Shown piece after piece: positions 1-64,000 of a stretch of DNA of 64,000 nucleotides. Both the position numbers and the translations under genes were made by a program. The notes beneath the pieces are model-generated. The model had not been told where the DNA came from. It worked only from the letters and a program-made list of their open reading frames with translations, and made no database searches. Source of the stretch: Acrocarpospora macrocephala (GTDB taxonomy: Bacteria > Actinomycetota > Actinomycetes > Streptosporangiales > Streptosporangiaceae); contig NZ_BLAE01000040.1 of NCBI RefSeq assembly GCF_009687865.1, positions 1 through 64,000 of the forward strand, written 5' to 3'. Positions within the stretch are counted from its first letter, which is position 1. Each line of letters starts with the position of its first letter.

Positions 1-2
1 CC

Positions 3-212
3 GCCCGCGTCCTTGGCCAGATCAGGAACTTCGCTCTCATGCGACTGGCGATATGGCTGTCCAAGAAGGGCAACCGGCGTCACTCGTGGGGGTGGGGTAT
101 CAAACAGGTGCTGCTCTCGCCGAGTCACCTGGGTTTGATCGGCCTCGATGGAACCGTTATTCCGCCCAGGCCCTTTCGGGACTGGCGCGGGAAGGCCGAA
201 CGCCGACGGTGA
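3..212 (+). CDS. Group II intron maturase, C-terminal end (partial)
   Basis: Reading from base 3, an open frame with no start in the window encodes about 69 residues and stops at 210-212. It contains MRLAIWLSKKG, RRHSWGWG and, near the end, VIPPRPFRDWRGKAE. This composition matches the extreme C-terminal region (domain X onward) of group II intron reverse transcriptase/maturases, which helps fold and splice its own intron. The reverse transcriptase domain lies left of the window. The frame is followed at once by an RNA with domain V and VI features, as expected for an intron whose ORF is looped out of domain IV. It is a different intron lineage from the one at 3455-5628, whose domain V differs. 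Confidence 0.8.
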   Translation, partial: ARVLGQIRNFALMRLAIWLSKKGNRRHSWGWGIKQVLLSPSHLGLIGLDGTVIPPRPFRDWRGKAERRR

Positions 213-223
213 AGAACGTCGGT

Positions 224-321
224 AAGCCGTGTGCGGGAGAACCGCATGCACGGTTTGACGGGCGGGGACTGGAAACGGGCCGCACCATGTGGGACCGCGC
301 CAGTCCCCGACCCTCCCCAAT
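224..321 (+). ncRNA. Group II intron 3' end (domains V and VI)
   Basis: A domain V-like hairpin begins AAGCCGTGTGCGGGAG and closes with CGCATGCACGGTT (about 224-256). A domain VI stem follows, with a perfect 10-bp inverted repeat CGGGGACTGG (263-272) and CCAGTCCCCG (300-309). The 3' boundary is probably at 320-321 (ending AT), two bases from the stop codon of the IS701-type transposase on the other strand. The exact 3' base is inferred. Confidence 0.75.
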
Positions 322-323
322 TG

Positions 324-1358
324 CTAGCTGACCAGGGCGTTTCCTTGGTTTAGGCGGGTTCGGTGATGGAACCAGCGAGATCGTGCCTGGTGGCGGCGTC
401 GCCAGTTCAGCCAGCGCGTGGTGTGGCCGGGTGGATGGAAGGGGTGAAGGGCGGCGGCAAGCAGGCGCCTGATCTCCGGGACCGTCAGCGGAATCAGCCC
501 GGGATCGCCGGGAGGGACCTGGTCAGGACGAACCGGCGGTGGAGCCTGGGTATCGGTGCGGTCCCGTAACCGGGCGGCGGTGACGGCGCAGATGGCCAGG
601 GCGGCCATGACCAGCACGATGTGGCGCAGGACCGCGGTGAACAGCCGCGCCTGACACTGGTCCAGCCCGAAACAGTCCTTGCCGAACTCGAAATCCTCCT
701 CAACCGGCCAGCGCAGCCCGGCGGCCCGGATCAGCCTGGTCTTGGTCAGCAGCCGCCCTTCGGGCACGTAGCAGTAGTGGAAGGCCAGCTTGCCGGTCTT
801 GAGATGGCGGCGGACCAGCAGGTGATGACGCGGCGAGACGGTGCCGAACCACGCCCGGGCATACCACCGCTCACCCTTGGAGCCCTTGCCGGCCGAGCGG
901 ACCTCCCAGCACCGTTTGCCCTTCTTGTCCTTGGCCAGCTGCTTCACCGCCTGCGCGCAGGTCAGCTTCCTCCCCGCGACCGGCATGAGCGTGAAACTTG
1001 AGGCGACCCGCAGCACATAAGCCTGGCCACTGCCTTCGAGGAACTCGCGCAACCGGGTGCAGCCGCCGTAGACCTCATCACCGCAGACGAAGTCGAAGAC
1101 CAGGCCGTCGGCGTAGGTATCCGCGCACAGGTCGATGGCCAGCTGCCCCTTGGTACGAAACCCCAGGTCCAGCGGCAGGCCCATGACCAGAGACTTCACC
1201 GGATCCTCGATGTGCTCTCGCGGTATCCACTGCCGCGCACCGACCAGCGCGTGGCCGATCCCGTCCCGGACATAGGACACGTAAACGGTGTTGACGCCGT
1301 TGGCGACCCGGCCCGCGCACCCCATGTACTGGCGCTTCACCCCAGCCGTGGACTCGCC
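324..1358 (-). pseudogene. IS701-type (DDE) transposase, N-terminally truncated
   Basis: The frame reads from base 1358 (G-E-S-T-A-G-V-K-R-Q-Y-M-G-C-A-G-R) down to a TAG at 324-326. The segment around KRQYMGCAGR and the later WPVEEDFEFGKDCFGLDQ are typical of IS701/IS4-like transposases, which cut and paste DNA using a DDE triad. The motif just upstream that carries the first catalytic Asp is missing. At 1359-1361 the terminal base triplet of the RIT element creates a TAA in this frame, so coding stops exactly at the RIT edge. The missing N-terminal part is not found beyond the other RIT end (6904 onward), so a deletion or rearrangement followed. The remnant should be inactive; a GTG at 1340 could start a shortened protein. 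Confidence 0.85.
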
Positions 1359-1386
1359 TTATGACGAGCACGCGGTAATGCCGATG
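1359..1386 (+). repeat. RIT terminal inverted repeat, left
   Basis: This 28-bp end begins TTATGACGAGCACGCGG and is the reverse complement of 6876-6903 with one mismatch (27 of 28). It marks the left boundary of the RIT element, because the transposase frame is coherent up to base 1358 and lost from 1359. Confidence 0.9.
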
Positions 1387-1518
1387 GGGCTTGTGTTGCT
1401 GCATGTAGCTCTTGGTGCCACTGCGCGATGGTCGTGATAATTTCTGGCGGTTCGGGCGTCATGATCGACGGTGTGTGCCGTCTTGTCGGTGAGTGTCATC
1501 GACAAGACGGAGGCTTTC

Positions 1519-2730
1519 ATGGGCCGGATCGTGGTGGAGGGGCCGCTGGCTCCGTTCACGGATGGGCTGCGCCGTTACCTGGCCGGCGGAGGGTACGCGC
1601 TCGATACGGTACGCGATCACGTTCATCTGCTGGCCGATCTGAGCGGATGGCTGTCGGCACGGGACATGGCAGCCGCCGATCTCACCGAGCGCGCGGCTGA
1701 GGAGTTCCTGCTCGCACGCCGTGCTGCCGGTCGCCGGATCGGGGTGTCGGAGCGGGCGCTGGCCCCGACGTTGAGGTATCTGCGTAGCGTGCAGGCCACG
1801 CCGCAGCCCGCCGCTCGTGTTCCGGCGGGGTTCGAGGAGGTTCTGCTCGCGCAGTATCGGCGTTATCTGGAGGGCGAGCGGGGGCTGAGCGAGAGCACGA
1901 TCAAGCACTATCTGCGGTGCGCGAGGGTGTTCTTGGGGTGGCTGCCCGGCTCGAAGAGGGCCGAACCGCTGACCGGGCTGTCGGCAGGCCGGGTCACCGG
2001 TTACGTGATGGAGTGGGCGCGGCGCCGGGAGGGCATGCCGCCGGACATGGTGACGCTGCCGGCGTTGCGTTCGTTCCTGCGTTTCCTGCACGTGGCCGGG
2101 TATGTTGCCGATCTGTTGGTGGGCGCGGTTCCTGCTGGTCGGGCCCATCCCGGGCGGTTGGGGGTGCCGCGGGCCGCCAGCGGTGAGGGCATCCGCGCCG
2201 TTCTTGCCTCATGTGACCGCGACAGCGCGGTCGGGCGTCGGGACTACGCGATCGTGCTGTCGCTGACGCGGCTGGCGTTGCGCGGCGGTGAGGTCGCGCG
2301 GCTGGAGCTGGACGACGTCGGCTGGCGAGCCGGGCAAGTGAGCATCCGCGGCAAAGGCGGGCGGGTGGACGTCCTGCCGCTGCCTGGCGACGTCGGCCAG
2401 GCGTGGGCCGACTATCTGCTGCACTCGCGACCGAAGACTGTCTCCACCACGTTGTTCGTGACGATGGTCGCGCCGTTCGGCGCGTTGGCGACCTCATCGG
2501 TCACTCAGGTGCTGACTCGGGCCTGCGCCAGGGCCGGCGTCACCAGGTTCGGACCGCACCGGATCCGGCACGCCGTGGCGTGCGGCCTGCTGGATTCCGG
2601 GGCGTCGATGGAGGAAATCGGCCAGTTGCTGCGGCACGCCCAGGAACGCACCACGGCGATCTACGCCAAGGTCGACCAGGCCCGGCTGGCCGAGCTGGCC
2701 CGGCCCTGCCCGCAGGGAGCAGCCCGATGA
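1519..2730 (+). CDS. RIT tyrosine recombinase 1
   Basis: A 403-residue tyrosine recombinase, the first of the trio that together move a RIT element by site-specific recombination. An N-terminal SAM-like DNA-binding half is followed by a catalytic half with R255 (LRGGE), a K in RGKGGR (about 279), H347 and R350 (HRIRH), H373 (LRHA) and the nucleophile Y382 (TTAIYAKV), so the active site looks complete. The ATG at 1519 is chosen because GGAGG lies at 1510-1514 with suitable spacing; the frame is open further upstream but has no ribosome binding site there. Its TGA overlaps the ATG of recombinase 2, implying translational coupling. Confidence 0.9.
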   Translation: MGRIVVEGPLAPFTDGLRRYLAGGGYALDTVRDHVHLLADLSGWLSARDMAAADLTERAAEEFLLARRAAGRRIGVSERALAPTLRYLRSVQATPQPAARVPAGFEEVLLAQYRRYLEGERGLSESTIKHYLRCARVFLGWLPGSKRAEPLTGLSAGRVTGYVMEWARRREGMPPDMVTLPALRSFLRFLHVAGYVADLLVGAVPAGRAHPGRLGVPRAASGEGIRAVLASCDRDSAVGRRDYAIVLSLTRLALRGGEVARLELDDVGWRAGQVSIRGKGGRVDVLPLPGDVGQAWADYLLHSRPKTVSTTLFVTMVAPFGALATSSVTQVLTRACARAGVTRFGPHRIRHAVACGLLDSGASMEEIGQLLRHAQERTTAIYAKVDQARLAELARPCPQGAAR

Positions 2731-3518
2731 CGATCCCGATGACGATGCGGGCCCACGTCGAGGACTACCTGGCCATGCGCCGGTCGCTGGGCTACCAACT
2801 GCATGGCGAGGGCCGGATGCTGCTGGCCTTCGCCGATCGGCTCGATCAGGCCGGACAGCGCACCATCACCGTGTCGGCGGCGCTGGCCTGGGCGAGCGAG
2901 CCGACCAACGCCTCGCCCGCGCATTGGAGTCGCAGACTCACCGTGGTCCGCGTCTTCTCCCGCCACCTGCACGCGCTCGATCCGACCTGCGAGATCCCTC
3001 CAACCGGCCTGCTACCAGCCCGCTCCCATCGGCCGATGCCGTATATCTACACCGGTCAGGAGGTCGCCGCGCTCGTCCACGCGGCCGGCACGATCGCGGC
3101 ACCGATGCACTCGGCCACCTGCCATGCCGTGATCAGCTTGATCACCGCGTGCGGACTACGGCTGGGCGAGACCCTCGCCTTGGACCGCGCCGACGTCGAT
3201 CTGAGCACCGCGACGATCACCGTGGTCGGCAAGAATCAGCAGACCCGCCGGGTCCCGCTCCATTCCAGCACCGCACACATGCTGGCCCGTTACGCCGCAC
3301 GGCGTGACCGGCTCTGCCGCTCACCGGCCTGCGACAGCTTCTTCCTCACCGCCACCGGGCACCGGCCGCTCCAAAGGGGTCTGCAAGAGAGCTTCGCCAA
3401 GCTGCTGGTCCTGGCCGAGATCCCCACCCCCGCAGGGCGGCGACGCCCCAGGATGTCGAGTCGGCCCGGGGCGCGGTTTTGGTGTTGCCACCAGCCCGTT
3501 TCCCCGAACCGCTCGCCG

Positions 3519-3553
3519 AACCCGCCGTACCGATCTCTCGGTAACGGGCTCTC
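3519..3553 (-). ncRNA. Group II intron domain V
   Basis: Minus strand reads GAGAGCCCGTTACCGAG, a GATC-containing loop region, then GGTACGGCGGGTTC, a domain V hairpin with the catalytic AGC. A domain VI-like hairpin (TGGTG-GCAA-CACCA inside CGGGG/CCCCG) follows towards 3455. Confidence 0.8.
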
Positions 3554-3567
3554 CACGGCGTCTGCCG

Positions 3568-5037
3568 TCAAGCGGGGTTCGTGGTAGGCCATGGGGATGG
3601 GATCTTGTTGCCCCGGTAGGTGTAGCGGGAGACTGTCACCCTCTCGATCCGGAAGAACTCGATGCCGCCCGCCGCGATGCGCCACCGCCCGGTGGCGGCG
3701 GTCAGATGACGGCGGAGTTGACCCCAATTCCAGCGGTGGCGCGCCCTCAGCAGGTGGGCGAGTCTCCAGAAGGTGAAGTCGTCCAGCTTGCTGAAGGTGT
3801 GTTTGGCCACGGCGTGTTTGAAATAGCTGGCCCAGCCCCGCATGATCTGGCCGAGCTGGGTCAGAATCGAGGCGAGGTCCCACTGCGATGTCTTGTGTGT
3901 CAGGGTACGGATCTTCGCCCTCAGCGTCCGGACGGGCCGGTCGGCGATGAAGGTGTAGACGTACCACTTGTCCGTACCTCTCTTGCGTTTCCACCGGATG
4001 CGGAAGCCGAGAAAGTCGAACCCGTCGCTCATGTGGACCACCTGGGTCTTGGCTGGTGACAGCCGCACCCCCATCGGGGTCAGCACCTGGGCGACGTCTT
4101 CGCGTAACGCCTGGGTGTCCTCTCGCGAACCATGCACCAAGATCACGAAGTCGTCGGCGAAGCGGATGATCCGCCACGTCGGCCGACTCTTGGAGCGACG
4201 GTAGGCGCGTTTGCCCGAGGTGGACATCGGTCCGTCGTTCTTCCACGGTGCCATCACATGCTCATCGAGCGCGGACAGCGCGATGTTGAAGATCAACGGG
4301 GACAGGATGCCCCCTTGTGGCGTGCCGGTATGGCTGTCTTGGTACTCACCGGCTTCGGTCAGCACCCCGGCCTTGAGGAACGCCTTGACCAGCGCCAGCA
4401 CTCGCTTGTCCTTGACACGTGCCCGCACCCGATCCATAGCGAAGGAGTGTGACAGGTTGTCAAAGGCCGCCTCGATGTCCGCATCCAGTACCCAGCGGTA
4501 TCCTCGGGTGCCGAAGTGGTGGATCTCAGCGATCGCGTCGTGTGGCCGCCGCCGGGGCCGAAACCCGTAGGAGACCGGCTCAAAGTCGGCCTCGAAGATG
4601 GGCTCCAGCACCAGTTTCAGCGCCGCCTGAACGACCCGGTCCGCAAGGCGAGGAATACCCAGCACGCGGACCTTTCCCGACCCGCCCGGCTTGGGGATCT
4701 TGCGCTCCCGCACCGGCAACGGCCGAAACGAGCCGTCCTTCACAGCAGCCCGCAGATCGTCCAGAAACCCGGGAACTCCCAGCCGCTCTTCCACGCCGGC
4801 GACCGTCAGGCCATCGACGCCGGGAGTGTTGGCGCCCCGGTTACCCGCGACCCGGTCGAACGCCATGATCAGCGTCGCCGGGTCGTACACGAAGTTGAAC
4901 AAGTCATCGAACCGGCGGCCTGGATCGGCCACCGCCCAACGGTGAAGCTTGGCCTGCATCTCCGATACTCGCCGCCGCGGCCCCATCGGGACCTCATCCG
5001 GCCAGGCGTCCCCATTCGGGGGCGCGTCTTTCGGCAT
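3568..5037 (-). CDS. ltrA: Group II intron reverse transcriptase/maturase
   Basis: A 489-residue intron-encoded protein. It reverse-transcribes the intron RNA at the target site and assists splicing. Visible are the RT0-RT2 region (DGLTVAGVEERL, PLPVRERKIPKPGGSGK), the RT3-4 region (YGFRPRRRPHDAI, DADIEAAFDNL), GTPQGGILSPL, and the catalytic FADD box at residues 293-296. The thumb/maturase domain follows (GWASYFKHAV, WRLAHLLRARH). No clear HNH endonuclease motif is visible at the C-terminus, which ends about 30 residues after the maturase region. All catalytic Asp residues are kept, so the intron could still be mobile from its own transcript. Confidence 0.9.
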   Translation of the reverse strand: MPKDAPPNGDAWPDEVPMGPRRRVSEMQAKLHRWAVADPGRRFDDLFNFVYDPATLIMAFDRVAGNRGANTPGVDGLTVAGVEERLGVPGFLDDLRAAVKDGSFRPLPVRERKIPKPGGSGKVRVLGIPRLADRVVQAALKLVLEPIFEADFEPVSYGFRPRRRPHDAIAEIHHFGTRGYRWVLDADIEAAFDNLSHSFAMDRVRARVKDKRVLALVKAFLKAGVLTEAGEYQDSHTGTPQGGILSPLIFNIALSALDEHVMAPWKNDGPMSTSGKRAYRRSKSRPTWRIIRFADDFVILVHGSREDTQALREDVAQVLTPMGVRLSPAKTQVVHMSDGFDFLGFRIRWKRKRGTDKWYVYTFIADRPVRTLRAKIRTLTHKTSQWDLASILTQLGQIMRGWASYFKHAVAKHTFSKLDDFTFWRLAHLLRARHRWNWGQLRRHLTAATGRWRIAAGGIEFFRIERVTVSRYTYRGNKIPSPWPTTNPA

Positions 5038-5628
5038 TACAGCGTCCTTCCCTTCTCGAAACCGCTGCCGCCCTTCCCCATGTGCGCGGGCTTTCCCCGG
5101 CTCGGAGTACTACGGCGGCTCCGCCCCGTCCCGGACCGATCGGCGGTCGATGCGCCCAGCCCCGCCGACCCCGCTGGCGACGGGCGGCAGGGCAAGATCC
5201 GAGACGGTTCCCGTGTTCACAGTGATTCGCTCGATGAAGTAGGAGCCCGACTATGCCCCTGCGGCCTCGCTGCGAGTACGCCGCAGTCCTTCCTCGCAGC
5301 CTCCCTGGCAGCTCATGCCCACCACCGCGGGAGTTCCCCGCCCAGACTCAGACGGGTGCGCGCCGCTCCCGGCCCTGATCCACCAGGTTTCGAGCCGGTG
5401 TCGCATAAAGGGGATGTCACACGCCGGTTCCTCGCGTACTCCTCTCCATCCCGCTTGCCGGACCCGTACCATCTGGCAGTACTGGCACGTCCCGGCTTTG
5501 TCAGGGCTGCTCCCGCCCTCCCCGGCATCACCCGGCTCAGGCTGCCCTCAGCTCCACCGCCCCGCTGCGACGAGATCAGCGGCGAAGGTCTCTCACCTCC
5601 ACTCGAACCACTGCGCCTCACGGCGCAC
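5038..5628 (-). ncRNA. Group II intron 5' ribozyme domains
   Basis: This 591-base stretch has no gene on either strand that I believe. It is the 5' ribozyme part (domains I-III and start of IV) of the intron, starting GTGCG at 5628 and running to the maturase start. Confidence 0.75.
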
Positions 5629-5829
5629 TCACGACCTGCGCCACACTTTCGCGGTCAACACCTTGATCGGCTGGTATCGCTCCGGTGTCGACGTTGCCGC
5701 CCGCCTGCCGGTCCTTGCGGCCTTCCTCGGTCACTCCGGGACCGAGGCGACCTACTGGTATCTCCAGGCCACACCCGAATTGCTCGCCCTGGCCGCGCAG
5801 CGGCTGGAACACCACAACCAGGATCGATC

Positions 5830-6822
5830 ATGACCGGGCTGGCACCCATCATGGAGGCGTTCTTCACCGACAGGCTGATGACCCAGCAGGGCGCCAGCCC
5901 GCACACGATCGCCTCTTACCGCGACACCTTCAAACTGCTGCTCGGCTACCTCCACGCCCGCACCGGCAAACTGCCCGCTCGCCTGGACCTCACCGACCTG
6001 AACGCCGCCGTCATCGGCGACTTCCTGCAGCACCTGGAAACCGACCGGGGCAACAGCGCCGCCAGCCGCAACACCCGCCTGGCCGCGATCCACTCACTGT
6101 TCCGCTACGCCAGCCTGCAGGCTCCCCAGCACGCGAACCTGATCAGCCGGGTCCTGGCCATCCAGACCAAACGCACCACCACGACCATCGTGACCTACCT
6201 GTCCCGCACCGAACTCGACGCCCTGCTCACCGCCCCCGACCGCACCACCTGGCACGGACGCCGCGACCACGCCCTCCTCGTCCTGGCCGCCCAGACCGGG
6301 CTCAGGGTCTGCGAACTCACCGGCCTCACCATCGCCGCGCTTCATCTCGGCACCGCGGCCCACGTCTACTGCCGCGGCAAAGGCCGCAAAGACCGGTGCA
6401 CTCCACTCACCACCCACACCAAGCAGATCCTGTCCGGCTGGCTCGACGAGCGCCGACCGGCAGCCGACACCGATCCGCTGTTCTGCACCCGACCCGGAGG
6501 CGCGTTGTCGCACGACGCCGTTGAACGCCTGATCAAGAAACACGTCGCCGCTGCCGCCGAAAGCTGCCCATCTCTACAGGCCAAGACCGTGACACCACAC
6601 ACGCTGCGGCACACAGCCGCGATGGAACTCCTCCACGCCGGTGTCGACATCACCGTCATCGCTCTCTGGCTCGGCCACGAGAGCCCCACCACCACCCGCA
6701 TCTACCTACACGCCGACATGGCCCTCAAGGAGAAAGCCCTTGCCCGGACCACCCCACCGAGCACCACTCCCGGCCGCTACCAGGCCCCAGACACCCTCCT
6801 GGCCTTCCTCGACCAACTCTGA
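5830..6822 (+). CDS. RIT tyrosine recombinase 3
   Basis: A 330-residue tyrosine recombinase, third of the RIT trio. The N-terminal SAM-like domain (QGASPHTIASYRDTFKLLL) is followed by the catalytic domain with R159 (GLRVCEL), K184 (RGKGRK), H257 and R260 (PHTLRH), H283 (LGHES) and nucleophile Y292 (TTRIYLH). The active site is complete. The ATG at 5830 overlaps the TGA of recombinase 2 (ATGA), mirroring the first junction. The frame is open for more than 1 kb upstream, but that stretch is the antisense of intron sequence and is not coding. Confidence 0.92.
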   Translation: MTGLAPIMEAFFTDRLMTQQGASPHTIASYRDTFKLLLGYLHARTGKLPARLDLTDLNAAVIGDFLQHLETDRGNSAASRNTRLAAIHSLFRYASLQAPQHANLISRVLAIQTKRTTTTIVTYLSRTELDALLTAPDRTTWHGRRDHALLVLAAQTGLRVCELTGLTIAALHLGTAAHVYCRGKGRKDRCTPLTTHTKQILSGWLDERRPAADTDPLFCTRPGGALSHDAVERLIKKHVAAAAESCPSLQAKTVTPHTLRHTAAMELLHAGVDITVIALWLGHESPTTTRIYLHADMALKEKALARTTPPSTTPGRYQAPDTLLAFLDQL

Positions 6823-6875
6823 CCCCGCCACACAACACCGCGAGCAGGTAACGTCTCCCCAGCTCCAGCCCCTGT

Positions 6876-6903
6876 CATCGGCATTACCGCGCGCTCGTCA
6901 TAA
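6876..6903 (-). repeat. RIT terminal inverted repeat, right
   Basis: Reverse complement of 1359-1386 with one mismatch (27 of 28), 53 bp after the stop of recombinase 3. It marks the right edge of the RIT. Sequence beyond 6903 does not resemble the interrupted transposase. Confidence 0.9.
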
Positions 6904-6937
6904 CGCGGATCGTTGGCGTTCGGCAGTGGTTTGACTC

Positions 6938-7981
6938 CTATGCCAGCAGCCATTCCAGAGCGGTCGGAAAACGCTGGGTCCACCAGTAGTGGTCGTGGCC
7001 GCCGATCCACTCCTCGTGGCGTACTCGCCCGCCGATCCCGGCCAGCCGCCTGGCCCATTCAGCGGAGGCCGAGCGGAAGCCCGGTTCCAGCGTGCCCGCG
7101 CCGAGGTAATGGCGGCCCAGCGTGTGCACCTCGGCGGGCGGCGGGATGCCGGGACTCAGCGCGGCCACCCCGGTGAATACGTCGGGCCGCCGCTGTGCTG
7201 CGGTCAGCGCCCACACCGCGCCGTTGGAGTAACCGCCGCTCATCCAGTGCCCCGAGGCCGGAAACCGCTCCTCCGCCCAGGGAATGACCTCGTCGACCAC
7301 GAACGCCAGATGCGCCGCGAATCGATCCGGGTCCGCGTCGGGCAGATATTCTCGCGCTCGCGGGTCCGGATATGCCCCGGCTCCATGATCGCTATCGATC
7401 CCCACCAGTACGACCGGCGGAAACTTCCCAGCCAGGATCGCCGGTTCGACCGTTCGCGCGAAGAGACCCACCGACCCGCCATCCGCCACACAGCACGCCG
7501 GCACCAGACCGCCACCGATCGGCGGCCGATAGAGGGTAATGGCCCGGGGCCGCCCCGCGAACTCCACCTCATGCCGCTCCACCGTACCGACCAGGGCCTG
7601 CGCGACCGGCCGAGGCTCAACCGCCTCCGGCCCATGCCAGCGCACCTCATCCATGGCGGTACGGCTCCCCCCGACACACGGGACGATGTCGATAACCGCC
7701 TCATCCAACCGGCGGATCCGAAGTGAGGTCTCCCACAGATCGTCGGTCCCTTCCACCAGCCAGAGCCGCGGCCGAACACCACCGATCAACTCAACCCGCC
7801 GCGCGGCCCCCCGCCACACCACATGCAACACGTCATCCTCGGCCCACACCGCGAGACCATCGTCCCCAAGACGTTTGCGCAGTGAGTCCGGATCGCGGGG
7901 AGTCCACACCCGCATGACATTGACACCCTCAGGGAGCGCGCTGTCGTACCGCTCAGCGGCCTCACGACGCTCCACGTCCAC
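6938..7981 (-). CDS. Alpha/beta hydrolase, enterochelin-esterase-like
   Basis: A 347-residue protein (GTG start at 7981). The C-terminal two thirds form an alpha/beta hydrolase of the putative esterase (Fes/esterase D) type: VVLVGIDSDHG, then the nucleophile elbow GGYSNGA with its Ser, and a C-terminal WIGGHDHYWW holding the likely catalytic His. The N-terminal ~150 residues resemble the Ig-like N-domain of ferric-enterobactin esterases but no signal peptide is visible, so it is probably cytoplasmic. The substrate is unknown; siderophore or another ester is possible. An ATG at 7916 with GAGGG upstream is an alternative start. It sits immediately outside the RIT right end. Confidence 0.75.
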   Translation of the reverse strand: MDVERREAAERYDSALPEGVNVMRVWTPRDPDSLRKRLGDDGLAVWAEDDVLHVVWRGAARRVELIGGVRPRLWLVEGTDDLWETSLRIRRLDEAVIDIVPCVGGSRTAMDEVRWHGPEAVEPRPVAQALVGTVERHEVEFAGRPRAITLYRPPIGGGLVPACCVADGGSVGLFARTVEPAILAGKFPPVVLVGIDSDHGAGAYPDPRAREYLPDADPDRFAAHLAFVVDEVIPWAEERFPASGHWMSGGYSNGAVWALTAAQRRPDVFTGVAALSPGIPPPAEVHTLGRHYLGAGTLEPGFRSASAEWARRLAGIGGRVRHEEWIGGHDHYWWTQRFPTALEWLLA

Positions 7982-8318
7982 GGACTGAAACTAGAGCGCC
8001 ACCGAGTCCCCGTAAAGCGTTATTTGGGCGTTTCCCCCAACGGATACGGAAACGGTACGCAAAGGAGCGTGTACAGCGGGTTCCGATCGATGGAATGTCG
8101 CTCTACGCCCACAGGGGATCGTGAAGCGTTCCGTCGGGTCGGTCGTTGCAGGGCCTACTGCGTTCACCATCGAACTGGCCTGCCCCACGAAAGTGATCAC
8201 TGTTGAGGTCGTCTTGCCCCATTCGTGGAAAATTACACATAGTGAACCCCTTCTCTCCTAGAGCCGTTTAAGCTGTGGCCTGCCAAATTCGCCAGGTCAT
8301 ATGGGAGAAGGTTGACGC
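7982..8318. other. Divergent intergenic region, no gene seen
   Basis: Spacer between the divergent esterase and DUF3455 genes. It must hold both promoters, but I see no convincing -35/-10 pair or operator. The part near 8219-8270 is relatively AT-rich. Confidence 0.4.
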
Positions 8319-8861
8319 ATGAAAAAGAAGTTAACGCTAGCTCTCGCTGTAACTGCGTTGGCGCTCGGGGGAAGTGCCACGGCCGCCGCTTCCACGTCGA
8401 GCGGCACACCACAGGCCGCAAACCAGAACAACATTCCGGATGACATCAAGGTGCCGGCGGGCAACAAGCGCATCGCCGTACTCAAGGCCGTGGGCGTACA
8501 GATCTACACGTGCACGAACGGGACGTTCACCTTCAAGCAACCAGCAGCGAATCTCACCGACAACCACGGCAGATCCAAGGTGATCCACAACGGCGGTCCG
8601 ACGTGGACCGACCTCTCTGACGGATCTTCGGTCGTCGGCGCAGTTGACAAAGCCGTTCCCGACCCCAAGCAGAAGGCGATACCGCAGCTGTTGCTCCACG
8701 CTGCCTCGAACAGCGGCGGCCTGGACAGCGACCTGGGTGGCGTGACCTTCATCCAACGGCTCAACACCCGCGGTGGTCTGGCCCCGACCGGCCCGTGCAC
8801 CGAGGGTACCCAGCTCGGCGTGCGGTACTCGGCGGACTACACGTTCTGGGTCAAGCAGTAG
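8319..8861 (+). CDS. Secreted DUF3455 protein
   Basis: A 180-residue protein with a clear signal peptide (KKK, hydrophobic LALAVTALALGGSATAAAS). The mature part (VGVQIYTCTNGTF; HNGGPTWTDLSDGSSVVG; IPQLLLHAAS; GVTFIQRLNTRGG; PCTEGTQLGVRYSADYTFW) matches the DUF3455 pattern, a family common as single-domain secreted proteins in actinomycetes and fungi. Function is not known. A GGGAGAAGG ribosome binding site precedes the ATG. It is monocistronic and followed by a strong terminator. Confidence 0.85.
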   Translation: MKKKLTLALAVTALALGGSATAAASTSSGTPQAANQNNIPDDIKVPAGNKRIAVLKAVGVQIYTCTNGTFTFKQPAANLTDNHGRSKVIHNGGPTWTDLSDGSSVVGAVDKAVPDPKQKAIPQLLLHAASNSGGLDSDLGGVTFIQRLNTRGGLAPTGPCTEGTQLGVRYSADYTFWVKQ

Positions 8862-8868
8862 ACCAACC

Positions 8869-8903
8869 GCTGCTGCCCGGGACCGCCGGTCCCGGGCAGC
8901 AGC
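8869..8903 (+). terminator. Strong stem-loop terminator
   Basis: A 16-bp perfect inverted repeat (GCTGCTGCCCGGGACC and its complement) with a 3-base loop, 8 bases after the DUF3455 stop. It lacks a U-tract, as is common in actinomycetes, and may also serve the convergent gene. Confidence 0.8.
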
Positions 8904-8966
8904 GCCCTCCCACGCTGAAGTTCCGCACCAGTCGGTAAGGCCCCGAGCGGTTCCTCCATGGCGTGA

Positions 8967-9989
8967 TCACGCCCGCTGTTCGGAGGTGGCGCCAGCTCCG
9001 GCGGCCTCGATCAAGTCGCTCAGAGTCTCGATCGGCATCGAACCCGGTTCCCGACGTTCCCGGGCGAAGCGGTTGGCCTCCCGCTGCAGGACGACGTTGG
9101 CCGGGGTCGGGATGCCGTGTAGGCGGCCGAGTAGCGCGATCTCCCCGTTGATGAAGTCGGCTTCGATTGTGCCGCTGGCCTTGGCGAGGCTTTGCCAGGA
9201 GGAGCCGCCTAGGCGGGGCATGCCGTCGATGGCGACCAGGTCGGCTCGATTGCCGCGTTTGTTTTGTTCCTCCTGAGGGGTTGCGTAGCTGATTCCGGCC
9301 GCGTTCAGGGCTGCGCGGCCTTCGGCTACCGCTTGTGTCATCACTGTTTCGCGGCCGGGGCCGGGGCCGCACAGGGCTTCGATGGAGTTGCCGAGGTTGC
9401 CGAGGAGTTTGGAGTATTTCCAGCGCATGATGTCGGGGTCGGGCCAGCTGGTGAAGACGCTCTTGTTCAGGGCTTCGGCTACCTGTTCGGAGAATTCGTC
9501 CACACCCTGGGGATAACGTCCGAGGGGCAGCATGCCGGAGAGGGGTGCGCCGTACGCGGCCACGGTGCCCGGGTCCAGGTGGAGGGCGGGGAGCCAGACG
9601 AGCATGCCGTACACGCGGGCGAAGTGGCGGAGTGCGGCGCGTTCGTTTTCGACGGCGTTCTGGGCGCAGATGATCGGGAGCCGCTCGGCTGCGGTGCCGC
9701 CGCCGCGCACCGGCGCGCCTGACCACAGGTCCAGGGCGGCCGTCGTGTCCTGGGTTTTCACGGCTAGAAGGAGTACGTCCTCGGGGGTCAGTTCGACGTC
9801 TTGCGGGCCTTGGGCGGCGGGGATGGGGAGAGTCGCGGAGCGGTCGGGGGTGACGAAACGGAGCCCGCCGTCGCGCAATGCGGAGTAGTGGGCGCCGCGG
9901 GCCGTCAGCACGACGTCATGGCCGCTCTCGAACAGTCGCCCGCCGATGGTCCCGCCGATCGCCCCGGCTCCGATGATGATGAAGCGCAT
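8967..9989 (-). CDS. Ketopantoate reductase (PanE/ApbA)-family oxidoreductase
   Basis: A 340-residue NAD(P)-dependent reductase. The N-terminus MRFIIIGAGAIGGTIGGRL is a Rossmann GxGxxG(A) nucleotide-binding motif. VLLLAVKTQDT and the C-terminal helical domain (KYSKLLGNLGNSIEAL, EADFINGEIALLGRLHGIPTPAN) are characteristic of 2-dehydropantoate 2-reductases. The family includes genuine PanE enzymes of pantothenate synthesis and many paralogues with other 2-oxo-acid substrates. No pan genes are nearby, so a substrate other than ketopantoate is quite possible. Confidence 0.82.
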   Translation of the reverse strand: MRFIIIGAGAIGGTIGGRLFESGHDVVLTARGAHYSALRDGGLRFVTPDRSATLPIPAAQGPQDVELTPEDVLLLAVKTQDTTAALDLWSGAPVRGGGTAAERLPIICAQNAVENERAALRHFARVYGMLVWLPALHLDPGTVAAYGAPLSGMLPLGRYPQGVDEFSEQVAEALNKSVFTSWPDPDIMRWKYSKLLGNLGNSIEALCGPGPGRETVMTQAVAEGRAALNAAGISYATPQEEQNKRGNRADLVAIDGMPRLGGSSWQSLAKASGTIEADFINGEIALLGRLHGIPTPANVVLQREANRFARERREPGSMPIETLSDLIEAAGAGATSEQRA

Positions 9990-10042
9990 ATATCGATCCT
10001 TTCAGGCCGCGTATCGCGGGCCCTCGGGTAGCCTCCGGAATC

Positions 10043-10396
10043 ATGCTCTACGTGACGGCGATCGTGGCTCGCGCGGCTGGTTCCAGTGATGAGGAGGCAG
10101 TGCTTCTGCTGGAGACTCCGGATCCTCGTGGGCCTGTCATGATGCCGTCGCTCGCGATGGAACTCGGGCTGGATCCTGCGCCTGGGGCTGTGACGCAAGA
10201 ACCCATTGGGTTCCGGGTGCAGATCGGTTACGAAGAGGTGGCAGTGGAGTTGCCGGATGGGCGGACGTTCCATCAACCTGTTGGCGGAGAGTGGATCCAT
10301 ACTGCTGGGGTACGGCGGAGAGTGCTGGTCGCGGTGGGTTACGAGGCGGGCGCGCTCGGCTCTGGGCAGGTTGCGTACGCGCTCGTGCCCCTCTAG
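10043..10396 (+). CDS. Hypothetical protein, 117 residues
   Basis: A small protein divergent from the reductase gene, with coding-like third-position GC and no recognised domain. It is beta-rich and lacks signal or membrane segments. Proteins of this length and composition are common in Streptosporangiaceae. I do not recognise its function. Confidence 0.55.
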   Translation: MLYVTAIVARAAGSSDEEAVLLLETPDPRGPVMMPSLAMELGLDPAPGAVTQEPIGFRVQIGYEEVAVELPDGRTFHQPVGGEWIHTAGVRRRVLVAVGYEAGALGSGQVAYALVPL

Positions 10397-10469
10397 AAGT
10401 GGGCAATTTCGGTCTACCTAAATATGCTGGCGAACGGAAAACTTCGCCCTGCTTACGGAAAGGAACGTT

Positions 10470-10562
10470 ATGTACAAGGAGTTCGCGGTCGAGGTCGTCA
10501 TGTGGCTGATCCCCGTCGCCATCCTGCTGGGCATCGCGATCCTGGTCACCAAGACGGCCTGA
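10470..10562 (+). CDS. Single-pass membrane micropeptide, 30 residues
   Basis: A short frame starts ATG at 10470 after GGAAAGGAACG, a plausible ribosome binding site. Its residues are MYKEFAVEVVMWLIP followed by a hydrophobic VAILLGIAILV and a TKTA tail, a typical single transmembrane helix with a charged end. It ends two bases before the stop of the convergent GH5 gene. Function unknown; comparable tiny membrane proteins often act as regulators of membrane complexes, which is inference only. Confidence 0.5.
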   Translation: MYKEFAVEVVMWLIPVAILLGIAILVTKTA

Positions 10563-10563
10563 C

Positions 10564-12576
10564 CTACACCAACTCCAGCCGGTAGTCGCCCGACGGGCAG
10601 CCGGAGATCCGCCAGCCGCCGGGAACCCTGCGGGAGGCGACGCTGGAGATGCCGGTGGACGCGATCGCGGGCCGTTCCGCCCCGGGAACCCAGACGTCCA
10701 GGTCGCAGCGGCCGTTGCCGCCGGTTCCCGCCAGGCGCAGGCCGCGGCGTTCGGTGCCGGACCAGAGCGCGGTCAGCCGTCCCGGCGTGGCCCGGGGATA
10801 GGCCCGGGACAGCACGGCGGGTCTGTAGCCGACCCGGAAAGCGCCTCCGACCAGGCCTTCGTCCTCCGCGGAGGCGTAGCCGCTCGGCTCGCTCGACCAC
10901 TCGCCGATCCACAGGGCGGCGTCGTACCGCGAGGCCATGCGCGCGGCCTGGGCGAGTCCCCGCCGGGCCGAGACCAGGGTGGAGCGCGTGGGCGGGTGGG
11001 GCGCGAACACCAGGTTCGGATCGGCGCTGAAGCCGGGCGGCGGGGCGGCGTCGAAGCCCAGTTCGGCCCAGAGCACGCTGGGCTGGAAGAAGATCAGGTG
11101 GGCGAAGCCGCGGGCCGCGCGCTCGGCGGCCCTGATCGCTGTGATGGCCTCGGCGTAGTCCCGGCCGAGCAGCAATGACGAGGTCAGCGGGGGTTGTTCC
11201 CCGGTGGCCGGTTCGTCCATCAGGTCGAACCCGGCCACGGCCGACGCGCTCGCGAACTCGGCGGCCAGCCGTCCCCAGGTCGCGTACAGGCCGGTGGGGG
11301 CGCGGTCCTGGCGCAGGTTGAGCACGGTGTAGAGGTCGTGCGCCTCGGCCCAGCCGACCGCCTCCCTGATCCTGGCCAGATAGCCGGTGTCCCAGACGCC
11401 GGGGGTGGGTTCCAGCCGCGACCAGGAGATGCCCAGGCGGGCGACGTTGGCGCCCTGCTCGGCGAGGTCCCGGAAGTCGTCCCTGGTCAGCGGGAGTTCC
11501 ACATTGGCACCGCGCAGTAGGACCTGGCGGCCCCGGCCGTCCACGATCGCGGGCGCGGACACCGACAGCCGGGGGAGTTCGTCCGCCGTGGTGGTGGCCG
11601 CGACGGGGAGCGGCGATGGCAGCGGGTCGACCGTGAGCAGGCTGAGCAGGGCCATCGTGGCGACGGCTGGTTTGATCATCCGGGGGGCGCGCAGGGACGC
11701 GGGAAGGGCGATCAGGGCGATGGCGGCGACCAGGCCGATCGTCGCGCCGTACGAGACGCCGAGGGAGAGCCGGAGCAGGGCCGCGGGGATCGCCCACAGG
11801 TCGGAGCCCAGGTCGTCGACCGGGTCGGAGGCGAACAGGGCGAGCAGGCTCTGGGCCGCGCCCAGGCCGAGGCCGCCGCAGACGCAGGCCAGCCAGCCGC
11901 CGACGAACGTCGGCAACCTGCTCTGGCCTCGGGCCAGCCGGGGGGCGGCCACGTGCACGACCGCCAGGAACACGCCCAGGCCGGCCAGCCCGCCGACGAC
12001 TCCGGCCTCGGCGGTGGGGGCGATGAACCACCAGCCGTCGCCGAAGGCGTACCCGAGGGGGGAGTGGGTCCACCAGGCGCGGCTGAGCAGCAGCAGGCCG
12101 CCGACCCCGGCAAACGCGGCCATGACCGTCAGTTCAGGCACCGGCCTGGTAGCGGGGCCGGGCTTCTCGCGGCGCAGGATCAGCCACGCGGGGATGGCGG
12201 CAGGCCAGCCGAGCAGGCCCGCGTAGACCCCGGTGAACCCCGTCGACCAGGCCACGAACCGGACTGTCGACCAGGCGGGCACCGTGCCGATCACGCTCAC
12301 CAGCGAAGCAGCGAACCGGGCGACCATCGCCGATAACACCAGAACACCCAATGTCACGAAAAATCCGGACTTGCGGCGCAGGAGGATGATGCATCCGGCG
12401 GCGAATCCGGCCAGCCATAAGGGCAGGTAGATAAGCATGGACCCCAGCCGGTAGCTGCCCGGATAGGAGGACAGATCCACCACTTTGGAAGGGTCCAGAG
12501 CCACCCCGGCCAGCAGCAGCAACGCCAGCACGATCGTTCCCGCGCGGGCGGCGCGAAAGGCGGGGGTCGTCCTCAT
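10564..12576 (-). CDS. Polytopic membrane protein fused to a GH5-like glycosidase domain
   Basis: A 670-residue protein. Roughly the first 320 residues contain eight or so hydrophobic helices (for example TIVLALLLLAGVAL, MLIYLPLWLAGFAAG). Residues from about 340 onward form a TIM-barrel glycosidase like endoglycoceramidases of GH5: LRGANVELPLTRDDF, GANVARLGISWSRLEP, the acid/base Glu in GFDLMDEPA and the nucleophile Glu in LWIGEWSSE. The barrel is predicted on the outer face, anchored in the membrane. Endoglycoceramidase-like enzymes release glycans from glycolipids; a glycolipid substrate is inferred. Such a long membrane N-terminus is unusual for this family. Confidence 0.75.
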   Translation of the reverse strand: MRTTPAFRAARAGTIVLALLLLAGVALDPSKVVDLSSYPGSYRLGSMLIYLPLWLAGFAAGCIILLRRKSGFFVTLGVLVLSAMVARFAASLVSVIGTVPAWSTVRFVAWSTGFTGVYAGLLGWPAAIPAWLILRREKPGPATRPVPELTVMAAFAGVGGLLLLSRAWWTHSPLGYAFGDGWWFIAPTAEAGVVGGLAGLGVFLAVVHVAAPRLARGQSRLPTFVGGWLACVCGGLGLGAAQSLLALFASDPVDDLGSDLWAIPAALLRLSLGVSYGATIGLVAAIALIALPASLRAPRMIKPAVATMALLSLLTVDPLPSPLPVAATTTADELPRLSVSAPAIVDGRGRQVLLRGANVELPLTRDDFRDLAEQGANVARLGISWSRLEPTPGVWDTGYLARIREAVGWAEAHDLYTVLNLRQDRAPTGLYATWGRLAAEFASASAVAGFDLMDEPATGEQPPLTSSLLLGRDYAEAITAIRAAERAARGFAHLIFFQPSVLWAELGFDAAPPPGFSADPNLVFAPHPPTRSTLVSARRGLAQAARMASRYDAALWIGEWSSEPSGYASAEDEGLVGGAFRVGYRPAVLSRAYPRATPGRLTALWSGTERRGLRLAGTGGNGRCDLDVWVPGAERPAIASTGISSVASRRVPGGWRISGCPSGDYRLELV

Positions 12577-13041
12577 GGTGCTCCCGTAACGCGAGAAGTA
12601 TTCATGTCTACTGGCTGACGCGTTTCATCGGCAAGCCCCGAGAAGATCCAACCAGTCCGCCCGGCTTTCGCCTAGGCCGTTCCCGCAGGTAACCCCCGCC
12701 ACTTACTGCCCAATACCCACCAATTCGGACCGATCCATGTATTTCGGTCACATGCCTACAAAAGTGTCACTGCGTTGCAATATTGATCAACTGGAATTGA
12801 TCATGTGATACTGCGCCAGTGATGTCGCTGGTGTCCAAAAAGGTAACTAAGGCGACAGACGGTACGTGAGACGGATGGCACAGGAGGTTGTCGACAAACT
12901 ACTGACAGTGGTCCCCTGACCGGGCTAACAGTCCACATTCCGCAGCGGTGGTGCACGACACGGTGCCCGCCTCTTGGACCGTTTCAAGCGCCCATCCGCC
13001 GGGACCGCTTGTGCTGATCGTCAATGTGGGGAGCATCCGCG
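12577..13041. other. Intergenic region upstream of the terpenoid genes
   Basis: A 465-base spacer between the divergent GH5-fusion gene and the P450. It is less GC-rich than its surroundings. No gene is supported. It holds two direct copies of ATTGATCA at 12782-12803 (listed separately) and must carry the promoter of the P450-terpene operon. Confidence 0.5.
12782..12803. promoter_or_regulatory. Tandem ATTGATCA boxes, possible operator
   Basis: Two copies of ATTGATCA (12782-12789, 12796-12803) start 14 bases apart. Each contains the palindrome TGATCA. They lie about 240 bp before the P450 start. A transcription-factor site is possible but unproven. Confidence 0.3.
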
Positions 13042-14409
13042 ATGTCCGTCGACCTAACCGCGAGGCCAGCGAAACAGGCAAGGCTCATCCGATTACACCG
13101 TCTCCTCCCGAAGCTGATGCGAGACCCCGTGAACGGGCTCGCGGAGATCGGGATGGCCACGGGTGGGGAGATCGTCCGTCTCGATCTCGGCCCCTTCCGT
13201 CCCTACCTGGTCACCCATCCGGATCACGTGCAGCACGTCATGAAGGGAAACTGGTCCAACTACCTGCGTAAGGGCATGTTCTGGAGGCCCCTCGAACGGC
13301 TTCTCGGCAACAGCATTCTCGGTGAGGGCCCAGGCTGGGACTCCAGCAGGAAGATCTTGCAGCCGCTGTTCACCGCCAGGTACGTGGCCGCGCTCAGTGA
13401 GGACCTGGCTGACACCATCAATGAGGGCTTCGAGGCGCTCAGGCCGCACGAGAAGAGCGGCGAACCCATCGACGCCGGCGTCGAGATGGCCCGGGTGGTG
13501 AACAAGGCCGTCATCAAGGTCCTGTTCGGAAGCCGGATCTCCGACCCGGACGCGGAGCGGGTGGCCCCCGCCTATACAACGGCGGCCACCTCCATCGCCT
13601 TCCGGATGTTGTTCCCCTCGGCGCCCTACTCGATCAGGGTGCCCGGCGACCGGCGCTTCCTAGCCTCGATCAAGACGATCGAAGAGGTCATGTTCCCCGT
13701 GATCGAACAGGCCCGCAGGGAACGGAGCGAGGGCAAGGACATCGTGTCCGCGCTGTGCCAGGCGCGCGACGAGCAGGGAGCCGAGATCAGCATCCAGCAG
13801 ATGCGGGACGACCTCGTCAGCATCTACGGCGCCGCGTCGGAGACGACAGGGATGGCGCTCACGTGGCTCTGGCCCATGCTCGGGGAGAACCCGGAGGTCG
13901 AGGCGAAGCTCCGGGAGGAGATCGATCGTGTCGTGGGCCGCGATCCCGTACGCCCCTCGCACCTGCCCCACCTGACGTACACCAAGATGGTCCTCCAGGA
14001 GTTGCTGCGGCTCTATCCGTCTGGCTGGATGCTGCCGAGGTTGGTCGGGACGGCCGAGGAACTCGGGGGTGTGCGCATCAAGGCGGGCTCGCAGGTGCTC
14101 ATCAGTCCCTATGCGACCCACCGCCTGGAGTCGTTCTGGGACCGCCCGCTCACCTTCGATCCGGAGCGGTTCTCGCCGGAGAACCAGGAGCGGCGGCATC
14201 GGTATGCCTACTTCCCGTTCGGTGGCGGCCCGCACCTCTGCCTCGGCCAGCATCTCTTCTATATCGAGGCGCCGCTCATGGTGGCGGCCATCCTGAGCCG
14301 CTACCGGCCGGTGATCGTCAACCCTGGCCCGTTCAAACCTCTTCCGGCCCCGTCCGTACGGCCCAGCCGGAAGGTCGAGATGGCACTGCTGCCCATCGAG
14401 CGGGCGTGA
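13042..14409 (+). CDS. Cytochrome P450 of a terpenoid cluster
   Basis: A 455-residue P450. The I-helix oxygen-binding region reads YGAASETTG, the K-helix ExxR is ELLR in QELLRLYP, a PERF-like DPERFSPEN follows, and the heme ligand is C400 in FGGGPHLCLGQ. The class is typical of actinobacterial P450s that oxidise hydrophobic molecules with external redox partners. The ATG at 13042 is preferred because GGGGAG precedes it; an in-frame upstream ATG at 13024 has no such site. The stop is 4 bases before the terpene synthase start, so it very likely oxidises the terpene made by the next two enzymes. No ferredoxin or reductase gene is adjacent. Confidence 0.9.
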   Translation: MSVDLTARPAKQARLIRLHRLLPKLMRDPVNGLAEIGMATGGEIVRLDLGPFRPYLVTHPDHVQHVMKGNWSNYLRKGMFWRPLERLLGNSILGEGPGWDSSRKILQPLFTARYVAALSEDLADTINEGFEALRPHEKSGEPIDAGVEMARVVNKAVIKVLFGSRISDPDAERVAPAYTTAATSIAFRMLFPSAPYSIRVPGDRRFLASIKTIEEVMFPVIEQARRERSEGKDIVSALCQARDEQGAEISIQQMRDDLVSIYGAASETTGMALTWLWPMLGENPEVEAKLREEIDRVVGRDPVRPSHLPHLTYTKMVLQELLRLYPSGWMLPRLVGTAEELGGVRIKAGSQVLISPYATHRLESFWDRPLTFDPERFSPENQERRHRYAYFPFGGGPHLCLGQHLFYIEAPLMVAAILSRYRPVIVNPGPFKPLPAPSVRPSRKVEMALLPIERA

Positions 14410-14413
14410 CGCC

Positions 14414-15307
14414 ATGACCCAGCAGGACTTCGGCGTCGATCAGATCGCCGCCGCGGCAGAGCATGGACGGATCTGTGCTCTTGCCGCGGACTGCCAGCGT
14501 GACCTGCAGAAATGCGCGGCTCGCTATCCGGAGCTGCTCCCCGGCAGCCCGTTCGATCCGCGATTCTTCAGCACGGTTTCGCTCGCCAACGCGTTCGGCT
14601 CGCCCTGGCTCCCCGCGGATCGGCTGCGCATCGCGAACCGGACTTGCCTGTGGATTTCCGGAGCCGACTGGATGGTGGACTATCTCGCCACGTCACGCGA
14701 TGAGATCCAGGCGATCGTGCGCGGCTGTCTGGCGGTCGCCCACGGCGCTCCAGCCGACACCCCGCTCTCCAGGTTTCTGGCCGACCTGAGGGATGACCTG
14801 CGTGACGATCCCGCCTCCGCGCCCGCTTTCGCGGTCCTGGAACCGGTCTGGCGTGAGGAACTGGAGCGGTATCTGAGTGCCGAGGCGAGGGAGTGGGACT
14901 GGAAGAAGGGATCGTCTCGGCCGGATGTCGAGGAGTATCTGGAGAACTCGGACAACTTCGGGACCTCCTTGGTGAACGTCTGGCACTGGATCTTCACCAG
15001 CTCACCCGGCTCCCTTGCCCACCTGGACGAACTCCGCGCCGCCAGCCGGAAGGTGGGTCACGTCCTGCGGTTGCTGAACGACCTTGCCAGCGCCGAGCGC
15101 GATCTCAAGTGGGGGGACATCAACATCCTGACGCTGGGCCCCGGCCGTGCTGACGTGACCGCGCGGATCGCCGAGTTGATGGCGGAGTGCCGGACCCTGA
15201 TCAGGCCGTTGAAGGACAGCTGCCATCAGGAGGCTGTCTACCTGGAGCGCCAGCTTGGGTACAGCACCGGGTTCTACGGGATCACCGACTACTGGGGGGA
15301 GGTATGA
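14414..15307 (+). CDS. Class I terpene synthase
   Basis: A 297-residue all-alpha class I terpene synthase. Metal-binding motifs are D85-WMV-D89, a degenerate DDxxD, and the NSE triad N222-D-L-A-S226-A-E-R-D230. These bind Mg-diphosphate for ionisation of a prenyl diphosphate. It overlaps the class II cyclase gene by an ATGA junction, so the two are co-translated. The pairing resembles bacterial labdane-type systems, where the class II enzyme protonates and cyclises the substrate and the class I enzyme removes the diphosphate. The product cannot be read from sequence, and no prenyl transferase gene is in the window. Confidence 0.85.
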   Translation: MTQQDFGVDQIAAAAEHGRICALAADCQRDLQKCAARYPELLPGSPFDPRFFSTVSLANAFGSPWLPADRLRIANRTCLWISGADWMVDYLATSRDEIQAIVRGCLAVAHGAPADTPLSRFLADLRDDLRDDPASAPAFAVLEPVWREELERYLSAEAREWDWKKGSSRPDVEEYLENSDNFGTSLVNVWHWIFTSSPGSLAHLDELRAASRKVGHVLRLLNDLASAERDLKWGDINILTLGPGRADVTARIAELMAECRTLIRPLKDSCHQEAVYLERQLGYSTGFYGITDYWGEV

Positions 15308-16845
15308 GCATCCACGAGCTGGCGTCGCCGACGACGGACGGCGCCGGGGAACTTCTCCAGGGTCTCATGGCCCGCCCATGGGGCCAGTCCTCACCGTCGA
15401 TCTACGAAACGGGCCGGCTGGTCACGCTCACCCCATGGCTGCTCGGCCATGCCGAGCGAGTCGAGTTCCTGCTCGCCAGCCAGGGCGCGGATGGGGCGTG
15501 GGGTGCGCCGGACGGGTACGGCCTGGTGCCCACGCTGAGCGCGACCGAGGCCATCCTCGCGGTCCTCCACCGGGGTGACGCGTATCTGGACCGTGCGGTG
15601 CTGGAGGAGTCCGTCACCCGCGCGCTGGGAGTGCTCTCCCGCTGGCTGAACGAGCCGGGAACCTCCTACCCGGACATGCCGGCGATCGAGCTCATCGTCC
15701 CGTACCTCATCTCTCTCATCAACGAGCGGGTCACCACCCCTCTCCCGATCCCGGAGGAGATGAGCTCCCAAGCCCTGGCGGCGATTCGCGCGCGGCTGGC
15801 GTCGGGAGTGGACGTGCCGGAAAAACTCCTGCACGCGCTCGAAGTCGGGGGCGACGCGGCCAGCGGCGCTCCCGCCGTGCACGCCACCCCGATCGGGACG
15901 GTCGGGGCGTCACCGGCCGCCACTGCCGCCTGGCTCGGTGATCGAGGTCTCCTCGACGCGGCCCACCCCGCGCGCCGGCACCTTGAGGCGGTCGCCCGGC
16001 GGCACGGCGGCCCGGTCCCCGTGGGCATGCCCATAACGATCTTCGAGCGTGGCTGGGTGCTGAGCTGGTTGACGCGCGCGGGCGTGCCCTTCGACGTCCC
16101 ACCGGAAATGGTGGCGGATCTCCGGGCGGCGATCGGCCCGGCCGGCGCCTCGGCGGGAGTCGGGCTGCCCGCGGACGCGGACACGACCGCGGTCGCTCTC
16201 TACACGCTCGCGGCGCTCGGCGAGCCGTACGACCCGGCGAGCCTCTGCGGCTACGAGACCGACACCCATTTCTGCACCTGGCCCGGTGAGCAGGGCTTCT
16301 CCGTCAGTGTCAACGCGCACGTGCTGGACGCCTTCGGGCTGTACGTCCTACGCCGCGGCGAAGCCGCACCCGACTACTACCGGACGGCCAGGCAGAAGCT
16401 GGCCACGCTGTTGCGCGACCATCAGCGGCCGGACGGGAGCTGGACCGACAGGTGGCATGCCTCCCCGTACTACGCGACGGTCTCGTGCGCGCTCGCGCTG
16501 GACGATTTCGGTGGCGAGTCATCCGCGCCCGCCGTCCAGCGGGCCGTCCAGTGGGTCCTGGACACCCAACGGCCTGACGGTTCCTGGGGCAGGTGGAGCG
16601 GCACTCCTGAGGAGACCGCCTACGCGATCCAGATCCTGTTGTTGAGCGGGGATTCGCGCCACGCTGATGCGGTGTCCGGCGGTTACGCCTACCTCGAGGA
16701 GGATGCTCCCGACGGCCCGGCGCTGTGGCACGACAAGGATCTCTACCTGCCGTTCGCCATCGTCCGGGCGGCGGTTCTGGCGGCGCGGCACCTCGCCGCG
16801 CGCTTTCTGGGCACTCCCCCGACTCAAGGTCAGATATGGGTCTAA
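15304..16845 (+). CDS. Class II terpene cyclase with DxDTT motif
   Basis: A 513-residue class II (protonation-initiated) cyclase with an alpha/alpha-barrel fold. QW-type repeats are visible (SQGADGAWG near 60, QRPDGSW twice near 400 and 440). The general-acid motif lies at residues 291-295 as D-A-D-T-T, in place of the usual DxDD. The family converts GGPP (to labdanyl/copalyl diphosphates) or FPP (to drimanyl diphosphate). From memory, DxDTT-type motifs have been reported in drimane-type class II cyclases, so an FPP substrate is worth considering. Start ATG at 15304 follows GGGGGAGG and overlaps the stop of the class I gene. Confidence 0.85.
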   Translation: MSIHELASPTTDGAGELLQGLMARPWGQSSPSIYETGRLVTLTPWLLGHAERVEFLLASQGADGAWGAPDGYGLVPTLSATEAILAVLHRGDAYLDRAVLEESVTRALGVLSRWLNEPGTSYPDMPAIELIVPYLISLINERVTTPLPIPEEMSSQALAAIRARLASGVDVPEKLLHALEVGGDAASGAPAVHATPIGTVGASPAATAAWLGDRGLLDAAHPARRHLEAVARRHGGPVPVGMPITIFERGWVLSWLTRAGVPFDVPPEMVADLRAAIGPAGASAGVGLPADADTTAVALYTLAALGEPYDPASLCGYETDTHFCTWPGEQGFSVSVNAHVLDAFGLYVLRRGEAAPDYYRTARQKLATLLRDHQRPDGSWTDRWHASPYYATVSCALALDDFGGESSAPAVQRAVQWVLDTQRPDGSWGRWSGTPEETAYAIQILLLSGDSRHADAVSGGYAYLEEDAPDGPALWHDKDLYLPFAIVRAAVLAARHLAARFLGTPPTQGQIWV

Positions 16846-17056
16846 TAGTCAGAAAAAGGGCAATAAGGCATTTATAGCTACAAAGATGGGACACCTTGTC
16901 CTTTGCGGGCGGTGCGCCTTGAGTGGCTTTCGTGGTGTTGCTAGGGTTCCCCGGGTGCCGTCAGTCACAGGCCGCAGGCTCCTCACGGCGGTTGGTCACT
17001 GGTAATCGCCGCGAAACATTCCAGGCGTCTCTCGTGAGATTTGCAGGGTGAAATCT

Positions 17057-19408
17057 ATGCGTTTCCGCAACTCCCGTGTGCGCGCCAAGGTCGCTGCCAT
17101 GCTGGTGTCCTTGGCCGCGCTCTGGGCCTTCGCGGCCTGGGTGACACTACGAGAGGGCGTGAACCTGGTCGGCGTCGCCTCGCTTGACAGCAGCGTGGCG
17201 GCACCCAGCGAGCCGCTCCTCGTGGAACTCCAGAAGGAACGCCGGCTTTCGATGGTCTACCTGGGCAGCGGCGGCCGCCAGCCCAGCAATGGACTGGGCG
17301 CGCAGCGGGGACGGACCGATACGACGCGAGCGGACTACGAAGCGTTGGCGCGCGAGGGCCGCGACGGCTTCTACTCCGACGCGGGCAAGAAACGAGCCAT
17401 CGGCGACACCTTTCAAAAGGTGACCAGGCTGGCGTCCCTCCGAAAATCGATCGATGACGGGCGCATTGGCCGCGTTCAGGCGGCCGAGGAGTTCACCGAT
17501 ATCATCGAGTCCTTCTATCGGATGTACGACTCGCTGGCGACGCTCGACGACGAAGCCTTCGCGCGGGACACCCGAACCCTGCTCGGCCTGAGCCGTGCCC
17601 GCGAGACCCTGTCGCGTGAGGACGCGATGCTGACCGGCGTCATCGCCGCAGGGCGGTTCAACAGTGATGAACACTCCCAGTTCGTGCAGGTCATGGGCGT
17701 TCAGCGGTTCACCACGGCGCAGATGGTCGTCCAGCTGCCCGACGGAGATCGCCAAACCTTCGAGAAGATGCTCGAGGATTCCGCGTTCAGCCGGTTGAGA
17801 GCACTGGAATCAACCGTCGCGCAGAACGGGCGGGCGGGACTCGCCCCACCCGTCACCGCTGAGCAGTGGCAGTCGGCGACCGAGTCCGCTCTGGCGGAGA
17901 TGCAGAAGACGATCCTCACGGCGGGGGACGGCCTGGTCGAGCGAGCCACCCCGATCGCCGTCGGTGTGGTCGTGCGGCTGGCCCTGGCCGGTGGTCTCGG
18001 GCTGATCGCGGTCATCGCGTCGGTGATCCTTTCGATCACCACCGCCCGCGCGCTCGTCCAGCAGCTGGAGAAGCTGCGCACGGCCGCGCTCGAACTCGCC
18101 AACGAGCGCCTGCCCAGCATCGTCAACCGGCTCGCCCACGGCGAGAAGGTGGACGTCGCCGTCGAGGCGCCGCCGCTGGAATTCGGCGCCGACGTCATCG
18201 GCCAGGTCGGCCAGGCCTTCAACGCGGTGCAGGAGACCGCCGTCAGAACCGCCGTCGAGGAAGCCGAACTGCGGCAGAGCATCCGCGACATTCTGCTCAG
18301 CCTGGCTCGCCGTACCCAGGGTCTGGTGCACCGCCAGCTCACCCTGCTGGACGTGATGGAGCGGCGGGAGAGTGAGCCGGAGGAGCTCAACGACCTGTTC
18401 CGGGTCGACCACCTGGCGACCCGCATGCGCCGCAACGCCGAGAACCTGATCGTGCTCTCCGGCGCGAGCCCCGCCCGCGCCTGGCGCAACCCGGTCCCCA
18501 TGGTGGACGTGGTGCGCGGCGCGCTCGGCGAGGTCGAGGACTTCACCCGCGTCACCATCATGCCGATGGGCCAGGTCGAGCTGACCGGCCGGGCCGTCGG
18601 CGACGTCATCCACCTGCTGGCCGAGCTGGTCGAGAACGCGGTCTCGTTCTCGCCGCCGTACACGGTGGTGCAGGTGGCCGGGCAGATGGTGGCCAACGGG
18701 TACGCGCTGGAGGTGGAGGACCGGGGTCTGGGCATGTCCGCCGAGGACCTGGCCGCGGCCAACCAGCGCATCCTGGAGCCGCCGGAGTTCAACCTGTCCA
18801 GCACCGCCCGGCTCGGCCTGTTCGTGGTCAGCCGCCTGGCCGAGCGCCACGGCATCCGGGTCCAGCTCAAGGCCTCCCCGTACGGCGGGACCACCGCGGT
18901 GGTGCTGCTGCCGCGCGAGCTGGTCGTGGAGGACGAACTCGTGATGATGAGCTCGGGCCTGGTGGACGCTGACCCGTTGGGCGCGCCCGAGCTGCCGAGG
19001 ATGGCCGTGGTCGCCCAGCAGGGGCGGCACACCGACCCGCTCGACCGGGCGCCGGAACCGCCCCGGCAGCAGCCGCTCGCGGCCCCGGTGGCGACACCGG
19101 TCACCCCGATCGGGGAACGCCGCCGCCCCGAGCTCGTGCCGGACACTCCCGACATCCCGCGTGTCCCGGAGGCTCCCGTGCCTGAGTCGTTCACCCCGTC
19201 CGGGCTCCCCTTCCGGGTGCCCCAGGCGAGCATCGCCCCGTCCCTGCGGGACCGGCCGGTCGAGGATCTGCCTGAGGATGAGGACGATGATCGTTCTCCC
19301 GAGGATATTCGTAAGATCATGGGGTCGTACCAGTCTGGTACCCAACGTGGAAGGTCCGAGGCCGCAAGGATGCTCGGACAAAAAAAGGACGATGAGGACT
19401 ACCGATGA
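17057..19408 (+). CDS. cvnA: Conservon sensor-like ATPase (CvnA)
   Basis: A 783-residue membrane protein. A short cytoplasmic N-terminus and one hydrophobic helix (about 10-30) precede a nitrate/nitrite-sensor-type extracytoplasmic helical domain (to about 295). A second hydrophobic segment (VVVRLALAGGLGLIAVIASVIL), a HAMP-like linker and a histidine-kinase-like ATPase follow (ELVENAVSFSPP, DRGLGMS, GLFVVSRLAERHGI). No good phospho-acceptor His box is evident, as is usual for CvnA. The tail is Pro-rich and disordered. It is the membrane part of a conservon, thought to resemble a eukaryotic G-protein-coupled receptor system. ATG at 17057 follows AGGGTGA; a GTG at 17048 is an alternative. Confidence 0.88.
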   Translation: MRFRNSRVRAKVAAMLVSLAALWAFAAWVTLREGVNLVGVASLDSSVAAPSEPLLVELQKERRLSMVYLGSGGRQPSNGLGAQRGRTDTTRADYEALAREGRDGFYSDAGKKRAIGDTFQKVTRLASLRKSIDDGRIGRVQAAEEFTDIIESFYRMYDSLATLDDEAFARDTRTLLGLSRARETLSREDAMLTGVIAAGRFNSDEHSQFVQVMGVQRFTTAQMVVQLPDGDRQTFEKMLEDSAFSRLRALESTVAQNGRAGLAPPVTAEQWQSATESALAEMQKTILTAGDGLVERATPIAVGVVVRLALAGGLGLIAVIASVILSITTARALVQQLEKLRTAALELANERLPSIVNRLAHGEKVDVAVEAPPLEFGADVIGQVGQAFNAVQETAVRTAVEEAELRQSIRDILLSLARRTQGLVHRQLTLLDVMERRESEPEELNDLFRVDHLATRMRRNAENLIVLSGASPARAWRNPVPMVDVVRGALGEVEDFTRVTIMPMGQVELTGRAVGDVIHLLAELVENAVSFSPPYTVVQVAGQMVANGYALEVEDRGLGMSAEDLAAANQRILEPPEFNLSSTARLGLFVVSRLAERHGIRVQLKASPYGGTTAVVLLPRELVVEDELVMMSSGLVDADPLGAPELPRMAVVAQQGRHTDPLDRAPEPPRQQPLAAPVATPVTPIGERRRPELVPDTPDIPRVPEAPVPESFTPSGLPFRVPQASIAPSLRDRPVEDLPEDEDDDRSPEDIRKIMGSYQSGTQRGRSEAARMLGQKKDDEDYR

Positions 19409-19821
19409 TGACCGCATCCGCTGACCTGGCCTGGCTATTGGACGATCTTGTCGGGCGGGTCCGCGAGGCTCGGCACTGCATCGTTCTCTCCACCGACGGC
19501 CTGCTCATGGCGTCCTCCCGCGGCCTGGCCGTGGAGGACGCCGAGCACCTGTCCGCGGTCGCGGCCGGTGTACAGAGCCTGGCGCGCGGCATCTCAGAAA
19601 GGTTCGAAGGCGGCACGGTCCGGCAGACCATCATCGAGATGAAGTCCGCCTACCTGCTCGTCACCGTCGCCGGCCAGGGCGCCTGCCTGGCCGTGTTCTG
19701 CGAGGAATCGGCCGACATCGGCCTGGTCGCGTACGAGATGGCCATGCTGGTCACCCGCGTCGGCCAGTACCTCACCTCGCCCGCACGGACCGTAGCCTCT
19801 TCTACCAGGAGCGACCCGTGA
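19405..19821 (+). CDS. cvnB: Conservon roadblock/LC7 protein (CvnB)
   Basis: A 138-residue roadblock/LC7-domain protein (LDDLVGRVREARHCIVLSTDGL, ASSRGLAVEDAEHLSAVAAG, SAYLLVTVAGQGACLAVF). Roadblock proteins bind small GTPases and often act as GTPase regulators. It overlaps cvnA and cvnC by four bases each, in the invariant A-B-C-D order. Confidence 0.92.
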   Translation: MMTASADLAWLLDDLVGRVREARHCIVLSTDGLLMASSRGLAVEDAEHLSAVAAGVQSLARGISERFEGGTVRQTIIEMKSAYLLVTVAGQGACLAVFCEESADIGLVAYEMAMLVTRVGQYLTSPARTVASSTRSDP

Positions 19822-20177
19822 ATCCTGATGACGCCCTCTATGACGAGCAGGTGGTCCGGCCGTACGTGATGACGCGCGGCCGCACCGAGGCGCGGGCCAA
19901 GCTGGACCTCATCTCGCTGGCCGTGACCATCCGCCCGGCCACCGGGGTCGAGATGGGCCTCGACCCGGAACATCTGAAGATCGTCCGGCTGTGCAAGCGG
20001 CCGCTCTCGGTGGCGGAGATCGCGGCCCACCTGGACCTGCCGGCCGGCACGGTTCGGGTGCTCCTCGGCGACCTGCTGGACCGGGGTTTCATCGCGGTCC
20101 AGGAACCGCAACCCGAGGTGGACGTGCTCGACGAGAGAATGTATAGGGCGGTGCTCGATGGTCTCCGGGCCCTCTGA
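19818..20177 (+). CDS. cvnC: Conservon DUF742 protein (CvnC)
   Basis: A 119-residue DUF742 protein with GTG start. VRPYVMTRGRTEA, then a winged-helix-like segment (PLSVAEIAAHLDLPAGTVRVLLGDLLDRG) are family hallmarks. Its biochemical role in conservons is not established. It overlaps cvnD by 20 bases. Confidence 0.92.
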   Translation: MNPDDALYDEQVVRPYVMTRGRTEARAKLDLISLAVTIRPATGVEMGLDPEHLKIVRLCKRPLSVAEIAAHLDLPAGTVRVLLGDLLDRGFIAVQEPQPEVDVLDERMYRAVLDGLRAL

Positions 20178-20742
20178 CGGCAAGAAGATGCCCGTCCCGA
20201 TCAAGCTGCTGATCGCGGGCGGGTTCGGGGTGGGCAAGACCACCATGGTGGGCGCGGTCTCCGAGATCAAGCCGCTGCGCACCGAGGAGACCCTGACCGA
20301 CCGCAGCGTGGGCGTCGACGACCTGTCCGGCGTGGAGTCCAAGAACACCACCACGGTCGCGATGGACTTCGGCCGGATCAGCATCGGCGACGACTTCGTC
20401 CTCTACCTGTTCGGCACGCCCGGCCAGGAACGTTTCTGGTTCGTCTGGGACGAGCTCGCCCGCGGCGCCCTGGGCGCGGTCGTGCTGGCCGACACCCGCC
20501 GCCTGGCCGACTGCTTCCCCTCGGTCGACTACTTCGAACGCCGCGGCACCCCGTTCATCGTCGCCGTCAACTGCTTCGACGACGCTCCTCGCTACGACCT
20601 GGACGAGGTCAAACTCGCCCTCAACCTGGGCCCCGACATCCCGGTCCTGCTCTGCGACGCCCGCCGCCGCGACTCCGGCAAGGAAGTCCTCATCGCCCTG
20701 GTCCAGCACGCCTACGGCCGCCGCCCGATGGCGAAGGTGTGA
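20158..20742 (+). CDS. cvnD: Conservon small GTPase (CvnD)
   Basis: A 194-residue Ras-like ATP/GTP-binding protein. Walker A is GGFGVGKTT, a switch II-like DxxG region appears as LFGTPGQERF, and NCFD is in the place of the NKxD base-recognition motif. It is the G protein of the conservon, interacting with CvnB. The four-gene set is complete; no P450 follows, unlike some Streptomyces conservons. Confidence 0.92.
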   Translation: MVSGPSDGKKMPVPIKLLIAGGFGVGKTTMVGAVSEIKPLRTEETLTDRSVGVDDLSGVESKNTTTVAMDFGRISIGDDFVLYLFGTPGQERFWFVWDELARGALGAVVLADTRRLADCFPSVDYFERRGTPFIVAVNCFDDAPRYDLDEVKLALNLGPDIPVLLCDARRRDSGKEVLIALVQHAYGRRPMAKV

Positions 20743-20797
20743 ACACCGGTGCTCGGATAAAATTCCCGATCAAATAGGGATATAGCGGAAGGAGTAA

Positions 20798-20826
20798 TTC
20801 TTTCATCCGAGATTTCACTTTATAGT
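20798..20826 (+). promoter_or_regulatory. Possible promoter of the PP-loop/protease operon
   Basis: A TATAGT hexamer at 20821-20826 with a weak TTCTTT 17 bases upstream lies in an AT-rich spacer, 66 bases before the PP-loop gene. Good -10 match, poor -35, so only a suggestion. Confidence 0.35.
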
Positions 20827-20891
20827 GCTATGCCATGGACGTATTCCGTCCTGCGTGCTAAACCTGAAGGTGCGCGGCGGATGGAGCGTCG

Positions 20892-21869
20892 ATGACCGGA
20901 ACCCACTGGCAGGGCATCCTAAATTCGGTCCGGCAGGCCAATGATCTCTATGGCCTGATTCCGGCGGCGGAACCCGTGGCCGTGGCATTCTCCGGGGGTA
21001 AGGATTCGCTTATCCTCGCGCTGGTCCTTCGTGAACTCGGCGTTCCGGTGATCTGCGTCTCGATCGATATGGGCTATGAATCCGGCTGGGGCGGCCGGAT
21101 CATGGAAATGGCATCCCGCGCCGGACTGCCGGTTGACGTCGTCGATGTCAGAGCGGGCCCGGCCGTGGCGGTCCGGGACCGTACCACGATTCGAAGAAGT
21201 CTTTCCGTTCTCGATGTCATCCAGGCCGGTGCGACACCCTGCACGCATTGCTACAACGTCAAGGTGCTGGCGCTGGAGAGCCGGGTCCGCGCGCATGGCG
21301 CGTCGGTGGTGGCCTTTGGGCATCACCGTACGGATGCCCTGGCTTCCCTGCTCAAGGAAGCGCTGATGCACATCGATAGATGGGATGAGGGCAACTCGGT
21401 ATTCGTCCGCGACAACTTCGCCGCGCTTGTCGAAAGATTCAGAGTCGAGACAGTCGCGGGTGGAGCCGGTGGGAGACTTCTCGACCGGATCACTGAGCTC
21501 GTCCATACTGACCTGGTCGATACGGACGAGCCCCCGAGGCAACCGCTCAACAGGGACAATCCCGGCGTGCAGATTATCCGTCCGATGTTCTTCGTGGACG
21601 AGAAATCGATCATTGAAATCATCGCCGAACGTGATATTAAGACTGAAGGGTCCGGTTGCTCGCACGGGTTGGCCGCTAACTACCTGACACCTCGGGAGAT
21701 GGTCCACTATGGTGTCCTGCGACATGCCTCCGGTCGATGGCTGAACGGCCACCTGGAACAGCTGTTAATGCATGGAATCGACGAATACGGGCGAGCTCGC
21801 CTGGCGGCACGGCGTCATCGAGCGGCGTTGCTCGGGGCGCGATACAAACCCGGTCTCAACAAGCCTTAG
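20892..21869 (+). CDS. TtcA-like PP-loop ATP pyrophosphatase
   Basis: A 325-residue N-type ATP pyrophosphatase. The PP-loop SGGKDS is at residues 34-39. C117 and C120 (PCTHC) and C256 (EGSGC) sit where TtcA-type tRNA thiolases hold their iron-sulfur cluster, and GHHRTDALASLL matches the GHH.dD box. Such enzymes adenylate a substrate carbonyl for sulfur or nitrogen transfer, usually on a nucleobase. It is diverged from housekeeping TtcA and heads a five-gene run with two deoxyribosyltransferase-like proteins and a protease, so a special base-modifying role is inferred. The PP-loop and all three Cys are intact. Confidence 0.8.
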   Translation: MTGTHWQGILNSVRQANDLYGLIPAAEPVAVAFSGGKDSLILALVLRELGVPVICVSIDMGYESGWGGRIMEMASRAGLPVDVVDVRAGPAVAVRDRTTIRRSLSVLDVIQAGATPCTHCYNVKVLALESRVRAHGASVVAFGHHRTDALASLLKEALMHIDRWDEGNSVFVRDNFAALVERFRVETVAGGAGGRLLDRITELVHTDLVDTDEPPRQPLNRDNPGVQIIRPMFFVDEKSIIEIIAERDIKTEGSGCSHGLAANYLTPREMVHYGVLRHASGRWLNGHLEQLLMHGIDEYGRARLAARRHRAALLGARYKPGLNKP

Positions 21870-21876
21870 GAATGCC

Positions 21877-22311
21877 ATGGTCACCCTGACAATCTGTGGC
21901 AGCGCCAGGCACCGCGCAGCCATTCACCAGACGGGTCGGTTACTTGGAGACGCCGGCTTCGTCGTTCTCACCCCGCCGCTGCATCGCATCGACGAACTGA
22001 CCGCCGGTCAGCCGGCCGAGGCCAAGGAACTCGCCTGGAAAGGCGCGACTTTCGCGCATCTCAACCGGATCGTGAAGGCCGACGTGGTCTTCATCGTCAA
22101 CCCGGACGGCTACCTCGGATCCAGCACAACCCTCGAATTAGGGTATGCGGTGGCCCTGGGCAAGCTTGTCGGCGCGATGATGCCGGACGCGAACGAGCTC
22201 GCCCGAGGGGTTCTCTTTGATCTGGTGCTCCATTGCAAGGAAGTGGACCTGGCGGTGGCGGAGCTGACGAACCGTCTCAGCCCCATGGCCGGTAAATGGC
22301 CAAGGACATAG
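21877..22311 (+). CDS. Nucleoside 2-deoxyribosyltransferase-like protein 1
   Basis: A 144-residue Rossmann-like protein. It has TICGSARHR at the N-terminus and KADVVFIVNPDGYLGSSTTLELGYAVALGK, where E87 matches the catalytic Glu region of nucleoside deoxyribosyltransferase-like folds. These enzymes cleave or exchange the N-glycosidic bond of (deoxy)nucleosides or nucleotides. The ATG at 21877 is chosen because the family motif begins there; the frame is open 100 bases into the previous gene. It starts 7 bases after the PP-loop stop. Confidence 0.7.
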   Translation: MVTLTICGSARHRAAIHQTGRLLGDAGFVVLTPPLHRIDELTAGQPAEAKELAWKGATFAHLNRIVKADVVFIVNPDGYLGSSTTLELGYAVALGKLVGAMMPDANELARGVLFDLVLHCKEVDLAVAELTNRLSPMAGKWPRT

Positions 22312-22811
22312 GCGCCGCGCTCGCCGACCAGTGGAATCGGGCGCATCAGGAAACCGCCAGCACGGACGAGTTCTGGCCGCTCATGCGAATCCTGTCGGAC
22401 GCGGGTCTGGTCACGGGTGACGAGCAGTCCCTGACCACGCTCCAACTCGGGCCGTTCCGCATCGCCGCCACCCCGTACGAGAGAGCGACCCGCGACTTCC
22501 TTGACGTGTTGCTGCCCTCCCTCGTCGTGGGCGCCGCCGACGGCGTGCCGTTGCATGGGGTGATCGCCGGGACGCTCACCGCGGGCACGCGGTGCTTCGT
22601 CGAGCTGCTGCGGCGTGGGGTCGTCTTCGGGCGTTCACCGGCGGATCGGGTGCGGTGGGCCGTGCTGATCCACATCAAGGAGCATCGTCCGACAGCCGAT
22701 GATCTGGCCGACGCGCACCATGGCGCCGACATCCCGGCGGTCCTGACCTGGCTGACCGAAGCAGGACTCGTCGTGTGCGGTCCCGATGGTTCCTGGGAAA
22801 GCCTCGCGTGA
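22296..22811 (+). CDS. Unknown protein in the PP-loop/protease operon
   Basis: A 171-residue protein overlapping the preceding gene by 16 bases. The middle (VLLPSLVVGAADGVPLHGVIAG) is hydrophobic and helical; the C-terminal 60 residues (HRPTADDLADAH, VLTWLTEAGLVVCGPDGSW) look like a winged-helix fold. I do not recognise the family. Its position between a nucleotide enzyme and a protease makes it a candidate adaptor or sensor; this is inference. Confidence 0.6.
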   Translation: MAKDIGAALADQWNRAHQETASTDEFWPLMRILSDAGLVTGDEQSLTTLQLGPFRIAATPYERATRDFLDVLLPSLVVGAADGVPLHGVIAGTLTAGTRCFVELLRRGVVFGRSPADRVRWAVLIHIKEHRPTADDLADAHHGADIPAVLTWLTEAGLVVCGPDGSWESLA

Positions 22812-22817
22812 CACCCG

Positions 22818-24557
22818 ATGGTCGCCGCCGCCACCTTTTTGCTGACAGATGGCGACGGCGCGGTGCTGGGCGTGGCCTTTCCCGCGCCGGTCCTCGACGC
22901 CCAGCGTACGGGAAGCTTCCTGCTCACCGCCGCGCACTGCGTCCGTTCGTTGTTCGACGGGCGGAAGCGGGTCCGAATCCGCACTGCGGGGGGACAGTGG
23001 AGCGAGTGCACGATACTCCTGTGCACGTCAGATGACGTCGCGCTGCTCCACCATCCGGAATGGTTGGCGGACCCGCGTCCCTGCTTCGCCGACCACGCTC
23101 CTGGAGCGGTGTCGATCCGGGGTGCGCCGGCCGGTGTCACGACCGAGCAGGCCACCTTCGTCGGCCGGCTGGCCGGGGTCGAGGACGGACTCCTCGATAT
23201 CGTGCTGCAGGACCTCACCCTTGTGGAACGCCGTGATCTCCCCGTCCATGGCGGGCCCAGCGCCACCTATCGTGCGCTTCGCGGTCTATCGGGAGGGCCG
23301 GTATGGCGAACGGGAGAGGACGGCGTATCTCGGGTCATTGGCCTGGTCACCCACCGGAACACCTCGGGAATCGCCAATCGGATCTACGGTATTCCGATCG
23401 ACCGGGTCGCTGCCATCTTGGCGAGGCGAGATGTGACCCTGCAGCTGACCATCCAGATCGCCCATGTGGGCATGGATCGTCAGATGCTGACCGGGCTTAT
23501 CGGCGACCTGATTAATGACGCGGACGGAGCCCTGAAGCTCTGGTCTCATCTGTCTGGTCTGTTCTACAAGGGCGAACCCATCGACAAGGTCCTTGAGGCC
23601 ATGCTGGCTGAGCCGCAGCGCCACCGCGTGAATGACGATCTCCCCCGGGCCCGTCTGGAGTATGTCTACGGTCGCCTCCTGCTCAAGCGGGATAACGGGC
23701 AGAAGGGACTCACACTCATTCATCAGGCCAGGTCACGGGTGCGGCGCGCCGACCCCGCCGACCGAGAGGGCCTGGGAGCCCTGATGGACCTCAGATTTCT
23801 CCTGGAGGATGCCCAGCGTGGGAGCAGGCCCGTGCGGGCCCATGCCTACCTCATGGAAATGGCCATCGACCGGGTTGGCCAGATCGATGCCATGCCTGAT
23901 GAGCGTAGAGCGTACGAGATCGCGTCGGCGGCTGGGCGCGAGGCCGTGCTCGCCTACCTCGAACACCCTCCGCCCTGGTCCCATGATGATCCGACACGCG
24001 CCTACTACTCCCGGCTCAAGTCTCAGCACGCCTCTCTTCTGCACAAATACGGTATGGCTCTCCGCGACAAGCAGGAGATCGTGCAGATTGGTCTTGCGGT
24101 GGTTCCAGCGATATGGGACCTGACTTCGGGGGCCATGGCGGAGGTCAGAGACCTGATGGAGCTCGGCAAAGTCGCCGCCACTCAGCGGTCGAATGCCATC
24201 TTCTACGCCCAGATGCTGCTAATCGAGATTGCACTGGCTCGCGCGGAAGGCCGCGATCTTCATGCGTATACGCTAGCCTGCTTGACCACACAGGCATTGA
24301 GAAACGCTGGCCTGCTGCTGACGCACGAGGGCATCGCGGCCATTCTCCGATATGTGAGGACCGCTGACCCTGCACTGTACAGGTTTATCAATATGGTTCA
24401 CCATCTTGGCATCAGAAGGGGGATTGAGCTGGCGAAGATCAGGTCTGGTGGAGAAAGGAGCATGATCGAGGACGCGGGCCGGATCGCCGAACTCTACGCT
24501 GACCAGGTGCGGGATATCAAAGGCATCATGACGCTTCGGCTGGACGCTCTGGAATAG
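22818..24557 (+). CDS. Trypsin-like serine protease with long helical C-terminus
   Basis: A 579-residue protein. Residues 1-205 form a trypsin-like protease with a complete triad: H40 in LLTAAHC, D73 in SDDVALL, S158 in GLSGGPV. There is no signal peptide, so it should act in the cytoplasm. Residues 210-579 are almost wholly helical with repeat-like units, similar to the TPR or effector-associated regions fused to cytoplasmic trypsins in bacterial conflict systems. Those systems usually have a sensor partner that unleashes the protease. Here the partners are nucleotide enzymes. Six bases separate it from the gene before and 12 from the gene after. Confidence 0.78.
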   Translation: MVAAATFLLTDGDGAVLGVAFPAPVLDAQRTGSFLLTAAHCVRSLFDGRKRVRIRTAGGQWSECTILLCTSDDVALLHHPEWLADPRPCFADHAPGAVSIRGAPAGVTTEQATFVGRLAGVEDGLLDIVLQDLTLVERRDLPVHGGPSATYRALRGLSGGPVWRTGEDGVSRVIGLVTHRNTSGIANRIYGIPIDRVAAILARRDVTLQLTIQIAHVGMDRQMLTGLIGDLINDADGALKLWSHLSGLFYKGEPIDKVLEAMLAEPQRHRVNDDLPRARLEYVYGRLLLKRDNGQKGLTLIHQARSRVRRADPADREGLGALMDLRFLLEDAQRGSRPVRAHAYLMEMAIDRVGQIDAMPDERRAYEIASAAGREAVLAYLEHPPPWSHDDPTRAYYSRLKSQHASLLHKYGMALRDKQEIVQIGLAVVPAIWDLTSGAMAEVRDLMELGKVAATQRSNAIFYAQMLLIEIALARAEGRDLHAYTLACLTTQALRNAGLLLTHEGIAAILRYVRTADPALYRFINMVHHLGIRRGIELAKIRSGGERSMIEDAGRIAELYADQVRDIKGIMTLRLDALE

Positions 24558-24569
24558 AAGGAGAGGATC

Positions 24570-25067
24570 ATGGCAATCAAGGTCTATCTGGCCGGGCCGT
24601 TCACCGCTGTGGCTGACTCAGCCGCTGGCGTCATCGACGCGGACTCGCCTTGGCGGCGCATTCTCGAGGCCACGGAACGCGCACTCGGCGACAAGGGCTG
24701 GGGCGTGTTCCTCCCGCACCGGGACGTCAGCCGCTGGGGTCTGCGGGACGCCGCTCCGGAAGAAATCGCCACCGAGTGCCTGGAAGCCGTGCTGGCCAGC
24801 GACTGCGTCATCGCCGTGCTTGGCGAGAGCTTCGGGACCCATGTCGAAGTGGGCACCGCCATCGGCCGCAGCATTCCCACGATCATCATCGACGCCGCAG
24901 GCGAGGCGGGTTCCTTCTTCGGGAAGGCGGTCATGGCCTCCTCCCTTGTCACCTGCATCCGACTCGACAGCCTGCAGGAACTGCCTGCGATCGTGGCGAG
25001 CGAACGGTTCGATCACGCAGTGCGGTCAGCGGGGGTGCACTCTGACGGTTTGCGTGATGTCGGCTAA
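24570..25067 (+). CDS. Nucleoside 2-deoxyribosyltransferase-like protein 2
   Basis: A 165-residue protein of the nucleoside 2-deoxyribosyltransferase fold: KVYLAGPFT at the N-terminus, WRRILEATERALGDKGWGVFLPHRD, and SDCVIAVLGESFGTHVEVGTA with E93 at the catalytic Glu position. It closes the five-gene run, with GAAGGAGAGG before the ATG. It is not a duplicate of the protein at 21877; the two differ in motifs. Its 3' end overlaps that of the convergent kinase remnant by three bases. Confidence 0.75.
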   Translation: MAIKVYLAGPFTAVADSAAGVIDADSPWRRILEATERALGDKGWGVFLPHRDVSRWGLRDAAPEEIATECLEAVLASDCVIAVLGESFGTHVEVGTAIGRSIPTIIIDAAGEAGSFFGKAVMASSLVTCIRLDSLQELPAIVASERFDHAVRSAGVHSDGLRDVG

Positions 25068-25746
25068 GCGACCTCACGGAGGAGGTACGTCACCAGGCCG
25101 GTGATGGAACTTCGCAGGCTCTCCATGGAACCTGAATTGTCGATCACCCAGTCGGCTGGAATCGCAGCGAGATCGAGTTCGGTGACGTGGCTCGCCGAAC
25201 CGAGAGAGAGGTCGCCTCGGCTCCGGCGCCGGAGCAGGCACACGCTCTCGGGGGAGATGACCCGGATAATCGAGAAGCCCTGAGATCGCATGAACTCGAA
25301 ATCGGGGAAGCGCATGTCGTCGCAGACGATATTAATTAGAAAGTCGTGATCTGGATAGCCGCAGCGGTGTGTCGCCTGGTCGGCGGCTATGCGGCTGTCT
25401 ATGGGACGGGTTTCTGGTTAATAAGACCTGGTCCGGAGGTCAGGCGATGGGTGCGCTGAATTTCGTTCAGCCGGGCCGAGAATCGATCCTGGAGCACCAT
25501 TGAGTTGATCTTCCGCATGTAGTGACCGAGGAAGTTCAGCAGTTCCCCGTCCTTGCGATAGAAGTGGTCGAGTTCCCGGCCGGCGCAGCGATATACGGCA
25601 GATTGTGCCTCGTAGAGTGGATCTGCGAGCTTTATGAGCGAAAAAGGAAGCTTTCCGGATTCGCAGAAGCGATGAACGATCTGCGCCGCTGTACTCTTCC
25701 CGGCCCCTGGTGCTCCACATAAAGCGATCTTGAAGAATTCCGCCAT
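25064..25746 (-). pseudogene. dNMP-kinase-like P-loop protein, split by a 92-bp repeat
   Basis: The N-terminal half (25746-25423) has Walker A G11-APGAGK-S-T19 and a LADPLYE segment as in deoxynucleoside monophosphate kinases. The C-terminal half (25330-25064) starts IVCDDMRFPDFEF and continues with SHVTELDLAAIPADWVIDN. Between them lies the 92-bp palindromic repeat (25331-25422), which brings a TAG in the first frame and a TAA in the second. Removing exactly the 92 bp joins GPGL to IVCDDMRFPDF in frame and gives a 196-residue protein of normal family length. The gene is therefore a recent loss. It presumably phosphorylated a (modified) deoxynucleotide. The local sequence is AT-richer than the rest of the window. 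Confidence 0.85.
25331..25422 (-). repeat. 92-bp palindromic MITE-like repeat, copy A
   Basis: The copy reads on the minus strand from 25422 to 25331 and matches 35748-35839 in 87 of 92 positions. Ends are near-perfect inverted repeats (TAACCAGAAA and TTTCTAATTA), and an inner stem AGCCGCA/TGCGGCT can form. It interrupts a kinase-like gene. The exact edges and any target duplication (AT or TAT) are ambiguous because the ends are AT-rich. Confidence 0.88.
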
Positions 25747-25885
25747 GCTCCACCTTCCGAACCAATCTGAGCATACGATGAGATGCCCGAGTTGTGGCGG
25801 AGGGAAATAGACGAAAATCCTCGGGACTGCCGGTATTTCAATTTTCGGATACGGTCGAATGCGAGTGGACCCGTACTAGATCGTG

Positions 25886-26764
25886 TCAGAAGTGCCAGGG
25901 AAACGGGCTCCAGTCGGGGGCGCGCTTCTCCAGGAAGGAGTCCCGGCCCTCGGCCGCCTCCTCGGTCATGTACGCCAGCCGGGTCGCCTCCCCCGCGAAC
26001 ACCTGCTGCCCGACCAGGCCGTCGTCGATCAGGTTGAAGGAATACTTGAGCATGCGCTGCGCGGTCGGGCTCTTGCCGTTGATCTTGCGCGCCCACTCCA
26101 GCGCCGTCCGCTCCAGCTCCTCGTGCGGCACGACCGTGTTGACCATGCCCATCCGGTGCGCGGCCTCGGCGTCGTACGTGTCGCCCAGGAAGAAGATCTC
26201 CCGGGCGAACTTCTGCCCCACCTGGCGGGCCAGGTAGGCGGAGCCGAAGCCGCCGTCGAAGCTGGCCACGTCCGCGTCGGTCTGCTTGAAGCGGGCGTGC
26301 TCCCGGCTGGCGATGGTCAGGTCGGCCACCACGTGCAGGCTGTGGCCGCCCCCGGCCGCCCAGCCGGGGACCACGCAGATCACGATCTTGGGCATGAACC
26401 GGATCAGCCGCTGCACCTCCAGGATGTGCAGGCGGCCGGTGGCGGGGGTGCCGTCCGCGTACTGGTAGCCGTCCTTGCCGCGGATGCGCTGGTCGCCGCC
26501 GGAGCAGAAGGCCCAGCCGCCGTCCTTGGGGGACGGGCCGTTGCCGGTGAGCAGCACGCAGCCGACGTCCGTGGTCATCCGGGCGTGATCGAAGGCCTGG
26601 TAGAGCTCGTCCACGGTCTGCGGGCGGAACGCGTTGCGGACCTCCGGCCGGTTGAAGGCGATCCTGACCGTGCCCTGATCGACCGCGCGATGGTAGGTGA
26701 TGTCGGTGAACTCGAAGGCGTCCACCGGCTCCCACGCCTTGTCGTCGAACAGCTCAGAAACCAT
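25886..26764 (-). CDS. menB: 1,4-Dihydroxy-2-naphthoyl-CoA synthase
   Basis: A 292-residue crotonase-fold enzyme that closes the naphthoquinol ring of menaquinone from o-succinylbenzoyl-CoA. Family marks are AFNRPEVRNAFRPQTVDEL, AFCSGGDQRIRGKDGYQY, VVPGWAAGGGHSLHVVADLTIAS (oxyanion hole), TDADVASFDGGFGSAYLAR and the C-terminal APDWSPFPWHF. ATG at 26764 is preferred over the longer frame because GGGGAG precedes it. It lies 31 bases downstream of menF on the same strand. Confidence 0.95.
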   Translation of the reverse strand: MVSELFDDKAWEPVDAFEFTDITYHRAVDQGTVRIAFNRPEVRNAFRPQTVDELYQAFDHARMTTDVGCVLLTGNGPSPKDGGWAFCSGGDQRIRGKDGYQYADGTPATGRLHILEVQRLIRFMPKIVICVVPGWAAGGGHSLHVVADLTIASREHARFKQTDADVASFDGGFGSAYLARQVGQKFAREIFFLGDTYDAEAAHRMGMVNTVVPHEELERTALEWARKINGKSPTAQRMLKYSFNLIDDGLVGQQVFAGEATRLAYMTEEAAEGRDSFLEKRAPDWSPFPWHF

Positions 26765-26795
26765 TCCCACTCCCCAATATCGTCCTGCCTGCACT

Positions 26796-27986
26796 CTAGA
26801 AGCTCCCCACGGCCTCGCGGACGCCGAAGATGTCGCGGACCGCACCCAGCTTGGCCTCGGTCTCCTGCCACTCGGCCGCCGGGCTGGAACCGGCGACGAT
26901 GCCGCACCCGGCGAACAACCGCAGCTCCTGGCCGCTCACCCGGGCGCAACGCAGGGCGATGCACCATTCCCCGTCGCCCCGGGAGTCCTGCCAGCCGACC
27001 GGGGCGGCGTACCGGTCCCGGTCCAGGCACTCCAGGGAGCGCAGCAGTTCCCGCGCCTGGTGGGTGGGCGTGCCGCACACGGCGGCGGTCGGATGCAGCC
27101 GCCCCGCGAGGGCGAGCGCGTCGGTGTCGCCGCTCAGCGTGCCGGTGATCATGGTGGCCAGGTGGGTGACGTTGGCCAGCCGGAGCACGTGCGGGGTGGG
27201 CACGTCCAGGGTGTCGCAGTACGCCTCCAGGACGGCGATGGCCGAGTCGGCGGCCAGCGAGTGCTCCACCGAGTTCTTGGGCGTGACCAGGTTGTGGGCG
27301 CCGCCCGGCCAGGCCGTACCGGCTAGCACCAGGGAGGTGATGTCGCGGCCGTGCCGGCTGGCCAGCAGTTCGGGGGACGCGCCGACCAGGCCGTCCACCG
27401 CGAAGGACCAGCAGGAAGGGAAACGTTCGGTCAGGCGGGCGAGGGCGGTGCGCGGGTCGAAGGGACTCGCCAGGCGGCCGCGGAGGTCCCTGGCCAGCAC
27501 CACCTTCTCCAGCCGGTCGGCCTTGATGTCCTGGACGGCCTGGGTGACCGCGCTGTGCCAGCGGGCCCTGGCCCCCGGTTCAGGGCGCCAGTCGACGTGC
27601 GGCAGCGGATCCCAGGGGACGCGGGGCAGCTCCTCGGGGTCGCCGACCGTGGTCTTCCAGGCGATCCCGTCCCGGCGGCCGATCACCACCCGGGGCACGA
27701 TCAGCACGGATTTTCCCGGGCCGTCGTCGAAGGTGAAGCTGCCGAAGACGATCGGGCCCGAGCCCGGGCGCTCGACCTCGTCGCTGATCCGGCTGACGGC
27801 CGTGAACCGCCGCCACCAGCGGCGGGCCAGGTCGAAGCGGTCGGGACCGGAGATCTCGAGCCGGGCGGCCTCTCCCCAGGCCACCATCCCGTCGCCGCCG
27901 CGCAGCCATAAGGTGGCTCCGGCGTGCGGCGCGACCTCCAGTAATGAGCCGGGATCGTCGATCTTGACGGTGCGGACCAGCTCCAT
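26796..27986 (-). CDS. menF: Isochorismate synthase
   Basis: A 396-residue chorismate-utilising enzyme that converts chorismate to isochorismate, the entry of menaquinone synthesis. The C-terminal domain shows KVVLARDLRG, SPELLASRHG, LAGTAWPGG, NSVEHSLAADSAI, HLATMITGTL, LHPTAAVCGTP and AGCGIVAGSSPAAEWQETEAKL, the usual Mg- and chorismate-binding boxes. Its ATG overlaps the TGA of the methyltransferase gene by one base. Association with menB supports menaquinone rather than siderophore synthesis. Confidence 0.92.
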   Translation of the reverse strand: MELVRTVKIDDPGSLLEVAPHAGATLWLRGGDGMVAWGEAARLEISGPDRFDLARRWWRRFTAVSRISDEVERPGSGPIVFGSFTFDDGPGKSVLIVPRVVIGRRDGIAWKTTVGDPEELPRVPWDPLPHVDWRPEPGARARWHSAVTQAVQDIKADRLEKVVLARDLRGRLASPFDPRTALARLTERFPSCWSFAVDGLVGASPELLASRHGRDITSLVLAGTAWPGGAHNLVTPKNSVEHSLAADSAIAVLEAYCDTLDVPTPHVLRLANVTHLATMITGTLSGDTDALALAGRLHPTAAVCGTPTHQARELLRSLECLDRDRYAAPVGWQDSRGDGEWCIALRCARVSGQELRLFAGCGIVAGSSPAAEWQETEAKLGAVRDIFGVREAVGSF

Positions 27987-28795
27987 CAGGCCGCACCTCC
28001 CGCCGGGCGGCGCGCGTGCACGCTGTGCACGGTGAAGGAGACCGCGCGGAAACCGGGCTCGGCCATGAGCTTCCGGACGCCGGTGAGCTGGGCGGAGGTC
28101 ATGCCCGCGGCCAGCAGCTGGGCTTCCAGGTGGTGGCTGTTGCTGATCAGCAGGCCGAGGCCGGGCGAATCAGGACCCCATACCTCGGTCTTGCAGGCCG
28201 GGTCCACGTTGGTGAAGCCCGCCTCGGCGACCGCCTGGGCAACCGACCTGCCCCAGGTCGGGTCGGCCCCGACCGCGTCCAGCACGGTGGCCAGCGTGGT
28301 GAGGTAGGTCTCGTAGAGTTCCCGCGCCTGCTCGTCCGGCGTGAGTAGCGCGGGCCAGTGGGTGATGTCGATCTCGTCGAGCTGCAGCCAGCCGCCCGGG
28401 CGGAGCGCCCGCAGCAGGCGGGCCAGCACGTGCTGCCGATCCGGCAGGTGGCTGAGCACCAGCCGGGCGTGCACCAGGTCGAAGCCCGCGTCCGGCAGCG
28501 GATCATGGACGATGTCGTGGCGGGTGACGGTGAGGCCCGGATGGGCGGGGATGAGGCCCGGCTTGATGTCCGTGGCCAGCACGCTGCCCTGGGGCGCGAC
28601 CCGTTCGGCCAGCCAGCGGGCGACGCTGCCGCCGCCCGCGCCGATCTCCAGGCAGTGCCACCCCGCGGTCACCCCGGTGCGGGCGAGACGCTCGAAGGTC
28701 AGCGGATCGAGCAGGTCGGCCAGACATCGGTGCTGGTCGGCCGAGTGAGCTCCGTCGTTGTCGAACACGTAGTGCGGCTTGGTGGCATGCGCCAA
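27986..28795 (-). CDS. SAM-dependent methyltransferase in the men operon
   Basis: A 269-residue class I methyltransferase. Motif I is LEIGAGGGSVARWLAE, followed by LATDIKPGLI, DLVHARLVLSHLPDR and LRALRPGGWLQLDEID. It is first in a likely three-gene operon with menF and menB. It could be a quinone methyltransferase, but the sequence looks more like general small-molecule methyltransferases than UbiE/MenG, so that role is only suggested by position. Confidence 0.75.
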   Translation of the reverse strand: MAHATKPHYVFDNDGAHSADQHRCLADLLDPLTFERLARTGVTAGWHCLEIGAGGGSVARWLAERVAPQGSVLATDIKPGLIPAHPGLTVTRHDIVHDPLPDAGFDLVHARLVLSHLPDRQHVLARLLRALRPGGWLQLDEIDITHWPALLTPDEQARELYETYLTTLATVLDAVGADPTWGRSVAQAVAEAGFTNVDPACKTEVWGPDSPGLGLLISNSHHLEAQLLAAGMTSAQLTGVRKLMAEPGFRAVSFTVHSVHARRPAGGAA

Positions 28796-28892
28796 CTGGG
28801 TCTCCCCCGAAAGAAGCAGATGGACCAGTTCCGCATGCTAGACAGTCGTTACTCTGAGTAAGTATCTCGACACTCGCGACTTGGCCGGTTTC

Positions 28893-30020
28893 TCAGGAAG
28901 TGCGGATTCCCCGCCGGAAGACGGCCGCCGGGCGCTGGAGCAGGCGGTGGTCCTTGGTCGGGTCGCCGGCGACCGCGAGCAGGTCGGCGTCGAAGCCGGG
29001 GGCGATCCTGCCCTTGCGGTCGTCGACGCGGCAGGCGCGGGCGGCCAGGCTGGTGAACGAGCGGAGGACCTCGGTGGGGGTGCACCCGGCGAAGTCGACC
29101 AGCATCTCGCCGCCGTAGGGGAGGATGCCGTGCGGCTTGACCGGGCCGATGCCCGCGTCGCTGCCGCCGATGATCTGGACCCCGGCCGCGTGCAGCAGGC
29201 GCATGCCCTCGGCCAGCCCGGGAAGGCGGCGGGCGATCACGGGCGGCGGGTTGAAGCCAGGCAGCACGCCGACCGTCAGCGAGGCGAAGATCCCGCTTTC
29301 AGCCAGCCGGGCGATCAGCTCGCGGTCGGGGCTCACGCCGTCCTCGGTCAAGAAGGAGACATGTTCGATCGAGTCGAATCCCGCGTCGAGCGCGGCGGCG
29401 ATGCCCACGGAGGCGTGCGCGTGGCCGGTGATGGGCAGGCCGTGCAGGTGCGCCTCCTCGGCGGCGGCGCGAATCTCGGCGGGGGTGAACTGCAGCAGGT
29501 GGGAGTGGGTGCCAGGAGTCATCTCGCCACCGGTCACCATCATCTTGATGGCTTTCGCGCCGCGCGCGGCTCTTTCCCGTACGGCTTCGCGGATGCCTTT
29601 CTCGCCTTCGGCCTCGCCGCCGAGGAACCAGCAGTGACCCCGGGGTGAGGTGATGGGCGCTCCGGCCGAGAGGATCTCGGGGCCGTCGGTGAACTCCTGG
29701 GCCAGTTTGATGGCCAGGTAGTCCTTGTCGCCCAGGTCGCGGATGGTGGTCACCCCGGCGGCCAGGTGCAGTTGCGCGGCCGTACGCATGCGCTCGTAGA
29801 GGCCGTCCTCGTCGAGGTGGCCGATGGGGTCGAGGCTGGCGTCGAAGGCGAGGTGCACGTGGGTGTCGATCAGGCCGGGCAGGAGGGTCACGTCGCCCAG
29901 GTCGAGGGCGTCCTCGGCGTCGTCGAGGAGCGCGATGATCCGCCCGCCGTCCACGACCACCGCCCGCGAGTGGATCAGGTTGTGTCCGTCGAAGATGCGC
30001 TGCGCGCGAATGGTTTGCAT
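28893..30020 (-). CDS. Imidazolonepropionase-like amidohydrolase
   Basis: A 375-residue metal-dependent amidohydrolase. Metal ligands are visible in LIDTHVHL (HxH), KMMVTGGEM (Lys), TGHAHA and IEHVSFL (His), and GGSDAGI (Asp). It belongs to the prolidase/imidazolonepropionase-like branch that hydrolyses amide or C-N bonds, including Xaa-Pro dipeptides. No signal peptide. It starts only 38 bp from the GH20 promoter region and is divergent from that gene. Confidence 0.85.
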   Translation of the reverse strand: MQTIRAQRIFDGHNLIHSRAVVVDGGRIIALLDDAEDALDLGDVTLLPGLIDTHVHLAFDASLDPIGHLDEDGLYERMRTAAQLHLAAGVTTIRDLGDKDYLAIKLAQEFTDGPEILSAGAPITSPRGHCWFLGGEAEGEKGIREAVRERAARGAKAIKMMVTGGEMTPGTHSHLLQFTPAEIRAAAEEAHLHGLPITGHAHASVGIAAALDAGFDSIEHVSFLTEDGVSPDRELIARLAESGIFASLTVGVLPGFNPPPVIARRLPGLAEGMRLLHAAGVQIIGGSDAGIGPVKPHGILPYGGEMLVDFAGCTPTEVLRSFTSLAARACRVDDRKGRIAPGFDADLLAVAGDPTKDHRLLQRPAAVFRRGIRTS

Positions 30021-30139
30021 GTGATCGATTGCACTGCGGGTCGGGGGGCTGGGGCATGAGTACCCCCGTACTCGAAACGGGTCTTGACGGCTGGTGAACT
30101 GTAAATAAAGCTTACTAATTAACAGTCTGGGAGGCGCTT

Positions 30140-32098
30140 GTGACCCGGTTCGCGCGTGTTTTCGTGGCAGTGCTTCTGGCCAGCACCGCAGTGATCGTGC
30201 CCGCGTCGGCGCCGGCGGTGGCGGCCACGATGGCGGATGTCGTACCGGTGCCGGTGAGCATGCAGCCGTCGGCGGCGACCTACACGCTCCCGTCGGGGGC
30301 GAGCATCTTCACCCAGGCGGGATCGGCCGATGTCGGGACTTATCTGGCGGGTATTCTGCGGCGTTCGACCGGGTACGCGCTGCCGATCGCGAGCGCCGGA
30401 TCGGGTGAACCCACCAGTGGCATCTCCTTGCTGCTCAGCGGTGCCGACCCGAGCGTGGGCGCGCAGGGATACCAGCTCGACGTGACCGCCGCCACCGTGG
30501 TGCTACGGGCGCAGACGGCGACCGGCCTGTTCAACGGGGTCCAGACGCTGCGGCAGCTGCTGCCGCCGGAGATCGAGAGCACGACCGTGCGCCCGGGGCC
30601 CTGGACGGTTCCCGGGGGCAGGATCGTGGACTATCCGAGGTTCCCCTACCGGGGCACGATGCTCGACGTGGCGCGGCACTTCCACCCGGTGGCCACGATC
30701 AAGCAGCACATCGACCGGATCGCGCTCTACAAGATCAACTACTTACACCTGCACCTGTCCGACGACCAGGGCTGGCGGATCGTGGTGGACTCCTGGCCCC
30801 GGCTGGCCACCTTCGGCGGCAGCACCCAGGTGGGCGGCGGCCCCGGCGGGTACTACACGAAGGCGCAGTTCCAGGACATCGTCGCGTACGCCGCGGCCCG
30901 GCACATCACGATCGTGCCCGAGATCGACATGCCGGGGCACACCAACGCCGCGCTCGCCTCCTACGCCGACCTCAACTGCAACGGCGTCGCCCCCGCGCTC
31001 TACACCGGAACCGCCGTCGGGTTCAGCTCGCTCTGCACGACCAAGGAGATCACCTACACCTTCGTCAACGACGTGCTGACCGAGCTCGCGGCGCTGACGC
31101 CCGGGCCGTACCTGCACGTCGGCGGCGACGAGGCGGACGCGACCTCAGCCGCCCAGTACGCCACCTTCATGAACCGGGTGCAGCCGCTGGTGACCGGCAA
31201 GAACAAGGCCGTCATGGGCTGGCACCAGATCGGCGCCTCGGCCGTGCAACACTCGGCGAACCGGATCGTGCAGTACTGGGGCACCACCACGTCCGACTCG
31301 CTGGTGAGCACCGCCGTCTCGCGCGGCGCGAAGGTCGTCATGTCACCGGCCAACAAGGCCTACCTCGACATGAAATACACCAACGCCACCCCGATCGGGC
31401 TCAGCTGGGCGGGCCTCATCGAGGTGCAGACCGCCTACGAGTGGAACCCCGGCGCCCACCTGAGCGGCGTGCCCGCCACCGCCGTCCTCGGCGTCGAGGC
31501 CCCGATGTGGACCGAGACGATCGTCACCGAGGACCACATCGAGTTCATGGCCTTCCCCCGCCTGCCCGCCATCGCCGAACTCGGCTGGTCCCCGTGGTCC
31601 ACCCACAACTGGACGGCCTTCCGCGCCCGCCTGGCCGTCCAGGGCCCGCGCTGGACGATCATGGGCATCGACTTCTACCGCTCCCCCCAGATCGCCTGGC
31701 CCACATCGGGCACGACCGTCCGGTACGAAGCCGAGAACGCCGCCATCACCCAGGGCGTCGTCGAGTCCAACCACGCCGGCTACTCCGGCACCGGCTTCGT
31801 CAACTACGACAGCGCCGTGGGCAGCAGCGTCCAGTGGACGGTCACCGCCCCCACCGCGGGCACGGCCACCCTCCGCCTCCGCTACGCCAACGGCACCACG
31901 GCCAACCGTCCCATGGACATCACCGTCAACGGCACCTTGGTCGCCGACGAGTTCGCCTTCACGGGCACCGGCGCCTGGACAACCTGGCAGACCAGGACGC
32001 TGACGGTGACGCTACCCGCCGGAACTTCCACCATCCGGGCCACAGCCACCACCGCGAGCGGCGGCCCGAACGTCGACTATCTCGAAGTGCAACGTTGA
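30140..32098 (+). CDS. Secreted GH20 beta-N-acetylhexosaminidase with a C-terminal carbohydrate-binding domain
   Basis: A 652-residue exo-hexosaminidase. Signal peptide at 1-29 (ends APAVAA). A GH20b N-domain precedes the TIM barrel: RGTMLDVARHFHPV, YLHLHLSDDQGWRI, EIDMPGHTNAA and the catalytic pair D330-E331 in HVGGDEAD, where the Asp assists the substrate acetamido group. Residues ~530-652 (VRYEAENAA, GYSGTGFVNY, VDYLEVQR) are a CBM35/6-like module. It probably releases GlcNAc from chitin or glycoproteins. The GTG start is preceded by GGGAGG. Confidence 0.93.
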   Translation: MTRFARVFVAVLLASTAVIVPASAPAVAATMADVVPVPVSMQPSAATYTLPSGASIFTQAGSADVGTYLAGILRRSTGYALPIASAGSGEPTSGISLLLSGADPSVGAQGYQLDVTAATVVLRAQTATGLFNGVQTLRQLLPPEIESTTVRPGPWTVPGGRIVDYPRFPYRGTMLDVARHFHPVATIKQHIDRIALYKINYLHLHLSDDQGWRIVVDSWPRLATFGGSTQVGGGPGGYYTKAQFQDIVAYAAARHITIVPEIDMPGHTNAALASYADLNCNGVAPALYTGTAVGFSSLCTTKEITYTFVNDVLTELAALTPGPYLHVGGDEADATSAAQYATFMNRVQPLVTGKNKAVMGWHQIGASAVQHSANRIVQYWGTTTSDSLVSTAVSRGAKVVMSPANKAYLDMKYTNATPIGLSWAGLIEVQTAYEWNPGAHLSGVPATAVLGVEAPMWTETIVTEDHIEFMAFPRLPAIAELGWSPWSTHNWTAFRARLAVQGPRWTIMGIDFYRSPQIAWPTSGTTVRYEAENAAITQGVVESNHAGYSGTGFVNYDSAVGSSVQWTVTAPTAGTATLRLRYANGTTANRPMDITVNGTLVADEFAFTGTGAWTTWQTRTLTVTLPAGTSTIRATATTASGGPNVDYLEVQR

Positions 32099-32243
32099 GT
32101 TCTTGCGGTGTTGATCTCGTAAGATTGCGTTGAGATTTCCAACTATTGCACTCATGTATCGGATCCTGTCACGATGGGGATCCGAGCCTTTCTGGCGCGC
32201 GGTTCACGCGTCCTGATCCGCGCCCCCTCACAGAGGAGTGCGC

Positions 32244-34634
32244 GTGGAGATCTCACGTCGGGGGTTCTTGGCCTCCGCGGTGACCGGATCCGCCCTGGCG
32301 GCGGCGTCGACGACCGGAGTGCTGGCGACGATGGCCGGCGCGGCGAACGCGGCGAGCCCGCCGGGGGACGTGGTCGGGAAGATCACGGTGGGCTATCAGG
32401 GGTGGTTCGCCTGCAAGGGGGACGGCGCGCCGATCAACGCCTGGTGGCATTGGAGCGGCAACAACAACCAGGTGCCGCCGTCGCCGGGCAACAACACCAT
32501 CGTGGCCTGGCCCGACATGCGGGAGTACACCAACAGCTACGTCACCGCGTACTCGAACCTGAACAACGGGCAGCCCGCCACGCTGTTCTCCAGCTGGGAC
32601 CAGCAGACGGTCGACACCCACTTCCGCTGGATGCGGGAGAACACCATCGACACGGCCGCGTTGCAGCGGTTCAACCCCAACGGCGCCGAAGGTCCCACGC
32701 GGGACGCCATGGCGCAGAAGGTCCGGCAGGCGGCCGAGGCCAACACCGTCAAGTGGTACGTCATGTACGACCTCACCGACTGGCTGAACATGCAGTCGGA
32801 GGTGAAAACCGACTGGCTGACCAAGATGTCGGCCCACGTCGCCTCCCCCATGTACGCCAAGCAGAACGGCAAACCCGTCGTCGGCCTCTGGGGCTTCGGC
32901 TTCAGCGAGCCCAGCCGCCCGTTCGCCCCCGGCCCCTGCCTGGACGTCGTCAACTGGTTCAAGGCCCAGGGCTGCTACGTGATGGGCGGGGTCCCGACGC
33001 ATTGGCGGCAGGGCATCAACGACTCCCGCCCCGGCTTCATCGACGTCTACAACGCCTACGACATGATCTCGCCGTGGATGGTCGGCCGGATCAGGAACGT
33101 CGGCGAGGCGGACAACCACTACACCAACCTGCTCGTGCCGGACCAGGCGCACTGCAACGCGCGCGGCATCGACTACCAGCCGTGCGTGCTGCCTGGCGAG
33201 GTCACCGCCCGGCACCGCGCGCACGGCGACTTCATGTGGCGGCAGTTCTACAACGTCATCCGGGCGGGCTGCCAGGGCATCTACATCTCCATGTTCGACG
33301 AGTTCAACGAGGGCAACCAGATCGCCAAGACCGCCGAGACGCTGGCGACCGTGCCGGCCAACTCGGGCCTGCTGGCCCTGGACGAGGACGGGACGGCCTG
33401 CTCGTCGGACTACTACCTGCGGCTGACCGGCGACGGCGGGCGCATGCTGAAAGGCCAGATCGCCCTCACGCCGGTACGGCCCACCGTGCCGATGATCATC
33501 GTCGACCCCAACCCGAATCTGGCGCGCGGGAAGTCGGTGACCGCGAGCAGCACGAACCCGGGCTACCCCCCGTCCAATGCCGTCGACGGCAACGCCGGTT
33601 CGTACTGGGAGAGCCTGAACGGATTCCCGCAGTGGATCCAGGTGGACCTCGGGTCGACGGCGAACATCGGCAGGGTGGTGCTCAAGCTGCCGCCACAGCC
33701 CGCCTGGGGGACCCGCAACCAGACCATCCAGGTCCAGGGCAGCACCAACGGCACGACCTACACGAACTTCGCGGGCCCGACCGCGTTCACGTTCAACGCG
33801 GCCACCGGAAATATGGTGACCATCAATATCCCGTCCGGGACCGCGCGATATGTCCGGCTCAACTTCTCCGGGAACACCGGCTGGCCCGCCGCGCAGCTCG
33901 CCGAATTCGAGGTGTACGGCACGACGGTCATCGGCGAGAACGAGCCGCCCACCGTGCCGGGCAACCTCACCCTGACCGGCAAGACCGCCACCAGCGTCTC
34001 CCTGTCCTGGAGCGCCTCCACCGACAACGTGGGCGTGGTCGGCTACGAGGTCAGGCAGAACGGCACCGCCGTGGCCAGCCCGACCGGCACCTCCACCACC
34101 ATCACCGGCCTCACCCCGGCGACCGCCTACAGTTTCACCGTCGTCGCCCGTGACGCGGCCGGGAACACCTCGCAACCGTCCTCCCCGCTGAACGTCACCA
34201 CTGACGCCGCGCCCAACGTCAACCTGGCCCGCGGCAAGCCCACCGCTGAGAGCAGCCACACCCAGAACCTGGGCTCCGGCAACGCGGTCGACGGCGACGC
34301 CGGTTCCTACTGGGAGAGCGCCAACAACGTGTTCCCGCAGTGGATCCAGGTCGATCTGGGGGCTGCCATCACGGTCGGCAGGATCGTGCTCAAGTTGCCG
34401 CCGCCGTCCGCGTGGCAGACGCGTACCCAGACGTTGTCCGTTCAGGGCAGCACGAACGGCTCCTCGTTCAGCACCATCGTGGGTTCGGCGGGATACGTCT
34501 TCAACCCGACCACCGGCAACACCGTGACGATCACGTTCGCGGGCACGTCCACCCGCTACGTGCGGCTGAACATCACCGGCAACACGGGCTGGCCGGCCGG
34601 CCAGCTGTCGGAGTTCGAGGTCTACCAGTCCTGA
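32244..34634 (+). CDS. Tat-secreted GH99/71-like protein with two F5/8C modules and FN3
   Basis: A 796-residue exported protein. A twin-arginine signal (SRRGFLASAVTGSALAAAS) is followed by a catalytic-type barrel (VGYQGWFACKGD, WGFGFSEPSRPF, GVPTHWRQGI, ISMFDEFNEGNQ) like the GH71/GH99-like family of glycosidases. Then comes a discoidin F5/8C (CBM32) domain (NLARGKSVTASS, to about 560), an FN3 domain (PPTVPGNLTLTGK) and a second CBM32 (NLARGKPTAESSH). The two CBM32 copies are clear internal duplicates. GTG at 32244 is favoured by AGGAG five bases upstream. Substrate unknown. Confidence 0.85.
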   Translation: MEISRRGFLASAVTGSALAAASTTGVLATMAGAANAASPPGDVVGKITVGYQGWFACKGDGAPINAWWHWSGNNNQVPPSPGNNTIVAWPDMREYTNSYVTAYSNLNNGQPATLFSSWDQQTVDTHFRWMRENTIDTAALQRFNPNGAEGPTRDAMAQKVRQAAEANTVKWYVMYDLTDWLNMQSEVKTDWLTKMSAHVASPMYAKQNGKPVVGLWGFGFSEPSRPFAPGPCLDVVNWFKAQGCYVMGGVPTHWRQGINDSRPGFIDVYNAYDMISPWMVGRIRNVGEADNHYTNLLVPDQAHCNARGIDYQPCVLPGEVTARHRAHGDFMWRQFYNVIRAGCQGIYISMFDEFNEGNQIAKTAETLATVPANSGLLALDEDGTACSSDYYLRLTGDGGRMLKGQIALTPVRPTVPMIIVDPNPNLARGKSVTASSTNPGYPPSNAVDGNAGSYWESLNGFPQWIQVDLGSTANIGRVVLKLPPQPAWGTRNQTIQVQGSTNGTTYTNFAGPTAFTFNAATGNMVTINIPSGTARYVRLNFSGNTGWPAAQLAEFEVYGTTVIGENEPPTVPGNLTLTGKTATSVSLSWSASTDNVGVVGYEVRQNGTAVASPTGTSTTITGLTPATAYSFTVVARDAAGNTSQPSSPLNVTTDAAPNVNLARGKPTAESSHTQNLGSGNAVDGDAGSYWESANNVFPQWIQVDLGAAITVGRIVLKLPPPSAWQTRTQTLSVQGSTNGSSFSTIVGSAGYVFNPTTGNTVTITFAGTSTRYVRLNITGNTGWPAGQLSEFEVYQS

Positions 34635-34654
34635 GGCGCTTATTACCCGCCGCT

Positions 34655-34680
34655 GACCGGCGCCGCGATCGGCGCCGGTC
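34655..34680 (+). terminator. Stem-loop terminator
   Basis: A 10-bp perfect inverted repeat GACCGGCGCC with a 6-base loop, 20 bases after the stop of the multi-domain glycosidase gene. Confidence 0.7.
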
Positions 34681-34691
34681 GGTGGCGTACC

Positions 34692-35771
34692 ATGATCGCC
34701 TTCATGGTGCAGGCCAGGACGCTGGGCGCCGGCGTGATCGTCGCCGCCGCGCTGACCATGCTCGGGCCGGGCGGTTCGGGCGGGTCGTCGCAGCCCCCTC
34801 AGGTTGATCTGCTGGCGCGGACGCAGGAGTATCTGCGCGCGCATCCCGGCGACGCGAGAACCTGGGCGTCGCTCGGCAACCTCTACGCGGAACGGGCCCG
34901 GCGGACGGGTCAGAGCGCGTACGTGCCCAAGGCCGAAGGCGCGCTCCAGGAAGCCACCCGGCTGGATCCCGGCAACCTGGACGCCATTGTCGGTCTGGGC
35001 GCCGTGGCCAACATCAAGCACGACTTCGCGAAGGGCTACGCCTGGGGGATCAAAGCCCGGCGCGCCGACCCGCGCCGGGCCTCCACCTACGCGGTGCTCT
35101 TCGATGCCGCCATCGAGCGCGGCCAGCCCGCCCGCGCTGAGCGGGCGCTCGACCGCCTGATGGCCCTGCGCGCCGACGTGGCCACCTTCACCCGCGCCGC
35201 CCGCATGTACGAGCTGCGCGGCCGGCCCGCCCGAGCCGTCGGCGCACTGCGCCGGGCCGCCGACACGGCCGTCGACCCGGTGGACGTCGCCTTCTGCCAC
35301 CACCGCCTGGGCGAACTGCAGACCGACCCCGCCGCTGCCCTCCGCTCCTACGAGCAGGCCCTCCAGGCCGACTCCGGCTACGCGTACGCGCTGGCGGGCC
35401 GCGCCAGAGCGCAGGCCGCGCTCGGCGCGACCGCCGAAGCCGCGGCGAGCTACCAGGCCGCCGTCAACCGCCTGCCCGCCCCGGCCTTCCTGCTGGAGTA
35501 CGGCGAGCTCCTCCTCAAGCTCGGCCGGGACCGGGAGGCGCAGGCCCACTTCGCCATGGTGCGCGCCACCGGCGACCGGCTCGCGATCGGCCGCTACGAG
35601 ACCGGCCACGGCGACCCCGAGACCGCGGTCCGGCTGCTGCGCGCCGAGTGGCGGCAACGCAAGACGCCCGAGGTCGCCGACGCCCTCGACCGGGCGCTGC
35701 GGCATGCGGGGCGCACCCAAGCCCGTCACCTGGCGGAGATTAAAAGCATTAATCAGAAACCCGTCCCATAG
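34692..35771 (+). CDS. TPR-repeat protein with an N-terminal membrane helix
   Basis: A 359-residue protein. Residues about 8-27 are hydrophobic (signal or anchor), followed by tetratricopeptide repeats (ARTWASLGNLYAERAR, NLDAIVGLGAVANIKHDF, AVGALRRAADTA, ALQADSGYAYALAGRARAQAALG). TPRs mediate protein contacts. The last eight residues (INQKPVP) and the stop codon are encoded by the 92-bp repeat copy B, so the natural C-terminus has been replaced. It precedes a DUF4331 gene on the same strand, a pairing that may be functional. Confidence 0.8.
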   Translation: MIAFMVQARTLGAGVIVAAALTMLGPGGSGGSSQPPQVDLLARTQEYLRAHPGDARTWASLGNLYAERARRTGQSAYVPKAEGALQEATRLDPGNLDAIVGLGAVANIKHDFAKGYAWGIKARRADPRRASTYAVLFDAAIERGQPARAERALDRLMALRADVATFTRAARMYELRGRPARAVGALRRAADTAVDPVDVAFCHHRLGELQTDPAAALRSYEQALQADSGYAYALAGRARAQAALGATAEAAASYQAAVNRLPAPAFLLEYGELLLKLGRDREAQAHFAMVRATGDRLAIGRYETGHGDPETAVRLLRAEWRQRKTPEVADALDRALRHAGRTQARHLAEIKSINQKPVP

Positions 35772-35839
35772 ACAGCCGCATAGCCGCCGACCAGGCGATT
35801 CACCGCTGCGGCTGACCAGATCACGACTTTCTAATTAAT
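35748..35839 (+). repeat. 92-bp palindromic MITE-like repeat, copy B
   Basis: This copy is 87/92 identical to copy A (25331-25422, opposite strand). Ends are TAATCAGAAA and TTTCTAATTA. An inner CAGCCGCA/TGCGGCTG stem and a CGCC/GGCG stem can form. It supplies the end of the TPR frame and finishes 3 bases before the GGAGG of the DUF4331 gene. Both copies are followed by ATCG, which could be chance, target preference or part of the element. Confidence 0.88.
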
Positions 35840-35852
35840 ATCGGAGGAACGC

Positions 35853-37151
35853 GTGAAACGCAGCAAGCTAGTCTTGCCGGCCGTGGTCACCACGGCGACC
35901 GTGGGGGCGATGACCTGGGGCGTGCTGGCCGGGCCCAGCACGGGGACGAGCACGGCCGCCAGCCATGTGGACGCGCCGCGGCTGGTCCTGGATCCGCAGA
36001 TGGATGGCTCGGACCTGTACGCCTTTGTCTGCCCGGATAGCCCGGACATGGTGTGCTTTGTCTCCAACTATGCCCCGATCCAGCAGTTCTCCGGACGGGG
36101 GTTCGCCACCGACGCGCGTTACGAGATCCATATTGATCAGCGGGGGACCGGCACCCCGGATCTCACCTATCGGTGGACGTTCGGGACGCAGGTGGGGGCC
36201 AGCCAGCCGTACAAGCTGGAGGAGATCCGGCCCGGAGAGCCGGTCAAGACGCTGGTGAGCAACGGGGTAGTGCCCCTCGCGGCCACCGGCGCGGGACGGC
36301 CGGAAGCGACCGTGGACCTGCCCGGCGGCGGCCGGACGCTCGCCGCGAAGGCGGCGGACTCGTTCTTCAGCAACGCCAAGACGGTGGGGCTGGCGATGAC
36401 GGGGTCGCCGATCATCCCGCCGATCGACCTGATCAAGGTGCTGAACGGCAACGTCAACGCGATGGTGTTGCAGGTGCCGAAGGCCACACTGGCGTTGAAG
36501 GGGGATGCCACGCGCAATCCGGTGATCGGGATCTGGGCGACGGCCGGACGTCGCGGGCTGGATGGCAGATATCCGCAGATGTCGCGGATGGGCAATCCCG
36601 CCATGGACGTGGTGACCATGTTCACCATGGGGGAGACGTACAACTCGATGACCCCGGTCGAGGACCGGTACAACACGCGGCTGACCAACTTCGTGCTCAA
36701 CCCGATCGGGCCGAGGCTGATCAAGGTGCACAACTGGAGCGTCAAGGTGCCCCCGGCGCCGCGCCGCGACCTGTGGCAGATCTTCTTCACCGGAGTGGCC
36801 ACGTCCACCGGGCCGATCCGGGGCACGATCCGGGACGATCTCAACGCGCACGTCCTCAACCAGGACGTCGACCCGGCCGCCGTCATCCCGAGCGACCAGC
36901 TCCGGCTGAACATGAGCATCCCGCCCAGCAGCCACCCGAACCGTTTCGGTCTGGTGGAGGACGACCCTCAGGGTTACCCGAACGGCCGCCGCCTCGGTGA
37001 CGACGCGCACGCCACGCTGGTCCGGATGCTGATGGGGGAGCCTGCCGGGCCCGGCTCGCCGTCGCTGATCACCGCGAACGAGAAGGTCACCGCGCCGACG
37101 GCCGCGGTCAGCCCGACGTTCCCCTACCTGGCGCCGCCGCACCGCTTCTAA
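35853..37151 (+). CDS. Exported DUF4331 protein
   Basis: A 432-residue DUF4331 protein. It has an N-terminal signal sequence (KRSKLVLPAVVTTATVGAM). The mature start SHVDAPRLVLDPQMDGSDLYAFVCPD is the family hallmark. Other conserved pieces are YEIHIDQRGTGTPDLTYRW, NPVIGIWATAGR and RLTNFVLNPIG. The family is widespread and of unknown biochemical function. GGAGG immediately after repeat copy B serves as its ribosome binding site. Confidence 0.88.
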   Translation: MKRSKLVLPAVVTTATVGAMTWGVLAGPSTGTSTAASHVDAPRLVLDPQMDGSDLYAFVCPDSPDMVCFVSNYAPIQQFSGRGFATDARYEIHIDQRGTGTPDLTYRWTFGTQVGASQPYKLEEIRPGEPVKTLVSNGVVPLAATGAGRPEATVDLPGGGRTLAAKAADSFFSNAKTVGLAMTGSPIIPPIDLIKVLNGNVNAMVLQVPKATLALKGDATRNPVIGIWATAGRRGLDGRYPQMSRMGNPAMDVVTMFTMGETYNSMTPVEDRYNTRLTNFVLNPIGPRLIKVHNWSVKVPPAPRRDLWQIFFTGVATSTGPIRGTIRDDLNAHVLNQDVDPAAVIPSDQLRLNMSIPPSSHPNRFGLVEDDPQGYPNGRRLGDDAHATLVRMLMGEPAGPGSPSLITANEKVTAPTAAVSPTFPYLAPPHRF

Positions 37152-37157
37152 CGTTGG

Positions 37158-37191
37158 GAGATCCCGGCCGCCGCGCGGCGGCCGGGATCTC
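37158..37191. terminator. Bidirectional terminator, perfect 34-bp palindrome
   Basis: Two 17-bp arms (GAGATCCCGGCCGCCGC and complement) with no loop bases between them. It sits exactly between the convergent DUF4331 gene and the secreted protein gene and can stop transcription both ways. Confidence 0.8.
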
Positions 37192-37195
37192 GTGT

Positions 37196-37813
37196 TTACG
37201 GCAGGTACTTGACGACCGCGTCCAGGTTGCCCAGCACCTGGCCGATCGGCGGCGTGAAGCCGCTCAGCCGCTTGACGGCCTTCGACCAGCCGGAATCCAC
37301 GTAGAACGGCCACACGCGAGGCCCGACGCCGCCCTCAAGCGGGCGTGGCGTGGCGATGGTCGGCATGAACTCCAGCAGCTTGTACGTCCCGACCCGGAGC
37401 TCCGCCGACGGACCTCCGTTGACCGACATGTTGAAATAGACGCCGTCCACACGCAGGTAGAACCGCTCGAACGAGATGTTCTCCTTGGTCTTGTCGTTCA
37501 CCATCCGGAACCCGCCCGGGTAGAAAACGCCACGGCACGGGTCGATATGGTCCTGCTGCCAGCCGATCGGCATGAAGATGCCGGTGTTGCCACGCTTGAC
37601 CTGGACTGGCGTGATGCCCTCCAGCCGGATGCCGTTGCGGTTCAACTGCTCGACGGTCGCGGGGCCGAAGTCGAAGTCGGCCTTCCCCCACGGGCCGAAG
37701 TACGGCAACTGGAAACAGCGCGACGCGGCGGATGTCGTGGCCGCTTGGGCCGGCGTCATCGCGGGCGTGAGAAGAAGGAGCGCAGCCCCGGCCAGAACGG
37801 TCGATATACGCAT
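37196..37813 (-). CDS. Secreted protein of unknown family
   Basis: A 205-residue protein with a signal peptide (ISTVLAGAALLLLTPAMTPAQA). The mature protein is aromatic-rich and contains two Cys (RCFQLPYFGPWG and DPCRGVFYPGG), which could form a disulfide. No domain recognised. Strong ribosome binding site (GAAGGAAATATCCC) before the ATG. Confidence 0.65.
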   Translation of the reverse strand: MRISTVLAGAALLLLTPAMTPAQAATTSAASRCFQLPYFGPWGKADFDFGPATVEQLNRNGIRLEGITPVQVKRGNTGIFMPIGWQQDHIDPCRGVFYPGGFRMVNDKTKENISFERFYLRVDGVYFNMSVNGGPSAELRVGTYKLLEFMPTIATPRPLEGGVGPRVWPFYVDSGWSKAVKRLSGFTPPIGQVLGNLDAVVKYLP

Positions 37814-37902
37814 GGGATATTTCCTTCGCTTGGAGAATCAACCTTGATCTTGATTCCCGGGCGAAGGCGAGCCGGTGGCTGATCTTGGTAAAGATCCCGT
37901 GA

Positions 37903-38670
37903 TCAGCGGTCGGCCAGTCGGAGTTCGGTCAGGTAGCGCTTGACGATCCGGCCGCCGTACTTGTTGTCGATGAGGTCGGCGATGCAGCGCAGGAGTCCGG
38001 CTCTGGCCGGGGCCGGCAGGGCGATATGGCCGGAGTAGGTGGTCAGGACGTCGAGGTAGGCCTGGGTGGTGTAGGGCTGGTCCCATTCGTACCGGTGGAA
38101 GCGGGCGGGGCCGAAGTCGGGGGACGCGTCGATCTCGGCGCGATCCGTGGGGATTTCGGCGGAGGGTCGCAGGCGCAGGCCCGGTGGGGTGTCGGGGTCG
38201 AAGCGCAGGTAGCACTCCTGGGCGTCGGCGAAGAACGCGGTGGTTCCGCCGAATACGTGGTGGGTGGCGATGGTGGCCAGCGTTCCGCCCGGGCGCAGGG
38301 CTTGTGCGGCCTTGGCCACGCGGATGTCCGGGTCGATCCAGTGAAATGACGTCGCGGCCAGGACGAGGTCGAAAGGCTCGGGTGGCAGCGGCCAGGTCTC
38401 GAAATCGGCGGTGATGATTTCTACTTGAGGGAATCGGGAGAGTTTACGCCTGGCGACGTCGGCCAATTGTTCGCCCAATTCGATCGCGACGATGGGTCGG
38501 CCGCGTCTGGCCAGTGGTTCGGTGGCCTGGCCGGTGCCGCAGCCGATTTCGAGCACGCGCCCGGTGGGCAGCTGGTCGAACAATTCAGCTGGATAGCCTG
38601 GCCTGACACGGTCGTAGAGTTCGGCGTCGGTGTTGAACGTGTGCCGCAATGTCGTCCGGGCTTCGGCCAT
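37903..38670 (-). CDS. SAM-dependent methyltransferase
   Basis: A 255-residue class I methyltransferase: FDQLPTGRVLEIGCGTGQATEPLARRG (motif I), EIITADFETWPLPPEPFDLVLAATSFHWIDP and ALRPGGTLATIA. The FHWID motif is typical of a common actinobacterial family acting on small molecules. Substrate unknown. Confidence 0.8.
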   Translation of the reverse strand: MAEARTTLRHTFNTDAELYDRVRPGYPAELFDQLPTGRVLEIGCGTGQATEPLARRGRPIVAIELGEQLADVARRKLSRFPQVEIITADFETWPLPPEPFDLVLAATSFHWIDPDIRVAKAAQALRPGGTLATIATHHVFGGTTAFFADAQECYLRFDPDTPPGLRLRPSAEIPTDRAEIDASPDFGPARFHRYEWDQPYTTQAYLDVLTTYSGHIALPAPARAGLLRCIADLIDNKYGGRIVKRYLTELRLADR

Positions 38671-38680
38671 CGCAGCAGAT

Positions 38681-38718
38681 TAACGCGGGCGGGCCGATGC
38701 GGAAACCCGCCCGCGTTA
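38681..38718. terminator. Stem-loop terminator
   Basis: Inverted repeat of 13 bp (TAACGCGGGCGGG and complement) with a 12-base loop, between the small membrane protein gene and the methyltransferase start. Confidence 0.7.
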
Positions 38719-38722
38719 GCTC

Positions 38723-39022
38723 TCAGGCCGGGGAGCCCATCCGCGCGTTGCGGGCCATCCGGGAGTCCATGTCCGTCTTGGACTTGCCCATCATGTCGTG
38801 CTTCCCGTCCATGCTCTCTTCGATCCGGAGGGCGATCCCGAGCGTGAAGAAGGTCGGCGCCCACTGTCCGATGAAGATCCCCCAGTGGTCGGCGCGCCCC
38901 ATGCCGACGTCGCCCGCGGCCCTGGAGAGCAGCCAGGACGCCATCGAAAGCCCCATGGACGCGAAGCCGGCGATGTACATGTGCTGGGAGGTGAGACCGT
39001 TCTCACGAATCTTATTGATCAT
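38723..39022 (-). CDS. Small membrane protein, 99 residues
   Basis: ATG at 39022 follows GAGGGGGAT. The protein has two hydrophobic segments (YIAGFASMGLSMASWLL and WGIFIGQWAPTFFTLGIAL) and a Met- and Asp-rich polar tail. It resembles small two-helix membrane proteins of mycobacteria and relatives but has no assigned function. Confidence 0.6.
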   Translation of the reverse strand: MINKIRENGLTSQHMYIAGFASMGLSMASWLLSRAAGDVGMGRADHWGIFIGQWAPTFFTLGIALRIEESMDGKHDMMGKSKTDMDSRMARNARMGSPA

Positions 39023-39328
39023 CTGGCATCCCCCTCTTGTTGATCGGACTCTGCCCGGCAGAACCACCAGGAATCCCGACATAAGTAGACAAATATGGCG
39101 ATTTTGCACCAGCTTGGTGTCGGGCGCGGCGGGCACCGCCAACTCTGCGGCATATCTTCGCCAAGCCGGTCAGGTGCTCGGGGCTGGGCCGATCATGCGT
39201 CAACGCCAGTGCCGCTCGGATGAAACGGGCGATGGCTGTGCCGTGCCGTACCGCAAAATCCCAAAAAATCGCCAATTACGGCGTTGCTAGCTTGGGCCGT
39301 AGGAACTACGTCCCTTGGGGGAGGACTC
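39023..39328. other. Divergent intergenic region, no gene seen
   Basis: A 306-base spacer holding promoters for the small membrane protein and the hydrolase gene. AT-rich patches occur near 39080 and 39255-39280. No operator stands out. Confidence 0.4.
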
Positions 39329-40162
39329 ATGGGGAAAGTCACGGTTGGGCGGGAGAACAGCGACGTCATCAACATCCACTTCGAGGACCACGGGGCGGGG
39401 CGGCCGGTGGTGCTGATGCACGGGTACCCGCTGGACGGCCGGGCCTGGGAGAAGCAGGAGCGCGTGCTGCTGCGGGCCGGATACCGCGTGATCACCTATG
39501 ACCGGCGCGGGTTCGGCAAATCCAGCCAGCCCACCACCGGCTACGACTACAGAACCTTCACCGACGATCTCAAGGCGGTGCTCGACCACCTCGAACTGGA
39601 CGAAGTCGACCTGGTCGGCTTCTCCATGGGCACGGGCGAGGTGGCGCGGTATATCGGCACGTACGGCTCGGAGCGGGTCGGCCGCGCGGTGCTCATCGGG
39701 GCACTTCCGCCGTTCCTCCTGCAGACCGGCGACAACCCCGAAGGCGTGGACGGAAAGGTGTTCGACGCCCTCAAGGAGGCGATCGTGCACGACCGGCCCG
39801 CCGCCATCAAGGAGTTCCTCGACAACTTCTACAACGTCGACGTCTACCGGGGCACCCGGATCAGCGACGAGGCCTGGCAGAACAGCTTCAACGTGGCGGT
39901 CCTCGCGTCTCCCTACGCGGCGTACGCCTGCATCGACGCCTGGCTGACCGACTTCCGGCCGGACCTGCTCAAATTCGACGTGCCGACCCTGCTCATCCAC
40001 GGCGAGGAGGACCGAATCCTGCCCTACGCCAACACCGCCGCCCGGCTGCCTGGCCTGATCAGGGACCTCACCTTCGTCACGATCGAGAAGGGTCCGCACA
40101 ACGTGCCCTGGACCCACCCCGAGGAGGTCAACCGGGCGCTACTCGACTTCCTCGCCCGCTGA
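39329..40162 (+). CDS. Alpha/beta hydrolase, cofactor-free haloperoxidase type
   Basis: A 277-residue hydrolase. Oxyanion region MHGYPLDGRAWEKQ, nucleophile elbow GFSMGTGE with Ser, Asp in LIHGEEDRILP and C-terminal catalytic His in KGPHNVPWTHPEEVN. The pattern RRGFGKSSQPTTGYDYRTFTDDL is typical of the non-heme chloroperoxidase/esterase group. In vivo these are usually esterases or perhydrolases. ATG at 39329 follows GGGGGAGG. Confidence 0.88.
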   Translation: MGKVTVGRENSDVINIHFEDHGAGRPVVLMHGYPLDGRAWEKQERVLLRAGYRVITYDRRGFGKSSQPTTGYDYRTFTDDLKAVLDHLELDEVDLVGFSMGTGEVARYIGTYGSERVGRAVLIGALPPFLLQTGDNPEGVDGKVFDALKEAIVHDRPAAIKEFLDNFYNVDVYRGTRISDEAWQNSFNVAVLASPYAAYACIDAWLTDFRPDLLKFDVPTLLIHGEEDRILPYANTAARLPGLIRDLTFVTIEKGPHNVPWTHPEEVNRALLDFLAR

Positions 40163-40304
40163 CGCTTTCCGCGCGTACCGGACCAGCCGGTGCTTTAGGT
40201 CGGGGTATGCCGGACCGTGGGTCGCAGAGGTGTTTGCCCAGGTAGAGCAACTTGTGGGGAGAAATATGCGGTGGAAGACTGGGACTGACGTGAGGGGGAA
40301 CGTC

Positions 40305-40667
40305 ATGATCGAGGTCAAGAGCATCGAAAAGCCGGACGAGCGCCGCGATTTCCCGCTGGGGCACCTGGAAGTATGCAACCTGACCGGCCTGAGCTTCGGT
40401 GTGGCCACCTTCGAGCCCGGATGGTGCTGGTCCGAATCGGTCAAGTCCATCGCGGGCACGGAACTCTGCGAGACCCGCCACAACGGCTTCGTCGTCACCG
40501 GCCGCATGCGCTTCCGCATGAACGACGGCACCGAAGCAGAAGTCGGCCCCGGCGACGTCTTCGTCTGCCCCCCGGGCCACAACGCCTGGGTGGTCGGCGA
40601 CGAACCCGCCATCGTGTACGACTTCGCGGGCGGCGCCGCCGAATACGCAAAGGCAACGAACGCCTGA
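40305..40667 (+). CDS. Cupin-domain protein
   Basis: A 120-residue single cupin. The barrel motifs are ETRHNGFVVTGRMRFRMNDGTEAEVGPGDVFVCPPGHNAWVVGDE, with His residues able to hold a metal. Start ATG at 40305 is supported by GAGGGGGA upstream. Function unassigned; single cupins can be enzymes or ligand sensors. Confidence 0.75.
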   Translation: MIEVKSIEKPDERRDFPLGHLEVCNLTGLSFGVATFEPGWCWSESVKSIAGTELCETRHNGFVVTGRMRFRMNDGTEAEVGPGDVFVCPPGHNAWVVGDEPAIVYDFAGGAAEYAKATNA

Positions 40668-40764
40668 GCATTAGCTGCTCGGCAGGAAGATTGGCGCGAC
40701 CACATTATTCGGCGGCGAATACGACCGGCGAGATCCCGTCCCGCCGGTCCCGTCGAGCTGCGTC

Positions 40765-41193
40765 TCAGAGGAATGTCACCACGCACGGAACGCCATTGAG
40801 CGTGACCCCGGTCGGGTTGGCGTTCACCCCGGTATAGGTGGCCGTGAAGCCCATCCCATGGGAAGCGCCGGGAGCGATGGACGCGTACCAGGTGGGATTG
40901 GTGGCCTGCACGCTCGGCGGTGTCTGGGACCAGACCCCACTCCACGACGAGATGACCTGCTGGTCGCCAGAGAAGACGAACTGCAGGATCCACGGGCTGA
41001 ACGTAATGGTCCCCGTATTGCTCACGGTCAGCGCCACCACGAATCCCGTGCCCCAGTCGGTGGCGTCGTAGGTCACCGCACAGCCGTACGCCGCCGAACT
41101 CGCCGTGGCCGCGGGCGTGCCCGCGCCGACGAACAGCGGTAACGCGAGGGCGACCGCGGCTACCCGCGCGATCGTGGATTTCAGCGACCTCAT
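40765..41193 (-). CDS. Secreted stand-alone CBM2-like protein
   Basis: A 142-residue protein with a signal peptide (IARVAAVALALPLFVGAGTPAATASSA). The mature part (GCAVTYDATDWGTGFVVALTVSNTG, WILQFVFSGDQQVISSWSGVWSQT, GVTLNGVPC) is a CBM2 cellulose/chitin-binding fold with the terminal Cys pair and surface Trp residues. No catalytic domain is attached, so it only binds polysaccharide. Confidence 0.82.
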   Translation of the reverse strand: MRSLKSTIARVAAVALALPLFVGAGTPAATASSAAYGCAVTYDATDWGTGFVVALTVSNTGTITFSPWILQFVFSGDQQVISSWSGVWSQTPPSVQATNPTWYASIAPGASHGMGFTATYTGVNANPTGVTLNGVPCVVTFL

Positions 41194-41520
41194 GGCACGC
41201 CTTCCTGTTGATGAGCGATCCGCTGTGAGCGTCCGATCCCCTTTGGACCGCGTCAACGGACATCCCTCGCCCGCCATTCGCCGCGCAGTTCACCGGAGCC
41301 TCCGGCCTGAAGATTTCAGGCGGGATTGCTCATCGCCGGGGAGATCCCAGGCGCGCCCGTGATCGGCGAGCTGATCCCCCGTGGGGACCGTGCGATTGTC
41401 GTGAGATGACGCATCGCCCCAGGTCACACGCCGAAACTTTGCCTTGGTTCGGGACGTTGTGGCCAGACATCGCCGTTCTTTGACTAGAAGGGGGTGAGCA
41501 CCTCACATTCGGGGGGTCGC
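41194..41520. other. Divergent intergenic region, no gene seen
   Basis: A 327-base spacer between the CBM2 gene and the histidine kinase gene. No clear promoter or operator recognised. A GTG at 41494 is an alternative kinase start. Confidence 0.4.
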
Positions 41521-42885
41521 ATGTTGAGCTGGTACCGATCATCATCGTTTCGGGCGCGTAGGACACTTGCGGCCGGGGCTCTCGTGGCGCTGGTCTGCGT
41601 CGGGGTCAGCTTTCTGTTCCTCCTGTTCGCGGGTGCCAAGGAGGCGGACAGGGCCCGGGATCGGGCCACCGGGGCCTGGAGCCGGGTGGTGCCCCTCATC
41701 AGGGAAGGCCCCCTTCCCGCCGTGCTGGAGAAGGGCAGGGTCGAGGCGATTCAGGTCCTGAACGCGCATGGCCGGCCGGTCGCGGCGACCCGGGGGCTCG
41801 TCGGCAAGCCGCCGATGGCCACCTTCCTCCCGGCCAGCAGCAACGTGCGCGCCGCGCGGGTGTTGTGCCCTCCGGCGGGCTTGAAGGGCTGCATGACCGT
41901 CGTGTCGTACAAGGTGTACCAGCCGGATGGGATCTGGCCGCTCTACATCGCGGTCCCGATCGTCCCCTGGTACGGCGACGTCACCGCGCTGCTCCTGGCG
42001 GTCTGCGTGTCCGTGGTGGTGACCACGATGATGACCGCGTGGGTGTTCCGCGATCTCACCAAGGTGGTGACTCCGATGAACGCCATCCGTACCGAACTGG
42101 CGGAGATCACCGCCACCCGGCTCGATCGCCGGGTCCCGGTGCCCCAGTACGGGAGGTATTCGGAGCTCAAGTGCCTGGCCGAAACGGTGAACGGCACCCT
42201 GGACCGGCTCGAAGGCGCGTACAAGCAGCTGCGGCAGTTCACCTCGGACGCCTCCCACGACCTGCGCAGCCCGATCACCGCGATGCGGGTGCAGCTGGAC
42301 GATGCGCTCATGTATCCGCGGGACACCGACTGGCCGAAGATGACCAAGGAGGTGCTCGCCGGGCTCGACCGGCTTCAGGCGATCGTGACCGACCTGCTGA
42401 CCCTCGCCCGATTGGACGCGCATGCCCCGCTCAGCCGTGAGGTGACCGATCTGAGCGAGCTGGCCGGTGCCGAGGTGAAGCGCCGGGCCTACCGGGTGGA
42501 GATCGTCAAGGATCTCCAGCCGAACGTGCTCATCGACTGTGACCGGCTGCGGGTCACGCGGGTGCTGGTCAACCTGCTCGACAACGCCGAACGTCACGCC
42601 ACCTCAAAGGTCACCGTCAGCGTGCGAGCCGAGGGATCGGCGGCGATCCTGGAGGTGGTCGACGACGGTGCCGGAATAGCTCTCGAACACCGGGAGATGG
42701 TCTTCGAACGATTCACCCGGCTGGACGCCTCGCGCGATCGGGACTCGGGGGGAACCGGGTTGGGGCTCGCGATCGCGCGGGAAATCGCCGAGGCGCACGG
42801 GGGCACGTTGACCATTCAGGACAGCGAGCGAGGGGCGCGTTTTGTCCTGCGTGTCCCCGTACACGGGGCTGTCAGCCCTGCTTGA
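41521..42885 (+). CDS. Orphan sensor histidine kinase
   Basis: A 454-residue membrane kinase. Two transmembrane helices (near 18-38 and 150-175) flank a ~110-residue extracytoplasmic sensor. HAMP follows, then the phosphoacceptor H246 in SDASHDLRSPITAMR, and the ATPase N, G1 and G2 boxes (NLLDNAERHA, DDGAGIA, GGTGLGLAIARE). No response regulator lies beside it, which is unusual for this class. ATG at 41521 is preceded by GGGGGG; its 3' end overlaps that of the DUF4394 gene by 14 bases. Confidence 0.9.
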   Translation: MLSWYRSSSFRARRTLAAGALVALVCVGVSFLFLLFAGAKEADRARDRATGAWSRVVPLIREGPLPAVLEKGRVEAIQVLNAHGRPVAATRGLVGKPPMATFLPASSNVRAARVLCPPAGLKGCMTVVSYKVYQPDGIWPLYIAVPIVPWYGDVTALLLAVCVSVVVTTMMTAWVFRDLTKVVTPMNAIRTELAEITATRLDRRVPVPQYGRYSELKCLAETVNGTLDRLEGAYKQLRQFTSDASHDLRSPITAMRVQLDDALMYPRDTDWPKMTKEVLAGLDRLQAIVTDLLTLARLDAHAPLSREVTDLSELAGAEVKRRAYRVEIVKDLQPNVLIDCDRLRVTRVLVNLLDNAERHATSKVTVSVRAEGSAAILEVVDDGAGIALEHREMVFERFTRLDASRDRDSGGTGLGLAIAREIAEAHGGTLTIQDSERGARFVLRVPVHGAVSPA

Positions 42886-43714
42886 GCGGCACCGCGATGT
42901 CGACGACCTGCTGCTTCGCCGGGAAGGCTCCCAGCGATGAGGCGCGGCCGGTGAGCAGGTCCACGGTGTAGAAGCGGTAGCCGCCGGAGACCTTCAGCGT
43001 GGCGAAACCGCGGTTGCTCCCACGGCTGCTGAAGATATCGAAACCGGTGCCGCCGGAAGCCGTCACGCCCAGTTTGCCGGTCGGGGCCAGCGAGCCCGCG
43101 TTGGCCGGAGACTGGATGCTGACCTGGTCGGCGCCGAGGTCGAACAGGGTGGTCGCGGTGGCGGGGTTCAGGTCGTTGTTGGTGTAGGCCGCGCCGGAGA
43201 CGCCGGTCGCCGTCGCGCCGGTGGTGGCCGGGGGCACGGGCGGGTTGGTGAGCGTGCCGTCGGTGGCGGTGGTGCCGGCGGCGGGCGCGCCCATGGGGTC
43301 GTCGATGTTGTGCCGGAGGTTCTGCCCGGTGTCGCTGATCACCCGCAGCCGGTTGGCGGCCGGGTTGAAGTCGACGCCGAAGTTCTTCCCGGTCAGGGCG
43401 ACCGTGAGCTGGGAGACCTTGGTCGCCTTGGCGGTGGTGGGGCTGACGACGTAGACGCCCCCCTTGTCGCCGACGCCGTAGAGCTTGCCGTTCTGCACGC
43501 GGTAGTCGATGCCGACCAGCTTCCCGTCCCCCTTGAGCGCCGTGACCTTGCCGATCACGAAGGTGGAACCGGGGCTGCCGGCCTCGAAGATGACCAGTCG
43601 CTGCGTGCTGGTGAGTCCGATGACCTTGATGCTGTCGCGGCTCGCGCTCGCGGGTGCTGCGGCGACGGTGACCGCCGCCAGCGCGAGCAGGCCGGTGGCC
43701 AGAGTCCTGCGCAT
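42872..43714 (-). CDS. Secreted DUF4394 protein
   Basis: A 280-residue protein with signal peptide (RRTLATGLLALAAVTVAAAPASAS). The body is a beta-propeller-like DUF4394 domain: IGIDYRVQNGKLYGVGD-type repeats, GVDFNPAANRLRVISDTGQNLRHN, AAYTNNDLNPATATTLFDL. Function unknown. ATG at 43714 follows AAGGAG, so the longer upstream frame is not used. Confidence 0.88.
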   Translation of the reverse strand: MRRTLATGLLALAAVTVAAAPASASRDSIKVIGLTSTQRLVIFEAGSPGSTFVIGKVTALKGDGKLVGIDYRVQNGKLYGVGDKGGVYVVSPTTAKATKVSQLTVALTGKNFGVDFNPAANRLRVISDTGQNLRHNIDDPMGAPAAGTTATDGTLTNPPVPPATTGATATGVSGAAYTNNDLNPATATTLFDLGADQVSIQSPANAGSLAPTGKLGVTASGGTGFDIFSSRGSNRGFATLKVSGGYRFYTVDLLTGRASSLGAFPAKQQVVDIAVPLKQG

Positions 43715-43819
43715 GTCCGTGCTCCTTTGCATGAGTGAAATCGAGGGCGACACCTCTCATTCGGCGCGGTACGGCATGCGGATTGCCAGCGGGAGCCTCC
43801 AGGAACGAGAAACCTGGTG

Positions 43820-45181
43820 TCACGGTCGTGCTGGTAGGAAGAAGGAGGCCATGACCGCGAGGATGCTCACCCCGGCGCAGACCGCGAAGCCCGTGGAGAA
43901 GGCCAGGCCGCTCCCTTCCGACAGGACGAGCGCGATGACGGCGGTGCCGAGGCTGCTGCCGACGGTTCTGGCGATGCTGTTGACGCTCGTCGCCTCACCG
44001 GTGTTGCCCGCGGGGACGGCGTCGATGATCGCGTTGGGCATGGCCGCGAACGCCAGGCCGATGCCCGCGCCGGTGAGTGCCCCGGCCGCCAGGATCTGCC
44101 AGGCCTCCTCGTGCGCGAAGGTGAGCAGCACGAACGCGCCCGCGACCGCCGCGGCCCCGGCGACCATCGGCGGCCGGGGCCCGTGACGGCGCACCAGCAC
44201 ACCGGCCAGCGGCCCGGAGACCAGCATCGTCAGCGTCGTGGGCAGCAGGAACAGGCCGGCCTCGGTGACGGTCACGCCGAACCCGCCGTCCGGCAGCAGG
44301 AGCAGGGCCGGCACCAGCAGGAACGTGCCGAACATCGCGAACCCCAGCAGCAGGCTGACCAGGTCGGCGGCCCAGACGCCCCGGGGCCGCAGCAGCCGCA
44401 GGTCGATCAGCGGCTCGCGCGTCCGGCGTTCGACCCGGACGAACAGCGGCAGCGTGAGCAGCCCCGTGCCGAGCAGCGTGAGGGTCGCCGGGTGCCCCCA
44501 GCCCCAGTCGCTGGCCTTGCTGATCGCCAGTAGCAGGGCCACCAGCGACACCGAGAGCAGCGCGGTGCCCGGCAGGTCGAGACGGCCGGGCGAACGCCGC
44601 CCCCGACCGGGCACCCCGGCGGCCGCTCCGGCCAGCGCGACGGCGATGACGATCAGGGAGAACCAGAACAACCAGTGCCACGACAGGTGGTCCACGACCG
44701 GCCCCGCGGCCACGATGCCGACCCCCGCGCCGACCCCGACCATCGCCGACAGCAGCCCGATGACGACGCTGACCCGCTCACGCGGCAGCTCGTCCCGCAC
44801 GATGCCGATGGACAGCGGCATGATCGCCCCGGCCGCCCCCTGAAGGGCACGCGCCACGACGAGCGTCGCGAGGTCCGTCGCCAGCGCGGCCAGCAGCGTC
44901 CCGGCCGCCAGCAGCCCGAGCACGGCCAGCAGCACCATGCGTTTGCCCATCATGTCGCCGAGCCGGCCGAGGACGGGCGTCAGCACCGAGGCCGACAGCA
45001 GATAGGCGGTGACCACCCAGCTAGCGTCGGCAGTGGAGACGCCCAGGTCACGGGCGATGGCCGGGAGCGCAGGGGCGACCAGCGACTGCAGCACCGAGAA
45101 CGCCAGCCCGCCCAGCGACAGGGACAGCAGCATGACCGCGGACCCGGAACGGGGCCGTGCCCTCTCGCCGAAGTCAAGCAT
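43820..45181 (-). CDS. MFS drug-efflux-type transporter
   Basis: A 453-residue integral membrane protein of the DHA2 (14-helix) type. Motif A-like GRLGDMMGKRMVLL lies between helices 2 and 3, and VLTPVLGRLGD and RALQGAAGAIMPLSIGI follow family pattern. It probably exports small hydrophobic compounds using the proton gradient. It lies 76 bases downstream of the dehydrogenase operon on the same strand and might be co-transcribed. Confidence 0.88.
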   Translation of the reverse strand: MLDFGERARPRSGSAVMLLSLSLGGLAFSVLQSLVAPALPAIARDLGVSTADASWVVTAYLLSASVLTPVLGRLGDMMGKRMVLLAVLGLLAAGTLLAALATDLATLVVARALQGAAGAIMPLSIGIVRDELPRERVSVVIGLLSAMVGVGAGVGIVAAGPVVDHLSWHWLFWFSLIVIAVALAGAAAGVPGRGRRSPGRLDLPGTALLSVSLVALLLAISKASDWGWGHPATLTLLGTGLLTLPLFVRVERRTREPLIDLRLLRPRGVWAADLVSLLLGFAMFGTFLLVPALLLLPDGGFGVTVTEAGLFLLPTTLTMLVSGPLAGVLVRRHGPRPPMVAGAAAVAGAFVLLTFAHEEAWQILAAGALTGAGIGLAFAAMPNAIIDAVPAGNTGEATSVNSIARTVGSSLGTAVIALVLSEGSGLAFSTGFAVCAGVSILAVMASFFLPARP

Positions 45182-45257
45182 GCGCCGTCACCCCGGCGGC
45201 CCGGATCGGCAGCCTGCCGGAGCGCAGCGGCCGACCGGCCCGGCGAACGGCCACACC

Positions 45258-47384
45258 TCACGCAACACCGACGGCTCCCCGCACCTCGGCGCCCTCGGCC
45301 TCCAGCACCCGGTCCAGGCGGATCGGGAGCGTGCGCTGACGTACGCCGGTGGCGTGCCAGACGGCGTTGGCGATCGCGGCGGCCGTGCCGGCCGTGCCGA
45401 TCTCGCCGAGGCCGTTGAGACCCAGCGGGTCCTGCGGCTCGTAGTCGGGCACGAATTCAGCCTCGATGTCCGGCACGTCGGCGTGCGCGGCGATGTGATA
45501 GCCGGCGAAGTCGGGGTTGACCTGCCTGCCGGTGGCCGGGTCGCGCACGCCCTCCTCGTGCAGGGCCATCGACAGGCCCATGATCATTCCACCGACGACC
45601 TGGCTGCGGGCCAGCAACGGGTTGATCACCCGGCCGACGGCGAACATGCCGAGCATCCTGCGCACGCGTACCTCACCGGTCGCCGGGTCGACGCTCACCT
45701 CCGCGAACACCGCGCTGAAGGTGTGCCGTTCCGTCGCGGGCTGGTAGTCGATCAGCGCCGTGGTGTCGACGGTGGCCGTCACCGGCCGGGCCGGGTCGCC
45801 GAGCCGTTCGCGCAGCTTCGCGGCGGCCTGGGTGATCGCGAACGACCAGGACGTCGTGCCGCGGGAACCGCCGGCGCCCCAGGCCATGCCGAGGTCGCTG
45901 TCGGCGATCCGGATCCGGATCCGCTCGGTCCCGACGCCCAGCGTGTCGGCCGCCACGGCGGTCAGCGCGGTGCGTGCCCCGGTGCCGATGTCGGTCGCGC
46001 CGACGGCCACGGTGAAGGTGCCGTCGGCCTCCGCCGTGATCGACGCCGTCGAGGGGAAGACGCCGGCGCTGAAGCAGGTGGCGGCTAGTCCGGTGCCGAT
46101 GAGCAGCCGTCCTTCGCGGCGCGTCCGGGGCCGGTGGTCACGCCCGGCCCAGCCGAACCGGCGGGCCCCCTCCCGCAGGCACGCCACCGAGCGGCGGCTG
46201 CTGAACGGCAGCCCGGACACCGGGCCGACGGCGGGCTGGTTGCGCAGCCGCAGGTCGAGCGGGTCGAGGCCGAGCCGTTCCGCGACCTCGTCCATGGCCG
46301 ATTCGAGGGCGAACGACCCGGGCGTCGCACCGGGCCCGCGCATCGGGCTCGGCGGCAGGATGTCGAGCGGGACGGCGGTCAGCTCGGTGCGGATCGCCGG
46401 GGCCGCGTACAACGTCCTGGCCTGCTCGGTGCACCACTCGATGTACTCGGCCAGCGGGGACAGCGCGAACGCCGGGCGGTGGTGGACGGCGCGCAGGCGG
46501 CCGTCGGCGTCGGCGCCGATACGCAGCCACTGGTCGGTCGGCGGGCGCAGCGCGGTGGCCAGGAACACCTGCTCGCGGGTGAGCACGACGCGGACGGGAC
46601 GCCCGAAAGACCGGCTCGCCATCGAGGCGAGGATCACCTGCGGGCCGCACGGTCCCTTGGCGCCGAAACCGCCGCCGACGTGCTCGGCCCTGATGTGCAC
46701 GTGGTCCCTGTCGACGCCGAACAACGTCGCCAGGACCTGCGACACGCTGAACGGCCCCTGGTTGGAGTCCACGGCGTGCAGGTGGCCGTCCTGCCACCAC
46801 GCGGTCGCGGCGTGCGGCTCCATCGCGGAGCAGTTCTCTTCGGGGGTGCGGTACCGCTCGTCCACCACGACGGCCGAGGCGGCCAGCTCGGCCTCGATGT
46901 CGCCGGTGTCGGCCTCCGGGCCGAAGGCGGTGGACGCCGGGCGGGCGGCGGGGTGGTCGAGCCGGAAGTCCACGTCGTGCGGGTACGGCTCGTAGGTCAC
47001 CACGACCGCCCCGGCGGCGGCCCGCGCCTGTTCGGGTGTCTCCGCCACGACCAGGACGACCGGGCGGCCGGCGTACGGGACGACGTCGTCCTGCAACAGC
47101 AGCAGACTGCCGTCGGGGCCGAAGTAGTTGCCCGCCCGGGGATCGAGCCGGGGCGCGTTGCGGTGGTCGAGCACGCCGAGCACGCCGGGCATGCCGAGCG
47201 CGGCCGAGGCGTCGACGGCGCTGATCCGGCCCCTGGCGACGGTGGCGGTGATCACCCAGCCGTGGGCGAGGTCCGGCGCGGGTTCGTCGGCGGCGTACCG
47301 GGCGGCGCCGGTGACCTTGAGGCGGCCCTCGATCCGGGGGCGGGCGTCGCCGATGGCGGCGGTGGCCGGTTGTTCGGTGCTCAT
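45258..47384 (-). CDS. Molybdenum hydroxylase, large (molybdopterin) subunit
   Basis: A 708-residue xanthine dehydrogenase/CO-dehydrogenase-type large subunit. Motifs include RIEGRLKVTGAARYAADE, EHVGGGFGAKG, MRGPGATPGSFALESAMDE (Moco contacts) and VGATDIGTGARTAL, with GLGEIGTAG near the C-terminus where the catalytic Glu resides. It hydroxylates an aldehyde or N-heterocycle using the Moco of this subunit. It overlaps the FAD subunit gene by an ATGA. Confidence 0.9.
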   Translation of the reverse strand: MSTEQPATAAIGDARPRIEGRLKVTGAARYAADEPAPDLAHGWVITATVARGRISAVDASAALGMPGVLGVLDHRNAPRLDPRAGNYFGPDGSLLLLQDDVVPYAGRPVVLVVAETPEQARAAAGAVVVTYEPYPHDVDFRLDHPAARPASTAFGPEADTGDIEAELAASAVVVDERYRTPEENCSAMEPHAATAWWQDGHLHAVDSNQGPFSVSQVLATLFGVDRDHVHIRAEHVGGGFGAKGPCGPQVILASMASRSFGRPVRVVLTREQVFLATALRPPTDQWLRIGADADGRLRAVHHRPAFALSPLAEYIEWCTEQARTLYAAPAIRTELTAVPLDILPPSPMRGPGATPGSFALESAMDEVAERLGLDPLDLRLRNQPAVGPVSGLPFSSRRSVACLREGARRFGWAGRDHRPRTRREGRLLIGTGLAATCFSAGVFPSTASITAEADGTFTVAVGATDIGTGARTALTAVAADTLGVGTERIRIRIADSDLGMAWGAGGSRGTTSWSFAITQAAAKLRERLGDPARPVTATVDTTALIDYQPATERHTFSAVFAEVSVDPATGEVRVRRMLGMFAVGRVINPLLARSQVVGGMIMGLSMALHEEGVRDPATGRQVNPDFAGYHIAAHADVPDIEAEFVPDYEPQDPLGLNGLGEIGTAGTAAAIANAVWHATGVRQRTLPIRLDRVLEAEGAEVRGAVGVA

Positions 47385-48373
47385 CGTCCGTCCCTCTCTG
47401 CGAGTTCGGTCAGCACGGCCTCGATGAGGTTGCGCGCCAGCGTCACCTTGTACGCGTTGCCGGGCAGCGGGTCCGCGGTGGCCAGTTCCGCCTCGGCCGC
47501 GCCGCGGAACCGGTCGGGGGTGGCGGGCGCGTCCCGCAGCACCTCCTCGGCGGTACGGGCCCGCCACGGGCGTGAGGCCACCCCGCCGAGCGCGATGCGC
47601 GCGTCCCGCACGAAGCCGTCGTGGACGTCCAGGGCGACCGCGACCGACACGGTGGCGAAGGCGTACGACGCGCGCTCGCGGACCTTCCGGTAGCGCGACC
47701 GCCGGGCGGCGGCGACCGGCGGTAGGACGATCTCGGTGATCAGCGCGCCGGGCGGCAACGCCGTCTCCAGGTCGGGGCGGTCGCCGACCGGCAGGTAGAA
47801 GTCCGCCAGCGGGATCTCGCCGGGTCCTTCGAGCGTCTCGTACCGGACCACCGCCTCGAACGCGGCCAGCGGCACCGCCATGTCCGAGGGGTGGGTCGCC
47901 GCGCAGTGGCCGGTCCAGCCGAGGACGGCGTGGTTGTGGTGCGCGCCGGTGATCGCCGCACAGCCGCTGCCGGGCGCGCGCTTGTTGCACGGTTGCGACA
48001 GGTCCGCGAAGTATCCGCAGCGGGTGCGCTGGAGCAGGTTGCCGCCGACCGTGGCCATGTTCCGCAACTGGCCCGACGCGCCCGCCAGCACCGCCTGGCT
48101 CAGCGCCGGATACCGGCGCCGCACCTCGGGGTGGGCGGCGGCGTCGCTGTTGGTGGTGGTCGCGCCGATGGCCAGGCCGCCGTCTGGGGTCTCGCGTACG
48201 CCGCCCAGGGGGAGCCGCCGCACGTCCACCAGGCGGCCGGGCGTCTCGACCCCGTGTTTCATCAGGTCGACGAGGTTGGTGCCGCCGCCCAGGTACCGGG
48301 CGTCGTCGTGCTCGGCGACCAGCGTCAGGGCCTCGCGGACCCCGGAGGCGCGCCGGTAGGAGAACTCCCTCAT
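47381..48373 (-). CDS. Molybdenum hydroxylase, FAD subunit
   Basis: A 330-residue FAD-binding subunit: DARYLGGGTNLVDLMKHG and ATVGGNLLQRTRCGYF are the FAD-binding boxes, and ADFYLPVGD and KVRERASYAFATVSVAVAL follow. It passes electrons from the 2Fe-2S subunit to an acceptor. It overlaps both neighbouring subunit genes by four bases. Confidence 0.9.
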   Translation of the reverse strand: MREFSYRRASGVREALTLVAEHDDARYLGGGTNLVDLMKHGVETPGRLVDVRRLPLGGVRETPDGGLAIGATTTNSDAAAHPEVRRRYPALSQAVLAGASGQLRNMATVGGNLLQRTRCGYFADLSQPCNKRAPGSGCAAITGAHHNHAVLGWTGHCAATHPSDMAVPLAAFEAVVRYETLEGPGEIPLADFYLPVGDRPDLETALPPGALITEIVLPPVAAARRSRYRKVRERASYAFATVSVAVALDVHDGFVRDARIALGGVASRPWRARTAEEVLRDAPATPDRFRGAAEAELATADPLPGNAYKVTLARNLIEAVLTELAERDGR

Positions 48374-48912
48374 CCCGTCACCGCCGCACGCGCAGCGGTC
48401 TCGAGCACGGCGCGCACGATCGACGGGTACGCGCCGCAGCGGCACAGGTTGCCGCTCATCCGCTCGCGCACCTCCGCCGCGTCGAGTTCCGTCGTCGGCC
48501 CGTCGGGGGAGACGTCGGCGGTGGCGGCGCTCGGCCAGCCCGCCGCGTGTTCGGCCAGCGCGCCGACCGCCGAGCAGAGTTGCCCCGGCGTGCAGAACCC
48601 GCACTGGAACCCGTCCAGCCGCACGAACGCCTCCTGGATCGGCCGCAACCCGCCCTCGCCCGAAAGGCCCTCGACCGTGGTGACGCGCGCGCCCTCGGCG
48701 GCGACGGCCAGCGTCAGGCAGGACACCACCCGCCGACCGTCGGCCAGGACGGTGCACGCGCCGCACTGCCCGTGGTCGCAGCCCTTCTTCGGGCCGGTGT
48801 GACCGACGTCTTCGCGCAGCGCGTCGAGCAGTGTCCTGCGGTTGTCTACGCGGAGCCGATGGGTCACGTCGTTGACCTCCAGCGTGATCTCGCTGGAGAA
48901 GTCATCAGTCAT
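48370..48912 (-). CDS. Molybdenum hydroxylase, 2Fe-2S subunit
   Basis: A 180-residue small subunit. The plant-type 2Fe-2S ligands are in GCDHGQCGACTVL, the second cluster in CGFCTPGQLCS and CRCGAYPSI. ATG at 48912 is favoured because AGAGGA lies six bases upstream; an ATG two codons earlier is possible. First gene of the three-subunit operon. Confidence 0.9.
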   Translation of the reverse strand: MTDDFSSEITLEVNDVTHRLRVDNRRTLLDALREDVGHTGPKKGCDHGQCGACTVLADGRRVVSCLTLAVAAEGARVTTVEGLSGEGGLRPIQEAFVRLDGFQCGFCTPGQLCSAVGALAEHAAGWPSAATADVSPDGPTTELDAAEVRERMSGNLCRCGAYPSIVRAVLETAARAAVTG

Positions 48913-49195
48913 CGTCATTCCTCTCGCCACGCAAAAAGGGCCGAAGGGGTTTCCGGAATGTCGTTCCATGTAATCAGCGGGCGACCGGAAAGGCTTGTGC
49001 GATGGTCGCGACTCCTTGCCTGATTCTCTTTTCCGCCGCCGATTCCACTGTCGACGCCGCCCGGCGACGCCGCATCAGGCATCCGACGACCACGCCCCCC
49101 ATCGCGAATGAATGTCCGGGCAGGCTATATCGGCGCGCCTTTACTTCCTATCTCCCGACAGGATCGAGCAAGAGATCGCGAGTTTTGTACAAACG

Positions 49196-50101
49196 TCATT
49201 CCGATTCGAAGGCGTGCAGCCGGGCCGCGTCCTGACTCGGCGGCTCGCCGAATTGACGGCGGTATTCGCGGCTGAACTGCGACGGGCTGTCGTAGCCGAC
49301 GCGACGGCTGACCCCGGCGATGTCACCGGGCTGGGCGGCCAGCAGCAGCCGGGCCTGCTGGAGCCGGATCTGCTTCTGGAACTGGATCGGGCTCATCTCG
49401 GTGACCGCCTGGAAGCTCCGGTGGAAGGTGGACACGCTCATGCCCGCCTGCCGCGCCATCTCCTCGACCCGGAACGTCCGCGCGTAGTTGTCCCGGATCC
49501 ACCGCACCGCGCGGGCGATGTGACTGAGGCTGCTGTCGGGCAGGCCGAACTGGCGGACGATCGCGCCCTGCTCACCGGTGACGAGCCGCCAGAGGATCTC
49601 CCGCTTGATCAGCGGCGCGAGCACGGTGATGTCCCTGGGGGTGTCGAGCAGCCGCAGCAGCCGGACGACGGCGTCGAGGAGTTCGGGCGGCGTGGTGCTG
49701 ACCGCCAGCCCCGGCGGGGCGGCAGGCCCGGTGTCCGGCAGCTCACCGGGCTTGGCCAGCAGCACGTCGGCGACCGCGGACGGGTGCAGGGTCAGCCCGA
49801 CGCCGAGCCCCGGCGCCCCCGGACTGGCCTCGGTGAAATGGCTGGTCACCGGCAGATCGACAGACGCGACGAGGTAGTGACCGGCGCGGAACTCGTAGAT
49901 CCGGTCACCCAGCGCGAACCGCTTCGCGCCTTGGGCCACGATGGTGAGCACCTTGCCGTACGTCGTCGGCGTCGGTGGGTAGGGCCGCTCGGCCCGGAAC
50001 AGAAGGACGTCGTCAATGGCGCAGCTCAAGTCGGGCCGGGCGTACCGATCGATCAGATCGCGCAGTTCGTCGAGAAGCACGGGGCCGATTGAACCACCCA
50101 T
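49196..50101 (-). CDS. AraC-family regulator
   Basis: A 301-residue regulator. The N-terminal AraC_N-type domain (~1-170) is followed by a double helix-turn-helix at the C-terminus (FRVEEMARQAGMSVSTFHRSFQ and IAGVSRRVGYDSPSQFSREYRRQFG). It lies upstream of the molybdenum hydroxylase operon on the same strand, separated by 283 bases, and may control it. Confidence 0.88.
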   Translation of the reverse strand: MGGSIGPVLLDELRDLIDRYARPDLSCAIDDVLLFRAERPYPPTPTTYGKVLTIVAQGAKRFALGDRIYEFRAGHYLVASVDLPVTSHFTEASPGAPGLGVGLTLHPSAVADVLLAKPGELPDTGPAAPPGLAVSTTPPELLDAVVRLLRLLDTPRDITVLAPLIKREILWRLVTGEQGAIVRQFGLPDSSLSHIARAVRWIRDNYARTFRVEEMARQAGMSVSTFHRSFQAVTEMSPIQFQKQIRLQQARLLLAAQPGDIAGVSRRVGYDSPSQFSREYRRQFGEPPSQDAARLHAFESE

Positions 50102-50187
50102 CCGGACAGCGGCGATGAGATGGGCAAGGCGTCGGCCTGGGGCCCAGTGTGGTGCGCGTGGGCCCCAGGCCGGCGCGTCAGGGCCGG

Positions 50188-51057
50188 TCAGCCGGCCAGC
50201 GCGGCCCGGTTTTCCGCCAGCACGTCGCGCAGTGACCTGGGGTCGCGGCCGGTGAGGTCGCGGACCGCGGTCGAGACCCGTTCCGCCCAGCCGCCGCGGG
50301 CCGAGGCGCCGAAGGAGGCGATCATCTGCGCGACCTCGACCGGCAGCCCGGCCGCGACCAGGCCCTGAACGTACCCCTCGTCATCGACATGGACCACCTC
50401 GACCGGACGGCCGCTGATCTCGGCTGCCAGCGCGGCCAGCGCCGCGGCGTCGATCGCCTCCGGGCCGGTGATGTCGTAGACGGTGTTCTCGTGCCCTTCG
50501 GACGTCAGCACCGCCGCGGCGGCGGCCGCGCAGTCCTCGCGGGAGACGTAGGCGGTGGCGCCCGCGCCGCTGTTGGTCACCAGCTGGCCGCCGGCCACCG
50601 CCTGGGCGGCCGTCGGGATCTGGTATTCGGCGTAGATGTTGTTGCGCAGGAACGTCCACGTCAGCCCGCTGTCGAGCACCGCGGTCTCGGTGGCCCGATG
50701 GTCGACGGCGACGGCGGCCGGATTGTCCGGGTCCGGGCTCGGCAGCGAGGTATAGAGGACGTGCCCGACGCCCGCGGCACGGGCCGCTTCGACGGCTTGG
50801 GTCTGCAGCTCGATACGGCCAGGACCGATGATGTCGGTCGAGATCAGCAGCAGGCGATCGACGCCGGTCAGGGCGGACCGCAGGCCGGTCGGGTCGCTGA
50901 AATCCCCGTGCCGGACGTCGGCGCCGCGCTGCGCGAACTCGCCGAGCGCGGCCGGATCGCGGGTGAGCAGGACAGGCTGTTCCCCCTTGTCGAGCAGCAG
51001 CTCGGCGACCAGGCGGCCGAGGTGACCGGATGCTCCGGTGATAGCGATGGTCGGCAC
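50188..51057 (-). CDS. NmrA/SDR-type NAD(P)-binding oxidoreductase
   Basis: A 289-residue protein with TGASGHLGRLVAELLL (NADP-binding) at the N-terminus, typical of quinone oxidoreductase 2/NmrA-like proteins (VLYTSLPSPDPDNP, LTWTFLRNNIYAEY, VTNSGAGATAYVSREDCAAAA). GTG at 51057 is preferred because GGAGGG lies five bases upstream; an ATG at 51072 extends it by five codons. Divergent from an Rrf2-type regulator that probably controls it. Confidence 0.82.
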   Translation of the reverse strand: MPTIAITGASGHLGRLVAELLLDKGEQPVLLTRDPAALGEFAQRGADVRHGDFSDPTGLRSALTGVDRLLLISTDIIGPGRIELQTQAVEAARAAGVGHVLYTSLPSPDPDNPAAVAVDHRATETAVLDSGLTWTFLRNNIYAEYQIPTAAQAVAGGQLVTNSGAGATAYVSREDCAAAAAAVLTSEGHENTVYDITGPEAIDAAALAALAAEISGRPVEVVHVDDEGYVQGLVAAGLPVEVAQMIASFGASARGGWAERVSTAVRDLTGRDPRSLRDVLAENRAALAG

Positions 51058-51095
51058 TTGGGCCCTCCACATGCTTCCGTAATCAGAACGGTGAC

Positions 51096-51129
51096 GGTTA
51101 ATAATAACCAGATCGGTTGCAGTTATAGA
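51096..51129 (+). promoter_or_regulatory. Promoter/operator of the NmrA-Rrf2 divergent pair
   Basis: A short palindrome GGTTA-ATAA-TAACC lies at 51096-51109, with AACC-N5-GGTT overlapping it. A TATAGA box at 51124-51129 is 8 bases before the GTG at 51138. This layout suggests a leaderless transcript with the regulator binding over the -35 zone. Inference only. Confidence 0.45.
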
Positions 51130-51137
51130 CTGTGAGG

Positions 51138-51605
51138 GTGAGCAGTCCCACGAACACCCGCTTCGCCGTCGCCTATCACGTACTGGGGCTGCTCGCGTCG
51201 ATTCCCGGGGAGCCGCTGAGCTCCGAGCAACTGGCCCCCAGCGTCGGCTCCAGCTCCGTCTACCTCCGCCGCGTGCTCGGCCTGCTCCGGCGCGCCGGTT
51301 TCGTCCAGTCCAAAGCCGGGGTGTTCGGCGGCTGGCAGCTCGCCCGCCCCTCGCACGAGATCAGCCTCGGTGACGTGTGGCGAGCCGTACAGGGGGATGG
51401 GCCGGTGCTGGGCATCCACGGCCCGCCTCCAGGCTGCCCGGTCGGCGGCTCGGTGAGCGCGCGGCTGGCGGAGGTCGAGCAGCGCGTGGCCCGCGCGATC
51501 GAGGCCGCACTCGACGAGCTGACCGTCGCGGACTCCCTTCCCGACGGCGCCCCGTTCACCGTCGACATCCTGACGGTTCCGGCTCGCACCAACGGCGCTG
51601 TCTAG
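51138..51605 (+). CDS. Rrf2-family regulator
   Basis: A 155-residue regulator with a winged helix (RFAVAYHVLGLLASIPGEPLSSEQLAPSVGSSSVYLRRVLGLLRRAGFV) and the wing (GGWQLARP). One Cys (PPGCPVGGS) is present instead of the three Cys of the iron-sulfur IscR type, so it may sense redox or act without a cluster. No ribosome binding site; the GTG at 51138 (or 51132) fits a leaderless mRNA. Convergent, overlapping the XRE gene by four bases. Confidence 0.82.
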   Translation: MSSPTNTRFAVAYHVLGLLASIPGEPLSSEQLAPSVGSSSVYLRRVLGLLRRAGFVQSKAGVFGGWQLARPSHEISLGDVWRAVQGDGPVLGIHGPPPGCPVGGSVSARLAEVEQRVARAIEAALDELTVADSLPDGAPFTVDILTVPARTNGAV

Positions 51606-52432
51606 CCGCGTACCGCCCGCAACGGGCGCCGGTTGAGGCGGTCCAGGGCGGCGGACGTGGCTTCGTCAGCCGGGAGGTAGCAGAGGATCCGCTGGCCTTC
51701 GGTGTCCAGGGTCTCGTACGACAGGCGCAGCTCGCCCACCTCGGGATGGACCAGCCGTTCGACACCGGTACGGCGCGGCGGCACCAGCCCGGCCCGCATC
51801 CGTTCGGCGAAAGGCGCGCCGCCCACGATGGTCAGCTCCTCGACGAGGTGCGCGAAGTGCGGGTCATCGGGCGAGGACTCGGCTCTGAGCACCGCGACCT
51901 CCTCGTCGGCGATCCGCTCCCAGTCGGGAAACGCCGATCGAGCCCGGTCGTCGGTGAACACGAACGTGGCCCGGTTCGGCGGCCGGCCGTCCAGCAGGCC
52001 GATGGGCCTGGCGAGGCGCTCGTAGGCGGAGGTGTGGGCGAGCGTCTCGCCGAGCCGGTTGAGCAGCACGGCCGGAGTGGTCTCCAGCCGGTCCAGCAGC
52101 GACCGCATCGTGGCCCGCACCTCCCGTTCCGGCGGCAGCGCGCCGGGACACAGGATGTCGGCGCCGGACGCCGCCTTGGCCAGGTTGCGGAGCTGGATCC
52201 GCTCGCTTCCCGGCAACCGCAGCGCGTCCGCGAGCGCGCCCAGCACCTGCGGCGACGGATGCCGATCGCGCCCCTGCTCCAACCGCGTCAGGTAGTCGAC
52301 GCTCACCCCGGAGATGGTGGCCAGCTCAGCCCGCCGCAGACCGGGCGTACGCCGCCGGCCGCTATCGGGCAGCCCTACCTCGGCCGGCGTAATGGCCTCC
52401 CGGCGACTACGGAGAAACGCCCCCAAATCCAT
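51602..52432 (-). CDS. XRE-family regulator with MmyB-like ligand domain
   Basis: A 276-residue protein. The N-terminal HTH (LRRAELATISGVSVDYLTRLEQGRD) is joined to a PAS-like MmyB ligand-binding domain (NRLGETLAHTSAYERLA, FVFTDDRARSAFPDWE, HPEVGELRLSYETL). This family is abundant in actinomycetes and often autoregulates or controls the adjacent gene; the PPOX-fold gene is divergent 93 bases away. Confidence 0.88.
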   Translation of the reverse strand: MDLGAFLRSRREAITPAEVGLPDSGRRRTPGLRRAELATISGVSVDYLTRLEQGRDRHPSPQVLGALADALRLPGSERIQLRNLAKAASGADILCPGALPPEREVRATMRSLLDRLETTPAVLLNRLGETLAHTSAYERLARPIGLLDGRPPNRATFVFTDDRARSAFPDWERIADEEVAVLRAESSPDDPHFAHLVEELTIVGGAPFAERMRAGLVPPRRTGVERLVHPEVGELRLSYETLDTEGQRILCYLPADEATSAALDRLNRRPLRAVRG

Positions 52433-52525
52433 GGCCCGAGTGTACGGCCGGCACCACCCCCGGATCGTGGCCCTGCCAGGGCTAGCCTTCCCTCGGCCTT
52501 CCTGCCGCCGGATAGGCTCCCCACA

Positions 52526-52966
52526 ATGAAGATCATGAGATTTACCGACAACGAGATCGAATATCTGAACAGCCAGCTGCTCGGCCGCCTGGCCACCGTC
52601 GGCCCCGGCGGCCGCCCGCATATCGTCCCGGTGGGCGTCTTCTACGACCCGGAGACCCAGACCATCGTGATCGCCGGACACGCCGGCACCAACATGGTCG
52701 AGAGCAAGAAGTTCCGCGACGCCGAGCGCCACCCGGAGGTCGCGTTCGCCGTGGACGATCTTGCCTCCACCGATCCCTGGACCCCGCGCGGCATGGAGAT
52801 CCGGGGACGCGCCGAAACGCACACCACCGGCGGCGAGGAACTCGGCAAGCGCATCGGCGCCACCATGCCGTTCGACTCGGCGTGGCTCCGCATCCACCCC
52901 CGGCGCGTCCTGACGCGCGGGATCGACACCGATTCCTTCGACCTGTCCGCCCGGGATGTGGCCTGA
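52526..52966 (+). CDS. PPOX-fold (F420/FMN-dependent) protein
   Basis: A 146-residue split-barrel flavin- or F420-binding protein of the pyridoxamine-phosphate-oxidase superfamily (LLGRLATVGPGGRPHIVPVGVFYD, EVAFAVDDLAS, RPHIV and GRAETH). It probably reduces a small molecule. Its TGA overlaps the aldo/keto reductase ATG by one base, so both are co-translated and likely controlled by the divergent MmyB-type regulator. Confidence 0.82.
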   Translation: MKIMRFTDNEIEYLNSQLLGRLATVGPGGRPHIVPVGVFYDPETQTIVIAGHAGTNMVESKKFRDAERHPEVAFAVDDLASTDPWTPRGMEIRGRAETHTTGGEELGKRIGATMPFDSAWLRIHPRRVLTRGIDTDSFDLSARDVA

Positions 52967-53967
52967 TGCGTTACCAGCTGCTCGGCCCGACCGGCCTGCG
53001 GGTCTCCGACCTGTTCCTCGGCGCGATGAGCTTCGCCAGCCCCGCCGAGGCCCGCAAGATGATCGACCTGTACGCGGACGCGGGCGGCAACGTCATCGAC
53101 ACCGCCTCCGCCTACGGTGACAGCGAAGAGATCCTGGGCGACCTCCTGCGAGAGCGCCGCGACCAGTTCGTGCTGGCCACCAAGTTCACGCTCACCCGGG
53201 ACGCCAGGGACCCGAACGCGGGCGGCAGCCACCGCAAGAACCTCACCCTCTCCCTTGAGGCCAGCCTGCGGCGGCTGCGCACCGACTACGTCGACCTGTT
53301 CTGGGTGCACATGTGGGACGAGGTCACGCCCATCGAGGAGACCATGCGGGCGCTCGACGACGCCGTCCGCGCGGGGAAGGTCCTCTACGTGGGCGCCTCC
53401 AACCTGCCCGCGTGGCTGGTCTCCCGGGCCAACACCCTGGCCGAATGGCGCGACTGGACCTCGTTCGCGGGGATCCAGGTGCCGTACAGCCTGCTCAAGC
53501 GGGACATCGAGCGGGAACTGCTGCCGATGGCTAAGGCTCTTGGCCTGAGCGTGGCCACCTACGGGGTGCTCGCCGGTGGGGTGCTCTCGGGCAAGTTCCT
53601 CAGCCCTGTCGGGGCTTCGACCAGGATCAATCCGGCGTCCCTCACCGCGCGTGATCATCGAGCGGCGCGTGCCGTGCAGGATGTCGCCGGGGAGTTGGGG
53701 GTGACCGCGTCGCAGGTCGCGATCGCCTGGACCCGCGGCCGGTCCCGTGCCGTGCACCCGATCATCGGCTCCCGCACCGCCGAGCAACTGCAGGACAACC
53801 TGGCCGCCGTCGATGTCACCCTCCCGGCGGAAACCATGGACCGCCTGGATTCGGCGGTCGAATTCGACCTGGGCTACCCCACCGCGGACAACTTGGGACC
53901 CCGGCCGTGGCTGTTCGGCGAGCGGGTGTCTGGCACCACGCTATTTGATCGCGATACCCCCCGCTGA
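52966..53967 (+). CDS. Aldo/keto reductase
   Basis: A 333-residue NADPH-dependent aldo/keto reductase: DTASAYGDSEEILGDLL (catalytic Asp, Tyr), LATKF (Lys), DLFWVHMWD (His), GVLAGGVLSGKF and IIGSRTAEQLQDNL (NADPH site). The tetrad D-Y-K-H is present. Second gene of the pair with the PPOX-fold protein. Confidence 0.9.
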   Translation: MRYQLLGPTGLRVSDLFLGAMSFASPAEARKMIDLYADAGGNVIDTASAYGDSEEILGDLLRERRDQFVLATKFTLTRDARDPNAGGSHRKNLTLSLEASLRRLRTDYVDLFWVHMWDEVTPIEETMRALDDAVRAGKVLYVGASNLPAWLVSRANTLAEWRDWTSFAGIQVPYSLLKRDIERELLPMAKALGLSVATYGVLAGGVLSGKFLSPVGASTRINPASLTARDHRAARAVQDVAGELGVTASQVAIAWTRGRSRAVHPIIGSRTAEQLQDNLAAVDVTLPAETMDRLDSAVEFDLGYPTADNLGPRPWLFGERVSGTTLFDRDTPR

Positions 53968-54022
53968 CCTCGCACGAGGTGGGCGTTACGAGTCTGCGAT
54001 CACGTTCTCGTAAGGTCCCGCC

Positions 54023-54268
54023 ATGCGGCTTCGGACAGTCCTTGCGTTGGCCGGCACGTTCGGCTCGCTGTCACTCTCGGCGTGCGGTGGGACGGATGAA
54101 TGTGATCGTGCTCGTGCCCAAGTCAAGCAGTTACGCCAAGAAGTCCTGGACGCAGTGAATAAGGGCGACATGTCTGTTGCAGTAAAGCGGGAAGCCGAAG
54201 CTCAGGACATCTCAAGAGGCGAACTCATGTGGTGCTTCTACGATGCCGAGCGTGACGAGGCGTTCTGA
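54023..54268 (+). CDS. Small lipoprotein, 81 residues
   Basis: A signal peptide with lipobox LSAC (LRTVLALAGTFGSLSLSAC) is followed by a short, partly coiled-coil helix (RARAQVKQLRQEVLDAVNK). No known family. It would be anchored to the outer face of the membrane. Confidence 0.6.
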   Translation: MRLRTVLALAGTFGSLSLSACGGTDECDRARAQVKQLRQEVLDAVNKGDMSVAVKREAEAQDISRGELMWCFYDAERDEAF

Positions 54269-54379
54269 GGCAGCCGAAACGCCTCCAGGCAGGCCCGGCC
54301 GGACGAGCTGACATGGCGCCGGTGCCGCGTACTCTTGTGGTGGCGCACAAGTGTGCCTGAGGCACGAGGGGGTTGCGGG

Positions 54380-55258
54380 ATGCGGACTCTCGGATATGTC
54401 GGCGCGCAGTCCGCGGCGGCGGCGGACTGGCTGGATTTCGGGCCGAGGGTCTTCGGCTTCGAGGCGGATCGGCTGCCGGACGGCACGGTTCGGGTGCGCT
54501 GGTGCGATCGGGCTTACCGGCTGGCGGTGCATCCCCAGGGGCCGGATCGGCTGCTCTACCTCGGCTGGGATCTGGGCGACGAGGCCGCGCTTGAGGCGGC
54601 GGTGGCCCGGGTGGCGGGCGCGGGGTTCGCGGTGGAGCCGGGTGGCGCGCGGCTGGCGGCCGAGCGTTCGGTGCGGCGGATCGTCTTCTTCACCGACCCC
54701 TTCGGCCTGCGGCACGAGCTGTTCGTCGGTCAGGAGGAGAAGCCGGGCTCCTACCGGGGCCAGCGTCCCAGCTCGCGGGCGGTCACCGGCGATCTCGGGC
54801 TGGGTTTCGTGGCGCTGCGGGTGCCCGACCTGCAGCGCGGGCTGGATTTCTACCGCGACGTGCTGGGGATGCGGGTCTCCGACGCGATCAACCTGGGCCG
54901 GCCGTACGGGGAGATGTGGTTCCTGCGCTGCAACCTCCGCCACCACAGCATCGCGCTCCTGGAGGGCGGCGACGCGCTCCGGCTGGAGCATTTGATGATC
55001 GAGACGGCCACGCTGGAAGAGGTGGAGATCGCCTGGGACCTGGCGGAGCGGGAGATGGACGCCTTCGTCAGCCCGGGGCGCCGGCTGTCGGACAACATGT
55101 TCCTGTTCCGGGTGCGTACCTCGACCGGCTTCGACGTCTGTTATGGCTGGGGCGCGCGCCAGGTCGACGACGAGAACTGGATTCCCCGCTACATCGACTC
55201 CTCCCGGGCGGGCGGGATCGTCTACTCCGCGGCGGCCGTGGTCACCGCGCCTCGCTGA
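54380..55258 (+). CDS. Extradiol-dioxygenase-like (BphC fold) protein lacking two metal ligands
   Basis: A 292-residue protein with two vicinal-oxygen-chelate modules, aligned end to end with 2,3-dihydroxybiphenyl dioxygenases (GLGFVALRVPDLQRGLDFYRDVLG; RHHSIALL; LEHLMIE; FDVCYGWGARQVDDENW). The Fe(II) ligands should be His, His, Glu. Here the first is F143, the second H204 is kept, and the third is C254. With two of three ligands gone, classical ring cleavage is unlikely. It could bind a ligand or have a different activity. ATG at 54380 follows a G-rich segment and is where the fold begins. Confidence 0.75.
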   Translation: MRTLGYVGAQSAAAADWLDFGPRVFGFEADRLPDGTVRVRWCDRAYRLAVHPQGPDRLLYLGWDLGDEAALEAAVARVAGAGFAVEPGGARLAAERSVRRIVFFTDPFGLRHELFVGQEEKPGSYRGQRPSSRAVTGDLGLGFVALRVPDLQRGLDFYRDVLGMRVSDAINLGRPYGEMWFLRCNLRHHSIALLEGGDALRLEHLMIETATLEEVEIAWDLAEREMDAFVSPGRRLSDNMFLFRVRTSTGFDVCYGWGARQVDDENWIPRYIDSSRAGGIVYSAAAVVTAPR

Positions 55259-55263
55259 AAAGA

Positions 55264-55287
55264 GCCCGGCGCTGAAAAGCGCCGGGC
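55264..55287 (+). terminator. Stem-loop terminator
   Basis: Inverted repeat GCCCGGCGCT/AGCGCCGGGC with a GAAA tetraloop, between convergent genes. Confidence 0.75.
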
Positions 55288-55290
55288 CGG

Positions 55291-56646
55291 TCACAGCCCG
55301 GCCTCGCCGAGGGCCTCCAGGATCTCAAGGGCGACCTGGGCGGCTAGCCGGTCCCGGTAGTTGTCCAGGTCCAGGCCGGTGATCTCCTCCACCCGGCGGA
55401 CCCGGTAGGTGACCGTGTTCGGGTGCACGTGCAGCCGCTCCCCGGCCCGCCGGGGACTGCTGTTCTCCTGGAAGTACGACTTGAGCGTCGTCACGTACTT
55501 GACGTGATGTTCCTGCTCGTGCCGGAGCACCGCGCCGAGGATGTCGGTGGCGAACTCGCGCAGCGCCTCCGGGTCGGGCACCTGGAGCAGCAGGCGGCTG
55601 ATGCCGAGGCTGTCGAACGCGACCACCGCGCCGCGCCGGCCCAGCCGCCGGACCGCCTCGTTGGTGCGCCGCGCCTCCTCGTAGGACCGGGCGATGTGCG
55701 CGGGCTCCCGGAACGCGCCGCCGATGCCGATGGAGACGCCCACGTCGGGGAAGAGCGCGCCGAGCCGCTGCACGCACAGCGCGCCGAGCTGGTCGGCCCG
55801 GATGCCGGTGGCGGGCGTGGCCGGCTCGCTCAGCACGATGATCACCTCTCGGGCCCGGACGGCGGTGATCGCGTCCGGCGACTGGGCGACGAACAGCCGC
55901 GCGGTGGCCCCGGCCGCGCGCTCGGCGACCAGCAGGCTGCGCTCGCTGTCGCCCGGGGGCGCCTCGATGACGACCGACAGCACGCGGTGGTCCCGCTCGC
56001 CGTCGAAGCCGAGGTGCTGCGCCCAGCGCACCACCTCGTCGTTGTCCCGTCCCGAGCCGGACAGCAGGCCCTCGATGAGGTCGTCGCGCACCTGGCTGCC
56101 CGCCGAGGAGATGACCCGCTCGCGGGCCAGGATGACGCCGCAGATGGTCGCGGCGTGCTCGGCGATCAGCAGGTGGATGTCCTCGCCCTGCTCGGGCGCG
56201 TCCGCGACCAGCGAGACGTTCGCGACCAGCGAGACGAGGTAGGCCGGGACGGTGTCGCCGACCAGGATGGGCGCGACGATCCTGGCCCGGCCCCGGGTGG
56301 GGTCGGGCAGGCGCATGGCGCGCCGGGTCTTGCCGGCCATCGCCAGCAGGTGCGCGAGCCGGGGGTGGATCAGGTGGTCGTGCACGTACTGCACGGAGTT
56401 CTCGTAGCTCTCGCCGGGTGAGGCCGCGGCGAGGATGCCCATCTTCTGGCTGATGACCGCGACGGTCACCTCGGTCCTGCGGGCGATGAGCTGGGCGACG
56501 GTGCCGATGTCGGCGTCCTGCAGCGCCAGGCCGGACAGGTGCCGGTAGATCTCCACCAGGTCGCGGAGCGTGCGGTTCTCCTGGTTGATCTCGGTGAACC
56601 CGCTGGTGACGGGGGACAGGCCGGCGGAGGTCGACGGTTCGGCCAT
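55291..56646 (-). CDS. PucR/CdaR-family regulator
   Basis: A 451-residue regulator. An N-terminal sensor (~1-190), a GGDEF-like middle module (FPDVGVSIGIGGAFREPAHIARSYEEARR) and a C-terminal PucR helix-turn-helix (SSPRRAGERLHVHPNTVTYRVRRVEEITGLDL) are visible. PucR regulators respond to purine or amine catabolites. It is divergent from the ABC transporter operon, with an inverted repeat between them, so it most likely controls that operon. Confidence 0.9.
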   Translation of the reverse strand: MAEPSTSAGLSPVTSGFTEINQENRTLRDLVEIYRHLSGLALQDADIGTVAQLIARRTEVTVAVISQKMGILAAASPGESYENSVQYVHDHLIHPRLAHLLAMAGKTRRAMRLPDPTRGRARIVAPILVGDTVPAYLVSLVANVSLVADAPEQGEDIHLLIAEHAATICGVILARERVISSAGSQVRDDLIEGLLSGSGRDNDEVVRWAQHLGFDGERDHRVLSVVIEAPPGDSERSLLVAERAAGATARLFVAQSPDAITAVRAREVIIVLSEPATPATGIRADQLGALCVQRLGALFPDVGVSIGIGGAFREPAHIARSYEEARRTNEAVRRLGRRGAVVAFDSLGISRLLLQVPDPEALREFATDILGAVLRHEQEHHVKYVTTLKSYFQENSSPRRAGERLHVHPNTVTYRVRRVEEITGLDLDNYRDRLAAQVALEILEALGEAGL

Positions 56647-56992
56647 GTGCGCATCCTAGGGCGAAAGGGGGAAGATGCCATGTGCTCGGGACCAGAGAAA
56701 AGCGGATCGTCCTGTGCTGGAGCCCAACGTACCGGCTCCCCGTGATCGGCTATACGTGGGTCACCGCCGCGCACCCGCCGACGACCGGCACCTGTGCTGA
56801 CGCCCCGGCCGGACCCATCGATCCCACCTGGATCTGTAACAGTCCCGACTCCGAGGATTTACGCGGCGGTATCCCCTTGACGCGAACTTACCCGCAGGGC
56901 AGCATGGCGTAACAAATATCAAACGTTTTGTCCAATTATCGGACAAAACGCGGGCCAGGTCGCCGCCGGCCCGACGCTCAACGGAGGTGACG
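56647..56992. other. Divergent control region of PucR and transporter operon
   Basis: A 346-base spacer. It holds an AT-rich block with the operator at 56924-56950 (listed separately). No gene is supported in it. Confidence 0.5.
56924..56950 (+). promoter_or_regulatory. Probable PucR operator
   Basis: A 10-bp perfect inverted repeat CGTTTTGTCC-N7-GGACAAAACG about 43 bases before the first permease start, in the only AT-rich stretch of the region. Position and symmetry suit binding of the divergent dimeric regulator. Confidence 0.6.
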
Positions 56993-57940
56993 ATGAGCAC
57001 TCGCATGATCATCCGTCGGCTCGGTGGCGGTCTGCTGGTCCTGTGGCTGGTGTCCATCCTCACCTTCCTGCTGGTCCACCTCATTCCGGGCGACCCGGCC
57101 GAGGTGATCGCGGGCGAGAACGCCACCACCGCCGACGTGGAGCGCATCCGCACCCAGCTGGGGCTGGACCGGCCCGTGCTCGCGCAGTACGTCACCTGGC
57201 TGTCCGGCGTGCTCCGCGGCGACCTCGGCAAATCGCTGTTCACCGACAAGTCGGTGCTCACCTCGATCGCGGAGGTGGCTCCGCCGACCCTGGTCATCAC
57301 CGTCATGGCGATCGTCCTCGCGGTGCTGGTCGGGGTGTCGGCTGGCATCGTCGCGGGCCTGACCCAGGGCGGACGCCTGGACCGGCTCGTCTCCACCCTG
57401 GCCACCCTGGGCATCGCGATGCCGAGCTTCTGGCTGGGGCTGGTGCTGGTCTCGGTCTTCTCACTCACCAACACCTGGCTGCCGGCGACCGGTTACGCGG
57501 ACCTGGGGGAGGGCTTCGGCACCTGGCTGTCGCACGTGATCCTCCCCTCGACCGCGCTGGGCCTGGCCACGGCCGCGGAGCTGGCCCGGCACACCCGCGG
57601 CTGCGTGGCCGACGTGCTCACCCGGCCGTACGTGCGAACCGCGCGGGCCAGGGGCGCGTCCGGCGGCTGGCTGGTCCGGCGGCACATCCTGCGCAACGCC
57701 GCCATCCCGGTGGTGACCGTGCTGGGCCTGCAGGCGGGGCGGCTGCTGGGCGGCGCGATCGTGATCGAGGCCGTGTTCGGCATCTCCGGCCTCGGCACCC
57801 TGGCCGTCAACGCGGTGCTGCAGCGCAACTACCCGGTGATCCAGGGATACGTGCTGCTCTGCGCCGTCGTCGTCGTCCTGATGAACCTCATCGTGGATCT
57901 GGCCTACGGCTGGATCAATCCGAAGGTGCGCACCGCATGA
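56993..57940 (+). CDS. Dipeptide/oligopeptide-type ABC permease (DppB-like)
   Basis: A 315-residue permease with six hydrophobic helices, the BPD_transp motif (EAVFGISGLGTLAVNAVLQRNYPVIQGYVLL) and an N-terminal TC-rich region. It pairs with the next gene to form the membrane channel. ATG at 56993 is favoured by GGAGG five bases upstream. The substrate-binding protein of this importer is not in the window. Confidence 0.9.
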   Translation: MSTRMIIRRLGGGLLVLWLVSILTFLLVHLIPGDPAEVIAGENATTADVERIRTQLGLDRPVLAQYVTWLSGVLRGDLGKSLFTDKSVLTSIAEVAPPTLVITVMAIVLAVLVGVSAGIVAGLTQGGRLDRLVSTLATLGIAMPSFWLGLVLVSVFSLTNTWLPATGYADLGEGFGTWLSHVILPSTALGLATAAELARHTRGCVADVLTRPYVRTARARGASGGWLVRRHILRNAAIPVVTVLGLQAGRLLGGAIVIEAVFGISGLGTLAVNAVLQRNYPVIQGYVLLCAVVVVLMNLIVDLAYGWINPKVRTA

Positions 57941-58809
57941 CAACCGCCACCCTGAGTTCCGCCACCAGAAGCTCCCAGCGCAGCCGGGTCATCCGGAACG
58001 TCCTGCGCCGCCCGTCCGCCGCGACCGCCGCCGGTTTCGTGGCCGTCCTGGTGCTGTTCGCCGTTTTTGGCCCGCTCATCTCCCCGCACGACCCGGACGC
58101 GCAGGACCTGGGCAACAGGTTCGCCGAGCTGAGCTGGTCCCACCTGCTGGGCACCGACGAGTTCGGCAGGGACGTGGCCAGCCGGATCATCCAGGCGAGC
58201 AGGATCGCCCTGGTCGCGCCGCTCATCTCGGTGGGCGTGGCGCTGCTCATCGGCCTGCCGTTCGGCCTGTGGGCCGGGCTGCGCCGGGGCGTCGTGGACG
58301 CCGTCGCCGGGCGGCTCGCCGACACCGTCCTCAGCCTGCCCGCCATGGTCGGGGCGCTGGCCATCCTGGCGGTGCTCGGCCCCGGCCTGGTCAACGCCAT
58401 GGTGGCGATCGGCATCATCTTCGCGCCCGGCCTGTTCCGGGTGGTGCGCGGCGCCACCCTGGCGGTGGCCGAGGAGACCTTCGTGCACTCGGCGGTGGCG
58501 ATCGGCTCGCCCACCCGCCGGACCCTGTGGGTGCACATCCTGCCCAACATCGCCGCCCCGCTGCTGGTCCAGGTGACCATCCTGATGGGTGTCGCGCTGC
58601 TGGCCGAGGCCAGCCTGAGCTTCATCGGGCTCGGCGTGCAGCCGCCCGACGCCAGCTGGGGGTCGATGCTGAAGGCCGCCTACACCAACCAATTCGACGC
58701 GCCCTACTCGGTCGTGCCGCCCGGGATCGCGATGGTCCTGACGGTGCTGGCCTTCAACACCATCGGTGACGCGATCCGCGACGCGGTCGGACTGAGGAGA
58801 GGCATATGA
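57937..58809 (+). CDS. Dipeptide/oligopeptide-type ABC permease (DppC-like)
   Basis: A 290-residue permease: LGTDEFGRDVASRIIQASRIAL (the LGTDxxGRDxxSR motif of DppC), LLAEASLSFIGLGVQPPDASWG. It overlaps the first permease by an ATGA. Confidence 0.9.
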   Translation: MTTATLSSATRSSQRSRVIRNVLRRPSAATAAGFVAVLVLFAVFGPLISPHDPDAQDLGNRFAELSWSHLLGTDEFGRDVASRIIQASRIALVAPLISVGVALLIGLPFGLWAGLRRGVVDAVAGRLADTVLSLPAMVGALAILAVLGPGLVNAMVAIGIIFAPGLFRVVRGATLAVAEETFVHSAVAIGSPTRRTLWVHILPNIAAPLLVQVTILMGVALLAEASLSFIGLGVQPPDASWGSMLKAAYTNQFDAPYSVVPPGIAMVLTVLAFNTIGDAIRDAVGLRRGI

Positions 58810-59792
58810 CGCTGCTGTCGGTGGAAGGGCTCACCATCGACCTGCCCGGCCGCCAGCCCGGCCTGGTGGAGGATGTCAGCTTCCAGGTGAGCGAGGGCCG
58901 CTCCACCGCGCTGATCGGCGAGTCCGGCTGCGGCAAGACGCTGACCTCGATGTCCATCCTCGGCCTGCTGCCCGCCGCCGTCCGGGTCACGGCCGGTTCC
59001 GTCTGGTTCGACGGGGTCGACCTGCTCACGTGCACGCCCCGGCAGCTGCGCCGGATCCGCGGCGGGCCGGTCGGCATGGTCTTCCAGGAACCGATGAGCA
59101 GCCTCAACCCGACCATGACGGTCGGCGACCAGATCGCCGAGGCGCGGCGGCTGCACCTGGGCGAGCGGCGCGGGGCGGCCCTGGCGCGGGCGCGCGAGCT
59201 GCTGGAGCGGGTCGGCATCCCGAACGCCGCCCGGAGGATCGGTGCCTACCCGCACGAGATGAGCGGCGGCATGCAGCAACGGGTCATGATCGCGGCGGCC
59301 ATCGCCTGCGAGCCCAAGCTGGTCATCGCCGACGAGCCGACCACCGCGCTGGACGTCACCATCCAGGCCGAGATCCTGGCGCTCCTGCGGGACCTGCAAC
59401 GCGACCTCGACCTGGCCGTCCTGCTGGTCACCCACGACCTCGGCGTGGTCGCCGACTTCTGCGACGAGGTGGTCGTCATGTACGCCGGTCACATCGCCGA
59501 GCGCACCACCGTGGACCGGCTGTTCTACGACCCGGGGCACCCGTACTCCAGCGCGCTGCTGGCGGCCGTGCCGCAGTCGGGCCAGGCCAGGTCGCGGCTG
59601 ACGGTGATCCCGGGGCGGGTGCCGTCCGCCGGCGGGTTCCCGGCCGGGTGCCGGTTCGAGCCGCGCTGCGCGCACGCCGTGGAGCACTGCCGGGAGCCCC
59701 AGCCTGACGCCCTGCTGGGCGAGGGACACCGCACCCGATGTGGCCGCGTCGCCTCCGGCGACCTGACGCTCAAGGGAGCCGGCCGTGGCTGA
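58806..59792 (+). CDS. ABC importer ATPase (DppD-like)
   Basis: A 328-residue ATPase: Walker A G38-ESGCGKT, signature MSGGMQQR, Walker [13 protein letters not shown], and the C-terminal oligopeptide/dipeptide extension with Cys-rich [14 protein letters not shown] (an iron-sulfur-like site in family members). It overlaps neighbours by four to eight bases. Confidence 0.92.
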
Positions 59793-60816
59793 GGATCGGG
59801 TGGTCCTGCGGGTTCAGGGCCTGAGCAAGTCGTTCCCGATGCGCCGGGGCGCGTTCGGCCGGACGGTGGAGAGCGTCCGCGCCGTGGACGGTGTGGATCT
59901 GGAGGTGCGGGCCGGCACCACCGTCGGCATCGTCGGCGAGTCGGGTTCCGGCAAGACCACCGTAGGCCGGTTGATGGCCCGGCTGCTCACCCCCGACCAG
60001 GGCACCGTCGAGGTGGAGGGCAAGGATGTCAGCCGGGCCAAGGGCCGCGAGCTGAAACAGATGCGCGCCCGCCTCCAGGTCATCTTCCAGGACCCGTACG
60101 GCGCGCTCGACCCCACCAAGACCGTCGCCCACGCCGTCGCGGAACCGCTGCTGGTGCACGGCCGGATCCGCCGGGGGGAGATGCGCGAGCGGGCGGCCGC
60201 CCTGCTGGCCCGGGTGGCGCTCGACCCGGCGTTCGTGGACCGCTACCCGGACGAGCTGTCCGGCGGGCAGCGGCAGCGCGTCTGCATCGCCCGTGCCTTG
60301 GCCCTGTCGCCCAGCGTGCTGGTGGCCGACGAGCCGACCTCCGCGCTCGACCTGTCCACCCGGTCGGAGATCCTCAACCTGCTGCTGTCCATCCAGGAGG
60401 ACACCGGCCAGGCGATGGTGCTGGTCTCGCACGACTTCGCCACCGTACGGCACCTGGCGCACCGGATCGCGGTGATGTATCTGGGCCGGATCGTCGAGGA
60501 AGGTCCGGCCGAGCAGATCGCGGAGGACCCGCGGCACCCCTATACCAAGGCGTTGTTGTCGGCGGTGCCGCTGCCCGACCCGCGCGCGCAGCGGGCCCGC
60601 CGCAGGACCGTGCTCAAGGGCGACCTGCCCGATCCGGCCAACCCGCCCTCGGGCTGCCGGTTCCACACCCGCTGCCCGGTGGCGCTGCCCGAGTGCGCCC
60701 AGCAGGACCCGCCGCTGCTTCAGATCGCGGCCGAGCACCGAGTGGCCTGCGTGCGCCACCGGCCGGGCGAGAAACCGATGGATGAAGTGACGATCCCCCA
60801 GGAGACCGTGCGATGA
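59785..60816 (+). CDS. ABC importer ATPase (DppF-like)
   Basis: A 343-residue ATPase (GTG start with AAGGGAG): Walker A GESGSGKTTV, signature LSGGQRQR, Walker B VLVADEPTSALD, and CRFHTRCPVALPEC at the C-terminus. It completes the importer engine. Its stop overlaps the CaiB gene ATG. Confidence 0.92.
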   Translation: MAEDRVVLRVQGLSKSFPMRRGAFGRTVESVRAVDGVDLEVRAGTTVGIVGESGSGKTTVGRLMARLLTPDQGTVEVEGKDVSRAKGRELKQMRARLQVIFQDPYGALDPTKTVAHAVAEPLLVHGRIRRGEMRERAAALLARVALDPAFVDRYPDELSGGQRQRVCIARALALSPSVLVADEPTSALDLSTRSEILNLLLSIQEDTGQAMVLVSHDFATVRHLAHRIAVMYLGRIVEEGPAEQIAEDPRHPYTKALLSAVPLPDPRAQRARRRTVLKGDLPDPANPPSGCRFHTRCPVALPECAQQDPPLLQIAAEHRVACVRHRPGEKPMDEVTIPQETVR

Positions 60817-63083
60817 ACGACAGGGGAGGTGCGCTGGCGGGTGTCAGGGTCGTCGACTTCGGTCACTACGTGGCCGGGCCGCTGGCCGCGCTGATGCTCG
60901 CCGACCAGGGCGCCGACGTGGTCCGCGTGGACCGCCCAGGGGCCGTGCTGGACAGCGCCGACGCATTCCTCAACCGGAACAAACGCCGCATCACTCTGGA
61001 CCTGAAGGCCGATTTGGACACCGCCAGGGAGCTGATCCGGCGGGCCGACGTGCTGATCGAGAACTTCCGGCCGGGGGTGATGGATCGGCTCGGGCTCGGC
61101 TGGGCGGAGTTGCGCGAGGTCAACCCCCGGCTGCTGTACTGCTCGCTGCCCGGCTTCGCCGCCGCCGACCCGCGGGCCGGGGTGCCCGGCTGGGAGGGGG
61201 TCATCGCGGCGGCCACCGGCAACTGCCGGATCAGGGCCGGGTACGTGCCCAAGGGTTGGGACCCCACCCGCCCGACCTACAGCGCGATCCCGGTGGCGTC
61301 CAACTTCGCGGCCTTCTGCGGGGCGTACGCGGTGGTGGCGGGACTGACATCGCGGCACCGCACCGGCCGGGGGGATCGCATCGAGGTGCCGCTGTATAAC
61401 GCGATGTTCGAGGCGATCGGGGGTACTGGGGCGTACCCGACGGCCCGGGGTCTTGGACCGGAACGTGCCATCAGCGCCAACGGCAGCGGCACCTATCGCT
61501 GCGCGGACGGTCGCTATGTGCAGTTCAACCCGATCGGCGCGACCACTCGTTTCCTCTCGTGGTTTCTCGACGCGGCGGGGGTGGCCGAGTGGGCTGGGGA
61601 AGGACTGACCGACCGGCCCAGGATGGACCGCGAGCCGCACTTGCGTGACCTGCTGGAAAAGCGGCTGACAGGACTCTTCCTGAGCCGCCCCGCGCTGGAG
61701 TGGGAGGAACTCGCCGACGCGGCCGGGGTGCCGCTCACCCTGGTGCGGACCACCAAGGAGTGGCTGGACACTGCGCATGCGCGGGTGTCCGGCGAGGTGG
61801 TCGTGCTGGACGACCCGGTGCTCGGGCCGACCGCCATGCCCGGCTCCCCGGTCTGGCTGTCGGAGACCCCCGCCGTGCCTGGCCGGCCGCGCAGCCTGCC
61901 CGATGGGGACCGAGCGGAGATCTTGGCCGAGTTGGCCACGCCGTCGGATTCCGCCTGGTTGCTGGCGGGTGGGGGCGGATTGCCGTACCAGGGGCGGAAG
62001 GTTGTGGATCTGACCCAGATTCTGGCCGGGCCGAGTGCGGGGCGCATTCTGGCCGAGTTCGGGGCCGACGTGGTCAAGATCAATGTGCCGCAGCGGTGGG
62101 TCGGCGCGCATGGGTTTGTGAATCGGGGCAAGCGCACCGTGCTGCTGGACGTCAAGTCCAGTCAGGGTCAGCAGGTCCTGTGGCGGTTGATCGACGAGGC
62201 GGATGTGCTCACGCACAACTTTCCCGGGCGGACTGCGGACAGTTATGGACTGGGTTATCAGCACGTGCGGGCCCGCCGTCCGGACATCGTCTACGTGTCG
62301 GTCAACTGTTTCGGGCGTGGCGGGCCGTGGTCGGATCGGCGGGGCTACGAGACGCAGGGTCAGGCGGCTACCGGGATCATGGTCCGCTCTGGTGGGGAGG
62401 GGCCGCCGGCAGTGTTCGGGCCGTACAACGTGCTGGATTACGGGACCGGCGCGATGGCGGCGTTCGCCGCCGCGCTTGGCCTCTACCACCAGGAGACCAC
62501 GGGGCAGGGGCAGCACGTGCACGCCTCGCTCACCCAGACCGGCCTTTACCAGCAGGCCTGGCATGTGCTGGCTGAGACGTCGGGCCAAGGTCCCGCCGCG
62601 CTCGGGCCGAGCCCGTGGCAGCGCTTCTACCAGGCCGCCGACGGCTGGTTCTTCCTCGGTGCGACGGAGGAGCAGTTGCCCTTGCTGCGCCAGGTGCCCG
62701 GTCTGGACCTGGATTCCGGCCCCGAACACATCGCCGCCGCTTTCCGCTCGGCCAGCGCGGCCGAGTGGACCCGGCGGCTGGTCGCGGTGGGTGTGGGCGC
62801 GCATCCGGTCTCCTCGCTCGGGGAGCTGATGACCGACCCGCGCGCCAGAACGCTCGGGCTGAGCGTCAACCAGGTCTCCGAGGAGGTCGGGGAGGTGGTG
62901 ATGCCCGGTCTCGCCATCTCGGTCGAGGGCAATCCGCCCCGGCTGGGCGAGGCGGTCCGCCGTCCCGGCGCGGACGGGCGTGCGGTGCTGGACGAGATCG
63001 GCCTGGGCGAGGAGGCCGACACGCTGGCGCGGGGCTGGGCTGTCCAGCTGGACGCGCTGCCTCCGGGCTGGAACCCCTTCTGA
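60813..63083 (+). CDS. Fused double CaiB/BaiF CoA-transferase
   Basis: A 756-residue protein with two tandem class III CoA-transferase halves (~1-390 and ~390-756). Each has the usual CaiB start (VRVVDFGHYVAGPLAALMLADQGADVVRVD; RKVVDLTQILAGPSAGRILAEFGADVVKIN). The catalytic Asp is D542 (VLDYGTGAMA) in the C-terminal half. In the N-terminal half the equivalent position is S163 (VASNFAAF). Only the second half can therefore form the aspartyl-CoA intermediate. It activates an acid taken up by the importer. It sits in a strict overlap with the ATPase gene. Confidence 0.85.
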   Translation: MNDRGGALAGVRVVDFGHYVAGPLAALMLADQGADVVRVDRPGAVLDSADAFLNRNKRRITLDLKADLDTARELIRRADVLIENFRPGVMDRLGLGWAELREVNPRLLYCSLPGFAAADPRAGVPGWEGVIAAATGNCRIRAGYVPKGWDPTRPTYSAIPVASNFAAFCGAYAVVAGLTSRHRTGRGDRIEVPLYNAMFEAIGGTGAYPTARGLGPERAISANGSGTYRCADGRYVQFNPIGATTRFLSWFLDAAGVAEWAGEGLTDRPRMDREPHLRDLLEKRLTGLFLSRPALEWEELADAAGVPLTLVRTTKEWLDTAHARVSGEVVVLDDPVLGPTAMPGSPVWLSETPAVPGRPRSLPDGDRAEILAELATPSDSAWLLAGGGGLPYQGRKVVDLTQILAGPSAGRILAEFGADVVKINVPQRWVGAHGFVNRGKRTVLLDVKSSQGQQVLWRLIDEADVLTHNFPGRTADSYGLGYQHVRARRPDIVYVSVNCFGRGGPWSDRRGYETQGQAATGIMVRSGGEGPPAVFGPYNVLDYGTGAMAAFAAALGLYHQETTGQGQHVHASLTQTGLYQQAWHVLAETSGQGPAALGPSPWQRFYQAADGWFFLGATEEQLPLLRQVPGLDLDSGPEHIAAAFRSASAAEWTRRLVAVGVGAHPVSSLGELMTDPRARTLGLSVNQVSEEVGEVVMPGLAISVEGNPPRLGEAVRRPGADGRAVLDEIGLGEEADTLARGWAVQLDALPPGWNPF

Positions 63084-63094
63084 TTGGAGATCCG

Positions 63095-64000
63095 ATGGAA
63101 TACGACCTGCTGATCAGAGGCGGCCGGGTCCTGGACCCGGGACAGGCCATCGACGGTGTCCTGGACGTGGCGATCACTGGTGGGCGCATCAGCGCGCTGG
63201 GCCAGGACATCCTCGCCGATCAAGCCCGCCGCGTCATCGACGTGCGCGGCCGATATGTGGTGCCCGGCTTGATCGATCTGCACACCCACGTCGCGTACGG
63301 CGCCATCACCCCCGGCGTCGGCATGGAGGGCTGCGACCCCGACGTGATCGGCGTCGGATCCGGAGTGACCACGCTCGTGGACGCGGGCTCGGTCGGCGTG
63401 GCCGCCATCGGCGTCTTCTCGGCCTTCATCCAGCCCAAGGCCAGGACCAGGATCGTGCCCTACCTGAACATCGGCAGCCACGCCCACACCATGCCCACCA
63501 TGGTGGACGTCAACAGCATGGACGAGATCGACCAGGACGCCATCGCCCGGTGCATGGCCGCCAACCCCGGCCTGGTCCAGGGCGTCAAGCTACGGCTGGT
63601 CGGGCCACTCGTCGCCGAGCGCGGCAAGGAGGTCTTCGCCGCCGCCAAGGACGTGGCCCGCGAGTACGGCGTGCCGCTCATGATCCACATCGGCGACCTG
63701 TCCGCGCACCGGCGACCGAATCCCGAGCGGCTCACCCCCATCACCCGGTTCGCCCTCGACCAGCTGGACCCCGGCGACATCCTCACCCACCTGTGCACGC
63801 CCAACCCCGGCGGCGCGCAGGGGATGACGCAAGCCCTGGTCGCGGCCAGGGAACGCGGTGTGATCCTGGACTCCGCGCTCGGCCGCGGCAACTTCGGCTA
63901 CCGGGTAGCCAGCGAGCAGCGCGAGCTGGGCCTCGCGCCGGACACCATCAGCAGCGACCTGACGGCGATGGGCCAGAACTTCCACTCGCTGCTCGAATGC
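63095..64000 (+). CDS. Amidohydrolase/deacetylase-type metalloenzyme (partial, 3' end beyond the window)
   Basis: The first 302 residues of an amidohydrolase: LIDLHTHVAYGA (HxH), VQGVKLRLVGP (carboxylated Lys), LMIHIGD (His), ILTHLCTPNP (His), SDLTAMGQNF (Asp). Related proteins include D-aminoacylase and amidohydrolase/deacetylase enzymes. ATG at 63095 follows GGAGAT. Twelve bases after the CoA-transferase stop; probably cleaves the imported amide or lactam. Confidence 0.85.
   Translation, partial: MEYDLLIRGGRVLDPGQAIDGVLDVAITGGRISALGQDILADQARRVIDVRGRYVVPGLIDLHTHVAYGAITPGVGMEGCDPDVIGVGSGVTTLVDAGSVGVAAIGVFSAFIQPKARTRIVPYLNIGSHAHTMPTMVDVNSMDEIDQDAIARCMAANPGLVQGVKLRLVGPLVAERGKEVFAAAKDVAREYGVPLMIHIGDLSAHRRPNPERLTPITRFALDQLDPGDILTHLCTPNPGGAQGMTQALVAARERGVILDSALGRGNFGYRVASEQRELGLAPDTISSDLTAMGQNFHSLLEC

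Follow-up and report, generated by a model that had tools for sequence, protein, structure and literature searches.

Viperin, acting together with a nucleotide kinase, is an example of how an iron-sulfur enzyme and a kinase can give an intracellular antiviral nucleotide. The six-gene cassette that we analyzed in the window, a 64,000-nucleotide stretch of DNA from Acrocarpospora macrocephala, would share this idea. Unlike viperin, it harbors a PP-loop enzyme rather than a radical SAM enzyme, and it additionally encodes glycosidase-like proteins and a protease.

The VMAP/MoxR-vWA ternary, NucA-trypsin, and EAD-type conflict systems of bacteria with a multicellular habit, including actinobacteria, link trypsin-like peptidases with further domains, and TIR/DRHyd-type base-releasing enzymes are named there as effectors (PMC7159879 and PMC8195603). 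In contrast, the six genes of the cassette gave no match to MoxR, vWA, NucA, or STAND, and the term PP-loop is absent from the main texts of these two papers. Because no Pfam match to vWA or MoxR was obtained in the six genes or in the ten window neighbors examined, the VMAP/MoxR-vWA ternary system was rejected as an identity for the cassette.

Lamassu was rejected as well. Its LmuA protease bears a weak likeness to the trypsin domain of gene 4 (PADLOC model over residues 32 to 208, E 2.6e-5 in the window and 0.0088 in the second copy described below), but the match ends before the tail of this protein, and no SMC match of the kind that LmuB would give was recognized in the cassette. The other PADLOC matches were also weak, namely, dCTPase for the kinase (E 0.011 for the window piece and 3.3e-4 for the second copy), a TIR effector for NDT2 (E 0.01 and 0.02), and BrxP for gene 1 (E 0.042, window only). 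None of these matches ties the cassette convincingly to a named defense system, and direct evidence of defense was not found. No defense genes were recognized by Pfam among the ten window neighbors. The earlier note had not recognized the combination as a named system, and indeed, our search of libraries and open-licence papers gave neither a name for it nor a described system with this gene set.

Six genes kept together at unrelated sites in two genera

Five tightly packed genes on one strand and a convergent dNMP-kinase-like gene had been noted before, and we confirmed this layout in the window (Table 1). Gene 3 overlaps NDT1, whose start at 21877 is the conserved one, by 16 bp, while gaps of 6 bp and 12 bp separate gene 3 from gene 4 and gene 4 from NDT2, respectively. 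We infer that two boxes upstream of gene 1 act as a promoter: the window and the second copy (TACACC in the latter) resemble each other in both boxes and at the spacer's end, and mostly differ over its first 11 bases.

Table 1. Features of the cassette and of the adjoining block (window positions)
Feature	Position	Strand	Remarks
Whole inserted cassette, 5.15 kb	20739..25885		Three genomes of the genus lack it at this site
Putative promoter	20836..20864	+	TGGACG, 17 bp spacer, TAAACC, upstream of gene 1
Gene 1, PP-loop enzyme, TtcA/TtuA-like	20892..21869	+	SGGKDS loop, Cys117/Cys120/Cys256
Gene 2 (NDT1), nucleoside deoxyribosyltransferase/N-glycosidase fold	21877..22311	+	Glu87 in SSTTLELG
Gene 3, N-terminal part uncertain, predicted C-terminal winged helix (residues 115-171)	22296..22811	+	
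Gene 4, trypsin-like protease (H40, D73, S158) with alpha-helical tail of ~340 residues	22818..24557	+	
Gene 5 (NDT2), NMP N-glycosidase-like	24570..25067	+	SFGTHVEVG motif with Glu93
Gene 6, dNMP-kinase-like, C-terminal piece, another frame	about 25064..25417	-	
Gene 6, dNMP-kinase-like, N-terminal piece with P-loop	25399..25746	-	
Adjoining block of the chromosome, inverted when compared with other genomes of the genus; outside cassette	25886..32095		

All six genes were found again, in identical order and orientation but at an unrelated site, in a genome of another genus of the same family (G580). Proteins 1 to 5 of the two copies are 58 to 76% identical (gene 1, 65%; NDT1, 73%; gene 3, 58%; gene 4, 58%; NDT2, 76%), and dN was lower than dS in genes 1 to 5, the five intact genes, which shows purifying selection as judged from this pairwise comparison. 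In the window, the flanks are the ordinary, syntenic chromosome of the genus, and the site is empty in the three same-genus genomes (G001, G002, and G003). The cassette itself has a foreign base composition (GC 0.62 versus 0.69), and a search for transposon-type terminal repeats at the cassette recognized none. The cassette appears to have been acquired horizontally and to pass from one bacterium to another as a single block.

The six genes, including the protease, form one unit. The earlier note had allowed for a chance protease beside a plain nucleotide module; this alternative is rejected, since the copy in G580 keeps all six genes together, protease included. More broadly, the idea that unrelated nucleotide genes happen to lie beside a stray protease draws on nothing beyond the rarity of the set, and recurrence of the whole set in a different genus, at a different site but with order and orientation retained, together with joint absence from the empty site, is more than chance would give. 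The existence of the second copy thus refutes this explanation, to which we assign next to no probability.

Across 1,981 genome look-ups in overlapping samples, the cassette was found in two genomes. Searches for the protease covered 120, 345, and 396 genomes, those for the PP-loop enzyme 394, 365, 180, and 181, with only the top few candidates per genome being scored. Since the samples overlap, few candidates were scored, and the PP-loop searches of 365, 180, and 181 genomes had no positive control, absence from other genomes is suggestive only. The earlier note would have given up its proposal if gene order were not conserved outside close relatives; the order is indeed kept in another genus, although within the same family and in 2 of 345 genomes of the order. 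A scan of the genome collection with the motif VAFSGGKD and one other returned at least 43 distant PP-loop enzymes and, the motif being generic, says little on the spread of the cassette. A protease match in one further genome (G508; 36 residues, E 9.6e-4) was discarded as generic, its contig matching no other cassette gene. No relative was confirmed when viral contigs were scanned with gene 1, gene 4, NDT1, and NDT2. Both known copies lie in one family.

Enzymes of nucleotide and base chemistry

Gene 1 is nearest to the tRNA thiolases TtcA and TtuA, PP-loop sulfur transferases with which it has in common the SGGKDS motif and a CxxC plus distal cysteine. These residues are the same in the window and G580, and in an alignment of 45 PP-loop proteins, Cys117, Cys120, and Cys256 are present in 40, 45, and 44, respectively. 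By analogy with TtcA and TtuA, the three cysteines probably hold a [4Fe-4S] cluster. However, gene 1 scored 46.4 bits against the TtcA equivalog, whose cutoff is 272, and its match to solved TtuA spans only about residues 12 to 91; in Pfam, the window copy matched PAPS_reduct (E 1.2e-4) and ATP_bind_3 (E 1.6e-4). By tblastn, two plasmid records and one phage record were retrieved, with 25 to 28% identity over less than half of the length.

This likeness raises the question of tRNA or DNA base modification, whereby gene 1 would thiolate a nucleic-acid base and genes 2, 5, and 6 would handle the modified nucleotides released. The cysteines and the proximity to TtcA and TtuA are in agreement with such a role, but the TtcA score is far below the cutoff, no nuclease or nucleic-acid-binding partner was recognized except the winged helix, and the protease is left unexplained, so that we consider it quite unlikely.

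The two deoxyribosyltransferase-like proteins of the earlier note both have the NDT fold, but the name does not suit NDT2, whose best solved relatives are the NMP N-glycosidases BcmB, MilB, and BlsM. The window copies matched Nuc_deoxyrib_tr with E 5e-7 (NDT1, PF05014) and 4.5e-6 (NDT2, just under the Pfam cutoff), and NDT1 matched solved NDTs weakly (E 0.019). S87, G89, and E93 of NDT2 align with S97, G99, and E103 of MilB (numbering from PMC4081090), meaning that the S-x-G phosphate loop and the nucleophilic glutamate are present. NDT2 has this loop, the glutamate, and the fold family in common with MilB, BlsM, BcmB, and DNPH1, but it differs from them by Cys70, which stands, by counting in the printed alignment, at the place of the MilB catalytic Asp78. 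In NDT1, His61 stands where solved NDTs have an aspartate. While the nucleophilic glutamates of both proteins, and Cys70, are the same in both copies, replacement of the catalytic aspartate means that glycosidase activity of NDT1 and NDT2 is not assured; from the alignment, E69 or E72 of NDT2 might take over its role.

MilB superposes on DNPH1 (PMC10603095), and the motif positions that NDT2 shares with MilB, as well as the matched kinase family, could therefore speak for nucleotide-pool sanitation or salvage. The N-glycosidases would then clear damaged or thiolated NMPs in a DNPH1-like manner, the PP-loop enzyme and the kinase would be accessories, and the protease would govern expression during stress. 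We regard this as unlikely. Salvage genes are usually widespread, whereas this set was found in two genomes only, in one of which it was inserted recently; nor does such a task call for a protease whose triad is conserved.

The convergent dNMP-kinase-like gene is present as described earlier, but not as one intact open reading frame in the window, where a frame change splits it. The N-terminal and C-terminal pieces are 57% and 49% identical (the latter over 117 residues) to the intact G580 kinase, which matched phrog_139, the dNMP kinase family of PHROGs, with E 5.2e-20 and gave no DNMK match in Pfam. Being broken in the window copy, the kinase may be dispensable or mis-sequenced.

With the G580 kinase as a tblastn query, 10 plasmid records were found, and six neighborhoods were read. 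In five of these (two by eye from ORFs), a kinase relative heads a cluster that includes dCTP-deaminase-like genes, a methyltransferase and, in most cases, a cytidine deaminase and sugar enzymes. These five clusters look biosynthetic rather than defensive, and no description of such a cluster was found in our literature search. The sixth neighborhood does not fit the pattern.

The kinase-led clusters favor a small pathway to a nucleoside or nucleotide natural product, in which the PP-loop enzyme would modify a base, the MilB-like protein would release it, and the kinase would act on the product, the protease and winged helix being pathway regulators. So does the relationship of NDT2 to CMP N-glycosidases, of which MilB and BlsM are enzymes of nucleoside-antibiotic pathways (PMC4081090). 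Unlike those enzymes, NDT2 adjoins a protease and does not lie in a recognized antibiotic cluster; transport, resistance, and tailoring genes were not recognized by Pfam among the six; and the window flanks are ordinary chromosome. The flanks also differ between the two copies, so that the unit seems to comprise just these six genes. We therefore think this pathway doubtful, though it deserves serious consideration.

By tblastn, the protease had no plasmid match. With the G580 copies as queries, neither NDT2 nor gene 3 had a plasmid match, and NDT1 had five weak plasmid matches (35 to 41%) and one weak phage match; the cassette was present in none of the three neighborhoods read of the five. 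In one of these three, an annotated dndC gene lies near the NDT1 relative.

The protease and the predicted winged-helix protein

Gene 4 matched Trypsin_2 below the cutoff (E 1.1e-3 in the window and 0.055 in G580), and its triad (H40, D73, and S158) is the same in both copies. As claimed previously, no signal peptide is evident in the protease; signal peptides and membrane segments of the cassette proteins were judged by eye only. The long helical tail was likewise borne out by the predicted structure, a poor model (mean pLDDT 54.6), in which it comprises about 340 residues. In Foldseek, the best 50 of 668 matches were all trypsin-fold proteases by description, with no helical-repeat protein among these 50. 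The fold matches HtrA1 and DegS, but an HtrA/Deg protease was rejected, as gene 4 has no PDZ match in Pfam and carries the helical tail instead. The tail alone matched two proteins of another genome (G996), both of which lack a trypsin match, indicating that it is a separable module.

Gene 3 had no convincing family match in the profile libraries, and its window copy, searched up to E 1, matched nothing in a Pfam collection that presumably holds the models of Trypco1 and Trypco2, the partners of the trypsin in VMAP/MoxR-vWA systems. Its predicted structure, likewise poor as a whole, contains a block of pLDDT 81 to 93 over residues 121 to 170 (whole-protein mean, 59.9), with weak winged-helix matches in Foldseek (E 0.059 or worse). 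Based on this model, gene 3 is likely a regulator.

A candidate intracellular module for cell protection

The pattern of a six-gene unit at unrelated sites in two genera, yet in two genomes only, is expected of accessory defense or specialized metabolism. Judged from gene content, a conflict-system reading is plausible, and the cassette may represent an undescribed means of cell protection. Nearly as good a fit is a pathway that modifies nucleotides inside the cell and is controlled by the protease and the winged-helix protein. The reading we prefer, although tentatively and at somewhat less than even confidence, is a self-contained, horizontally acquired intracellular module in which (deoxy)nucleotide or base enzymes lie under a protease switch and protect against an invader (phage).

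In this module, gene 1 would adenylate, and probably thiolate, a base or nucleotide, NDT1 and NDT2 would break or exchange N-glycosidic bonds of nucleotides, and gene 6 would phosphorylate a (modified) dNMP. The helical tail of gene 4 might sense a signal and thereby free the trypsin domain. Within the operon, the closest candidate for a target of this domain is the winged-helix gene 3. Protection from phage could then result from a modified nucleotide being made or released, or from nucleotide depletion. That no transporter family was matched by Pfam among the six genes, and that a STAND-like NTPase adjoins the G580 copy, though not the window copy, were counted in support of the module. Against a defense purpose, we counted the kinase, which had no phage match by tblastn and whose relatives lead the biosynthetic-looking plasmid clusters.

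A more specific and improbable version is a new cell-autonomous immunity in which the PP-loop enzyme and the dNMP kinase would yield a thio-modified (deoxy)nucleotide toxic to phage replication, the glycosidase-like proteins would control its level, and the protease, with its tail as a solenoid sensor, would cut the winged-helix regulator to turn the operon on. If the defense reading is true, one system would unite a protease switch with an enzyme resembling sulfur transferases and with proteins resembling nucleotide N-glycosidases, a combination encountered in none of the searches made. The G580 copy, with its intact kinase, makes the function directly testable.

A six-gene unit present in two genomes

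The cassette comprises genes for a PP-loop enzyme (gene 1), a nucleoside deoxyribosyltransferase-like protein (NDT1, gene 2), a predicted winged-helix protein (gene 3), a trypsin-like protease with a helical tail (gene 4), a second NDT-like protein (NDT2, gene 5) and a dNMP-kinase-like protein (gene 6). On the 104-kb contig (genome, 12.1 Mb), the five same-strand genes lie where the earlier note had placed them; genes 2 and 3 overlap by 16 bp, and the later gaps in the run are 6 and 12 bp. Pfam searches on the window copies supported the PP-loop enzyme and both NDT-fold proteins, the trypsin match of gene 4 was sub-threshold, and gene 3 had no match. The convergent kinase-like gene described in that note is indeed present, but in the window copy it is split by a frame change (25064-25746), the result of either a mutation or a draft error.

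Searching 345 genomes of the order with the protease gave three matches: the window's own, one in G580, which belongs to the same family but a different genus (58% identity, full length, E 3.2e-200), and one of 36 residues in G508, which was set aside. All six genes were found in the G580 region, in the order and orientation of the window, with protein identities of 65, 73, 58, 58, and 76% for genes 1 to 5; the kinase ORF is intact there and encodes 213 aa. The full set is present in both genomes with a full-length protease, the window kinase being split. DNA similarity starts about 40 bp 5' of gene 1, immediately downstream of two promoter-like boxes. The dN/dS values of genes 1 to 5 (0.27/2.01, 0.18/0.91, 0.35/1.00, 0.35/1.26, and 0.19/1.27) are read for direction only, because dS is near saturation.

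Searches for the protease covered 120, 345, and 396 genomes; those for the PP-loop enzyme covered 394, 365, 180, and 181, the last three without a positive control. In these 1981 look-ups (overlapping samples, one genome per species), the cassette was found in the window genome and G580 only. The proposal of the earlier note is borne out in part: the unit is real and rare, its integrity is well supported, and a conflict function is a candidate role for it.

Insertion into the window genome

Upstream of the cassette, the window carries a cluster encoding a NIT-sensor kinase, a roadblock protein, a DUF742 protein, and a GTP-binding protein. In alignments, three genomes of the same genus (G001, G002, and G003) harbor this cluster followed, 4 to 13 bases on, by a block that lies downstream of the cassette in the window, and tblastn detected no cassette gene in the corresponding stretches. 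Since cluster and block adjoin there, the window carries a 5.15-kb insert, and the 6.2-kb block is inverted at the insertion point, one end lying exactly at the cassette. The G003 block contains an additional stretch of about 1.2 kb. G004 carries no weight in this comparison, its counterpart being on two contigs with part of the block different; its stretches contained no cassette gene.

The GC content of the insert is 0.62, versus 0.69 in the remaining window, and third-position GC is 0.64 to 0.84, versus 0.88 to 0.96 in the nine neighbors measured. No terminal repeat was recognized. In G580, the genes corresponding to those that flank the cassette in the window are on a different contig from the cassette, and about 200 bp before the cassette the synteny of G580 with its genus-mate G007 ends.

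Motifs and relatives of the individual proteins

The unit is conserved and inserted in one host, and the catalytic motifs of genes 1 and 4 are preserved. Gene 1 retains the SGGKDS motif together with three cysteines: Cys117 in 40, Cys120 in 45, and Cys256 in 44 of 45 aligned proteins, namely, the two cassette copies and 43 listed loci picked by PP-loop pattern, MnmA-like and other kinds included. At E 0.01, its solved relatives were TtuA enzymes only (4 sequences, best E 1.9e-7, residues 12 to 91). Among the matches listed, the closest distant PP-loop enzyme (32%) is from Candidatus Nealsonbacteria and, as judged by eye, adjoins DUF523/TudS desulfidase-like genes.

The protein of gene 4 folds like trypsin (top Foldseek match among those listed, HtrA1, E 1.7e-4), and H40, D73, and S158 are conserved between the window and G580. 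From residue 221, 19 helices of at least 4 residues are predicted (model mean pLDDT, 54.6). In G996, of the same phylum, two proteins match this tail alone (E 4.7e-15 and 2.2e-11); they had no Pfam match and no alignment to the protease triad, and their N-terminal half differs from gene 4. Each has a divergently oriented neighbor, of 328 aa in one case and 358 aa in the other; one of these neighbors has a near-threshold sigma-region-4 match and the other has no Pfam match.

NDT2 matches the N-glycosidases BcmB, MilB, and BlsM (best E 2.9e-6). Its S87, G89, and E93 are the counterparts of MilB S97, G99, and E103 (PMC4081090), whereas MilB D78 is replaced by Cys70. The match of NDT1 to solved NDTs is weak (E 0.019); Glu87 aligns, but His61 stands opposite their Asp. 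On a plasmid, about 5 kb separate a weakly NDT1-like gene (35%) from one annotated as dndC, a further PP-loop sulfur-transferase. Gene 3 has a predicted C-terminal winged helix (residues 121 to 170, block pLDDT 81 to 93; mean only 59.9). The G580 kinase matches phrog_139, a dNMP kinase (E 5.2e-20).

Possible role of the cassette

Gene 1 may modify a nucleotide or base, genes 2 and 5 would break or exchange N-glycosidic bonds, and gene 6 would phosphorylate dNMPs, the protease and its tail possibly controlling the set, perhaps via gene 3. No transporter was recognized in the cassette, which suggests an intracellular role. Defence is the likeliest single reading, though we hold it somewhat less probable than all others combined because PADLOC gave weak matches only: LmuA for gene 4, a dCTPase model for the kinase, a TIR effector for NDT2, and BrxP for gene 1, none with an E value better than 2.6e-5. 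Next to the G580 cassette is a STAND-like NTPase of 926 aa (sub-threshold AAA_16, TPR repeats, N terminus hydrophobic by eye); it is no more than a hint, as it is missing beside the window copy. PMC7159879 and PMC8195603 describe conflict systems that use trypsin-like peptidases, and the term "PP-loop" is absent from their main text. The gene combination was not found described in open-licence papers, which is no proof of its being unpublished.

The plasmid relatives of the kinase count against defence: in five of the six neighborhoods read, they head biosynthesis-like clusters, for which the literature search found no published account. The sixth (L085) has a regulator and the kinase without the remaining cluster genes. 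Besides the kinase relative and dCTP-deaminase-like genes (mostly two), these recurring clusters contain a methyltransferase and, in most cases, a cytidine deaminase and sugar enzymes, including a glycosyltransferase; several have a divergent HTH regulator.

Coordinates of the cassette, its surroundings, and related loci
Feature	Location	Setting	Basis
Insert	window 20739-25885		comparison with G001, G002, G003
Inverted block	window 25886-32095		comparison with G001, G002, G003
Kinase, N-terminal piece	window 25399-25746	convergent to genes 1-5	ORF comparison with G580 kinase
Kinase, C-terminal piece	window ~25064-25417	convergent to genes 1-5	another frame than N-terminal piece
STAND-like NTPase	L005 12383-15163	G580	
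Distant PP-loop enzyme	L007 9926-12262	Candidatus Nealsonbacteria	
Tail proteins	L053 8410-10137; L054 179-1819	G996	
NDT1-like gene and dndC	L090 1684-8279	plasmid	
Kinase-led clusters	L082 713-7077; L083 7995-14897; L084 8001-14845	actinobacterial plasmids	
Kinase-led clusters	L087 7956-12056; L086 7977-10668	actinobacterial plasmids	ORFs, by eye
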